Of a DNA stretch of 30,201 bases, positions 1 to 30,201 are shown piece by piece. Numbering within the stretch: position 1 is the stretch's first letter; the number at the start of each line of letters is the position of its first letter. Position numbers and translations under genes: made by a program. Source of the stretch: a virus; IMG/VR virus record IMGVR_UViG_3300028739_000021, positions 1 through 30,201 of that record. One strand, written 5' to 3'. The notes beneath the pieces were generated by a model. That model was not told the DNA's origin. It saw only the letters and a list, made by a program, of their open reading frames with translations, and made no database searches.

Positions 1-76
1 AAATATCATCTAAACACGCTTTATTCATTATTAAATATGGATTGTTTTTATCCTTGCTAACTCTTATTACTGACAT
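1..76 (-). CDS. Probable phage replisome organiser / HTH replication protein (N-terminal fragment)
   Basis: Only the first 25 codons are inside the window; the gene runs off the left edge. The start ATG at 76 follows an AGAGGTG ribosome binding site inside the end of the preceding gene. The visible N-terminus, MSVIRVSKDKNNPYLIMNKA, follows the opening pattern of many phage replication-initiation or DnaD-like replisome organisers (a VIRV-type start, charged stretch, then a 'MN' motif before a helix-turn-helix). That family assignment rests on a short stretch and is tentative. The upstream HTH gene ends 1 nt before this start, so the two are probably co-transcribed. If the genome is circular or permuted, this operon may continue into the SSB/nuclease genes at the right end of the window. 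Confidence 0.5.
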   Translation of the reverse strand, partial: MSVIRVSKDKNNPYLIMNKACLDDI

Positions 77-77
77 A

Positions 78-233
78 CTACACCTCTAAAAGTTTTAAAA
101 TAGTAGATTCTTTAATTAACCACTTGCCACCAATTTTAGTTGCTTCAATTTCGCCTCTACTTAACTTTTGTGCCAAATAAGCAATGTTGTAGTGAAGTAT
201 TTCGGCTGCTTGCTTTACTGTGTATGTTTTCAT
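78..233 (-). CDS. Small excisionase/MerR-type HTH DNA-binding protein
   Basis: A 51-residue protein. The N-terminal sequence YTVKQAAEIL is the first part of a winged HTH of the excisionase (HTH_17) type. It is followed by LAQKLSRGEIEATKIGGKWL, matching the family pattern in which a helix is followed by a turn and a wing with a GGKW-like motif and a hydrophobic residue. Such proteins are phage excisionases or small transcription regulators. The start ATG is preceded by GAGGTGA at 238-244. It is the first gene of a leftward pair with the probable replisome organiser. No integrase is in the window, so excision activity is not supported; a regulator is equally possible. Confidence 0.75.
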   Translation of the reverse strand: MKTYTVKQAAEILHYNIAYLAQKLSRGEIEATKIGGKWLIKESTILKLLEV

Positions 234-252
234 TTGTTCACCTCATAAACTT

Positions 253-281
253 ATAATACCACATATAAAAACATAACACAA
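253..281 (-). promoter_or_regulatory. Candidate leftward promoter for the HTH/replication operon
   Basis: On the minus strand, TTGTGT (276-281) and TATTAT (253-258) are separated by 17 nt. The match to the vegetative consensus is moderate (-35 at 4 of 6, -10 at 5 of 6). It would give a very short leader just ahead of the GAGGTGA ribosome binding site at 238-244. The surroundings are A/T-rich, so chance matches are likely. Confidence 0.4.
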
Positions 282-341
282 CATATTTTATTAATATAAT
301 TAATAACAAAAAAAGTAGTATAATTAATAAGGGGTGATAAA

Positions 342-545
342 ATGGAATACATTGGTTTTATAAAGTTCAACTAGAAAAACATTAACAAAAATTCATTACC
401 AGGGAACAGCCTAACACAAATATGTAAGATGCCAAACATAACAGAAGGTAATTTAGGAGCAAGATGTTTGCTAACCAATTACGGCAGTATAGCAGAAGAA
501 ATCATAATGTCTGACAGTTTTGGAGAAATGACAGTAGTTAAATAG
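342..545 (+). pseudogene. Small rightward reading frame interrupted by an in-frame TAG
   Basis: A good ribosome binding site (AAGGGGTGAT, 329-338) and a TATAAT (319-324) precede ATG 342. Ten codons later (MEYIGFIKFN) there is a TAG at 372-374. The same frame then stays open for 56 more codons, to TAG 543-545, and ends directly against a terminator. With the stop read through the product would be 67 residues. No family was recognised. Two readings are possible: a small gene broken by a nonsense mutation or sequencing error, or a 10-residue leader peptide followed by unrelated sequence. The intact start signals and the terminator abutting the distal stop favour one original 67-residue gene. No good -35 element was found. 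Confidence 0.4.
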
Positions 546-547
546 AA

Positions 548-577
548 AAAAAGCGGGGCAATTACGCCATGCTTTTT
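548..577. terminator. Bidirectional Rho-independent terminator
   Basis: The stem AAAAGCGGGGC / GCCATGCTTTT (one mismatch, one G-T pair) has the loop AATTAC and is flanked by A-runs and T-runs. On the minus strand the hairpin is followed by a run of seven T, so it would end the long leftward late operon (last gene ends at 609). On the plus strand it would end the small reading frame at 342-545. Confidence 0.75.
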
Positions 578-608
578 ATTCTTTCTCAATCCACCAACTA
601 TGTTCTTT

Positions 609-863
609 TTATTTATCTTTAATTTTCAAATTAGTAGTAAGATCAATAAATTGTTGTTCTGTCAGTCGTATTTCCGCTTTAATTAATATCTTTTCTAAGT
701 TTTTTGTATTTGATACTGTTTCATACTTAACATATATAGGCCTATGCATTTTAATAGTTGTATTTTTAACTCCGTACGAATATGATAATCCGCAAAATAC
801 GAATACAATTACAACTATTAAAATATAATTAACTATTATTTTAACTTTATTGTTAACTAACAT
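609..863 (-). CDS. Small N-terminally anchored membrane protein, last gene of the late operon
   Basis: An 84-residue protein with one clear transmembrane segment (about residues 9-30, rich in I/V/F) and a polar C-terminal part of about 54 residues (motif IRLTEQQFIDLTTNL). This is a type II topology with an extracytoplasmic tail. It is the last gene of the late operon, 9 nt after a second small membrane protein and just before a terminator. Such pairs in phages are often lysis genes. In a host with an outer membrane an inner-membrane spanin has this layout, but the soluble part is short and no outer-membrane partner was seen. Function is uncertain. Confidence 0.65.
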   Translation of the reverse strand: MLVNNKVKIIVNYILIVVIVFVFCGLSYSYGVKNTTIKMHRPIYVKYETVSNTKNLEKILIKAEIRLTEQQFIDLTTNLKIKDK

Positions 864-872
864 TTTAACCCC

Positions 873-1145
873 CTAATGCTTCATCATGCTATAAATTGAT
901 ATTAATATAGCAACTGCCGATATACAGGTAGTTATTAGATACTGGTTTGAATCTTTGCGATCCTTTAACTCATCAACAAGTGAACTAACGGAACTAGCAA
1001 GCGTAGACAAAATAGTCTCTAATGTCCTAATGCGTGGCTCGTGTTGCAATTTTTCACTTTCCTCCGATCTTACTTTTATAGTTGCCACGTCAACTGATAG
1101 GTCATCCAACTTACGCGATATTCTTTCTGCTAAAACATTATCCAT
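873..1145 (-). CDS. Holin-like / tail-anchored coiled-coil membrane protein
   Basis: A 90-residue protein. The N-terminal 65 residues are charged and helical, with a heptad-like pattern (ISRKLDDLSVDVATIK, then TLETILSTLASSVSSLVDEL). The C-terminus is one transmembrane helix (about 69-87, LITTCISAVAILISIYSM). This resembles XhlA-type haemolysin/holin-associated proteins: a cytoplasmic coiled coil followed by a single C-terminal membrane anchor. The ribosome binding site AGGAGG lies a few bases before ATG 1145. It sits between the tail-tip genes and the last membrane protein, where lysis genes are usual. No endolysin gene is next to it, so the lysis role is inferred from topology and position only. 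Confidence 0.65.
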   Translation of the reverse strand: MDNVLAERISRKLDDLSVDVATIKVRSEESEKLQHEPRIRTLETILSTLASSVSSLVDELKDRKDSNQYLITTCISAVAILISIYSMMKH

Positions 1146-1157
1146 CCTTACCTCCTA

Positions 1158-1586
1158 TTAATATATATTCCATCCATCGTTACTAGTTGCAAAAGGATCG
1201 TTGCCTGCATTAATTTGAAAAACCTTATTTGGATAATCAGCAATTAAGTAATTCCAACTTTCACGGGCGGTTCTAATTTCTGCATCGTTACCTGTTAGGA
1301 TTCCGTCTGATACCATGTTAGTTAACTTTGTTTTATTGATAGACAATGTTGCATCTAAATTATTAATACGTTGTTGTTTTATTTCTTCCTGCGTTATTGG
1401 TACTTGCACTTGTTGTATTGGTTGTTCAACAATAATTTGTTTTTCTTTTAATTCTCCGTTAATATATTCATATTTTGTCCAATCAATGGGATTACCGTCA
1501 CCAAAGGTTATATATCCATCAGGTTTGTTATTAACATCTGTGTGAATTAATTTACCTTCATTAAATAGATAATAATATTTATCCAT
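1158..1586 (-). CDS. Probable tail-fibre assembly / tail-tip accessory protein
   Basis: A 142-residue protein. The N-terminal half looks like a small beta-rich domain (YYYLFNEGKLIHTDVNN... YITFGDGNPIDWTKYEYING). The middle is a Q/V/I-rich linker (IIVEQPIQQVQVPITQEEIKQQR). The C-terminal half is helical and ends in DGWNIY. This bipartite build, and the position directly after the receptor-binding genes, resemble tail-fibre assembly chaperones. No specific family motif was recognised, so this is positional. Its ATG shares TAATG with the stop of the SPRY-protein gene, indicating translational coupling. Confidence 0.6.
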   Translation of the reverse strand: MDKYYYLFNEGKLIHTDVNNKPDGYITFGDGNPIDWTKYEYINGELKEKQIIVEQPIQQVQVPITQEEIKQQRINNLDATLSINKTKLTNMVSDGILTGNDAEIRTARESWNYLIADYPNKVFQINAGNDPFATSNDGWNIY

Positions 1587-2152
1587 TATATCCCTCCTAC
1601 CATTGCTTGGTTTTTATTTTTTGCTACGCCATCCCATGCAGTATAACCACTTGGTACTGTAGTTGGATTGCAGTTTAGTGTTGCTATGCCGTTATTCGCT
1701 CCACTTGCGTATCCCAAGAAGGGGAATAGTGCCCCATTGGGCAATGTCGTAAAAGCATTAGCTCCGTTTGCAAAGAAAACGCCATTTTTGCTAAATTTAA
1801 TGGTTCTCTTATCTAAATCAACAGCTACGCCTATAACATCACCAGTCACAAAAATAGTACCATATGCTAAATTGCCTGGATATATAGAACCATTAAAAGG
1901 TGCTATGCTTCGTTGATTAATATCAGTTTCCTGATCTTGATTGAGATTTAATGTCGTATTTGCCACACCCATTAACATGGCATTTCCACCTGCTCCAGTC
2001 CCTCCATTATGTATAATATCAAAACACCAAGAACCAGCAGAATGAGAAGTTGTCCCCCTTACACCTGTAGCAGCGGAAACCTGCGCTGTTAAACTATTAT
2101 TAGACAATATAACTCCTGCGCTTTTGTCTGCAGGATTCCACGTTGTAATCAT
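1586..2152 (-). CDS. SPRY (B30.2-like) domain tail protein
   Basis: The whole 188-residue protein reads as one SPRY-type beta-sandwich: an opening TWNPADKSAGVILSNNSLTA, a WCFDIIHNGG strand, then the hallmark DVIGVAVDLDKRTIKFSKNG followed by an FPFLGYASG-type strand and a closing SGYTAWDG. SPRY domains bind proteins or glycans in eukaryotes and also occur in phage tail-tip proteins. Here a surface-recognition role is inferred from its place between a receptor-binding protein and a likely assembly factor. Both gene borders are TAATG overlaps, so it is translationally coupled to the upstream receptor-binding gene. No signal peptide or membrane segment was seen. Confidence 0.75.
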   Translation of the reverse strand: MITTWNPADKSAGVILSNNSLTAQVSAATGVRGTTSHSAGSWCFDIIHNGGTGAGGNAMLMGVANTTLNLNQDQETDINQRSIAPFNGSIYPGNLAYGTIFVTGDVIGVAVDLDKRTIKFSKNGVFFANGANAFTTLPNGALFPFLGYASGANNGIATLNCNPTTVPSGYTAWDGVAKNKNQAMVGGI

Positions 2153-3141
2153 TACCTATTCACCCACTTTTGATTGCACAAAATTTGACAAGTTGATAAT
2201 CCATCTCCGCTAACCGTATAAGTAAATAGATCATCACTTGTACCTGTTACCGTTGCAGAATAGGTTAAAGTACTTTTGCCACTAGCTGATATCGATATCG
2301 TACCGACTGTAGTTACCCCTTGTTTGACCGTAATAGTTGTTGCTGTACTTGGTGTACCAATGCAATAAAAATCAGTTGTAGCCATTGTTCCGTTCCTACA
2401 AAGCGGTATTGTGATTATTTGACCTGCCGTAGTAGGATTTGCTAATATAAATTGTTGTATCCATTGTTGGTTATTTAATGATTCTAGACTTTTAGCTGGT
2501 GCAGTTCTAGCATCTGATTTACCAGTAACTAGTTTTTGTAAACTAATAATGCCAGTTAAAAGAGTTGTTAGGTTTCCGCTATATGACGAAAGTAACGTTG
2601 CATCGGTTAAAGTCCTATTGCCAATTGCCAAGTCAGTCGCAGAATTATTAGCAATTGTATCTGCCAATGTTGCATGATTTACAATTCCATCATCATTAGT
2701 GTCGTAAACTGTTTTTAACATATCTCCTATTCCTGTACCGTCTGCACCTTTTGCAACACCTGCATCGATAGTGGATGAATCGCTAAATGTTAATATTAAA
2801 TGACCAGATCCATCGATGTTAGCACCTGTAATACTAACACCATTGGTTCCATTTGCCCCTTTAACAAGTCCAACATCAATAATAGTACTATCCGTTAAGG
2901 TAATCAATAAATGACCACTGAGGTCAATTGAAGCACTAACAATGCCAATTCCGTTATCACCATTAGAGCCATTTAATCCCGCAAAGTAAGTAAGTCCATT
3001 CCACGGAGTAACTCCATTTCCTATTTTCATTTTAATAGGTGTAGTATCTAAAGTGAACGCTAATTCCCTTTGTACTAATATAGGGTTAACGGATTGCCAA
3101 TTTGATTCTATATCACCACGCATCTGAATTATATCAGCCAT
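2152..3141 (-). CDS. Receptor-binding tail protein with Mtd_N-like N-terminal module and tandem 35-residue repeats
   Basis: A 329-residue protein. Residues 1-55 form a small module (RGDIESNWQSVNPIL... LDTTPIKMKIGNGVTPWNGL) like the N-terminus of Mtd and other podovirus fibres, and clearly related to the N-terminus of the neighbouring tailspike. A G/N-rich collagen-like linker (GLNGSNGDNG) follows. Two tandem repeats of about 35 residues (about 64-98 and 101-135) share an I(D)xSGHLxxTxxDSxxIDxGxxKGAxG pattern. The remainder holds a linker and a C-terminal beta-rich domain (about 240-329). The start ATG 3141 has a strong AAAGGAGG. Its role is most likely host-receptor recognition, attached to the virion through the N-terminal module. 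Confidence 0.8.
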   Translation of the reverse strand: MADIIQMRGDIESNWQSVNPILVQRELAFTLDTTPIKMKIGNGVTPWNGLTYFAGLNGSNGDNGIGIVSASIDLSGHLLITLTDSTIIDVGLVKGANGTNGVSITGANIDGSGHLILTFSDSSTIDAGVAKGADGTGIGDMLKTVYDTNDDGIVNHATLADTIANNSATDLAIGNRTLTDATLLSSYSGNLTTLLTGIISLQKLVTGKSDARTAPAKSLESLNNQQWIQQFILANPTTAGQIITIPLCRNGTMATTDFYCIGTPSTATTITVKQGVTTVGTISISASGKSTLTYSATVTGTSDDLFTYTVSGDGLSTCQILCNQKWVNR

Positions 3142-3153
3142 AATAAACCTCCT

Positions 3154-4785
3154 TTAAATTTCTACTTTACATGAAAATTGAACATCACCAGCAACTGATA
3201 AGAAATATACTCCGAATTTTATTGTTATATTTGTTGCATCTACTGCTAATATTTGATTAGGTATTACATCAAACATTCCGCTATTAGTTCTAGCGGTAAC
3301 AGTGCATTTCCAGATAGATGGAGTAGAAACGCATCCATGGGAAATAGTACCTGACTTTTGACCATCGCTGGAAACAGCTACATTTCCAACGGCATATCCA
3401 TCTGTTTTTAATCCTGTGTTATTTGACCATTTAAATTTATTCAAACGATCTGTTCCGGTAACTGACAGAGTTCCTACTAATTTGTTGTTTGATATAACGA
3501 AAGGTCCACCACTTGCTCCGTCAGTTAAAGCTAAACAAATATTACTGTTAATATGCTTACCATTTGTTATTGATACGTTTTTAGTTTGATTATACAAACA
3601 ATCGCAGTTTGTTATATTGGTAAAACTGTTATTATCTTCTGTTACGTTATCAACCCAACTACCTAAATTTATTCCGTATCCACTGTACCCTATCTTATTA
3701 TTAGAAATAACTATGTCGTTTATCGCAGTTGGCGTTGACCCTGCATAGATACCTACGCCTGTACTTCCACCAGTTGCAGCAGCTATATAATTACCATTGA
3801 TTACAGCTTGCTGAACACCAGTTATTCCACCATTTAAATAAATACAAGAACTTCCGCATTGATCTAACATATTATTAGAAATATTAATAAATAATACATC
3901 TTGAACATTAACTTGGTACGATCCAGTGGTTATTAAAGTGCTATCTAATAACCATATTCCTTCTGCTCTTGCACCTACAACAGAAGAAGCAACCTTTACA
4001 CCTTGTCCGATTCCTCCCATATATGTACGTCTTACACCAGAATTTATTAATATTCCAGCTGTTGTTCTGCGTACGTGTACGCAATACGCACTAGCATTAG
4101 TATTTGTCATATAGCAATCTTCTATAAATGTATTTGAAGAATTTATTTCTATTATATCAGAAGAATTACTTGTTAAGTTTTCAAAATAACATTCAACAAC
4201 TTTATGCCCTAATCCATTTTGGAAATTCATAATTTTACCAGAAGTTCCACCATGTTTTAATGCAATTCCAACAAAACTAGCAAAGTAATTTGCAGTAACA
4301 TTAAACATATCACCTGCATTAGTTTTGTATATCATTGTTGATTGTGACCATGATTGCCCACCGACAAGCGTAGTGCTGTTTACAGAGATATTCAACGTAG
4401 ATGTTACCCTATATATACCATCTGGGAAATATATTGCACCTCCTGCATTTAATGCTGCTTGAATAGCACTTGTATCGTCTGCTATATTGTCACCAATTGC
4501 ACCATAATTCTTAACACTATTAATTTGACTATTCCACCTTGTCTTTTCAAAATCAGTTACAAACCTGTTATTTAAATCCTGCGATATAATGCTTGGTGGA
4601 TGGGTTAATGGGTGAATATATCCTTCATAATATCCCATATCATTCCATCTAGTAATTCCATTGCCTATTTTTTGTTTCCAAGGAACAGTATCTGTTACAT
4701 ATCCGATTTGTCCATCAGCTAGAATAGGATTAGCACTAGCCCATTCCGCTTCTATGTCTCTCCTTTGTTGCATTATATTACCCAT
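3154..4785 (-). CDS. Tailspike with Mtd_N-like attachment module and pectate-lyase-like beta-helix
   Basis: A 543-residue protein when started at ATG 4785. That start has GGAGGGGGAG just upstream, whereas an in-frame ATG at 4803 has no such site. Residues 1-55 (RRDIEAEWASANPIL... WKQKIGNGITRWNDM) are the same attachment module as in the next gene. From about residue 90 comes the classic beta-helix opening (VKNYGAIGDNIADDTSAIQAA... GGAIYFPDGIYRV), typical of Pectate_lyase_3 tailspikes. Repeated N-rich rungs follow (ISNNML, INGNYI, ISNNKIG, ITNGKHI). Such spikes usually bind or cleave surface polysaccharide; the catalytic residues cannot be assigned here. The start overlaps the upstream adaptor gene by 8 nt. 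Confidence 0.88.
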   Translation of the reverse strand: MGNIMQQRRDIEAEWASANPILADGQIGYVTDTVPWKQKIGNGITRWNDMGYYEGYIHPLTHPPSIISQDLNNRFVTDFEKTRWNSQINSVKNYGAIGDNIADDTSAIQAALNAGGAIYFPDGIYRVTSTLNISVNSTTLVGGQSWSQSTMIYKTNAGDMFNVTANYFASFVGIALKHGGTSGKIMNFQNGLGHKVVECYFENLTSNSSDIIEINSSNTFIEDCYMTNTNASAYCVHVRRTTAGILINSGVRRTYMGGIGQGVKVASSVVGARAEGIWLLDSTLITTGSYQVNVQDVLFINISNNMLDQCGSSCIYLNGGITGVQQAVINGNYIAAATGGSTGVGIYAGSTPTAINDIVISNNKIGYSGYGINLGSWVDNVTEDNNSFTNITNCDCLYNQTKNVSITNGKHINSNICLALTDGASGGPFVISNNKLVGTLSVTGTDRLNKFKWSNNTGLKTDGYAVGNVAVSSDGQKSGTISHGCVSTPSIWKCTVTARTNSGMFDVIPNQILAVDATNITIKFGVYFLSVAGDVQFSCKVEI

Positions 4786-5353
4786 TGGCTCCCCCTCCAT
4801 CATACTTTTGCTTGTCTAAATAAACGCTTCTAGAATTTCCACCATCAATAGATTTACTATCAATAGTACCAAACTTAATAGTATTTTCTAGTGCTGTTCC
4901 GTCTTCATTCCACCCTAGTACATAACCTGCTACTGGATTTGGTAGCACTTTACTTACTGAATCTTCGGAAGTAACCGAGAATTTTAATGTCCTGCTTAAT
5001 TCATCATGTAATTGTTGGTCAATAATAGTTGACTTATCCAATGATCCTTCAACTGTTTTTGCAAAGTACGCCCCTTGATTTGGTAGTGTAACCTCTTGCG
5101 TAATTGGTACTTGTCTAAAAATAGTTATTTTTGTAGTTGAAGCAATAGCTGATCCAGTTATTGGATATATAACATATCCACTTGATACGTTTACAGAGTA
5201 ATTAGATGTTAATAACGTGTCAATTCCTGTTTCTATATCTGTTAAAATAATTTGCAGGTCGCTAGATTTGAATATTTTAAATGTAAATGGGAATTGTTTG
5301 GTTAATGAGTTTCCTATATATGTTATTTTATTGGAACTATTTGTAACTGTCAT
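4778..5353 (-). CDS. T7 gp17-type tail-fibre N-terminal adaptor protein
   Basis: A 191-residue protein consisting almost wholly of the T7 tail-fibre N-terminal domain: YIGNSLTKQFPFTFKIFKSSDLQIILTD... followed by TKITIFRQVPITQEVTLPNQGAYFAKTVEGSLDKSTIIDQQL and HDELSRTLKF. In T7 this domain joins the fibre to the tail nozzle. Here it is a separate short protein, so it probably acts as the adaptor on which the spike and fibre (downstream genes with their own modules) are mounted. The ribosome binding site is AAGGAGG before ATG 5353. The gene is the first after the inserted rightward cassette and may need its own promoter or readthrough. Confidence 0.88.
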   Translation of the reverse strand: MTVTNSSNKITYIGNSLTKQFPFTFKIFKSSDLQIILTDIETGIDTLLTSNYSVNVSSGYVIYPITGSAIASTTKITIFRQVPITQEVTLPNQGAYFAKTVEGSLDKSTIIDQQLHDELSRTLKFSVTSEDSVSKVLPNPVAGYVLGWNEDGTALENTIKFGTIDSKSIDGGNSRSVYLDKQKYDGGGANG

Positions 5354-5386
5354 GTATATTCCTCCTTGTTTATTTATAATTATACA

Positions 5387-5406
5387 GTATAATCAATGAA
5401 TTATAC
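5387..5406. promoter_or_regulatory. Inverted repeat in the divergent intergenic region
   Basis: GTATAAT - CAATGA - ATTATAC is a perfect 7-bp inverted repeat with a 6-nt loop, between the leftward tail-adaptor gene and the rightward regulatory cassette. Each arm contains a -10-like TATAAT on one strand, so it may be an operator over a leftward tail-gene promoter, or simply A/T-rich sequence. No convincing -35 was found for the leftward direction. Confidence 0.35.
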
Positions 5407-5418
5407 ATGTAAATTTAT

Positions 5419-5447
5419 TTGACAATACGTACCGAGTACGATATAAT
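5419..5447 (+). promoter_or_regulatory. Perfect consensus promoter of the rightward RHH-Rha cassette
   Basis: TTGACA (5419-5424) and TATAAT (5442-5447) are separated by exactly 17 nt. Transcription would begin near 5454, right against the GAGAGGTGAT ribosome binding site (5455-5464) of the RHH gene, so the leader is almost absent. Such a strong unassisted promoter implies tight repression during growth or in a lysogen. Confidence 0.85.
5428..5440. promoter_or_regulatory. Candidate operator inside the promoter spacer
   Basis: CGTAC-CGA-GTACG, a perfect 5-bp inverted repeat, lies wholly between -35 and -10 of the cassette promoter. A protein bound here would block RNA polymerase. The first gene of the cassette encodes a ribbon-helix-helix protein, the type of repressor (Arc, Mnt, MetJ) that binds short palindromes, so autorepression is the obvious inference. 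Confidence 0.6.
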
Positions 5448-5469
5448 AACGAATGAGAGGTGATAATAA

Positions 5470-5613
5470 ATGCAAACAACAGACAGGATGGAAATAAGAT
5501 TACCAAAAGAACTAAAAAAAGAATTTAAAAAATGGTGTGACGAAACCGTTACAACTCCAAGCGATGAAATTAGACGGTATATTGCTAGATTAATTAAGAA
5601 AGAAGGTAAATAA
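5470..5613 (+). CDS. Arc-like ribbon-helix-helix repressor
   Basis: A 47-residue protein. DRMEIRLPKELKKEFKKWCD gives the RHH beta strand (MEIRLP), the first helix and the start of the turn. TTPSDEIRRYIARLIKKEG gives the second helix, with a serine near the helix start as in many RHH proteins. Length and layout match Arc (53 residues). Two such chains would form the DNA-binding dimer. It is the first gene after the consensus promoter, with a palindrome in the promoter spacer, and lies 1 nt before the Rha gene. Likely role: autorepressor of this cassette. Family assignment is from pattern only. Confidence 0.8.
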   Translation: MQTTDRMEIRLPKELKKEFKKWCDETVTTPSDEIRRYIARLIKKEGK

Positions 5614-5614
5614 T

Positions 5615-6241
5615 ATGAATGAATTATTAACAATAGGAAATAATAACAAAGCGGTAACTAGCAGTAGGAAAATTGCTAAAAATTTTGGTAAAGAGCATAA
5701 GCACATAATGGAATCAATAAGGGTATTAGAAACTCAAATTAGTACGGTCGAATTTTCGACCCTATTTGAAACAAGGAGTTACGTAGCTTCAAACGGAAAA
5801 GTAAACCCAGAATATATTATAAACAGAGACGGATTTACATTGCTTGCAATGGGTTTCACTGGTAAAAATGCTACCGAATGGAAGATGAAGTATATCAAAG
5901 CGTTTAATAGTATGGAAAAGAAATTAACAGTTATTTATGAAAATGAAGTTAATAGTAAAATTAAAGAATTAAATACCACATTAGACGAAGTAAAACAATA
6001 TTACAGGTTTCCACATTCGGCAAAGATCAACTTTAACAAGCGTATAAAATCAAAGCTCGGCGAAGAATGTACAAAATCGGAAGTAGAAGACGTTAAAGAA
6101 TATGTATTTACTTTATTGGCAATTGACACTTGGGAAGATTTGCCGTTAGACAAGCGAACTAATGTGATTGATTTAATTGATAGAAGATGTAATATTATTG
6201 TAAATACTCGTAAAAACTTATTTAATTGGGATAAAATGTAG
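5615..6241 (+). CDS. Rha-family phage regulatory protein with antirepressor-like C-terminus
   Basis: A 208-residue protein. Residues 12-105 fit the Rha (pRha) domain: VTSSRKIAKNFGKEHKHIMESIR, a middle strand ending in YIINRDGFTLLAMGF, then GKNATEWKMKYIKAFNSME. The C-terminal half has a helical linker (NEVNSKIKELNTTLDEVKQY) and a segment KINFNKRIKSKLG... YVFTLLAIDTWEDLP resembling the ORF6C-type domain of phage antirepressors. Rha proteins are known from temperate phages, where they affect lysogenic or lytic control. It is co-transcribed with the RHH repressor and is probably the main effector of the cassette. It is placed among late tail genes, on the opposite strand. Confidence 0.85.
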   Translation: MNELLTIGNNNKAVTSSRKIAKNFGKEHKHIMESIRVLETQISTVEFSTLFETRSYVASNGKVNPEYIINRDGFTLLAMGFTGKNATEWKMKYIKAFNSMEKKLTVIYENEVNSKIKELNTTLDEVKQYYRFPHSAKINFNKRIKSKLGEECTKSEVEDVKEYVFTLLAIDTWEDLPLDKRTNVIDLIDRRCNIIVNTRKNLFNWDKM

Positions 6242-6275
6242 TATAGTTTAAATAAAAAAAGGGGGGTGATTTTAG

Positions 6276-6425
6276 GTGAGTTGTTTAGTAGGATTGCTAT
6301 GCAGTATAATAACAGTATTAATAATGCCATGGGGAAAGGTTGGCCCTTTATTTGGAGCGATAATGGCAACAGCGGTATTTTATATAGCTACTATATGGTG
6401 TAGTATTGAAATGGATGAAAATTAG
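6276..6425 (+). CDS. 49-residue double-spanning membrane protein
   Basis: It starts at GTG 6276 with a very strong ribosome binding site (GGGGGGTGAT, 6261-6270) and ends in TAG within the terminator stem. Two hydrophobic segments, about residues 3-19 (CLVGLLCSIITVLIMPW) and 24-43 (PLFGAIMATAVFYIATIWCS), are joined by a short GKVG turn, giving a helical hairpin with a negative tail (EMDEN). No family was recognised. As the last gene of a repressor/Rha cassette it could be a superinfection-exclusion protein, comparable in position class to the membrane protein SieA of the P22 immI region, or a small holin. Both are guesses from topology and context. Confidence 0.65.
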   Translation: MSCLVGLLCSIITVLIMPWGKVGPLFGAIMATAVFYIATIWCSIEMDEN

Positions 6426-6449
6426 AGAGCGAATTAACGCTCTCTTTTT
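6424..6449. terminator. Shared bidirectional terminator between converging genes
   Basis: AGAGAGCG - AATTAA - CGCTCTCT followed by TTTTT. The stop codons of both converging genes lie in or next to the hairpin (TAG 6423-6425, TAA 6448-6450). It should end the rightward cassette. Leftward, it may attenuate transcription from the ejection genes into the region opposite the cassette, although the T-run on that strand is weak. Confidence 0.8.
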
Positions 6450-9400
6450 ATTTGCCTAATGCTTTTAAAATTATAGCATTATGTTTTATTTGTAATTCAT
6501 CAATTTTAGATCTCTTAGTATCAGCATCTAGTTTTGTATCTGCTAAAACTAATTTAACCTTCTTGTAATTATCTTGTAGTTTTTCATTTGCCGTTCTATA
6601 TTTTCTTAATTCCCCTGCAACTACTCCTTTCTTACCAGTTTCATCGTGTTCCTGTTCTAATGTTTTCATTTTGTCATAAAATTGTTCTGTACTTTGTGAT
6701 AGTTTACCTGCATTTTTACTAAATAATGTTTTAATTACTGGTTGTTCTGTAAATTGTTTTGTAGGTAATTCATTTTTAGTACCAGATATTTCATTAATCA
6801 TTTTATCAGCACCTAATACCATAAACCCTGCAAGACCGCCACCTATATTGGAAATTGCATTATCAATTAACATTGGAGATTTATTTGTTTTATCTCCTAT
6901 TAATTTAGCTGTTTCGGATGTGTAAGAGTTAAATTGCTTGCTTGGTGTTGTATTTTTCAATGATTGCGGTACAATTTGTTTCTCTTTGAATACAGAGTAG
7001 CCACTAACCCATTCTCCAACCGTTAAGGCTGTAGTAGGAATTAAGTTAGGAACAAAACTACCACCAGTATTTTGCAAAAACTTTTGTATGCTTCTAGGAT
7101 TAACATTATACATGTGTCTAATTGCTTCTTCGGTAGTATTGGCAAACGTATTAAGTCCTAGTGGCTTTGGTATTCTTAATAATTTATCGCCAGTTCTAAT
7201 AATCCAAAAAGTATCTTTTTCATAATCAGGAAGTTCTTGAATATCTTTGTCGTTTAATCCTAGTAAAGTAATAACGACAGTTGGCAATACCAAGGCCATA
7301 GTTATTTTTTTACTAACTCCTTTAGGGTCTTTGTAAAATTCGCGGGCCATTTTATCAGTACCTTGGATTGCAGCATTGAAGAACGGTATCATTTGATTAA
7401 TGACTTGACCTTCTGATCCATGACGTGAAAAGTTAAGTGTAATTTCTTGCGCAGCTAATGCAGCTTCTTCGATTGATTTACCTGCTTTTTTTGCTTTCAT
7501 GTATTCGCCTAGTCTTGTGCCTGTCTCTGACATGTCGGTTAACCATTGTAATCCTCCTAGTAATGATCTAAACGCTTCTTTAGGTAATTTTGATGGTTCT
7601 ATAATTGCTGTTTTTCCCATAGTTTTAATAGATTCAATTGGATTTTCAAATGACTTACCTTTCATAGCATCTTGTATTTTTGTATTCATAGCTTGTCTAT
7701 CGGAGTTTAGGTATGACGACATTATTGCACCGCTTGATTTGTACTCATTGTACATTTTTTCATTACCAAACATTGCAAATACACCTCGTACAGTATCAAC
7801 AACGGGAACAAATCCATGTTTTGAATATACATATGCTTCTAATGTATCTTTAATCGGATTCTTAATAAAGAACTCTGGACTTAAAATTGCCCCTGTACGC
7901 AACCATTTTGCTTGATATGACATTAGCTTTACCATTGCATTACTACTTGATTCACTCACTGACATAATTGCTCTGTAGTATTCTGGTTCTGTGGCGTATG
8001 CCTGTTTTTTACCACCTGTCATTACTGTAAATATGCTATTTTTAGCATCTGCATCGCCTGGTACTTTTTCAACAAAACGTCCTGCTCCGTTAACGTCTGA
8101 TAATTTAACAAACGCTTGGGCTACCCTATTCCTTTCAATAACATTTAACGTCGAATATGTGTCGATTATAGCTGATTCAAGGGGACTAATAACCGATCTA
8201 GCTGATCCGTATTCAGTTAGCTTTTGTTGCTTATCTGAAATGTTACCAAATCCTTCTCCTTTTCCCTTGCCTTTTACTTTTGACACTGTGTCCTCGAAAT
8301 CTCTAGACATATGTGCATAGTTTTGATTATTTTTTTTCATTTCTGCATATTCTGTTGCACTGGTTAATCCTTCTGCAACTCTCATTCTCATAATGTTATC
8401 ATTGTAATTATAAAAGTCTTGTGCAATATCTTCAAATTCCTTAGGTGAATCTTTTAAAACAATTGCAGCATCTTCCTTACTCATTGAACCTACATATTTT
8501 TCTTTAGTTTTTTGTATTTCTGTTTGGCGTTTTGCAACTAAATAAGTGTCAAATGCTTCATTCCAATTTTTAAAGTTTCCTTCTTTTAGGAATGTTTGAT
8601 ATTTTTTGTCTGTTACTTCACTACTGATTCTATCTATAATTGATCTAAAAGTTACATCGTGAACCAATGCACCACCAAAATGAACGTTTAACAATTCAAT
8701 AGCCATTACAGGATTTAATTCATTTACTATAATATCAGCTTTAGCCATTGCGGAATTGTTTGCCAATCTTGCTAATTTTTCTGGATTATCTTTTGTTCCT
8801 AATTTAGTACCAGTTGCTTTTTCAAACGCTTTTACAAATCTAGTTAATCCAAACTTATCATCTACCATTTTTTCGTAAAACTTAACTCCGACTTCCTCTG
8901 CACGTTTTAAAATTGTATTTTCGTGTTCATAGCCAAATGATAATCCACTACGAGCCCTTGCAATAGATGGTTGTGCATACCATGCTCGAATCTTATTACC
9001 AATGTTTTCTACCGACTTAAATAGTTTTTTATCAGCGGATAACTTAGCAACAAATTCTGGGCCATAACTAGGGAAATTATTTAATGCTTCTTGCTTATTG
9101 ATTAGGTATTGCCTAGTAAACTCTGCAACTCCTTCTGCTCTGCGCTGTTCTGGTGTATATGAGTCGTATTCTTTTGCTCCTGACCACATTTTATCAGCGG
9201 TTCCTATTAATTCAGCATCGTGACCAGTGATTTTTAGTTTTGAATCTACATGATGACCTATTTCGTGGGACATTGTGTCAAAGTCACCATAGTTTCTTGT
9301 TCTTGCAACTCCTGCTTCTGTTTTATATAATCCCTCATAGGTTTTAACGCCTAATCTTCCTGTTCTTGCAGGAACTAAAGCATTAATGTCTTTCATTATT

Positions 9401-11433
9401 TCAGTTCTTGTTACTGGTTTTTCATAAGTTGTTTCTGCAGGAATTACAGTTGATTTTCCAAGTGATCCTTGTTCTCCTTCTTTTAACTTTGCAATAATAG
9501 CAGTGGTTTCAGTTGGATATTTTTCAACTAATGCAGGATATTCTTTTAACACTTCTTGTGGCACAAGTTTTTCATCTTTAATAGCTTGTTCTATAATTTG
9601 TTCATGTGTTTTTAATTGTTCTGTTGTTAATTCTGCTACTGGTTTTTCTTTGGTAATATTATCATATTGATCTTTTGTCATTTCCCATGGTTGCTTAGTT
9701 GCTAAGTCTGTTAAATCTTTAGTAGCAGATTCTGCAGAAATCTTATCTTGTTCAAGTTGATACTTTTCTCTTGCTGTTAATTCTGTTTTTTGTACATCTG
9801 AAACAACTTTACTTTCTGGTGATCTTTTAATACTTTCCATAATTTTATTTACATAATTTTGCGTTTCTTTATATGGAGGAATGCCATTGTATTTTAATAC
9901 TGCATTAGGTCCTGCATTATAAGCTGCCAATGCCTTTTCTGTATCTCCACCAAATGTTTCTAATTGCTCTTTTAAATATTTGGCTCCACCCATAACGTTA
10001 CCGCGAACATCGTGAGGATTAACACCTAATCCCTCTGCAGTATCTGGCATTAATTGCATTAAACCAATTGCGCCAGTTGGAGAAACCGCATCTGATTTAA
10101 AACTGCTTTCTTGTTTCATTACTGCTGCGATTAGTTCTGGTGATACTCCATATTTTTGAGATGCTTCTAAAATTATATCTTTATAACTACTAGCTTCTGT
10201 CAATGCAGGGTGTTCATATGCTGTTGCTTTAGGTAACTCACCAGTAAAATCAGCTAAATGTAAATGTAATCCACTTCCTGTGTCATGATATAGCACTTCT
10301 CCCCATCCTGCATCAATAGCCTTTTGTTTAATCAATGCCTGTTGTTCTGGTGTTATAATCCCAACACCTAAGTCTATTGCCCTGCCGTCTAAATGATGTG
10401 ACGTAGGAGATCCTCCTGATTCTGCATTGACTTCTGGTGTTCTTTTGCCAGAGGTAATAACTGGTTCTATTCCAAATTCGCTTCTTAATACCTCTCCAAA
10501 CGTATTGGCAGCTACTTTTGTATTATTTTCAACCCCTACATAATCAGATGTTTCAGGACTTATTTCTAATTGTTTTGCTTGCTGTGTAGTTGTTTCTCTC
10601 TTTACAGGAGTTACTTGCTGTTCTGATTGTTTGTTTGCTCTATACGACGCTAACTCATCTTGCAACGTTACACCTTGTTCATTTACATGCGGAACAGTCT
10701 CAATAATTGGTGTACCTTCTGGTGTAACACCGGCTTGTCGCGATTCTCTTATTTTAGTTATACCTTCAATTGCACCTTTGCCCATTAATAGCGGTGGAAT
10801 TATTGACATTAATCCGCTACCTGTTGTGGATATTGGTCTATTATAAAACTGTTGTCGTAAATCTGGTTGATTATACCAATCAATTGCACCTCCGACAGTG
10901 AAATCGCGTATTACTTTTTGAACACCATTCATTTTTCCATCTGCAATTTGTTTTTGGGCATTGACTTCCTCTTGTGAAAAACCTTCTTTTGGAGTTGCAT
11001 TTCCATATTCATCAACATTAGCCATTGTTCTTAATTTTGCTTGCTCTACATTTCCTTCTTGATATATGTTTTTAATATCAGTTGCCATAAACGGTAATGA
11101 TGCTATACCTGCTGTCTTACTAACCAAAGATAATGGCAATGCCACTGGCTTAACTGTTTGATCCATAAAGTCAGATGTTGCCTTACCTGCATATTCTACA
11201 TTTGCTTTTTGTTGTTCTGGTGTTGTTTGCGCAGAAGTACCTGGACCACCATATAATTGATCTTGTGCTGTTTGCACTTCTTTAGCACCTTGAATTGCAC
11301 CAATACCCCAGTTTTTAACCGTATCCCTAACATCTTCAAATGCTCTAGTAAAAAGACCTTTTTCTTCTGGTGGAGGTGTAGGTTTTGGTCTATTTGCTCT
11401 ATATTCCGCTAAATCATCTGATATGTTACCCAC
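6448..11433 (-). CDS. Giant gp16-like ejection protein with M15 peptidase, lytic transglycosylase and HExxH motifs
   Basis: A 1661-residue protein (GTG start at 11433, GAAGGAAG upstream). Visible parts in order: an N-terminal region with a repeated DELASYRAN-type motif (residues 6-12 and about 255); an M15 D,D-peptidase-like domain, with SHHLDGRAIDLG (His347, Asp354) and GLHLHL (His390, His392) as zinc-ligand motifs; a soluble lytic transglycosylase domain (about 418-535) with catalytic Glu442 in KQESSF, GLMQLMP and AAYNAGP; a coiled linker; and a zincin-like HEIGHH (723-728) followed by AEGVAEF. A long helical C-terminal part contains EITLNFSRHGS... PFFNAAIQG, typical of polyvalent phage proteins, and a hydrophobic stretch at about 1376-1395. 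By synteny it corresponds to T7 gp16, which opens the cell wall and forms the DNA channel during ejection. Confidence 0.9.
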   Translation of the reverse strand: MGNISDDLAEYRANRPKPTPPPEEKGLFTRAFEDVRDTVKNWGIGAIQGAKEVQTAQDQLYGGPGTSAQTTPEQQKANVEYAGKATSDFMDQTVKPVALPLSLVSKTAGIASLPFMATDIKNIYQEGNVEQAKLRTMANVDEYGNATPKEGFSQEEVNAQKQIADGKMNGVQKVIRDFTVGGAIDWYNQPDLRQQFYNRPISTTGSGLMSIIPPLLMGKGAIEGITKIRESRQAGVTPEGTPIIETVPHVNEQGVTLQDELASYRANKQSEQQVTPVKRETTTQQAKQLEISPETSDYVGVENNTKVAANTFGEVLRSEFGIEPVITSGKRTPEVNAESGGSPTSHHLDGRAIDLGVGIITPEQQALIKQKAIDAGWGEVLYHDTGSGLHLHLADFTGELPKATAYEHPALTEASSYKDIILEASQKYGVSPELIAAVMKQESSFKSDAVSPTGAIGLMQLMPDTAEGLGVNPHDVRGNVMGGAKYLKEQLETFGGDTEKALAAYNAGPNAVLKYNGIPPYKETQNYVNKIMESIKRSPESKVVSDVQKTELTAREKYQLEQDKISAESATKDLTDLATKQPWEMTKDQYDNITKEKPVAELTTEQLKTHEQIIEQAIKDEKLVPQEVLKEYPALVEKYPTETTAIIAKLKEGEQGSLGKSTVIPAETTYEKPVTRTEIMKDINALVPARTGRLGVKTYEGLYKTEAGVARTRNYGDFDTMSHEIGHHVDSKLKITGHDAELIGTADKMWSGAKEYDSYTPEQRRAEGVAEFTRQYLINKQEALNNFPSYGPEFVAKLSADKKLFKSVENIGNKIRAWYAQPSIARARSGLSFGYEHENTILKRAEEVGVKFYEKMVDDKFGLTRFVKAFEKATGTKLGTKDNPEKLARLANNSAMAKADIIVNELNPVMAIELLNVHFGGALVHDVTFRSIIDRISSEVTDKKYQTFLKEGNFKNWNEAFDTYLVAKRQTEIQKTKEKYVGSMSKEDAAIVLKDSPKEFEDIAQDFYNYNDNIMRMRVAEGLTSATEYAEMKKNNQNYAHMSRDFEDTVSKVKGKGKGEGFGNISDKQQKLTEYGSARSVISPLESAIIDTYSTLNVIERNRVAQAFVKLSDVNGAGRFVEKVPGDADAKNSIFTVMTGGKKQAYATEPEYYRAIMSVSESSSNAMVKLMSYQAKWLRTGAILSPEFFIKNPIKDTLEAYVYSKHGFVPVVDTVRGVFAMFGNEKMYNEYKSSGAIMSSYLNSDRQAMNTKIQDAMKGKSFENPIESIKTMGKTAIIEPSKLPKEAFRSLLGGLQWLTDMSETGTRLGEYMKAKKAGKSIEEAALAAQEITLNFSRHGSEGQVINQMIPFFNAAIQGTDKMAREFYKDPKGVSKKITMALVLPTVVITLLGLNDKDIQELPDYEKDTFWIIRTGDKLLRIPKPLGLNTFANTTEEAIRHMYNVNPRSIQKFLQNTGGSFVPNLIPTTALTVGEWVSGYSVFKEKQIVPQSLKNTTPSKQFNSYTSETAKLIGDKTNKSPMLIDNAISNIGGGLAGFMVLGADKMINEISGTKNELPTKQFTEQPVIKTLFSKNAGKLSQSTEQFYDKMKTLEQEHDETGKKGVVAGELRKYRTANEKLQDNYKKVKLVLADTKLDADTKRSKIDELQIKHNAIILKALGK

Positions 11434-12852
11434 TTACTCACTTCCTTCTGTTAGATATTTCTCCTGTATGTCTGCATCTGACCAATGCTTATCATATTTT
11501 AAATGTTTGTATTCATCCATTGTTAACACTTCCTTAGGTTTAGCGTTAGGATTAAAACCTCCACCACTAGTGAAAACCCAATAATCTGTTAACATTGCAG
11601 ATGATTTATTAAAACTTTTTTGTTGTTCGTCTGTTATTTCCCCAACATCTTTAATTTTCTTTTCATATAATGCAATATTTTCTAAATGTCCTTTTAATGA
11701 TTCCCTTTCAAAATTATGCCAAAATGTTTGATCTGGGGTAGGCTTTTCAAGTGCCTTAAATTTTGCTGTGGCTCGTTCTAATAATGTAATTTTTTGAGCC
11801 ATTGTAACATTTGAATTATTTATAATTTTTTTAGATTCTTCTAATGTATTAGCACTCCACATTTGTGTTAATGTTGCTTCTTCTGTTTTCTTTTTATTTT
11901 CGTTATCATATCTTCGTAAATCAACAAATTTTGCCTGTAAATCAGCAGAATAACTTTTAAAGTTAGGATCTTTACCAAATGCTTTTTCCAACTCCGCCAT
12001 TGCTGGTTGCTCATTTAGTCCATATTTACCTACCAATGAATCTGTTATTTGTTTAGACTTAATTGGCAATGCTTTTTTATTAATTGATTCGTTAAAAATG
12101 TTAATTGATTTTTGATCCACTTTGTCACCGTATCGGATGACTGCTCCGCGCGCTCCATTAATATCATTTTGATCTAATGCGGTTTTAACCATACCAGCTA
12201 ATACACCGTCACTATATTTCTTAATGTTTTCGTTAATTGTTTCGTTAGGTAATCCTAATATCATTCCCTTAGTTGTTTGGCTTTTAATACCCATTCTTAT
12301 AGCATTATCAGCTACTTCAAAATTATTATACGCGGTTGATGCTATATCTAAGTTATTTGCAGCTACCGAATCAGACGACTGTATAGCTGCAACTTTAGTT
12401 TGTTGCGACTCATGGTTCATAGTTGTATTTTGAAACGATTGTAATTGTGGTTCAATAGCTTTCATAAATGAATTTTTCTGTACATCATTAGTAAACATTT
12501 TAGATTTTTTTTCAATAATTTCATCACTTAATTTTTTAGAAGTTGCAGTAATACCTTTTGAATTTATGCCTTGTGTGTGTAGTAATCCAGTATCAGCATT
12601 ATAATGCAAATCGCTTATCTCTTTTGCGCTGCTTGCCAATGCTGTTTGCACTGCTGATAAGTTATCTTCATGTTGTTGTTGGACTTGCTGATCGTTTAAT
12701 TCTTTTCCGGCATATTGTAATGATTCACCTATTCCACCTAATGCTTGTGCTGTTCCTGCTCCGTATGCTGTTGGGCTAGCGGATGAACTTGCCATTACTC
12801 CAGGCAACTGTTGTGCTTGCGAAACTGGTGTATATCTCTGAACGGTAGCCAT
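11434..12852 (-). CDS. Internal virion (ejection) protein, gp15-like position
   Basis: A 472-residue, largely helical, Q/S/A/K-rich protein. The N-terminus (VQRYTPVSQAQQLPGV... GIGESLQYAGKEL) is common in podovirus internal core proteins. A conserved-looking segment, ISDLHYNADTGLLHTQGINS, is followed by long helices with heptad-like repeats. It ends with an acidic, tryptophan-containing tail (HWSDADIQEKYLTEGSE). It sits between gp14-like and gp16-like genes, as gp15 does in T7, and probably forms part of the internal core and the ejection conduit. Assignment is by order and composition. Its ATG overlaps the preceding stop (TAATG). Confidence 0.75.
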   Translation of the reverse strand: MATVQRYTPVSQAQQLPGVMASSSASPTAYGAGTAQALGGIGESLQYAGKELNDQQVQQQHEDNLSAVQTALASSAKEISDLHYNADTGLLHTQGINSKGITATSKKLSDEIIEKKSKMFTNDVQKNSFMKAIEPQLQSFQNTTMNHESQQTKVAAIQSSDSVAANNLDIASTAYNNFEVADNAIRMGIKSQTTKGMILGLPNETINENIKKYSDGVLAGMVKTALDQNDINGARGAVIRYGDKVDQKSINIFNESINKKALPIKSKQITDSLVGKYGLNEQPAMAELEKAFGKDPNFKSYSADLQAKFVDLRRYDNENKKKTEEATLTQMWSANTLEESKKIINNSNVTMAQKITLLERATAKFKALEKPTPDQTFWHNFERESLKGHLENIALYEKKIKDVGEITDEQQKSFNKSSAMLTDYWVFTSGGGFNPNAKPKEVLTMDEYKHLKYDKHWSDADIQEKYLTEGSE

Positions 12853-13370
12853 TATTTAAATCCCACCTTTTTGCGCTTGCTGTACATTTCTTGTTGCTTA
12901 GTTGCACCAGTAAGCAATGATCCTACGGCTCCCATATACCCTGCTGTTTGTGCATTGCTTGCGGATGCTCTAGCCGAACTTGCTTGGTTTTGATAATTGG
13001 TTTGTTCTGCTTGATATCCCCATGTTTGTTGTGCTGCGTTTCTACGTGTTGCCAGTGCATCAATATTACCTTGTGTGCTAGTTTCTGTCAGTATGTCCAA
13101 TGGTGATCCTGTGGCTATATCTAAACCACTAGCAGATAATCCTACTTTCTGTTGACCTGCTATTTGTGCTGTTCTATTTCTAACTCGTTGCTCCTCTTGT
13201 GCTCCTGCTTGTGCTGAAATTTCTGCCTGCTTACTTGCGGTTGCAGCATTTTGCTCTGCTGCCTTTGCTTGTGCGGAATACGCATCTGATTGTGCTTGTC
13301 CCTGTGAAATGCTTGATACAGCACCAAATGCTGCGCCTAATCCTGAAAGTAATTCTGGTCCTACACACAT
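12852..13370 (-). CDS. Internal virion protein, gp14-like
   Basis: A 172-residue protein when started at ATG 13370, which follows AAGGAAGTG at a good distance and starts 4 nt after the previous stop. A longer in-frame start at 13406 lies inside the upstream gene and lacks support. It starts MCVGPELLSGLGAAFGAVSS (hydrophobic, small residues). A long Ala/Gln-rich helix follows (QAKAAEQNAATASKQAEISA), then GLSASGLDIATGSPLDIL and a further Q/A-rich helix. It ends in a basic tail (KQQEMYSKRKKVGFK). This build, and the position between gp13-like and gp15-like genes, match the small internal core proteins of T7-like phages that enter the host envelope at ejection. Confidence 0.78.
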   Translation of the reverse strand: MCVGPELLSGLGAAFGAVSSISQGQAQSDAYSAQAKAAEQNAATASKQAEISAQAGAQEEQRVRNRTAQIAGQQKVGLSASGLDIATGSPLDILTETSTQGNIDALATRRNAAQQTWGYQAEQTNYQNQASSARASASNAQTAGYMGAVGSLLTGATKQQEMYSKRKKVGFK

Positions 13371-13374
13371 ATTT

Positions 13375-13818
13375 TCACTTCCTTTTCCAAAAGTTATGTA
13401 CTTCAATTTGTTTTATACCTAATAAAGATACAGGTTCTATGTTAAAATCTAGCAGTTTAAGCCACTTTAATATAAAAATATTACCTTTTTGCGTATAATT
13501 ATGCAAGTATCCATATTTATCTAACCATTGTTTAACTAGTTTTTTACTTAGTTTAAAAAATGATATTGGCAATGATGTTACTTCATTTGTAAATAGCATC
13601 CATAATGTAACGCCTGTGCTGTCAGGTATTAACCCAACAACACAGAACACTTTACCATCATCCATTCCAACTATGCACTCACATGAAGCGTAGAACGATT
13701 CCTTTAATGCCACTAATACATTTACATTAGCAATTGATAAAATCTCGCCTACGTCTTCTGTGCGCATTTTAGTAGCAACATACTCAATATCTTCTATTGT
13801 TGCTATTCTGCTATTCAT
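13375..13818 (-). CDS. GNAT-fold-like gp13 homologue (DUF2833-type internal virion protein)
   Basis: A 147-residue protein. The pattern RIATIEDIEYVATKMRTEDVGEI, then ALKESFYASCECIVGMDDGKVFCVVGLIPD... VTLWMLFT, then KLVKQWLDKYGYLHNYTQKGN and FILKWLKLLDFNI, follows a GNAT acetyltransferase fold as in DUF2833, the family of T7 gp13. Acetyl-CoA-binding residues are not obvious, so it may be a structural relic of the fold. Its start overlaps the upstream gene by 8 nt (ATGAATAG). Position between tail nozzle and gp14-like gene matches T7. Role: probably in assembly of the internal core; catalytic activity is unproven. Confidence 0.78.
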   Translation of the reverse strand: MNSRIATIEDIEYVATKMRTEDVGEILSIANVNVLVALKESFYASCECIVGMDDGKVFCVVGLIPDSTGVTLWMLFTNEVTSLPISFFKLSKKLVKQWLDKYGYLHNYTQKGNIFILKWLKLLDFNIEPVSLLGIKQIEVHNFWKRK

Positions 13819-14185
13819 TTTTATTATCTTTTAAATAAAACTTTTCTTGTGCGGTATGCAAAGATTCAGCATATTTATTCGCGCTTTCTGGATTACTAAA
13901 CTTTCCTAAATGTTTACCTGTTTTATAGTATAAGTCTACTGCTTCTTTATCAGACATTATTTTACCATCATCGCTAACAGTTGGAATTAATATTTCTGTT
14001 TTTCCGTCATCGCTGAAACTCATAGATCTAACAGTACTAATGGACCCATCTTTATTTTTAACAATTGGTCTTTTTGATAAATCAATATTTCCTTTCTCCA
14101 CAATATCACTATAATTAACATTAGGTTGACCTGCTGGAATATTTTCATAACTAGAATTTTCTATTGTTTTTTTATCAACACACAT
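13811..14185 (-). CDS. Conserved phage protein (virion-associated small domain)
   Basis: A 124-residue protein with a strong GGAGG before ATG 14185. The core, GNIDLSKRPIVKNKDGSIST... ILIPTVSDDGKIMSDKEAVDLYYKTGKHLGKF... SANKYAESLH, is a domain I recognise from many phage structural regions, either as a short stand-alone protein or as a segment of large internal virion proteins. Its function is not known to me. It lies between tail tubular B and the gp13-like gene, so it is likely a virion or assembly component. It begins Met-Cys, as do two other small virion-operon proteins here. Confidence 0.75.
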   Translation of the reverse strand: MCVDKKTIENSSYENIPAGQPNVNYSDIVEKGNIDLSKRPIVKNKDGSISTVRSMSFSDDGKTEILIPTVSDDGKIMSDKEAVDLYYKTGKHLGKFSNPESANKYAESLHTAQEKFYLKDNKNE

Positions 14186-14202
14186 AATAATACCTCCATA
14201 AT

Positions 14203-16518
14203 TTATCCATCAACTGTTACATGTGTAATCAGTGCAAGTAATGTAATTGGTAGCGGGTCACTCATCCTGATGCACACCCTTCCTTCTCTATTTGATGGAG
14301 CATTAATTGTTATATCCTTATCTCCACTAAATACTCTTACTGGTTCATCCCAATTTTCTTTTTCTCTGACCTTTAGTTCATACATCTTTTTAAAATCAAT
14401 TCCAATGAATGCATTACGTGAATCTTCCATTCTTAATGTCGCTTGCATTATACGCTTATTTCTTGTTTGTAATGTCCCGTCTTTTAGGGGGAAGTCAACA
14501 TTTAATGTTTGAATATCAGAAGTATACGGCAATCCAATATGTACTAAAGTAGCCATAAAATCTAATGTAATTATACCACCATTTACTACTAATTGCTTAT
14601 GCACATTTCCATCAGCTAAAATAGATACTGTTTTTCCTTCAAGATGTGATAATCCTGTTATTGTATTGGTAGCAACTCCACTATAAGTAATACCACAATC
14701 AACAAAATAAGATTCTTCTGATTTTATATATGAATATGTTTCTCCATCATCATCTACTGAATAATAAGTAGTTGGTTCACGCTTTGCAAGTTGCTCCACA
14801 TATCTTTTAGCAACTCCATCAATTGTTCTATTTACAATAAACCATACTTCGTCACGATCTACTCCTGCAATGCTTCCTACACCTTCAAATTTGCCGTCTG
14901 TTACATGTTTAGACCATCCCCATACATCTTGCTCCTTTAAGTAAGTAAACCCTAGCAATGTTCCATCATCACAAACGCACCATATAATTCCATTTGGTTC
15001 TTGTGCGTAGGCCCAATCAATTACCTTTCTGCCTTTAAATAGGTGTTCTGCAAGTATTGTTAATTCATTACCAGTATATGAGTCAGAATTGTAATCGTAA
15101 CCAATGTCTCTTATTGATGATCCTTTTGCTTCTGAATAAACCATCTTATTACCTACGGTTAATGGCGTTAAGTTTGATGCACCGTAATAACCTTGTTGTA
15201 CTGCTGACTGCGAACTAGGTGTAATTGCAGCATCACCGCCACTTCCTATTTTCCAGTTACCGCCAGTGGTGAATGCAATTATCTTATCTAATGATTTTAG
15301 GTTCTGAATAATATTAACCTGTTCGGCAACTAATGGTGTTGTAATGCTATCAGAATCAACCATGGGATACGATATACCAAAGTTAGTATAATCACCACTT
15401 TGTGATCCCCATAACGTCTGTGGTTGATTTGCGGTGCCACCAAACCATAATCTATTCTGAAAAAATACCACCGCGCAAGGAAAACCATTTAATCCTGACC
15501 ATGCCCCTCTATAAAACAAATTAGTTGCAGAAGTAGAACCTAATTCTTTAAGTACTGTTGCTGTTGCGCTTGTACCGCTTGTTACTGCTGTTATTTTAGC
15601 TATGCCTTTACTTGTATATGGGTCAAAACTTAATGTAACGTTGCATGTTCCGCTTGTATATACTCCCATAAATGCCCTAATTAATATAATAGATTCATTT
15701 TCTGTTCCGCTTGCTATTGGATTATAGTCATCGACCGAACTATAAGTTCTTAATTTAGTCCATGTTGTGCCATTGTCTTCTGATTTTTGAACATATAAAG
15801 TTCCTTTCCATATTCCGTGAGTAATTAAATTCCATGTTCCTTGCCCTCTTACTGATCCAGTAGTTGTTGCAGAAGATAATGAAGCTGAAATAGACTGATC
15901 TTCAATATCTTGTTCTATTTTCATTAAAGATCCTATTTCTAATGAGTTAAATATTGAAGCTGTAGAGGTCAACGTCACTGTACCAGTTGTTGCGGATGGT
16001 GTTATTTTTGTTGTATCTACTAAATTAACATTTGCAAATGGTCCATCGTGGTAATTAAATGTTGTTAATGTCCAATTATCATCAGCAAAGCAAGATAAAA
16101 CCATTGGTGTATGATTAGGATGTACTAAATACAATACATCTGCAGATTGTGCAAATTTAATCATGGGTAATTCAGTATCTAAATATGGGCTGACTACTTC
16201 ATACGGCGTTCCCATTACCTTTATTTGCGATCCATTTGCATAGAATCTAATGTATAGATCACCAAATTCTAACATATATGTTTTTGTTGAAGACCTTTGA
16301 AATGGTATTAGTCTGCTTTTCTTTGCACTTTTTTTAGATTCTGCTATAAATTTAGTGCCTGCTCTATTTACTGCTGCGCCATGAGCCAATGCGTAAAAGT
16401 TTTTCATCGTTTTTAAACTACTTGCATACTTTGCTAAGTCTTGCCTTGCATCCATAATGGGGCTAACTTCTCCACCACTAAAACTATTTTGCATTACATG
16501 CATTGGATTAGTTGCCAT
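14203..16518 (-). CDS. Tail tubular protein B (nozzle, gp12-like)
   Basis: A 771-residue protein, near the T7 gp12 length (794). The N-terminus has the usual nozzle signature: NSFSGGEVSPIMDARQDLAKY, MKNFYALAHGAAVNRAGTKF, and RLIPFQRSSTKTYMLEFGDL followed by YIRFYANG. The middle has several beta-rich domains, and GAWSGLNGFPCAVVFFQNRLWFGG is another strongly conserved stretch of this family. The C-terminus ends with RVCIRMSDPLPITLLALITHVTVDG, typical of the family. It forms the distal tail tube to which fibres attach. The ribosome binding site AGGAGG is formed by the last codons of the tail tubular A gene, 4 nt upstream. Confidence 0.92.
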   Translation of the reverse strand: MATNPMHVMQNSFSGGEVSPIMDARQDLAKYASSLKTMKNFYALAHGAAVNRAGTKFIAESKKSAKKSRLIPFQRSSTKTYMLEFGDLYIRFYANGSQIKVMGTPYEVVSPYLDTELPMIKFAQSADVLYLVHPNHTPMVLSCFADDNWTLTTFNYHDGPFANVNLVDTTKITPSATTGTVTLTSTASIFNSLEIGSLMKIEQDIEDQSISASLSSATTTGSVRGQGTWNLITHGIWKGTLYVQKSEDNGTTWTKLRTYSSVDDYNPIASGTENESIILIRAFMGVYTSGTCNVTLSFDPYTSKGIAKITAVTSGTSATATVLKELGSTSATNLFYRGAWSGLNGFPCAVVFFQNRLWFGGTANQPQTLWGSQSGDYTNFGISYPMVDSDSITTPLVAEQVNIIQNLKSLDKIIAFTTGGNWKIGSGGDAAITPSSQSAVQQGYYGASNLTPLTVGNKMVYSEAKGSSIRDIGYDYNSDSYTGNELTILAEHLFKGRKVIDWAYAQEPNGIIWCVCDDGTLLGFTYLKEQDVWGWSKHVTDGKFEGVGSIAGVDRDEVWFIVNRTIDGVAKRYVEQLAKREPTTYYSVDDDGETYSYIKSEESYFVDCGITYSGVATNTITGLSHLEGKTVSILADGNVHKQLVVNGGIITLDFMATLVHIGLPYTSDIQTLNVDFPLKDGTLQTRNKRIMQATLRMEDSRNAFIGIDFKKMYELKVREKENWDEPVRVFSGDKDITINAPSNREGRVCIRMSDPLPITLLALITHVTVDG

Positions 16519-16522
16519 GTTT

Positions 16523-17128
16523 TTACCTCCTAGCGTTGATATACGCTCTATCTGATCGTACTTTATTGTTATCTGATCTTTTTTGCGCTCCCTCTACTGC
16601 CCCATGAAGCATTGCAATGGATAAAGCATACTGATATTTCTGTGTTATTTCTTGCGTTCTAGTTGCACTATTGGTTAATGGCATGATCAAATCAAGTGCC
16701 AACTTATACGCCAATACATCAATAAACAACGGATCATACAACATAGGATCAACTATATTAATAGTACATTTTGCATATGCATTTTCAATGTCACAACCAA
16801 TATACTTATCAATTCCACTTGTTAGCACTTCATATTCGTTTTGTATTTCTTGGTTTGAGTTAGTTCCATTGTATATTCGTCTGATATGTAAACACTCTGG
16901 TGGATATGAATACACGTATGACCATTCTTTAATATCAGATACCACCTGCGCCAACATAATGCTTTTAGTAGCAAAGTTCCACGGAAATTGTCTCAATAGA
17001 GAATCTCGTGTATATGGGTAGAATAGGTTACACTGCTCTGCCTGTGCGCTTCTTTCATCCAGTGAGTTAATGCTACCTTGCCCTATATGTGCTAATGCCA
17101 AATTACAAATATCTATTACGCTTGCCAT
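16523..17128 (-). CDS. Tail tubular protein A (adaptor, gp11-like)
   Basis: A 201-residue protein, matching T7 gp11 (196). Signature: ASVIDICNLALAHIGQGSINSLDERS, then AEQCNLFYPYTRDSLLRQFPWNFA and YPPECLHIRRIYNG. The family forms the twelve-fold ring joining the portal to the nozzle. It ends in a basic helix (KRSDNNKVRSDRAYINARR). It is the first gene after the strong terminator that follows the capsid genes, so its expression should be lower than that of the capsid protein unless it has its own promoter. The ribosome binding site is AGGAGG, and the next gene follows after 4 nt. Confidence 0.9.
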   Translation of the reverse strand: MASVIDICNLALAHIGQGSINSLDERSAQAEQCNLFYPYTRDSLLRQFPWNFATKSIMLAQVVSDIKEWSYVYSYPPECLHIRRIYNGTNSNQEIQNEYEVLTSGIDKYIGCDIENAYAKCTINIVDPMLYDPLFIDVLAYKLALDLIMPLTNSATRTQEITQKYQYALSIAMLHGAVEGAQKRSDNNKVRSDRAYINARR

Positions 17129-17143
17129 AACTTCCTCCTAATT

Positions 17144-17178
17144 ATAAAAATAAGGCAGGAAATTAATCCCGCCCTATT
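17144..17178 (-). terminator. Strong terminator downstream of the capsid genes
   Basis: On the minus strand the stem AATAGGGCGGGA / TCCTGCCTTATT pairs over 12 positions (two G-T pairs) with loop TTAATT and ends in a T-run (TTATTTTTA). It lies between the cement-protein and tail tubular A genes, the position of T-phi in T7 (after gene 10, before gene 11). It should give high capsid and lower tail mRNA levels by partial termination. Confidence 0.85.
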
Positions 17179-17184
17179 TATCTT

Positions 17185-17580
17185 TTATTTAATTTGCACA
17201 TCAATAGAGAAGTTAATGTCTATTGTTCCTGCTGTCATTGGTCCAGTTCCTACGATGTAGTAAGCACGGATATAACGTTTTGACCCTGGGGGAATTAATA
17301 CTTTTACTACTTCTGTATTTGCGGCTAATGCTGTCTTAGCAATCGGCCCGCTATCATACAATACTATTGGAGTTGTGAACGCTAAGTCGACAGACGTTTG
17401 CAATTGGATGTTCAATGTTCCTGCCCCTGCTGCAGTAAATGCCGTGCCTACTCTTGCCGTCATATACAATTCATTACCAATTGCATTTCCTGCTGCGCCT
17501 TGGTCAATAACATTAACACTTGCAGCAGTTACCGTAATAGGATTGGCTAAATCTAATTGTAATGCTTTATCAATAATCAT
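17185..17580 (-). CDS. Bbp16-family capsid cement (decoration) protein
   Basis: A 131-residue protein. MIIDKALQLDLANPITVTAA, VNVIDQGAAGNAIGNELYMT, TLNIQLQTSVDLAFTTPIVL and GSKRYIRAYYIVGTGPMTAG are the successive conserved strands of Bbp16 cement proteins, named from Bordetella phage BPP-1, where Bbp16 trimers stabilise the head. Here it starts 3 nt after the major capsid stop, with its ribosome binding site (AAAGGTGG) inside the capsid gene end, so it is co-expressed at high level. It is followed at once by the terminator. Function as an outer capsid stabiliser follows from the family. Confidence 0.88.
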   Translation of the reverse strand: MIIDKALQLDLANPITVTAASVNVIDQGAAGNAIGNELYMTARVGTAFTAAGAGTLNIQLQTSVDLAFTTPIVLYDSGPIAKTALAANTEVVKVLIPPGSKRYIRAYYIVGTGPMTAGTIDINFSIDVQIK

Positions 17581-17583
17581 ATC

Positions 17584-18567
17584 TTATACCACCTTTGTTT
17601 CAGCATTGATAATTTGGTCTACACGTCTTACTGGAATACCATCAAATGCTACTACTTTTCTGCCAGCTATTTCATCCATTGTTAATTGATAGTTTGTTTT
17701 GTTAACAATCTGTCTACGTAAGAAAGAACGAACCTTTTGGTTTACATAGAATACAGGTTTACCCATTGCTTGATTAGGAAGTAATTCAATTGCTTGTGTC
17801 ATAAGGTCAATCAAGTCAGCACCAGCACTAGCGTTTTTAGTTAATGCAGCAGTATCGATATTAGCAATACGAACCACATATCTCCAATCCCTTACGGTAA
17901 AACCACAATCCCACTTATAATGAGTGCGGTAACCTTGATATTTATTGCCGTTTACATCAAATAATGTTTGTTCACCAAGGTCTTGATGTTGAAAACCAGC
18001 CTTAGAACCTTTAGGGAAAATACCATGTGCAGTAAGGTCGCCCCAACATACTAAATAAATAGATGTTAGTCCAGTAGAGCCACCACCATCTAGGATATTA
18101 GCCCCACTCGGTGCAGATAACGACGAGAATCTAGGTTGCAATCCTACGAATCTTTCAGGATTAGCACTAGTATCACCATAAATTAATGATTGTCCCATGG
18201 TTTGATTCATGGATTCTAAATATGCTCTATCTTCGCCAAGTCTAAACTCGCTAGCATTGCCGTTTAAGTCAGCTAAAACTTTATCAACTTCCGCATAAGC
18301 TTCAAGCATTCCGCAAGTGTCAGTAATTTGAGTTGTTTCAGATTTACTATTAGGAACACCATAATTTAATAGTCTCCATGCTACAGTTGGTAAACCTGCT
18401 CTAATGGTTGTTTTATGACCAGTAGGTAGATTGCCCTCAATCCATAACATATCATCTAAAATTTCATTAGTTTGAGTTAATACCTCAACAATTTTATCTA
18501 CCTTTCCATTTGCATCTAGGCGTTTTGCCATATCTTGCAGTGTTACTGCTGTTCCAATAGTCGCCAT
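17584..18567 (-). CDS. Major capsid protein (BPP-1 Bbp17-like, HK97 fold family)
   Basis: A 327-residue protein. Recognisable stretches are MATIGTAVTLQDMAKRLDAN, EILDDMLWIEGNLPTGHKTT, RAGLPTVAWRLLNYGV, then RAYLESMNQTMGQSLIYGD and RFVGLQPRFSS. The final part includes KPVFYVNQKVRSFLRRQI and FDGIPVRRVDQI. This is the major capsid family of BPP-1-type and related podoviruses, about 330 residues, with an HK97-type fold. It lies between scaffold and cement genes. There is no sign of a programmed frameshift at its end, unlike T7 gene 10; it stops cleanly with TAA. Ribosome binding site AGGTATTATAA-type just upstream. Confidence 0.93.
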   Translation of the reverse strand: MATIGTAVTLQDMAKRLDANGKVDKIVEVLTQTNEILDDMLWIEGNLPTGHKTTIRAGLPTVAWRLLNYGVPNSKSETTQITDTCGMLEAYAEVDKVLADLNGNASEFRLGEDRAYLESMNQTMGQSLIYGDTSANPERFVGLQPRFSSLSAPSGANILDGGGSTGLTSIYLVCWGDLTAHGIFPKGSKAGFQHQDLGEQTLFDVNGNKYQGYRTHYKWDCGFTVRDWRYVVRIANIDTAALTKNASAGADLIDLMTQAIELLPNQAMGKPVFYVNQKVRSFLRRQIVNKTNYQLTMDEIAGRKVVAFDGIPVRRVDQIINAETKVV

Positions 18568-18586
18568 TTATAATACCTCCGTTTTT

Positions 18587-19144
18587 TTATGTATTCATAC
18601 TAGGATATAGTACATCTGCTGCTGACTTAGGTGTATATTTTGTACCGCCATCAACGAATTGACCCTCTGATATCTGACTACCAATATTTTTAAACAGTGC
18701 AATCATTTGTTTGTGATTACCAAGGCCTGTGGATTTCAATACCTCGATTAACTCAGGACTGCCAAACTTACTAAGAGTTTTATTAGCTAATTCAATTTCA
18801 GCAGGTTTAAAAGATTTAGTAGATTCAGTTGCCCAATCTTCTGATTGCTTACGTTGTGCTTCTTGCTGTCCAAGTAGTTTAGTACCATATAAATCAATCA
18901 GTTTTTGAGCACCGTCTTGTGTTAGTCCTAAATCTTTGGCAATACCCATAAAATCACCGGCAGATTCTTTATCAAATACCATGCCTTCCGGTGCTGTAAA
19001 GTCTGCATACTCTTCTGGTGCTGATTGTTTTGTTTCTTCAACTTTTGTTTCCGTAGAATCATTTGTTATTTCTGTATTTGTTTCGGTCGTTACATCTGTG
19101 CCAGTTGTATCTTGTGCAGACGTATCGACTGTTTCTTCTTCCAT
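18587..19144 (-). CDS. Capsid scaffolding protein
   Basis: A 185-residue protein. Residues 1-45 are acidic and T/E-rich (low complexity), followed by EEYADFTAPEGMVFDKESAG and a helical region (LGLTQDGAQKLIDLYGTKLLGQ). Near the C-terminus, SEGQFVDGGTKYTPKSAADV resembles the usual scaffold end (GGxxxPxxAAxxLYP). The family guides prohead assembly and leaves before packaging. It is directly upstream of the major capsid gene. Its ribosome binding site (AAGGAGT, 19152-19158) is the last of three in a structured leader. Confidence 0.85.
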   Translation of the reverse strand: MEEETVDTSAQDTTGTDVTTETNTEITNDSTETKVEETKQSAPEEYADFTAPEGMVFDKESAGDFMGIAKDLGLTQDGAQKLIDLYGTKLLGQQEAQRKQSEDWATESTKSFKPAEIELANKTLSKFGSPELIEVLKSTGLGNHKQMIALFKNIGSQISEGQFVDGGTKYTPKSAADVLYPSMNT

Positions 19145-19315
19145 GTTAGCAACTCCTTAAATATTATTGACCACGGTTTCCCATGGTGATCACACTCCTT
19201 ATTTCTTAATATTTCTAGTATTAAATAAGAAATACAACTAATATCCACTCCTTTTAAAATAATTTATACACACATTATACCATTTATACATAATATGTGT
19301 ATAAATATTTATTTG
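19145..19315 (-). promoter_or_regulatory. Structured leader before scaffold and capsid genes
   Basis: A 171-nt gap inside an otherwise gapless operon. A 17-bp inverted repeat with one non-Watson-Crick position (arms 19262-19278 and 19290-19306, 11-nt loop) is followed by a second inverted repeat (9-bp arms TATTTCTTA / TAAGAAATA at 19200-19208 and 19226-19234). Three AAGGAGT sites lie at 19247-19253, 19194-19200 and 19152-19158; the last serves the scaffold gene. A TATAAT occurs on the minus strand within the first hairpin, but no good -35 was found. It may be an internal promoter, an mRNA stabiliser or processing site, or a translation control element for the highly expressed capsid genes. 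Confidence 0.5.
19164..19184 (-). other. Candidate micro-ORF (MGNRGQ) in the capsid leader
   Basis: ATG at 19184, six codons, TAA. It is preceded by AAGGAG at 19195-19200 with a 10-nt spacing, slightly long. It may only be a by-product of a duplicated ribosome binding site. It could also couple translation to the scaffold start 20 nt downstream. Confidence 0.25.
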
Positions 19316-21604
19316 TTATGATAAAAAGTTTTTAACTGACTGTATTGCAGTGTCTATCATACCTAGTTTTACAGGTTCTTCCTGTACAGACATACTCATA
19401 CTCCGCATTAACGGCTGTTCCGAACTAAGAGATTTTACCCATTGTGCTCTTAAATATAATGTATCTCCCACAAATATACTTGACTTGCTTGTATGGACTT
19501 TGATAGTACTACCTGCTTCAAAAGTAAATGCTCCATAATCATTAGTTGCAGAAATTGTTAACTGTCTTGTACCTGTATTAGCATTCTCAGCGACTAACTT
19601 ATAATACCACACCTTAGTTAGGAGTCTATCTGTACTGTAATGGTTCTTGAAGATATCATCAGTATCATGAAAAGAACACACAGCATCATCACTAGCTTGT
19701 GTTGTTGAAACTGTTCCTACAATCAAGTTTAAATCAGGTGTAGGGTCTTCTTTCTTAGCGTATGTAATGAACATTCTACAAGGCATCTTATCCTTTATCC
19801 ATGTGTTATCACCACTGTTCGCCCTGCCTGCAATTACTTGACTAGCAGAATCCCATTCATACATAACCATGTTTCTCCATTTATTATCATTAGGAGGCTT
19901 TCCTGAGGTATCATGACACATAACTGTAAAACCCACACAGTACTCCCACGTTTGCCTTTCGTTATTTACAGAGGCTACATAGTAGTTACCGTTAGATTGA
20001 TATAACAAGGAAGTGTTAACCATTACAGTTTCAACAGTAGAGGTATCTTTAGGAGGTGTAGGATAAGGAGGTTCCGACCAACCACCATTACTATTCAAAA
20101 ACAAAGTATTTGACTGGGTATTAGGTGGAGTTATTCTTAAATTACCTAATTCAATACTTTCAGTATCTATGGTTCTAAAGTTTTTAGGAATCCAACAATA
20201 TAAATCGTCACGATACGCATAGTTATAACCAGCCCACTTAACATCAGCACTGTCCTCTGCAAGTGACATTAAAAATCTAAAATCATCTCCGCCAACTTCA
20301 TCGTACGATAATACAGTGGGTGGCATAACGGCATACCAAGTAAAGAAAGGTTTTACTTTTCTATTGGCAATCAAGTTGCAGTAACACATAATATCAGTGT
20401 TAAATACTGTAGTTCTAGGTGGATCATAATCCATATTTTCCATCCACTTACGACCAATAGCGTCCATGTCTTGACCTGTAACATAATGACAACCTTCAAT
20501 AATTGGCTTTATCTCACACGGTTGGCAGTCTCTTTGTGACCACGGAACACCAGTATTTGAGTCTCCAAGCACATTAATATTAGTTCTCTCTTTGCTAAAC
20601 ATGTCATAGTTTTCAGCATATAAAGTATAGCATTTTCCTTTTTCTAGCAAGAATCCATTATTCAACTCTACTTTGGTAATAACATCATGTCCATGTTCAA
20701 TCGGCTCACCTTTGTTTTTAAACCAATCAGATTCATAACAACTTTCTGCCAATGTTACTTGTTCATTTTTTTCATACTCATTACAATTTCCTAGTTTAAT
20801 TGAGTATCTAGCATTATCCCTATCGTCACCAGCAGGAGAATCAAGTCTAATGTTATAACCGTATACTGTAACATCTGATTCAGCTGTGAAAGAATATGGT
20901 GTTTTTATCGACATATCAAACGAATCAACTTGCAAGTCCATCAGTTGTCTTTTTTTGTAGTGAGGGAAATATAGTTTATTATCACTTCCTTTGTCATCAT
21001 AGAAAGACATTGCAAGTGCTCCACTTTGCTTATTAGCGATATGTTTAACTACCATTCCAGTTCCGTCACTACTAAATGTAACTGTATTTCCAAATCTTAT
21101 GCTGTGTTCGGCAAATCCAACAATTCCAAGATGATTAAAATCAACATCAACTCCGTCAATAATCATTCCACTGCCTACTATTTCACCGTTGTTTCCCATT
21201 GGAATCTCACCATCAAGTAACTTATATACTATTGGTTTAGGCGGCAATGGTTCATCTACTATTCCAGTACCACCATACATTATTCTTGATTTCTCGTAGC
21301 ATACAACTTGCAATGAAATCATGCTTTGGCTTAATGCATATAACCAAATAGTTTGCGTAACTACCGATCCAGTTACCCCGCCAACTAATAAGTTATTGCT
21401 TGCACCTGGTATTAATAATACTGCATTAGTAACACCATTTATATCCTGTTTTATGTTTGGTTCTTCACAGCCTTCGCAGATATATACATTCCCTTTACCA
21501 TAATTTATTACGTTTACGCCGTTAACGTTTAAAAAGTCTATTTTAGTTAGTTCATTACTTGCTAATGTTACAGTCATTTTAGGCAATCCATGTAATATTC
21601 TCAT
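19316..21604 (-). CDS. Large virion-operon protein of unknown function (762 residues)
   Basis: Clean start at ATG 21604 with AAGGGG upstream, 4 nt after the Bbp19-like gene. No transmembrane or coiled-coil region; many alternating hydrophobic/polar stretches suggest beta-rich domains. It is rich in Cys (about 16, including CEGCEEP, DCQPCEIKP and MCYCN) and in aromatic residues. The last 230 residues look like one or two Ig-like or jelly-roll domains (LNLIVGTVSTTQASDDAVCS, YYKLVAENANTGTRQLTISA, GDTLYLRAQW), followed by a short amphipathic C-terminal helix (IDTAIQSVKNFLS). No family recognised. Position between portal and scaffold points to a head-associated protein such as a head fibre or portal-linked protein; this is inference only. 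Confidence 0.8.
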   Translation of the reverse strand: MRILHGLPKMTVTLASNELTKIDFLNVNGVNVINYGKGNVYICEGCEEPNIKQDINGVTNAVLLIPGASNNLLVGGVTGSVVTQTIWLYALSQSMISLQVVCYEKSRIMYGGTGIVDEPLPPKPIVYKLLDGEIPMGNNGEIVGSGMIIDGVDVDFNHLGIVGFAEHSIRFGNTVTFSSDGTGMVVKHIANKQSGALAMSFYDDKGSDNKLYFPHYKKRQLMDLQVDSFDMSIKTPYSFTAESDVTVYGYNIRLDSPAGDDRDNARYSIKLGNCNEYEKNEQVTLAESCYESDWFKNKGEPIEHGHDVITKVELNNGFLLEKGKCYTLYAENYDMFSKERTNINVLGDSNTGVPWSQRDCQPCEIKPIIEGCHYVTGQDMDAIGRKWMENMDYDPPRTTVFNTDIMCYCNLIANRKVKPFFTWYAVMPPTVLSYDEVGGDDFRFLMSLAEDSADVKWAGYNYAYRDDLYCWIPKNFRTIDTESIELGNLRITPPNTQSNTLFLNSNGGWSEPPYPTPPKDTSTVETVMVNTSLLYQSNGNYYVASVNNERQTWEYCVGFTVMCHDTSGKPPNDNKWRNMVMYEWDSASQVIAGRANSGDNTWIKDKMPCRMFITYAKKEDPTPDLNLIVGTVSTTQASDDAVCSFHDTDDIFKNHYSTDRLLTKVWYYKLVAENANTGTRQLTISATNDYGAFTFEAGSTIKVHTSKSSIFVGDTLYLRAQWVKSLSSEQPLMRSMSMSVQEEPVKLGMIDTAIQSVKNFLS

Positions 21605-21608
21605 TTAA

Positions 21609-21932
21609 TTACCCCTTATTTTTACATTTTATTTCAATTGTAACATTATCTTGGTAAATTATGTACTCTCTTTCTGCCTTGTGCATGAGGTCAAGTCCTT
21701 CTAGTCCTAATCTTTTGGCGTTTGCTTCTAGCATTAGTGCCACATTTCTTGTACCTTCGTTAAAATATGTGCGTGAATCCCTTGTAAATGATGTTAAATC
21801 CTTGCCACAATCAACACATAGCTTGTAGAAAAACCTTCTGCCATGCTCAGTTTTAAGTATTTCTTTTAAATCTTTTAGGTTTTGTGTGTTTAACTCGTTG
21901 GATACTAATTGTTTTAGTTGTTCATCTGTCAT
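21609..21932 (-). CDS. Bbp19-like conserved podovirus protein
   Basis: A 107-residue protein. The core, EHGRRFFYKLCVDCGKDLTS, FTRDSRTYFNEGTRNVALML and EANAKRLGLEGLDLMHKAER, follows the small conserved protein encoded beside the portal in BPP-1-type podoviruses (Bbp19). In this family a GRR-x-GxRNVGL-like pattern is usual. The biochemical role is not known to me. The ATG overlaps the portal TGA (ATGA), so it is translationally coupled to the portal. It ends in a lysine-rich tail (IEIKCKNKG). Confidence 0.75.
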   Translation of the reverse strand: MTDEQLKQLVSNELNTQNLKDLKEILKTEHGRRFFYKLCVDCGKDLTSFTRDSRTYFNEGTRNVALMLEANAKRLGLEGLDLMHKAEREYIIYQDNVTIEIKCKNKG

Positions 21933-23635
21933 TGTTGCATTGCCCCCAATCCCGGCATAAGTGCATCAAGTGCGCTTCCTTGCCCTGTTTGCGCTTGTGA
22001 TAAATCTTTTGCTACTCCTGCTCCTTGTTGTGCCATTGCCATTGCCTGTTGTGCTTGTTGTGCTTGTTGTGCTGCTTGACGTTTTTGTGCCACCTTGTCG
22101 TTAGATACTACCACTCCTGCATCTGTTCCAAGCATATTAGCCATGTTGTCAATTGCTTCATCGGCATCAAACTTATCTGCTGCCTGTGGGAATAATTGTG
22201 CTAAATTACCAACAAAACTAGATAACTGTTCTAAAGCGTTGATACCACTCATCTTTTGAGCCTGTGCCATTACACTCACATATTCAACCTTAATAGTTTG
22301 TTCTGATATTACTTCCATTACAGACTCGTCTGGCACCGGTAATATTCCAGCACGTTGCATTATTCCGAATATGCGATCAACTACATTGGATAGGAACTCT
22401 GATTGAAGGTTGTCTAATGCAGGGCCTATCAAAGACATTTTCTCCTGAACTCTCTCGATAATCTCCCTTGCTGTGATATTTCCATTGTCAATACCCTCTA
22501 ACATTCTAAACAAATCAACAAAGAAATGTTTATCAACTGTTTGTTCTTTGCGTTGAACTAATGACATAGCATCATCGATGTTTAACTGTACTTGACTTGC
22601 AGGTCTAACTGCACTATCTCCCATTTCACGTTGATAATATGTTATACCATTAGGCATAGTGTTTACTCCACCCGCCATCATAACATCAGCAGGTGCTACC
22701 ATGGGAGGATCAATTCCTTTTTTAATGGCAATGTGCACATCTTCATCAACTACCTGCACTGCTTTAGCATCACCAAGCGAATACCCTCCTGGACCATAAC
22801 CATATATGTCACTACCTACAGTGTCCCACCTAGCACACATAACAGGAAATTCATCATAGCCACCCACATCTAAGAACTCACCATCTTCTAGTCCTGCACA
22901 CCAGTAATAAGATGAATATTCCTTAGACCATTTATCTAACTTACCTTTAACCATGTCCTTATTCTTAATTATAAGATGATAAACGTCATGGTAATCATTA
23001 TATCTCTTATTTTCGTATGCTGATTTAACATTAGGTGGGCAATTATCCAGTGTAAACATGTCTACCATTTCAGATACAGTCATTTTTAACAGTCTTGCAA
23101 ATCGTTTAACCCGCCCTGTATGGTCTGTACCTATTGCATATTGACCGCATGTTAGTGTTTTACACCTAATAACTGTGTCTTCATCATCGACTATCATCAT
23201 TACTGCAGTGCCAAATACACCTAATTCTTTATAAAACTTATGTGCTTCATGGTAAAAGTTGCTATGACCACATACATCAAGCATAGACTTAGTAACATCA
23301 TCACACCACCATCTAACACCTTCTATTTCCGCTGTGTCAGTATCACGTAGTGTTAGTTTAACCCAAGGGCGGGTAGGGGATGTAATACCATTGTGCATAC
23401 CTGCTGCGAATGTATTACTGGCAATGATAGCATTAGTATTTATCATATCGTTATCACGCCTGTTTCCTTGGTTTGGTTGGTCACCATCAAAGCAACCTAG
23501 ATATGGATTAATATTATCCCTAATTGATTTCCAGTTTGATACCCATTTCTTCTGTTCTGAAAATATACCATCACATATGCGCTTTAACTCTGTTTTATTA
23601 GTTGGGCTATCCTTATTACCGTCAAGCCATTTCAT
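21929..23635 (-). CDS. Portal (head-to-tail connector) protein
   Basis: A 568-residue protein, close to T7 gp8 (536) and BPP-1-type portals. Conserved stretches: KWVSNWKSIRDNINPYLGCF, NTNAIIASNTFAAGMHNGIT followed by SPTRPWVKL, YKELGVFGTAVMMIVDDED, and YGYGPGGYSLGDAKAVQVVD. Further on are DPPMVAP and a clip/crown region with MLEGIDNGNITAREIIERVQEK. The C-terminus is Q/A/M/G-rich, partly encoded by tandem repeats. It forms the packaging and ejection channel at the unique head vertex. It follows terminase in the operon and ends in TGA overlapping the next ATG, which shows that TGA acts as a stop here. Confidence 0.93.
   Translation of the reverse strand: MKWLDGNKDSPTNKTELKRICDGIFSEQKKWVSNWKSIRDNINPYLGCFDGDQPNQGNRRDNDMINTNAIIASNTFAAGMHNGITSPTRPWVKLTLRDTDTAEIEGVRWWCDDVTKSMLDVCGHSNFYHEAHKFYKELGVFGTAVMMIVDDEDTVIRCKTLTCGQYAIGTDHTGRVKRFARLLKMTVSEMVDMFTLDNCPPNVKSAYENKRYNDYHDVYHLIIKNKDMVKGKLDKWSKEYSSYYWCAGLEDGEFLDVGGYDEFPVMCARWDTVGSDIYGYGPGGYSLGDAKAVQVVDEDVHIAIKKGIDPPMVAPADVMMAGGVNTMPNGITYYQREMGDSAVRPASQVQLNIDDAMSLVQRKEQTVDKHFFVDLFRMLEGIDNGNITAREIIERVQEKMSLIGPALDNLQSEFLSNVVDRIFGIMQRAGILPVPDESVMEVISEQTIKVEYVSVMAQAQKMSGINALEQLSSFVGNLAQLFPQAADKFDADEAIDNMANMLGTDAGVVVSNDKVAQKRQAAQQAQQAQQAMAMAQQGAGVAKDLSQAQTGQGSALDALMPGLGAMQQ
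22047..22073. repeat. Three perfect 9-nt tandem repeats in the portal gene
   Basis: TGTTGTGCT three times in a row (plus strand), encoding a (Gln-Gln-Ala) run near the portal C-terminus. The flanks continue as degenerate copies. It is a slippage-prone coding repeat; no independent function is implied. Confidence 0.85.
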
Positions 23636-23643
23636 ATCATCAC

Positions 23644-23841
23644 CTACCCTAATATAGATTTTTTATCTGTTACTGGCGTTACTGGTTGCCCACTAAGTAT
23701 GTTTTGTGAATACCCCGTTGCTTGCATCATGCCTTTACGTTGCTTCTTATTATCTGCTGCTGTTGCTTCTCCTGCCCCTATATTTGCAGTTGTAGGGGTT
23801 GGTGGTGTTGGTTTTACTTCTGGTGCTGATCCAAAACACAT
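23644..23841 (-). CDS. Small conserved protein between terminase and portal
   Basis: A 65-residue protein started at ATG 23841, which has AAGGAGATAATAAC directly upstream and begins 4 nt after the terminase stop. A longer in-frame reading overlapping terminase has no support. It starts MCFGSAPEVKPTPPTPTTAN (Pro/Thr-rich), then GEATAADNKKQRKGMMQATG and ends SGQPVTPVTDKKSILG. Short proteins starting with MCFG and having an Arg/Lys-Gly turn are frequent beside the portal of podoviruses. Their role is not established, perhaps in assembly. Largely disordered by composition. Confidence 0.75.
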   Translation of the reverse strand: MCFGSAPEVKPTPPTPTTANIGAGEATAADNKKQRKGMMQATGYSQNILSGQPVTPVTDKKSILG

Positions 23842-23845
23842 GTTA

Positions 23846-25357
23846 TTATCTCCTTCCCAATACATTATATTTTTGATTGTTGTTGGCGAAAAACTGTCCA
23901 TTGCTATTTTGTTGTTGCCTGATAGTTGATTTCTTTTGCACCGGATACGCAAATGTAAGGCATAAAGCATCTGCTCTATTTGGTGAAGGTACACCGCGCT
24001 TCTTCATATCCTGTTTTGATTCTAGTTTAATCTTACCATCAAGCCTTACCTCATACTCTGGACCAATCAAATCATCATACATTACCTGGTCATCAGGATA
24101 ACTACCGCCATCCTTGAGCCATTGCTTAATTTGAGACCACATATAAGCACGTTTGTTAAGGTAACCTCTATCCGGTGATTCTCCCGCAAACGATACTAAT
24201 GTCCAGTTGCGCCCCATTGTCTTGCCTGCGCTAATTAATCCAGTGCCATAGCCTTGGTCAACAAATACTGCATCTGCTTTCTCTTCATCTTCAAATCTTG
24301 CAAGGTGTCCAGCTAATTCAAAATCATTATCATTCTTTTGATATACTGCAAGTTTCTTACTCATCAATCCCTGTCGTAACCATATTACTGTTTCATCACC
24401 ACCATCCCATGCAGGATCTACTCCTATTATAATTGGTGCAAAGTCGAATTGTCCAATTGATAAGTGTTTGCCTTTACCCATATCAGCCAATGAAGTGGAT
24501 ATAAACTGTCGATCACTGCTAGATGGGAACTGTCCACGCACACGCACCTTAACAAAGTCACTATCCTCACCATAATCTGTAATCCATTCTTCAAGCTGCT
24601 GTTTATTAGTCATAGCTACTGTCCTGCCGTCAATCTGCTTAGTATGCCAGCGACTGCGCAGTTTACCATTAAAACACGATTTAAAACGTCCAGTATTACG
24701 AGTAGGATTACCAAAAGCACACCATATTATTTGTGTGTTAGCATCTGTTAAAGCTCCTTCTGTTACCTCCCATATGATATCTGGTATCGCAGATGCTTCA
24801 TCCATTACTATTAGTATACGCTTTCCCTTGTTGTGTAGTCCCGCAAATGCTTCTGTGTTGCGTTCTGACCACGGTACCATATCTATTCTCCAAGTCTTTG
24901 CATGTTCCGGATCTACACTAGATAATGATGTTGCTTGATAATCAAAGCACTCTCTCCCAATCATTAGCCTATGCCACTTGGCAACCTCTGCCCATGTTTT
25001 AAGTTTAAGCTGATTCTCCGTGTTAGCTGTTACAACTCCCTTGGTATCTTCAAATGTTGCAATTGCCCATAATATAATCCATGCTACTAACGCACTCTTA
25101 CCTATGCCATGACCACTTGCAACAGCAATCCTTATAACGTATGATACTGCCTCACCTACCGTCATTTCCTTGGCTTGTAGACGATTTGTTATGTGTGTAA
25201 GTATTTCTATTTGCCATAAATCTGGCCCATTAAATTCAGATAGTTCATTTTCTCCCCACTTGAAACATGCTTTAACAAATCCTAGTGGGTTGCTACTATA
25301 TGTTGCATGGAATATTGTGTACTGTATTAGGTCTTGTTGTGATTTGTTCGCAGCCAT
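23846..25357 (-). CDS. terL: Terminase large subunit (packaging ATPase and nuclease)
   Basis: A 503-residue protein. Walker A is ASGHGIGKSA (Lys87) and Walker B is ILIVMDEA (Asp186, Glu187). A coupling motif AFGNPTR lies at about 214-220. The C-terminal RNase H-like nuclease shows acidic residues at Asp314 (GVDPAWDGGD), Asp367 (VFVDQGYG) and Asp463 (NRADAL). It cuts concatemeric DNA and pumps it through the portal. The ORF starts 3 nt after the winged-helix-like gene and is followed after 4 nt by the small protein before portal. The phage packaging strategy (pac or cos) cannot be read from this alone. Confidence 0.95.
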   Translation of the reverse strand: MAANKSQQDLIQYTIFHATYSSNPLGFVKACFKWGENELSEFNGPDLWQIEILTHITNRLQAKEMTVGEAVSYVIRIAVASGHGIGKSALVAWIILWAIATFEDTKGVVTANTENQLKLKTWAEVAKWHRLMIGRECFDYQATSLSSVDPEHAKTWRIDMVPWSERNTEAFAGLHNKGKRILIVMDEASAIPDIIWEVTEGALTDANTQIIWCAFGNPTRNTGRFKSCFNGKLRSRWHTKQIDGRTVAMTNKQQLEEWITDYGEDSDFVKVRVRGQFPSSSDRQFISTSLADMGKGKHLSIGQFDFAPIIIGVDPAWDGGDETVIWLRQGLMSKKLAVYQKNDNDFELAGHLARFEDEEKADAVFVDQGYGTGLISAGKTMGRNWTLVSFAGESPDRGYLNKRAYMWSQIKQWLKDGGSYPDDQVMYDDLIGPEYEVRLDGKIKLESKQDMKKRGVPSPNRADALCLTFAYPVQKKSTIRQQQNSNGQFFANNNQKYNVLGRR

Positions 25358-25360
25358 GTG

Positions 25361-25867
25361 TTACACCTTCTTTTCTTGTGCCTGTGCCATAAATTCATTT
25401 AATACCCATTTAGGCAATAATGGCAAACATTCATCTTGAAAATTAATAAATAGTTCCAATGATAACCTTTGTCCTGTCGACATAAAGTAAGCAGGATTTA
25501 AATAGTAGCCTGCATCCAATCGTTTTAATATCTTATTTAATACCATTCTGCGCACAAACTCCCTGCCACGTTTGCCTGATAACTCAACTATCATCCCTAT
25601 TTCATCTTCTGTATACCCTATTATCTTACCTTTATCCTTATAACCTATCATATTAGTATTACCTATCATCAATTGAGATAGATCATAAAGCCTACCTTTA
25701 TCTTGATATGATATTGTTTTTGGCAATACTACATCACGAAACAATCTTGCCCCTGCTTTGTGACTAGGAAATCTATAACCATCTTCATTCATGCTATCCG
25801 AAAAATGTTTATTACTTTCGCTAAGTATTTCTCCATCACCATTAATAACACGTTCATTTTTTATCAA
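25361..25867 (-). CDS. Winged-helix-like DNA-binding protein between the terminase subunits
   Basis: A 168-residue protein with a TTG start (25867) chosen because GGAGG (25873-25877) lies 5 nt upstream; no in-frame ATG is nearby. The middle, KGRLYDLSQLMIGNTNMIGY then KIIGYTEDEIGMIVELSGKR and RRMVLNKILKRL, reads as helix-turn-helix. It is followed by DAGYYLNPAYFMSTGQRLSL ... LFINFQDECLPLLPKWV. A final NP-Y-F strand with a following helix is seen in wHTH proteins of RepL type. Such a protein between terS and terL is not part of the T7 plan. Two palindromes sit just upstream of its start. Likely a regulator or DNA-site recognition protein; function unproven. Confidence 0.7.
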   Translation of the reverse strand: MIKNERVINGDGEILSESNKHFSDSMNEDGYRFPSHKAGARLFRDVVLPKTISYQDKGRLYDLSQLMIGNTNMIGYKDKGKIIGYTEDEIGMIVELSGKRGREFVRRMVLNKILKRLDAGYYLNPAYFMSTGQRLSLELFINFQDECLPLLPKWVLNEFMAQAQEKKV

Positions 25868-25884
25868 TTATACCTCCAATCAGC

Positions 25885-25932
25885 GGGACAAAAATGTCTC
25901 GTTTTGATACCCATATGGGACAAAAATGTCTC
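25885..25932. promoter_or_regulatory. Two identical 16-bp imperfect palindromes, 32 bp apart
   Basis: GGGACAAAAATGTCTC occurs exactly at 25885-25900 and again at 25917-25932. Each copy is an inverted repeat (GRGACA - N4 - TGTCTC). The start-to-start distance of 32 bp is about three helical turns, so proteins bound at both would face the same side. They lie directly upstream of the TTG start of the winged-helix-like gene, in the only sizeable gap of the packaging genes. Candidate binding sites for that protein, as operators, or part of a packaging or replication site. Confidence 0.7.
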
Positions 25933-26011
25933 ACTGTAATTTTATAGATAGTTGATTTTATTGGGTTTGTAAGCATCGTCACCAAATCGACTTAGTATAA
26001 CTACTTAATCG

Positions 26012-26440
26012 TTAGCTATTTCCTCGTTCCCTAGCAGCTTTTAATTCATCAGCCAATCCTCCTGTTACCGTTACCTCTTGTTCTGTTTTATCTTTCCATC
26101 CATAATTATTCTTAAGATTGAATATTACGCCTGCAGGGTTCTTTGCAGTATATAAATGTTCCTCTGCATAATTGTGGCATTTCATCTTTGCGTGTGAAAT
26201 AGTGTCAAAAAATTCATCATCTTTACTATAATTTAATAAGTTTTCCCTATTAGTATCCAATGCAATACACAACCCAGTAATTGTAAATGGTCTAAACTGT
26301 ACTGTCTCAAATCCAACTACATCACCATTTTTATTATATAGTTTTTCTTCACGAAAACACGATTCAAAATATCCATCAATTAAAACCTTCATATCTTCTA
26401 CACATTTAAACTTCTTAGGTCTACCAACCTTTTCTGCCAT
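26012..26440 (-). CDS. terS: Terminase small subunit
   Basis: A 142-residue protein when started at ATG 26440, which has AGGAGGGG 7 nt upstream. A longer in-frame reading from 26461 would contain that site. The N-terminus has a KVGRPKKF basic arm. The central part reads RPFTITGLCIALDTNRENLL (HTH-like) and YSKDDEFFDTISHAKMKCHN; then comes AKNPAGVIFNLKNNYGWKDK, the conserved motif of this small-terminase group (GxxFxLKNxxGWxD). It ends in an acidic/helical tail. It recognises phage DNA at the packaging start and loads the large subunit. It is the first gene of the late operon. Confidence 0.88.
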   Translation of the reverse strand: MAEKVGRPKKFKCVEDMKVLIDGYFESCFREEKLYNKNGDVVGFETVQFRPFTITGLCIALDTNRENLLNYSKDDEFFDTISHAKMKCHNYAEEHLYTAKNPAGVIFNLKNNYGWKDKTEQEVTVTGGLADELKAARERGNS

Positions 26441-26477
26441 ATTTACCCCTCCTAAAATCAATTCTAAGCTACTTTAT

Positions 26478-26483
26478 ATTATA
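26478..26483 (-). promoter_or_regulatory. Candidate -10 element of the late operon
   Basis: TATAAT on the minus strand, 38 nt before the small-terminase start. No good TTGACA is found at 16-18 nt. If it is the late promoter, it may need an activator, which would fit late timing. Weak evidence. Confidence 0.3.
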
Positions 26484-26544
26484 CACCAGTACGATTGCAT
26501 AGGCTAATAAATAGTAATGATACAATATTTATTTAATTTGATTG

Positions 26545-26573
26545 TTGACATTAAAATTCAAACATGTTATAAT
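26545..26573 (+). promoter_or_regulatory. Perfect consensus promoter of the rightward mini-operon
   Basis: TTGACA (26545-26550), a 17-nt spacer and TATAAT (26568-26573). The start would be near 26580, giving a leader of about 50 nt before ATG 26631. It points away from the late operon and towards the early operon end. Confidence 0.85.
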
Positions 26574-26630
26574 AAAGACAAGTTAAAGACGCGGACAACA
26601 AAGGGTGTCGGTCACAAGGGGTTAATTAAA

Positions 26631-26873
26631 ATGAGAATAACACTAACTAATAACTTTCACAATACATCAGTAGTTTTTAATGCTAAAGAAGTTGCTTGTA
26701 GCGGTAGTAAAATATTAAAACTTTCATCTTCGCAAGTTAAAAAATCACAAAAAACTTTATGTGGTTGTAACGGATGTAAATGCAGTAACGAGTTAGGAGT
26801 TAATGGACATCAAGAATATGAAAACATAGAAATTAGTAAAGTTGGTGAAGCAACAATGACTAGTAAATTATGA
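26631..26873 (+). CDS. Small cysteine-containing phage protein
   Basis: An 80-residue protein started at ATG 26631 (AAGGGG upstream); an upstream in-frame ATG overlaps the promoter and is unlikely. The sequence ITLTNNFHNTSVVFNAKEV, then SSSQVKKSQKTLCGCNGCKC, resembles small proteins often found in phages of low-GC hosts, of unknown function. The CGCNGCKC cluster could bind a metal. It overlaps the next gene by ATGA, so both are translated together. As the first gene behind a strong promoter at the early/late border it may be a regulator or an early host-takeover protein; that is inference. Confidence 0.7.
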   Translation: MRITLTNNFHNTSVVFNAKEVACSGSKILKLSSSQVKKSQKTLCGCNGCKCSNELGVNGHQEYENIEISKVGEATMTSKL

Positions 26874-27001
26874 GTAGTGGCGGAAAACGCACTGGCGCCG
26901 GCAGAAAACCAACCAACCGCAAGCCAATAACTCGCCAAGTAACCGAATGCGAAAAACTAGCAATAGACAATTTACTAAAACAATTAAGAGCCACCAAATA
27001 G
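26870..27001 (+). CDS. 43-residue basic, possibly RHH-type protein
   Basis: Its ATG overlaps the TGA of the preceding gene, and its stop lies in the terminator loop. MSSGGKRTGAGRKPTNRKPI is a Gly/Arg/Lys-rich arm. TRQVTECEKLAIDNLLKQLR is a strand-helix pattern like the first half of a ribbon-helix-helix domain. Such GAGRKP-type proteins are common small phage regulators or stubs. With 43 residues a complete RHH fold would be barely possible. The codons near the start are unusually GC-rich for this window (GGCGGAAAACGCACTGGCGCC). Confidence 0.7.
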   Translation: MSSGGKRTGAGRKPTNRKPITRQVTECEKLAIDNLLKQLRATK

Positions 27002-27013
27002 GTGGTTCTTTTT
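26987..27013 (+). terminator. Terminator of the rightward mini-operon
   Basis: AGAGCCACC - AAATA - GGTGGTTCT (one G-T pair) followed by TTTTT. The stop codon of the 43-residue protein begins within the loop. Confidence 0.85.
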
Positions 27014-27017
27014 ATAT

Positions 27018-27047
27018 AAAAGAAAAAGACTAGCAATTACGCTAGTC
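27018..27047 (-). terminator. Terminator of the leftward early operon
   Basis: On the minus strand, GACTAGC - GTAATT - GCTAGTC is followed by TTTTTCTTTT. It lies just beyond the last early gene (ends 27055) and back to back with the terminator of the rightward mini-operon. Confidence 0.85.
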
Positions 27048-27054
27048 CTAATAA

Positions 27055-27186
27055 TTATTTATTTAGCTTACTTCTTAACTCTTTTATCTGCTTGCTTAAC
27101 TTTCTATTCCTTGCATACAGCATTTCATTTTCTTTTTCAAGTTCATTAATATGTTTTTGTTGCGTACCTTGTACTGTTATTTTCAC
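27055..27186 (-). CDS. Small coiled-coil protein, last early gene
   Basis: A 43-residue protein with a GTG start at 27186, preceded by GGAGGAATAAAC; the ribosome binding site lies within the end of the preceding gene. After a short N-terminal strand (MKITVQGTQQ), the rest is one charged helix with leucine/isoleucine spacing (INELEKENEMLYARNRKLSK, then QIKELRSKL), i.e. a likely coiled coil. Similar short coiled-coil proteins are frequent in phage early regions and have no known role. It ends 8 nt before the operon terminator. Confidence 0.7.
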   Translation of the reverse strand: MKITVQGTQQKHINELEKENEMLYARNRKLSKQIKELRSKLNK

Positions 27187-27188
27187 GT

Positions 27189-27854
27189 TTATTCCTCCAA
27201 CATCTTAATAATATCAACAGATTTCTCTCTTACCGTAAAAATACCTTCAATAGCCACAGTTGTAATAAAGCACTTATCTTCATACTGTAAAACACTTACA
27301 ATTTTATCTTTTGCTATAAATACTTTAAAATCTTCTGTTGTTGTTAATGCTATGAACTTACTAACTTTTTTAAATTCATCAAGTTCAATTTTATTATCAT
27401 TATCAGTTGGCGTTTCAATAATAATCCATTCTTTGTCATTTATTGATTTTTTGCAAATATCTAAACTATAATCATAACAATATCCTAAATCTTTAACTCC
27501 ATATATTGCATATTCTTCATCTCTTTTTATTGCTTTATATTCTTTATTATCTTTGAAGTATTTAAAATAAAACTCATTAGGTAATTCAATTTCTTTTTCA
27601 ATTGTTTCATATTTATCATAATTAAAGCATTTAATACTACAATATGCTACTGTTTCACCAGTATATCCATTAGCATTCTTGCATCCTCTGCATTTTATTT
27701 CATATTCTTCAACATATTCCTTCGGCATAGCAATAACCAACTTTCCATTAGTAACCAAATATCTTAATTTACCATCTGTAATTACATCAAATATATCACC
27801 TTGTTTAATTCCTAAACCATTTTCAATTACATCTTTAATTACTTTAACTTTCAT
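27189..27854 (-). CDS. Early protein of unknown function with paired Cys motifs
   Basis: A 221-residue protein. Residues 1-50 (VKVIKDVIENGLGIKQGDIF... LVTNGKLVIAMPKEYVEEYE) resemble a small SH3/KOW-like barrel. Residues 54-75 hold CRGCKNANGYTGETVAYC and a further KCF, a possible zinc site. The middle is charged. The end, SKFIALTTTEDFKVFIAKDK, then IVSVLQYEDKCFITTVAIEG and REKSVDIIKMLEE, resembles a FlbD-like small beta-domain. No overall family was recognised. The start ATG overlaps the stop of the VRR-NUC gene (TAATG), so it is coupled to it. Confidence 0.7.
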   Translation of the reverse strand: MKVKVIKDVIENGLGIKQGDIFDVITDGKLRYLVTNGKLVIAMPKEYVEEYEIKCRGCKNANGYTGETVAYCSIKCFNYDKYETIEKEIELPNEFYFKYFKDNKEYKAIKRDEEYAIYGVKDLGYCYDYSLDICKKSINDKEWIIIETPTDNDNKIELDEFKKVSKFIALTTTEDFKVFIAKDKIVSVLQYEDKCFITTVAIEGIFTVREKSVDIIKMLEE

Positions 27855-28207
27855 TATCGCACTTCCTTTTTTAAATATTCAATAACATCACCTAAACTTT
27901 TAGCTACCAAATGATTGCCACCATAACTAACTATATCATCTCTAAACTTTTCCTGATCCTGTGATAGTTTACCTTTTTTAGCTTTAACCTCTATAAATAC
28001 AGTAACGCCATTTTTCATTGTAATTAAGTCAGTTATTCCACGGTAACAAAACTTTCCTTGTTGATGTATTTTAAAACAAAACCAACCATTATCTTTTAAA
28101 TATTTTTTTATATAAGTTTGAATATTGCTTTCACTGTTTTCTGTACACATTATAGAATGTTCTAAATCTGGATAATTGCATATTTCACACTTATTACTCA
28201 TAGTCAC
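27854..28207 (-). CDS. VRR-NUC domain nuclease
   Basis: A 117-residue protein with GTG start 28207 or ATG 28201 (neither has a clear Shine-Dalgarno; it overlaps the upstream gene, so coupling is likely). The N-terminus CEICNYPDLEHSIMC has three Cys and may bind a metal. The VRR-NUC fold follows: a Glu in SESNIQTYIKKYL (about 26), GITDL with Asp60, FIEVKAKKGKLSQDQ with Glu73 and Lys75, and a C-terminal helix ending in VIEYLKKEV. This PD-(D/E)xK family is related to structure-specific nucleases and phage Holliday-junction-type enzymes. Role: recombination or replication intermediate processing with SSB upstream. Confidence 0.88.
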   Translation of the reverse strand: MTMSNKCEICNYPDLEHSIMCTENSESNIQTYIKKYLKDNGWFCFKIHQQGKFCYRGITDLITMKNGVTVFIEVKAKKGKLSQDQEKFRDDIVSYGGNHLVAKSLGDVIEYLKKEVR

Positions 28208-28328
28208 GTAGCTTACTCATTAAAATATCCCACGCAGTGTAAACTTCGCTATCCTGCTCATTAATTTGTTGTTGCACATATTCTGTAATTCTTGTTAGTT
28301 CCCATTCCGATAACTCAATCAGTTTCAT
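28194..28328 (-). CDS. 44-residue early protein overlapping both neighbours
   Basis: ATG 28328 to TAA 28194: MKLIELSEWELTRITEYVQQ continuing to WDILMSKLRDYE. It overlaps the preceding gene by 14 nt and the nuclease gene by 8-14 nt in other frames. It has a mostly helical, acidic composition. No family recognised. Support comes from filling an otherwise empty stretch in a gapless operon, and from linking the two neighbours by coupled starts. Confidence 0.6.
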   Translation of the reverse strand: MKLIELSEWELTRITEYVQQQINEQDSEVYTAWDILMSKLRDYE

Positions 28329-28572
28329 TCTTTATTTCCCCCAATATTTCAGCACGCTTTTGGCATATTGTAGCTTCATCTTTCGAGCATCTAACAGTTA
28401 AGCAATCTCCATCTTTAAAATTATAACCGAAATAACAATGAGTTTCTTTTAACGTTAATTTTCCCAACTCAGCATACTTTTCTTGTTCAGCTAAAACATC
28501 AATAATATGTCTATTGCATTTTACGCAAACAGTATTATTTTTATATTGTCTCCATTCGTGCTTACAATTCAT
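28315..28572 (-). CDS. Small Cys-rich early protein
   Basis: An 85-residue protein when started at ATG 28572, which follows GGAGGTATTAAAG; the longer reading (28620) would overlap the previous gene and lacks a ribosome site. MNCKHEWRQYKNNTVCVKCN is a zinc-ribbon-like start (CxH... CxxC). The C-terminal part has three further Cys (DCLTVRCSKDEATICQKR). It ends with TGA inside the next gene. Probably a small metal-binding protein; no family recognised. Confidence 0.68.
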   Translation of the reverse strand: MNCKHEWRQYKNNTVCVKCNRHIIDVLAEQEKYAELGKLTLKETHCYFGYNFKDGDCLTVRCSKDEATICQKRAEILGEIKNETD

Positions 28573-28765
28573 CTTTAATACCTCCATCGTATTTAGCAAC
28601 AAATAAAACATTATTACCACATTTATTCAAAGTCCATACTTGATAACTACCGTCATTTTTAACCAATCCCATATCTTTCTTCTGACTAGCAGCTAACTCA
28701 ATTGCTTTTTGTTGCCAGTATTCTTGTTGCTTGGTTACTTTATGGTTTTCAAATTCTAATTCCAT
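28562..28765 (-). CDS. Hypothetical early protein
   Basis: A 67-residue protein. MELEFENHKVTKQQEYWQQK is a helical N-terminus. SYQVWTLNKCGNNVLFVAKY looks like a small beta-hairpin, and the protein ends in DGGIKDEL. No family was recognised. Start ATG 28765 with AAGGAGAATAACT upstream, 16 nt after the SSB gene. It overlaps the following gene by 11 nt in another frame, in keeping with the dense packing of this operon. Confidence 0.65.
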   Translation of the reverse strand: MELEFENHKVTKQQEYWQQKAIELAASQKKDMGLVKNDGSYQVWTLNKCGNNVLFVAKYDGGIKDEL

Positions 28766-28781
28766 AGTTATTCTCCTTTAT

Positions 28782-29159
28782 TTAAAAATCAATATCGTTA
28801 TTAACATCTGTTCCAAAGCCAGTCGTATCTGTTTTATTTTCCCGTTTCTTATCTTCTTTCTTTTCTAAAAATTCAATATTTATTGCCACAATTTCAGTTG
28901 ATTGTTTTTTTACTCCATCTTTTTCGTAATTACTGATCTGCAATCTACCTTCAACTAAAACTTTTATCCCTTTTATTAGGTTATTACCCACCATTTCAGC
29001 CATTTTATCCCAACAAGTTACATTTATAAAATCTGTTCGTTTATTATCTCCAAATCCACTGTCAACTGCCAAACTAAAACTTGCTACTGCTTTACCTGCT
29101 TGTGTGTATCTAACCTCCGGATCGCGTGTTAATCTTCCGATTCCTATCCACTTGTTCAT
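28782..29159 (-). CDS. ssb: Single-stranded DNA-binding protein
   Basis: A 125-residue protein from ATG 29159 (GGGTGG about 8 nt upstream); a GTG at 29171 would give four more residues but sits on the ribosome site. The OB fold is typical of bacterial SSB: WIGIGRLTRDPEVRYTQAGK, VASFSLAVDSGFG, TDFINVTCWDKMAEMVGNNL and KVLVEGRLQISNYEKDGVKK. The C-terminal tail is polar and ends in acidic DVNNDIDF, a version of the usual DDDIPF partner-binding tail. It protects ssDNA and recruits replication and recombination proteins. Upstream of VRR-NUC in the same operon. Confidence 0.96.
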   Translation of the reverse strand: MNKWIGIGRLTRDPEVRYTQAGKAVASFSLAVDSGFGDNKRTDFINVTCWDKMAEMVGNNLIKGIKVLVEGRLQISNYEKDGVKKQSTEIVAINIEFLEKKEDKKRENKTDTTGFGTDVNNDIDF

Positions 29160-29202
29160 TTTATTTACCACCCTTTATATTTTGTAATTCTTAAGACTCT
29201 AT

Positions 29203-29478
29203 TTATTCTCTATCATCATATTCCCATTCTTCTAATTGTTCAAGAATTTCAAAAATATCATCTTCATAACTTTCAAATAAAATCCTATCTAACGCTTCCA
29301 TTAAATCATCTTCACCTTCGAATTCAGGATGTTTATTTTTAAGCTGTACATCAAAGAAAGGTTTATCACCAGTTCTTCAGTCATCGTCTTCAATCATTGA
29401 GTAATCATACTTTTCACCCATAAATTCTAATTCAATTTTTTCTATTCTGTTTTCGTAAGTTTTTGTCAACTTAGCCAT
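29203..29478 (-). pseudogene. Acidic early gene interrupted by one in-frame TGA
   Basis: ATG 29478 to TAA 29203 gives 91 codons with a single TGA (29377-29379, codon 34). Before it: MAKLTKTYENRIEKIELEFM then GEKYDYSMIEDDD. After it: RTGDKPFFDVQLKNKHPEFE, then an acidic helix ending in LEEWEYDDRE. Codon usage and acidity are the same on both sides, so it was one reading frame. One base change (TGA to TGG) would restore it with Trp. Other genes here end in TGA (the portal and the gene at 28315), so general recoding is unlikely. It may be a nonsense mutation, sequencing error or local readthrough. Confidence 0.65.
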
Positions 29479-29558
29479 CAAAATCACTCTCCATCATTTT
29501 ATTTTAACAAACCTAAACACTACTATTAAAACCATTTTAAAATCAAACCAAGCTATCG

Positions 29559-29960
29559 TTACGGCTTAATGTGGTACGATCTTGCGCTATTCTTTTCCCT
29601 AACTAATCTATGCAACTCTATAATTTCTTCTTTAGTAAATAATATTTCTAATGCAGTTTGCCGTATGTATTGTCCGTCAACATATTCCATTCCTAATTCT
29701 AGTCTGTTTCCTTCATCGCACATCCAACTATTAAATGCATCCATTTCCTCAACATTTTCACTTTCAATATGTTCCATTTGTTTCCAAGGCGTATTACTTA
29801 GATATTTCTTAGCCGACTGCACCTCAACTTCCCTTTTCTCCTGCAACTCCATCAACAAGTCGCGAACACCCTTATTAAAATTACTCTCTGAAACATTAAC
29901 GCACACTGACTTCCTCATTCCAAAGTTAAAATATTCTATTGTTTTATCCAAATCGTTCAT
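29559..29960 (-). CDS. Hypothetical early protein
   Basis: A 133-residue protein from ATG 29960, preceded by GGGGGAAG; the in-frame upstream start at 29978 lies within that site's gene and is less likely. The sequence begins MNDLDKTIEYFNFGMRKSVC, has a charged central helix (DLLMELQEKREVEVQSAKKY) and MCDEGNRLELGMEYVDGQYI, and ends LFTKEEIIELHRLVREKNSA then RSYHIKP. No family recognised. Its ATG overlaps the upstream stop (TAATG). An 80-nt gap downstream, without a clear signal, separates it from the broken gene. Confidence 0.68.
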   Translation of the reverse strand: MNDLDKTIEYFNFGMRKSVCVNVSESNFNKGVRDLLMELQEKREVEVQSAKKYLSNTPWKQMEHIESENVEEMDAFNSWMCDEGNRLELGMEYVDGQYIRQTALEILFTKEEIIELHRLVREKNSARSYHIKP

Positions 29961-30178
29961 TATTCTTCCCCCAAACAATAACCAAATTTATCTAAAATTA
30001 TATGCATTAAAACATCTTTTGCTTCTTTGCTGGTATTGTCCCCGGTAACAAACTGTCTATTATTGCAAATAGCAAGTAGCATATCACTAACCAAAATCCC
30101 TACTTCTGGCAGGTCAACGTTTTCAAATTTTAATCCCAATTGTTCACCATCATGTTCAATATGTATAATCTTTTTCAT
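29960..30178 (-). CDS. Hypothetical early protein
   Basis: A 72-residue protein with an AGGAGTAATATA site before ATG 30178. MKKIIHIEHDGEQLGLKFEN is a beta-type start. VGILVSDMLLAICNNRQFVT is a hydrophobic helix, not long enough for a confident membrane call. It ends in VLMHIILDKFGYCLGEE. No family recognised. Coupled to the next gene by TAATG. It is the first gene of the early operon inside the right edge of the window. Confidence 0.65.
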   Translation of the reverse strand: MKKIIHIEHDGEQLGLKFENVDLPEVGILVSDMLLAICNNRQFVTGDNTSKEAKDVLMHIILDKFGYCLGEE

Positions 30179-30201
30179 TATATTACTCCTATTTATTTAA
30201 T

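Follow-up and report, generated by a model that had tools for sequence, protein, structure and literature searches.

A possible counterpart of the P22 ant moron site in podoviruses of Negativicutes-like hosts, with a recurrent convergent membrane-protein gene

The locus raises the question of what role is played by a three-gene operon (RHH-like, Rha and small membrane proteins) that separates the ejection gene of a podovirus from its tail genes and lies on the strand opposite to the late genes. The preliminary description of this DNA read the operon as a cassette with the same position, order and logic as the immI region of phage P22. We find this reading to be only partly right, with the site and the protein classes in agreement. 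The membrane gene is the recurring element and the RHH-Rha pair is not, a point missed so far. The explanation that we prefer, and hold with middling confidence, is a P22-type ant moron site in Negativicutes-like podoviruses, where a SieA-like membrane gene is the core and RHH-Rha a local addition.

The window, meaning the whole stretch of DNA analysed, is the entire IMG/VR record of 30,201 bases, and near-identical copies (99.6 to 100%) are found in other contigs. The late genes on its minus strand run from the terminase through tail parts to the ejection-type protein, followed by the tail protein and the tailspike-like protein (Table 1). With the ejection protein as query, the relatives found include L010 (70 to 74% identity) and L022 (56%), which are viral loci, and L024 (37%), a prophage of Sporomusa silvacetica. 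Matches occur in 36 of the 380 genomes of the Sporomusa class, and the search added at least 80 further viral loci to the viral set. The Sporomusa locus sits inside a bacterial contig, and the host search found no link beyond this prophage. The window phage may be temperate, as suggested by this location and by the HTH_3 repressor-like genes carried by L010 and L022, set against the lack of a tyrosine integrase in all four phage records searched. A serine recombinase was likewise not found among the 23 families from a family scan of 36 chosen ORFs. The single DUF7666 match among the scanned ORFs probably belongs to a 287-aa ORF with many LASSGxYAK-like repeats in another locus (L149:8841-9701).

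Table 1. Features of the cassette and its neighbouring late genes, in window positions
Feature	Position	Strand	Remarks
Tailspike-like protein, 549 aa	3154..4803	-	Pect-lyase_RHGA_epim; Mtd_N sub-threshold
Tail protein, 191 aa	4778..5353	-	N-terminal part of phrog_1640 and other tail fibre families
Candidate tail-gene promoter TTTACA-16-TATACT	5386..5413	-	10/12; back to back with cassette promoter; pattern only
Cassette promoter TTGACA-17-TATAAT	5419..5447	+	sigma-70 consensus 12/12; pattern only
Palindrome CGTAC-CGA-GTACG (CGTACCGAGTACG)	5428..5440	.	middle of the 17-nt promoter spacer; proposed RHH operator
RHH-like protein, 47 aa, proposed autorepressor	5470..5613	+	ribosome site GAGAGGTGATAATAA
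Rha-family protein, 208 aa, proposed antirepressor-type regulator	5615..6241	+	PF09669, TIGR02681, phrog_518, phrog_373
Membrane protein, 49 aa, proposed exclusion factor	6276..6425	+	GTG start; ribosome site AGGGGGGTGA; two hydrophobic segments; sieA position
Terminator stem between cassette and ejection gene	6424..6445	.	T run on cassette strand
Ejection-type protein, 1661 aa	6448..11433	-	Peptidase_M15_3, SLT and LPD38 domains

All the parts that had been described for the cassette are present, from the consensus promoter over the RHH-like, Rha and membrane protein genes to the terminator, on the strand opposite to the late genes. A promoter scan of positions 4700 to 6700 gave 6 matches of at least 9/12 against 10.2 expected, so that only the perfect score stands out, and the cassette promoter is the sole 12/12 match. 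The range described earlier (5387-6449) also covers the candidate divergent tail-gene promoter, and the -35 boxes of the two promoters lie about 5 bp apart. A perfect palindrome with 7-bp arms (ATTATAC-A-GTATAAT, 5379-5393) covers the -10 box of the candidate tail-gene promoter and may be either a second regulator site or a coincidence of AT-rich DNA. The palindrome in the cassette promoter spacer exists as a single exact copy in the window; it is also found in G381 and is absent from the relatives G382 and G383. By chance, about 3% of 17-nt stretches hold an inverted repeat of this size (5-bp arms), and the role of the palindrome as an RHH operator is for this reason at most suggestive. The terminator stem has z values of -4.3 when read on the cassette strand and -5.0 on that of the late genes, and a similar stem closes the membrane gene in L010 and L022.

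The 47-aa protein had been described as an Arc-sized RHH protein, of which the size and the likeness to Arc stand, whereas the family matches are sub-threshold. The best Pfam matches, RHH_5 (E 7.6e-4) and RHH_1 (E 0.007), both fall below the curated cut-off, and there are sub-threshold matches to the RelB and VapB antitoxin families. A single comparison with P22 Arc yields 26% identity over the whole length (E 4e-5); the Pfam Arc family (PF03869) is not matched. The single-sequence AlphaFold monomer (mean pLDDT 71.7, pTM 0.42) shows an extended start and two helices, at residues 13-25 and 31-45, with the strand not assigned. Arc (1par) is the top Foldseek match of this model at a non-significant E of 0.55, none of the 36 matches reaching E<=0.001, and a phmmer search against PDB sequences returned no RHH match. 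The preliminary description had taken a missing RHH fold as evidence against its own reading; with two helices predicted, the fold is likely only, and we regard the protein, with some reserve, as a likely RHH protein.

The 208-aa protein is, by its family matches, certainly a member of the Rha family. PF09669 covers residues 15-102 (E 2e-27, 95.8 bits against a cut-off of 29.9), and TIGR02681 is matched at E 5e-28 (97.2 bits against 45.95). Residues 1-189 match phrog_373, which is labelled anti-repressor and backs the proposed antirepressor class; phrog_518 is also matched. P22 Ant, which carries PF10547 and PF10548, shows no detectable similarity to it. The N-terminal part of the Rha model is well predicted, pLDDT drops to about 42-64 from residue 131, and the C-terminal half has no clear fold in the model. 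None of the 535 Foldseek matches reaches E<=0.001, and the weak ones listed are largely winged-helix regulators. Rha as a strand-reversed insert among tail genes has a precedent, since the Escherichia phages Rao1 (L031:2456-2998) and IME253 (L232:1501-1998) each carry a lone Rha gene on the opposite strand within the tail cluster, near HNH endonuclease genes. Unlike in the window, these Rha genes have no annotated RHH or membrane gene partner.

In P22 (NC_002371) the late genes are on the plus strand and the gene order is 16 (+), sieA (-), orf59a (-), mnt (-), arc (+), ant (+) and 9 (+). The window cassette agrees with this layout, as had been proposed, in its site between an ejection gene (16 in P22) and a tailspike gene (9 in P22), and in a membrane gene that stands at the sieA position. 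It resembles immI further in having the Arc-sized RHH-like protein followed by an antirepressor-class gene, and in the palindrome within its promoter spacer, where P22 has the annotated Oarc in the Pant spacer. The proposed identity of order and logic fails. In P22, arc and ant are transcribed with the late genes, beside the divergent mnt and with the antisense RNA sar at the arc-ant junction; in the window, all three genes, RHH and Rha among them, have the direction opposite to the late genes, and no equivalent of mnt is seen in the ORF list around the cassette. The protein families differ as well, with PF03869 for Arc and PF10547/PF10548 for Ant in P22, as opposed to an RHH-like protein without PF03869 and a Rha protein with PF09669 in the window.

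Linkage between RHH and Rha in related genomes, which the preliminary description had put forward as the point to check, was not found in the loci examined. Neither gene was detected in 101 related ejection loci (734,820 bases), many of which extend only about 1.5 kb beyond the ejection gene, and the same search finds both in the window. From the Rha side, 578 loci were confirmed and 80 of them were used, of which 79 gave an ORF and 61 of these gave 70 upstream ORFs. A phmmer search of these 70 ORFs (61 of the 79 loci) with the RHH-like protein was significant only for the window lineage, the next match having E 0.038, and hmmscan of the upstream ORFs showed mostly HTH families and no RHH family among the 25 of 86 families listed. 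The RHH search gave 12 weak matches in the 380 Sporomusa-class genomes, none of them with Rha within about 3 kb, 2 weak matches in phages and 1 in plasmids. By eye, a weakly matching RHH ORF and a Bro-N-like ORF are on opposite strands in L239, and another RHH ORF lies near an integrase-like ORF (L241).

In the view of the preliminary description, the locus is functionally analogous to P22 immI, with RHH and Rha as a lysogeny-control switch and the membrane gene as incidental; this view draws on the shared site and on the placing of an RHH-like and an antirepressor-class protein behind a single promoter with an operator-like element. According to PMC11016777, the lysis-lysogeny decision of P22 is modulated by immI. 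We consider this view unlikely, given the opposite orientation, the absence of mnt, and the RHH-Rha pair being found in none of the 101 related loci, whereas the membrane gene recurs.

The membrane gene shows a different distribution. L010, L022 and L024 each have the ejection gene followed directly by a convergent small gene with two hydrophobic segments, coding for 55, 116 and 65 aa, respectively. We counted convergent genes located -30 to +100 nt from the ejection stop in a sample of 102 loci, 99 of them with at least 400 nt past the stop and grouped into 71 clusters (85% identity). A convergent small gene with at least two hydrophobic segments follows the ejection stop in 21 of the 99 loci and 14 of the 71 clusters examined. 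The same gene type is found at 3 of 149 other gene ends in these loci, two of the three being near-identical loci (Fisher p 1.4e-5, clusters against unclustered controls). The window was counted apart, by hand, as a further positive, because an overlapping spurious 122-aa sense ORF hides its gene from the automatic filter. Left out before the count were L116 (same gene as L024), L118-L120 (pieces), L136, L142, L144, L145 and L147 (broken or doubtful ends), and L152-L157 (the window, L010 and L022 again, as the same records or close copies). The ejection gene was taken as the longest sense ORF, an uncertain choice where this ORF is short, as in L176, L178 and L230, and these were counted as misses. 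The convergent membrane gene is clade-limited, since 57 of the 71 clusters have none, including close ones such as L125-L129.

The dN/dS values of the membrane genes are 0.20 and 0.17 in two pairs, a third pair being saturated, and the genes are therefore under selection as proteins. Promoter patterns upstream of the genes exceed those in shuffles: 5 of 14 cases have at least 10/12 (0.5 expected) and 9 of 14 at least 9/12 (2.8 expected); L010 and L022 share one promoter, and L192 and any later case were left out of this scoring. The proteins are mostly unalignable to one another, and the 49-aa protein of the window was found only in 3 near-identical contigs. Judged by their endings, there are at least two sub-types: those of L115, L121 and L159 have a GSHGxxD ending in common, and in those of L024, L132, L163 and L173 the second hydrophobic segment is followed by a tail of aromatic and basic residues. 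A PADLOC scan of 7 proteins gave no match. In L211, opposite-strand ORFs of 97 and 259 aa lie about 0.12-1.34 kb past the ejection stop, the longer of which may be a homing-type endonuclease by its sequence and thus another type of insertion at the same site.

Small proteins with two hydrophobic segments next to the late genes could also be antiholin-like lysis regulators and not exclusion factors. The next sense genes in the Sporomusa prophage L024 and in L117 look lysis-like by eye, with a 147-aa membrane protein followed by a lysin-like ORF, and in the lytic Bacillus phage Pascal the ejection gene is succeeded by genes for an antiholin and a holin. The membrane genes counted here, however, run against the late operon, several of them with sigma-70-type promoters of their own, and the next genes in the window, L010 and L022 are tail and not lysis genes, which makes a lysis role improbable. 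To a similar degree, we doubt that the cassette sets the amount of tail protein, either through RHH binding between the back-to-back promoters or through antisense transcription from the cassette. The closely spaced divergent promoters would suit such a control, but the tail promoter is a 10/12 pattern match only and relatives have the same gene order without RHH. A toxin-antitoxin-like addiction unit, with RHH as the antitoxin and the membrane protein as the toxin, would fit the sub-threshold RelB and VapB matches and the small hydrophobic partner, but is very improbable with the Rha gene placed between the two and with relatives carrying the membrane gene without RHH.

The preferred reading as an ant moron site draws on two features of P22-like phages. 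The region between genes 16 and 9 in these phages is called the ant moron, with ten types in sixteen genomes reported in PMC2629481, which covers P22-like phages and prophages of enteric and insect-symbiont hosts. The likeness to the region portrayed there lies in variable, independently expressed genes between the ejection and tailspike genes that differ among related phages. The window cassette fits this kind of region, having its own promoter and terminator, a position as an insertion in the late operon, and variability among relatives. It differs in that the comparisons made show no relationship of the phages studied here to P22, and in having a membrane gene as the recurring element. The second feature is sieA, whose product blocks DNA injection in P22 according to PMC10883804, and which is adjacent to and convergent with the ejection gene (16 in P22), as the membrane gene is in the window. 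P22 SieA has 164 residues and matches the phrog_7745 family, whereas the membrane proteins of the window and its relatives have 49-116 residues; those of the window, L010, L022 and L024 do not match phrog_7745, and the membrane proteins scanned gave no match to exclusion families.

The pair L010 and L022 gives a view of how the site changes. Along the ejection gene, DNA identity is 87-99% in the central part and 52-74% over the C-terminal half; it is 34-48% in the membrane gene, returns to 87% from the shared promoter on, drops again to 57-78% at the fibre gene start, and is 93-99% over most of the rest. The C-terminal half of the ejection gene and the membrane gene therefore differ as one block in this one phage pair, with the right end of the block between promoter and start codon. 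Taken over all 120 pairs, membrane protein similarity and identity of the ejection C-terminus are uncorrelated (Spearman 0.009, p 0.92), and we reject a general link between the two. Five of the six pairs with at least 72% identity in the ejection C-terminus have related membrane proteins, the exception being the window and L010, whose C-termini are 76% identical and whose membrane proteins are unrelated. Within the ejection gene, a further stretch (L010:6607-7094, L022:6251-6828) has 39-49% identity between flanks of 80-92% and 87%; by eye it reads as peptidase M15-type in L010 and NlpC/P60-type in L022, which suggests an exchange of the lytic domain of the ejection protein.

We propose that the carrier is a podovirus whose relatives infect Sporomusa-like Negativicutes, and that the cassette is a moron, i.e. 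an operon with expression of its own, inserted between the ejection and tail genes in the direction opposite to the late genes. The core of the moron would be the site just downstream of and convergent with the ejection gene, occupied in many relatives by one small membrane-protein gene; in the window lineage this single-gene version would have been replaced by the three-gene operon. Negativicutes have two membranes, and a periplasm-crossing conduit as in P22 is therefore plausible. The membrane proteins, residing in the host inner membrane, would hinder the ejection proteins of a related second phage from delivering DNA, as SieA does in P22, and by this analogy the lone gene of the relatives may block injection by competing phages. 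In the window, the layout suggests that the RHH protein binds the palindrome between the -35 and -10 boxes and shuts off its own strong promoter, so that Rha and membrane protein would be made in a burst early after infection and at a low level later. Rha, whose domain family occurs in phage antirepressors, would have a phage repressor or promoter as its target. More tentatively, and with considerable doubt, we propose a so far unrecognised class of small exclusion proteins in podoviruses of Negativicutes and some other hosts, encoded convergently to the ejection gene, exchanged with the C-terminal half of the ejection protein, arisen separately from P22 SieA at the same place, and placed under an RHH-Rha switch in the window phage.

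Among the best-matching papers of the literature searched, with subscription papers mostly outside it, none describes the membrane gene in Negativicutes podoviruses or a Rha-type cassette at the ejection/tail site. Of the two, the membrane gene that recurs convergent with the ejection gene is of greater interest; the Rha cassette would add a type of regulator to the P22-style site. SieA-like genes are reported only from enterobacterial genera in PMC10883804, which does not settle how the interaction of SieA with the ejection proteins is maintained in the face of their diversity. If the membrane proteins found here act in the same manner, the small membrane and ejection protein pairs from other phages would offer a test bed for this interaction. 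If the membrane proteins act like SieA, their diversity could be found by looking directly downstream of ejection genes, and exclusion aimed at the injection apparatus would have been invented repeatedly, in linkage with its target gene.

Follow-up and report, generated by a model that had tools for sequence, protein, structure and literature searches.

An Arc-like repressor gene, a Rha-family gene and a candidate operator within the spacer of their promoter in an epsilon15-like phage

The stretch of viral DNA that was analysed, hereafter the window, is 30,201 nucleotides long and is from an epsilon15-like podovirus with an AT-rich host; its portal protein and the epsilon15 one are 36% identical. 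Between its internal virion protein (IVP) gene and its tail-fibre/tailspike genes, and on the opposite strand to both, is a small cassette. The features involved, and a second small unit that will serve for comparison, are as follows.

3154-4803 and 4778-5353, opposite strand to cassette: tail-fibre/tailspike genes
5419-5447, + strand: sigma-70-type promoter, TTGACA (5419-5424), 17-bp spacer, TATAAT (5442-5447), 12 of 12 consensus matches
5428-5440, no strand: proposed operator CGTAC-CGA-GTACG, inner half-sites CGTA (5428-5431) and TACG (5437-5440), centred on promoter position 16
5457-5463, + strand: Shine-Dalgarno-like GAGGTGA, with 6 nt between it and the ATG, as read from the sequence
5470-5613, + strand: gene for a 47-aa Arc-like ribbon-helix-helix (RHH) protein, by Pfam, PHROG, alignment to P22 Arc and predicted helices
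5615-6241, + strand: gene for a 208-aa Rha-family protein (putative anti-repressor), starting 1 nt after the RHH gene stop
6276-6425, + strand: 49-aa hydrophobic ORF, the last of the cassette
6424-6445, no strand: bidirectional terminator-like hairpin, at which the cassette and the opposing IVP gene both end
6448-11433, opposite strand to cassette: gene for a 1661-aa IVP of the ejection type
26545-27010, + strand, against all other genes: second moron, with two small ORFs (26631-26873 and 26870-27001) and a terminator (26986-27010)

The initial annotation had singled out 5419-5447 as a full-consensus promoter, and direct reading of its letters, TTGACAATACGTACCGAGTACGATATAAT, finds both boxes to be exactly that. 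It is the sole site with 12 of 12 matches among the 20 promoter-like sites in a scan of 3000-9000, and its 17-bp spacer, 5425-5441, is ATACGTACCGAGTACGA. Transcription is predicted to start at about 5453-5455, 6-8 nt past the end of the -10 box at 5447, i.e., approximately at the ribosome-binding site, and as the ATG of the RHH gene is at 5470, with 22 nt between it and the -10 box, the leader would be some 15-17 nt, in keeping with the earlier contention that there is almost none.

Is the first gene of the cassette really one for an RHH protein? Its product matches Pfam RHH_5 (7.6e-4), and also RHH_1, in the right register, both below the curated cut-off, and PHROG 582, Arc-like repressor (6.4e-4). 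With P22 Arc, its sequence taken from NC_002371, it aligns without gaps over residues 1 to 47 with 12 identities, at a BLOSUM62 score of 52 when the maximum from 3000 shuffles was 40; it is far less similar to Mnt. In the AlphaFold2 model, which is of moderate confidence, residues 13-25 and 32-46 form helices, and the pattern of an Arc-like RHH repressor, a short protein with a beta-strand and two helices, is present. A Foldseek search with the monomer, a weak model, found no match, and phmmer searching of PDB sequences found no RHH match. The full-length ungapped match to Arc, together with the sub-threshold Pfam RHH and the Arc-like PHROG matches, supports what had been proposed for the adjacent gene. 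The DNA-contacting residues of the Arc beta-sheet are Q9, N11 and R13; aligned with them are R6, E8 and R10, the predicted DNA-contact residues of the new protein.

The product of the second gene belongs to the Phage_pRha family (PF09669; 2.3e-27, 95.8 bits vs a gathering score of 29.9), and it matches PHROG 373, anti-repressor (6.3e-33), and TIGR02681 (5.4e-28). It has clear similarity to P22 Rha, the domain match having z = 15, but none to P22 Ant (z 0.4), and so it is not an anti-repressor homologous to the latter. Though its domain is that of phi80 and P22 Rha, the P22 rha gene, unlike the one here, is elsewhere in its genome, after the lysis genes, and has no Arc partner. Rha of phi80 and P22 is reported to be detrimental to lytic growth in the absence of IHF (PMC4936722). 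The Rha of the cassette may act as an anti-repressor. For the 49-aa hydrophobic ORF there was no family match among Pfam and NCBIfam profiles. What is found is thus an arc-type gene followed by a gene of anti-repressor type, behind one promoter.

The palindrome earlier reported from the promoter spacer is there: the 13 bp of CGTAC-CGA-GTACG at 5428-5440 have exact 5-bp arms which stop at five pairs, with no symmetry in the central CGA or in the flanks (A..A, T..T). CGTACNNNGTACG has exactly one occurrence in the window and, with 2 mismatches allowed, is no commoner than in shuffles. However, arms of at least 5 with a loop of 0-7 are present in 3.4% of all 17-mers of the window, and a 5-3-5 dyad in 0.46%. 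Because of these rates the dyad taken alone is weak evidence; it is modest and short, its chance rate is not negligible, and it is suggestive, not compelling. A second GTACNNNGTAC in the window, at 27163, was considered as an operator and rejected, as it is inside coding sequence.

Relevant to its interpretation is the position it occupies. The initial annotation had pointed to the Arc operator of P22 as being between the -35 and -10 boxes of Pant, and the P22 record bears this out: Pant, TTGACATGATAGAAGCACTCTACTATATT, i.e., TTGACA-N17-TATATT in NC_002371, extends over 14793-14821, and the annotated Arc operator, 14798-14818, is within it. With the first T of TTGACA as position 1, the Arc half-sites TAGA/TCTA are at promoter positions 10-13 and 19-22, and those of the window, CGTA/TACG, are at the identical positions, so that operator and dyad share a centre at position 16. 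From the base frequencies of the window (0.27 to the fourth power), ~0.5% of random spacers would be expected to have four symmetric pairs at just the P22 offsets. In Arc-Ant loci of enterobacterial phages whose Arc proteins are divergent, no dyad was recognised in the same register, and no common register emerged beyond P22, so the coincidence rests on two sequences. It is the context, an Arc-like product, the P22 register, the Rha gene and the genomic place, that makes the reading of the dyad as an operator convincing.

How would such a unit work? From a strong consensus promoter, the Arc-like repressor and, directly behind it, the putative anti-repressor of the Rha family would be expressed. 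Dimers of the RHH protein would insert their N-terminal beta-sheet, with R6, E8 and R10 as predicted contacts, into the half-sites CGTA and TACG in the spacer, and the bound protein would block RNA polymerase, keeping expression of the two genes low, at a level set by the repressor itself. We infer that the RHH protein binds the dyad and represses the cassette. Autorepression by the RHH protein had been suggested at the outset for this promoter, and autorepression in this way of a cassette that resembles the 'ant moron' is quite probable: identity of register with P22, the full-length Arc match and the Rha/anti-repressor nature of the next gene all point to repression.

Do related loci inform on the spacer? 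The locus is present, practically identical, in three other contigs, with 0, 0 and 1 differences over 4.2-6.6 kb. A divergent RHH homologue adjoining Rha was not found in viral and genome contigs, the close homologues being those near-identical contigs only, and as the collections have only such copies of the locus, conservation is uninformative on the spacer. The next-best relatives of the RHH protein elsewhere, in L021, L125 and L126, are at 40-47%, and in the first two no Rha was seen beside them. Among 80 Rha loci an RHH-like ORF is just upstream of Rha in only four (L047, L050, L052 and L089), to which L034 from the phage collection is to be added; most of the 80 have XRE/HTH or other genes upstream. 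Judged by these ORFs, the pairing of RHH and Rha is recurrent in other phages, though a minority arrangement. The promoter spacer of L050 has a dyad, TTTTGTG-TT-CACTAAA, with a centre that differs from that of the window dyad, and in L034, L047, L052 and L089 there is no clear spacer dyad.

Could the dyad instead be the operator of another repressor, whether from the host, a prophage or a phage gene outside the window, with the RHH protein acting elsewhere, e.g., at the ATTATAC palindromes (5379-5406) by the start of the divergent tail gene? This is rather unlikely, while being the alternative that merits most attention. Long palindromes, e.g., GTGTACAATGTACAC and AGCGTACATTGTACGCT, have their centre at position 16 in TTGACA-N17-TATAAT-like promoters of unrelated phage contigs (L029:1424-1452, L030:4754-4782, L031:4090-4118, L032:4893-4921, L151:4951-4979 and L152:1147-1175). 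They have GTAC half-sites, and in none of the six contigs was an RHH gene recognised next to the position-16 palindrome. L032 has two promoters of this sort, which look like a regulon. All this suggests that position 16 is a workable operator site which is not exclusive to RHH proteins, and that the binder cannot be told from position alone. For comparison, the GTACNNNGTAC dyad when displaced by 2 bp was found in 4 contigs of one lineage, and in the observed register in 4 unrelated contigs, numbers too few to prove enrichment.

Upstream of the RHH promoter, ATTATAC-A-GTATAAT (5379-5393) is a perfect 7-1-7 palindrome, stronger than the spacer dyad. There is a further ATTATAC at 5400-5406, and AATTATACA repeats with 21-bp spacing, all in the gap (5378-5414) that separates the RHH promoter from the divergent tail gene. 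These ATTATAC elements may belong to a divergent promoter or form a second operator, and the 5379-5393 palindrome might be the real operator instead of the spacer dyad. Yet they are AT-rich and resemble -10 boxes of the divergent strand, and approximate matches to them are no commoner than chance; furthermore, the DNA-binding gene nearest to the spacer dyad, and directly downstream of it, is Arc-like, and P22 Arc acts at the same register.

That the dyad arose by chance in a constitutive moron promoter, leaving the cassette unregulated at this point, is less likely again. Its attraction comes from the 0.5-3.4% rate at which such a spacer dyad is expected and from the second moron of the same phage, which has a perfect TTGACA-N17-TATAAT at 26545-26573 and no obvious operator; it has to contend with the exact register of the P22 Arc operator and with an Arc homologue being the first gene. 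The spacer of that second promoter is without a comparable dyad, and no RHH gene was recognised in the unit, which makes it a small internal control for the operator reading; its two ORFs have no PHROG match. In ~44 kb of the phage (the window plus contig L136) nearly all genes are on one strand, the exceptions being the two morons.

The notion that RHH and Rha form a unit of toxin-antitoxin type, the RHH protein being a RelB/VapB-type antitoxin that regulates its own expression and binds Rha, can be put aside as very improbable, since against weak NCBIfam matches of the RHH protein to RelB_DinJ and VapB, far below cut-off, stand its length of 47 aa with no C-terminal toxin-binding tail, a partner, Rha, with no toxin fold, an Arc match that is full-length and a PADLOC search that found nothing. 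RelB too is an RHH protein that represses the operon encoding it (PMC2812701), but relO covers -10 to +17 and not the spacer, and RelB has a toxin partner.

Returning to autorepression through the spacer dyad, the place of the cassette, between the IVP gene and the tail-fibre/tailspike genes, has its counterpart in P22, where immI is between gene 16 and gene 9, and this late-region place, between ejection-protein and tailspike genes, is variable among relatives. A sister phage (L010/G006) with an IVP 70% identical lacks the RHH-Rha pair, and its 40-kb record yielded no Rha. At the corresponding intergenic place, L010:12413-12720, it has a lone small hydrophobic ORF behind TTGATA-N17-TATTAT, where the window has its 49-aa hydrophobic ORF (6276-6425). 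As the sister has only that ORF there, and no Rha, the cassette behaves as a moron. The L136 contig extends the phage 13.7 kb further left, with replication, recombination and lysis genes, and in its 32.5-kb record neither a tyrosine integrase nor an HTH_3 repressor was found. The sister (G006) has, in L137:8181-10438, a BRO-N-like anti-repressor as well as a divergent gene pair resembling cI/cro, although its 40 kb yielded no tyrosine integrase.

P22 immI, with arc-ant, Pant and Oarc, is alike in having an Arc-like repressor gene first and an anti-repressor-type gene second, in its TTGACA-N17-TATAwT promoter with half-sites at positions 10-13 and 19-22, and in being between an ejection-protein gene and a tailspike gene. 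The differences are several. The second gene of the window is of the Rha family and not similar to Ant. Neither an mnt gene nor an Mnt operator is present, the divergent neighbour being a tail gene. There is no gap for the sar RNA, with 1 nt between the genes in place of 68, the half-site is CGTA rather than TAGA, and the cassette points against the late genes. The 'ant moron' of P22-like phages, of which there are ten types in sixteen phages that differ in their mnt, arc and ant content, some being without parts, is similarly an independently expressed, variable cassette in the same late-region place (PMC2629481), though in the window the host genome is that of an epsilon15-like podovirus and the effector is Rha. 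The cassette is then probably an arc-ant-like moron of the ant-moron/immI kind, with Rha replacing Ant, without mnt and with no room for sar.

The arrangement itself is already known from P22, and the cassette is a further example of it. Somewhat favoured is the more specific proposal of a minimal arc-rha switch in which the recognition residues (R6, E8, R10) and the half-site (CGTA for TAGA) have both been altered while the register was kept and a Rha-type effector was employed. If true, it would provide a natural second data point for the Arc beta-sheet recognition code, and a small, easily tested repressor-operator pair. Arc-mode repression, with the RHH protein clamped between its own -35 and -10, would extend to a low-GC, epsilon15-like lineage, in the same genomic place as in P22-like phages and with a different effector. 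It would also give the Rha family, which is poorly understood, a link to an RHH protein dedicated to its control, and suggest that Rha, like Ant, needs to be tightly controlled.

Follow-up and report, generated by a model that had tools for sequence, protein, structure and literature searches.

The winged-helix gene located between the terminase genes in a 30,201-base stretch of viral DNA (hereafter, the window) probably encodes an autoregulated DNA-binding protein that heads the terL/late transcription unit and acts most likely as a repressor. Judging by the sequence and the predicted structure, we consider it fairly likely that this phage protein binds two dyads upstream of its own gene, with negative autoregulation of that gene, terL and the late genes as the outcome. 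The observations behind this reading are the paired dyads, their preserved spacing, their association with the gene across homologous phages, the predicted fold, the covariation of the recognition helix with the operators, and the finding that a complete-looking prophage has no further sites.

Gene Neighborhood and Twin Dyads

The gene (25361-25867, minus strand; 168 aa, TTG start according to the ORF call) is preceded by the terminase small subunit gene terS (26012-26461, minus strand; PF16677 GP3_package, 2.3e-20; phrog_606, 4e-28) and followed by an epsilon15-like large subunit gene terL (23846-25357, minus strand; phrog_2, 7.7e-38), whose product is 51-56% identical to the TerL proteins of epsilon15 and phiV10. 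The ORF call and the terminase profile matches confirm the sequence-only reading, which had placed a TTG-start gene between the two terminase subunits. The stop codon of the winged-helix gene and the ATG of terL are 3 bp apart, and an SD-like GGAGG lies between the TTG start codon and the nearer dyad. A perfect extended sigma-70 promoter (TTGACA-17-TATAAT with TG) is found on the plus strand at 26545-26573, directed toward a short cysteine-containing ORF and divergent from the packaging genes.

The sequence GGGACAAAAATGTCTC has exactly two copies, one at 25885-25900 and the other at 25917-25932, whose starts are 32 bp, or three helical turns, apart; read on the gene strand the sequence is GAGACATTTTTGTCCC, with the core GACA-TTTT-TGTC. 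Each 16-bp copy is an imperfect dyad in which five of the six arm positions pair. The gene-proximal putative operator dyad (25885-25900, minus strand) ends 17 bp before the start codon and is conserved in contigs L006 and L010, drifted dyads being found at other homologs; the gene-distal one (25917-25932, minus strand) is its exact copy 32 bp upstream. A scan of the window showed that the duplicated 16-mer noted earlier before the TTG gene is real, and the proposed search for it in the rest of the genome, carried out over the whole record, returned just these two copies, with no third one at ≤3 mismatches in 30,201 bases (shuffled-sequence expectation, 0.25).

Protein Family and Predicted Fold

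The protein belongs to phrog_31110, a family of unassigned function (8e-56 over residues 2-167), whose profile is matched at full length by all 16 members compared. Nothing credible was found for the window protein in Pfam and NCBIfam, a PDB sequence search gave chance-level matches only (e.g., TubR, E 0.39), and no description of the gene was found in the literature. The AlphaFold model, built on a 16-homolog alignment, has a mean pLDDT of 86.9 and replaced a poor model from five sequences (pLDDT 70.6). Over residues 49-131 it resembles many winged-helix proteins, including RepA-type initiators, MepR, and CRP, with Z up to 7.5 and none of them standing out. A winged helix-turn-helix (wHTH) DNA-binding domain is thus predicted at approximately residues 49-131, with the recognition helix at approximately residues 98-110, and the earlier label "winged-helix-like" is supported by the model and the structure comparison.

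No match to the window protein was obtained by tblastn in 50,697 isolate phages or in 72,556 plasmids. Scans of IMG/VR and GTDB contigs yielded about 27 distinct homologs (34-81% identical), all from metagenome viral contigs or MAG contigs, with none contributed by isolated phages; some reside in Clostridia-type MAGs (Peptococcaceae, Syntrophomonadaceae). An initial scan of bacterial genomes gave no homolog, a second one gave three MAG loci, and genomes of the same class added one homolog among 113 and no further ones among 98.

Nearly all homologs adjoin terminase genes, the usual place being between terS and terL or ahead of both, and the terminases beside them fall into several unrelated families. 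The window, L092, and L130 have an epsilon15-like TerL protein (L092 and L130 as judged solely from sequence resemblance). The TerL of L006 and L065 is Terminase_3, and L010 encodes a similar protein; L007 has a relative of Terminase_6N, and the TerL of L099 is of the phrog_9 type. A separate TerS gene of the GP3_package, Terminase_2, or phrog_83 families was identified in the window, L006, L007, L103, and L093, while L006, L093, L065, and L108 carry a separate RinA-type phrog_36 gene.

Several of these loci have further peculiarities. In L141 a homolog appears to be fused behind a GIY-YIG-like nuclease domain (847-1701), a second winged-helix-like gene being situated just upstream of the fusion (244-774). 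In L006 an HNH-like homing endonuclease gene (3615-4184), which may lie in an intron, apparently splits terL (2511-4656). A Peptococcaceae prophage has a match to the Rfam int-alpA RNA (L108, 7064-7129, plus strand; 38.5 bits) upstream of an HNH gene.

Conservation of the Dyad Pair and Covariation with the Recognition Helix

Pairs of 16-bp dyads were scored by a script upstream of the 27 homologs, with 130 other genes from the same contigs as controls. In 18 of the 27 homologs the top-scoring pair was spaced 31 or 32 bp apart, vs. 6 of the 130 control genes; a pair score of ≥31 was reached by 15/27 and 1/130. The binomial p-value for the enrichment, ~3e-18, overstates its significance, as it ignores relatedness. 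Additional pairs were recognized by eye in L103 (32 bp), L150 (31 bp), and L152 (30 bp), and in L103 the pair stays with the winged-helix gene despite a different order of terS and terL. The repeats of L131, also 32 bp apart, are direct and show hardly any palindromy, and a clear pair was not found upstream of five homologs (L007, L097, L099, L113, and L141). Absence of the sites upstream of homologous genes would have spoken against the sequence-only reading; in the related phages searched, pairs at 30-32 bp recur.

The two dyads are identical in the window, L006, and L010, and most of an upstream element E (see below) is unchanged among them as well, while the stretch between this element and the dyads has diverged. 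In more distant homologs the letters drift, with the dyad and its spacing mostly kept: the arms are GACA/TGTC, CACA/TGTG, or GGCAA/TTGCC, and examples of drifted sites are GGGACATGAACGTCCC (L101), TGCACATTTTTGTGCA (L105), CGGCAATCTGTTGCCG (L130), and AGGCAATAAATTGCCT (L098). Conserved dyads at the protein's own gene, expected of phage autoregulatory DNA-binding proteins, are a feature of this family. On the strength of the sequence comparison, the arrangement of gene and twin dyads is one that recurs in distantly related phages with otherwise unrelated packaging machinery.

No further good copy of the own site was found in the window or in any homolog contig examined. A Peptococcaceae MAG contains a complete-looking prophage whose genes run from a serine-recombinase-like and a repressor-like one to the late genes: it has the dyad pair solely before the winged-helix gene, and also encodes a RinA-like protein and, separately, an initiator-like protein whose gene has no such sites. 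The restriction of the pair to the protein's own gene favors a protein that regulates itself over one with a wide regulon and over a main replication origin.

Covariation was analyzed in 20 homologs with readable sites. The distance between operators correlated with the distance between residues 96-113 when the rest of the protein was controlled for (partial Mantel 0.48, p = 0.0002). When 12-residue windows along the entire protein were compared, the highest value was given by the one that begins at residue 97, in the predicted recognition helix. GGAC half-sites go with K or R at residue 99, CACA half-sites with F or Y, and GGCAA half-sites with R99 combined with Q100; an exception is L107, with R99/Q100 and a GGAC-type site. 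The number of independent covariation events is small, since the homologs with CACA sites constitute one clade (support 88/85) and the placement of the GGCAA pair is not resolved. The natural operator variants GACA, CACA, and GGCAA with matching changes at residues 99-100 provide a ready system for studying specificity.

Upstream Element and Proposed Mode of Action

The conserved element E (GATTAAGTAGTTATACTAAGTCGATTTGGTGACGAT; 25975-26010, minus strand), identical over 36 bp in the window and L006, directly follows the terS stop codon. It includes the dyad AGTA-GTTA-TACT (25994-26005) and a TATACT hexamer. Conserved counterparts of element E occur approximately 100-190 bp upstream of many homologs, with a dyad such as AGTA-GTTA-TACT or, in other clades, TATATAT. 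The search for a sigma-70 promoter of the winged-helix gene returned matches at the level of shuffled sequences, and no -35 box was found at element E; as a guess, the element may be an activator-dependent promoter.

As the dyads lie between this candidate promoter element and the ribosome-binding site, the simplest action of a protein bound there would be negative autoregulation. We infer that one dimer would sit on each 16-bp dyad and that the spacing of three helical turns would place the dimers on the same DNA face, favoring cooperative binding. The accumulating protein would then block transcription into its own gene and into terL and the late genes just downstream, and this block would determine when or how strongly the packaging genes are expressed. 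The preference for repression over activation is a guess. The idea of an autoregulated late switch thus gained support in its first part, from twin sites that travel with the gene at 30-32 bp, covary with the helix and are found only before the gene; the late switch is plausible from the position of the gene and would involve an effect on terL and the late genes.

The palindromes could alternatively act as RNA hairpins, in a terminator or in translational control, rather than as DNA sites. They immediately precede the ribosome-binding site, the antisense strand obtains a terminator-like score, and in L092, L097, and L099 a hairpin followed by a T run is present between element E and the dyads. 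Yet on the sense strand one outer pair is A.C in the window, L006, and L010, with an unbroken stem of only about 4 bp; the constant spacing of 31-32 bp fits helical phasing, not RNA; the sites covary with the DNA-recognition helix; and no Rfam family matches at the locus, so that a known RNA was rejected as a candidate. Hairpins as the function of the twin palindromes are accordingly very improbable. In the homologs that have the hairpin with a T run, attenuation may take place between element E and the dyads.

Replication and Packaging as Alternative Functions

The sites might be origin iterons at which the protein, as a replication initiator or a truncated paralog of one, opens the DNA. Such a role is suggested by the distribution of the motif GACATTTTTGTC: a scan for its pairs returned 78 viral contigs, family members among them, and many of these contigs carry phage initiator genes with HTH_36-type domains, several beside DnaB helicase genes, the spacing often being 31-34 bp. 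The pairs are in or near the HTH_36-type initiator genes in L011, L013, L018, L022, L030, L036, L042, L064, L072, and L076, and the repeat reads in frame as DKNV within such genes. The DKNV-reading repeats are likely, from their sequence context, to be origin iterons common to many unrelated phages, which keeps this explanation alive for the window. (IS21 transposon ends, at one point guessed from antisense frames to be the source of the motif, were discarded, as the overlapping ORFs proved to be HTH_36-type initiators.) The top-ranked Foldseek matches of the model also include RepA-type plasmid initiators (4pt7, 4pql, 4pta, and 5kbj), and the structure matches in BFVD include replication initiator and RepL proteins. 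However, the matches to the RepA N-terminal domain (E 0.02-0.08, Z 6.2-7.5, thus below 8) are not significant and are level with those to unrelated wHTH proteins. None of the 16 members matches RepL (PF05732) or RepA_N in Pfam at E ≤ 1, and none matches HTH_36, whereas initiators carrying the same repeats do. There are two repeats and no array, the protein is short with no recognizable helicase-loader part, and its gene lies among packaging rather than replication genes. At other positions L065 encodes a helicase similar to DnaB and one more replication-like protein, and the initiator-like gene of the Peptococcaceae prophage is devoid of these sites. The suggestion that the gene marks a replication site is weakened above all by this prophage and retains the iteron-like use of GACATTTTTGTC in other phages' initiator genes in its favor; we regard an initiator acting at the twin sites as rather unlikely, and the sites as less likely to be a main replication origin.

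The nearly constant proximity to the terminase genes points to another possibility, an accessory packaging factor that binds the twin sites near a genome end, as at cosB, and helps the terminase to choose or cut phage DNA. The winged-helix protein gpNu1 of phage lambda binds cosB in a comparable position. Moreover, contigs L093 and L097 share the same homologous first base, and so do L099 and L141, although they come from different metagenomes; these coincident starts, 220-260 bp upstream of the first winged-helix gene, suggest physical genome ends (cos) in the clade of the four contigs. Against such a factor, the TerL proteins that accompany this one family are of several unrelated kinds, and the sites go with the gene, not with the terminase. 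The clade with putative ends has the least clear twin sites; the corresponding place in the window phage is terS coding sequence, and contigs of the window phage are broken at unrelated positions or continue across it. The proposal that the gene marks a packaging site is thus upheld as far as the ends predicted in one clade, and weakened by the indistinct dyads of that very clade, and a packaging factor of this kind appears unlikely. A cos or pac site conserved by the terminase was ruled out as a general explanation because the TerL families differ. It is also conceivable, though quite unlikely, that the protein is a terminase-independent factor of the packaging locus, in which twin sites heading the terL operon near the packaged end would couple expression of the motor to DNA maturation, the whole being a portable module among phages with unrelated terminases.

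Relation to Known Systems

An autoregulated winged-helix protein at the start of the packaging genes would differ from the late regulators of Gram-positive phages (RinA, Ltr, ArpU). None of the 16 members matches phrog_36 or phrog_248, the profiles of these regulators, and RinA-type genes are encoded separately in the same phages. In addition, the winged-helix gene is at or after the start of the terminase genes, and its sites are downstream, not upstream, of the possible promoter. With RepA_N and RepL initiators and HTH_36 replisome organizers it has in common a winged-helix fold, predicted here, and tandem sites about three helical turns apart, GACATTTTTGTC being present in several initiator genes; it is unlike them in the lack of significant sequence or structure matches, in having just two sites, upstream of the gene, in its location among packaging genes, and in the separate initiator-like gene. 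Small terminases of the lambda gpNu1 type resemble it as winged-helix proteins encoded beside terL, with sites near the predicted genome end in one clade, but here the true terS is a separate gene, none of the 16 members matches TerS families, and the family is tied to no one TerL. Finally, MarR-type autorepressors such as MepR, a weak fold match, are winged-helix proteins that regulate from palindromic operators by their own gene; unlike them, none of the 16 members matches the MarR family in Pfam, and dimerization and ligand parts were not recognized in the winged-helix protein.

The analysis provides a phage family that had no assigned role with a functional hypothesis, a candidate binding site, and candidate specificity residues. 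The family points to a control point where the packaging genes begin, one that is common to phages with unrelated terminases, and an iteron-like DNA word of some phages precedes a putative packaging-locus regulator in others. The same paired dyads are also found beside small genes that by eye resemble HicA/HicB toxin-antitoxin genes, in L083 (approximately 570-740), L016, L035, L056, and L062.
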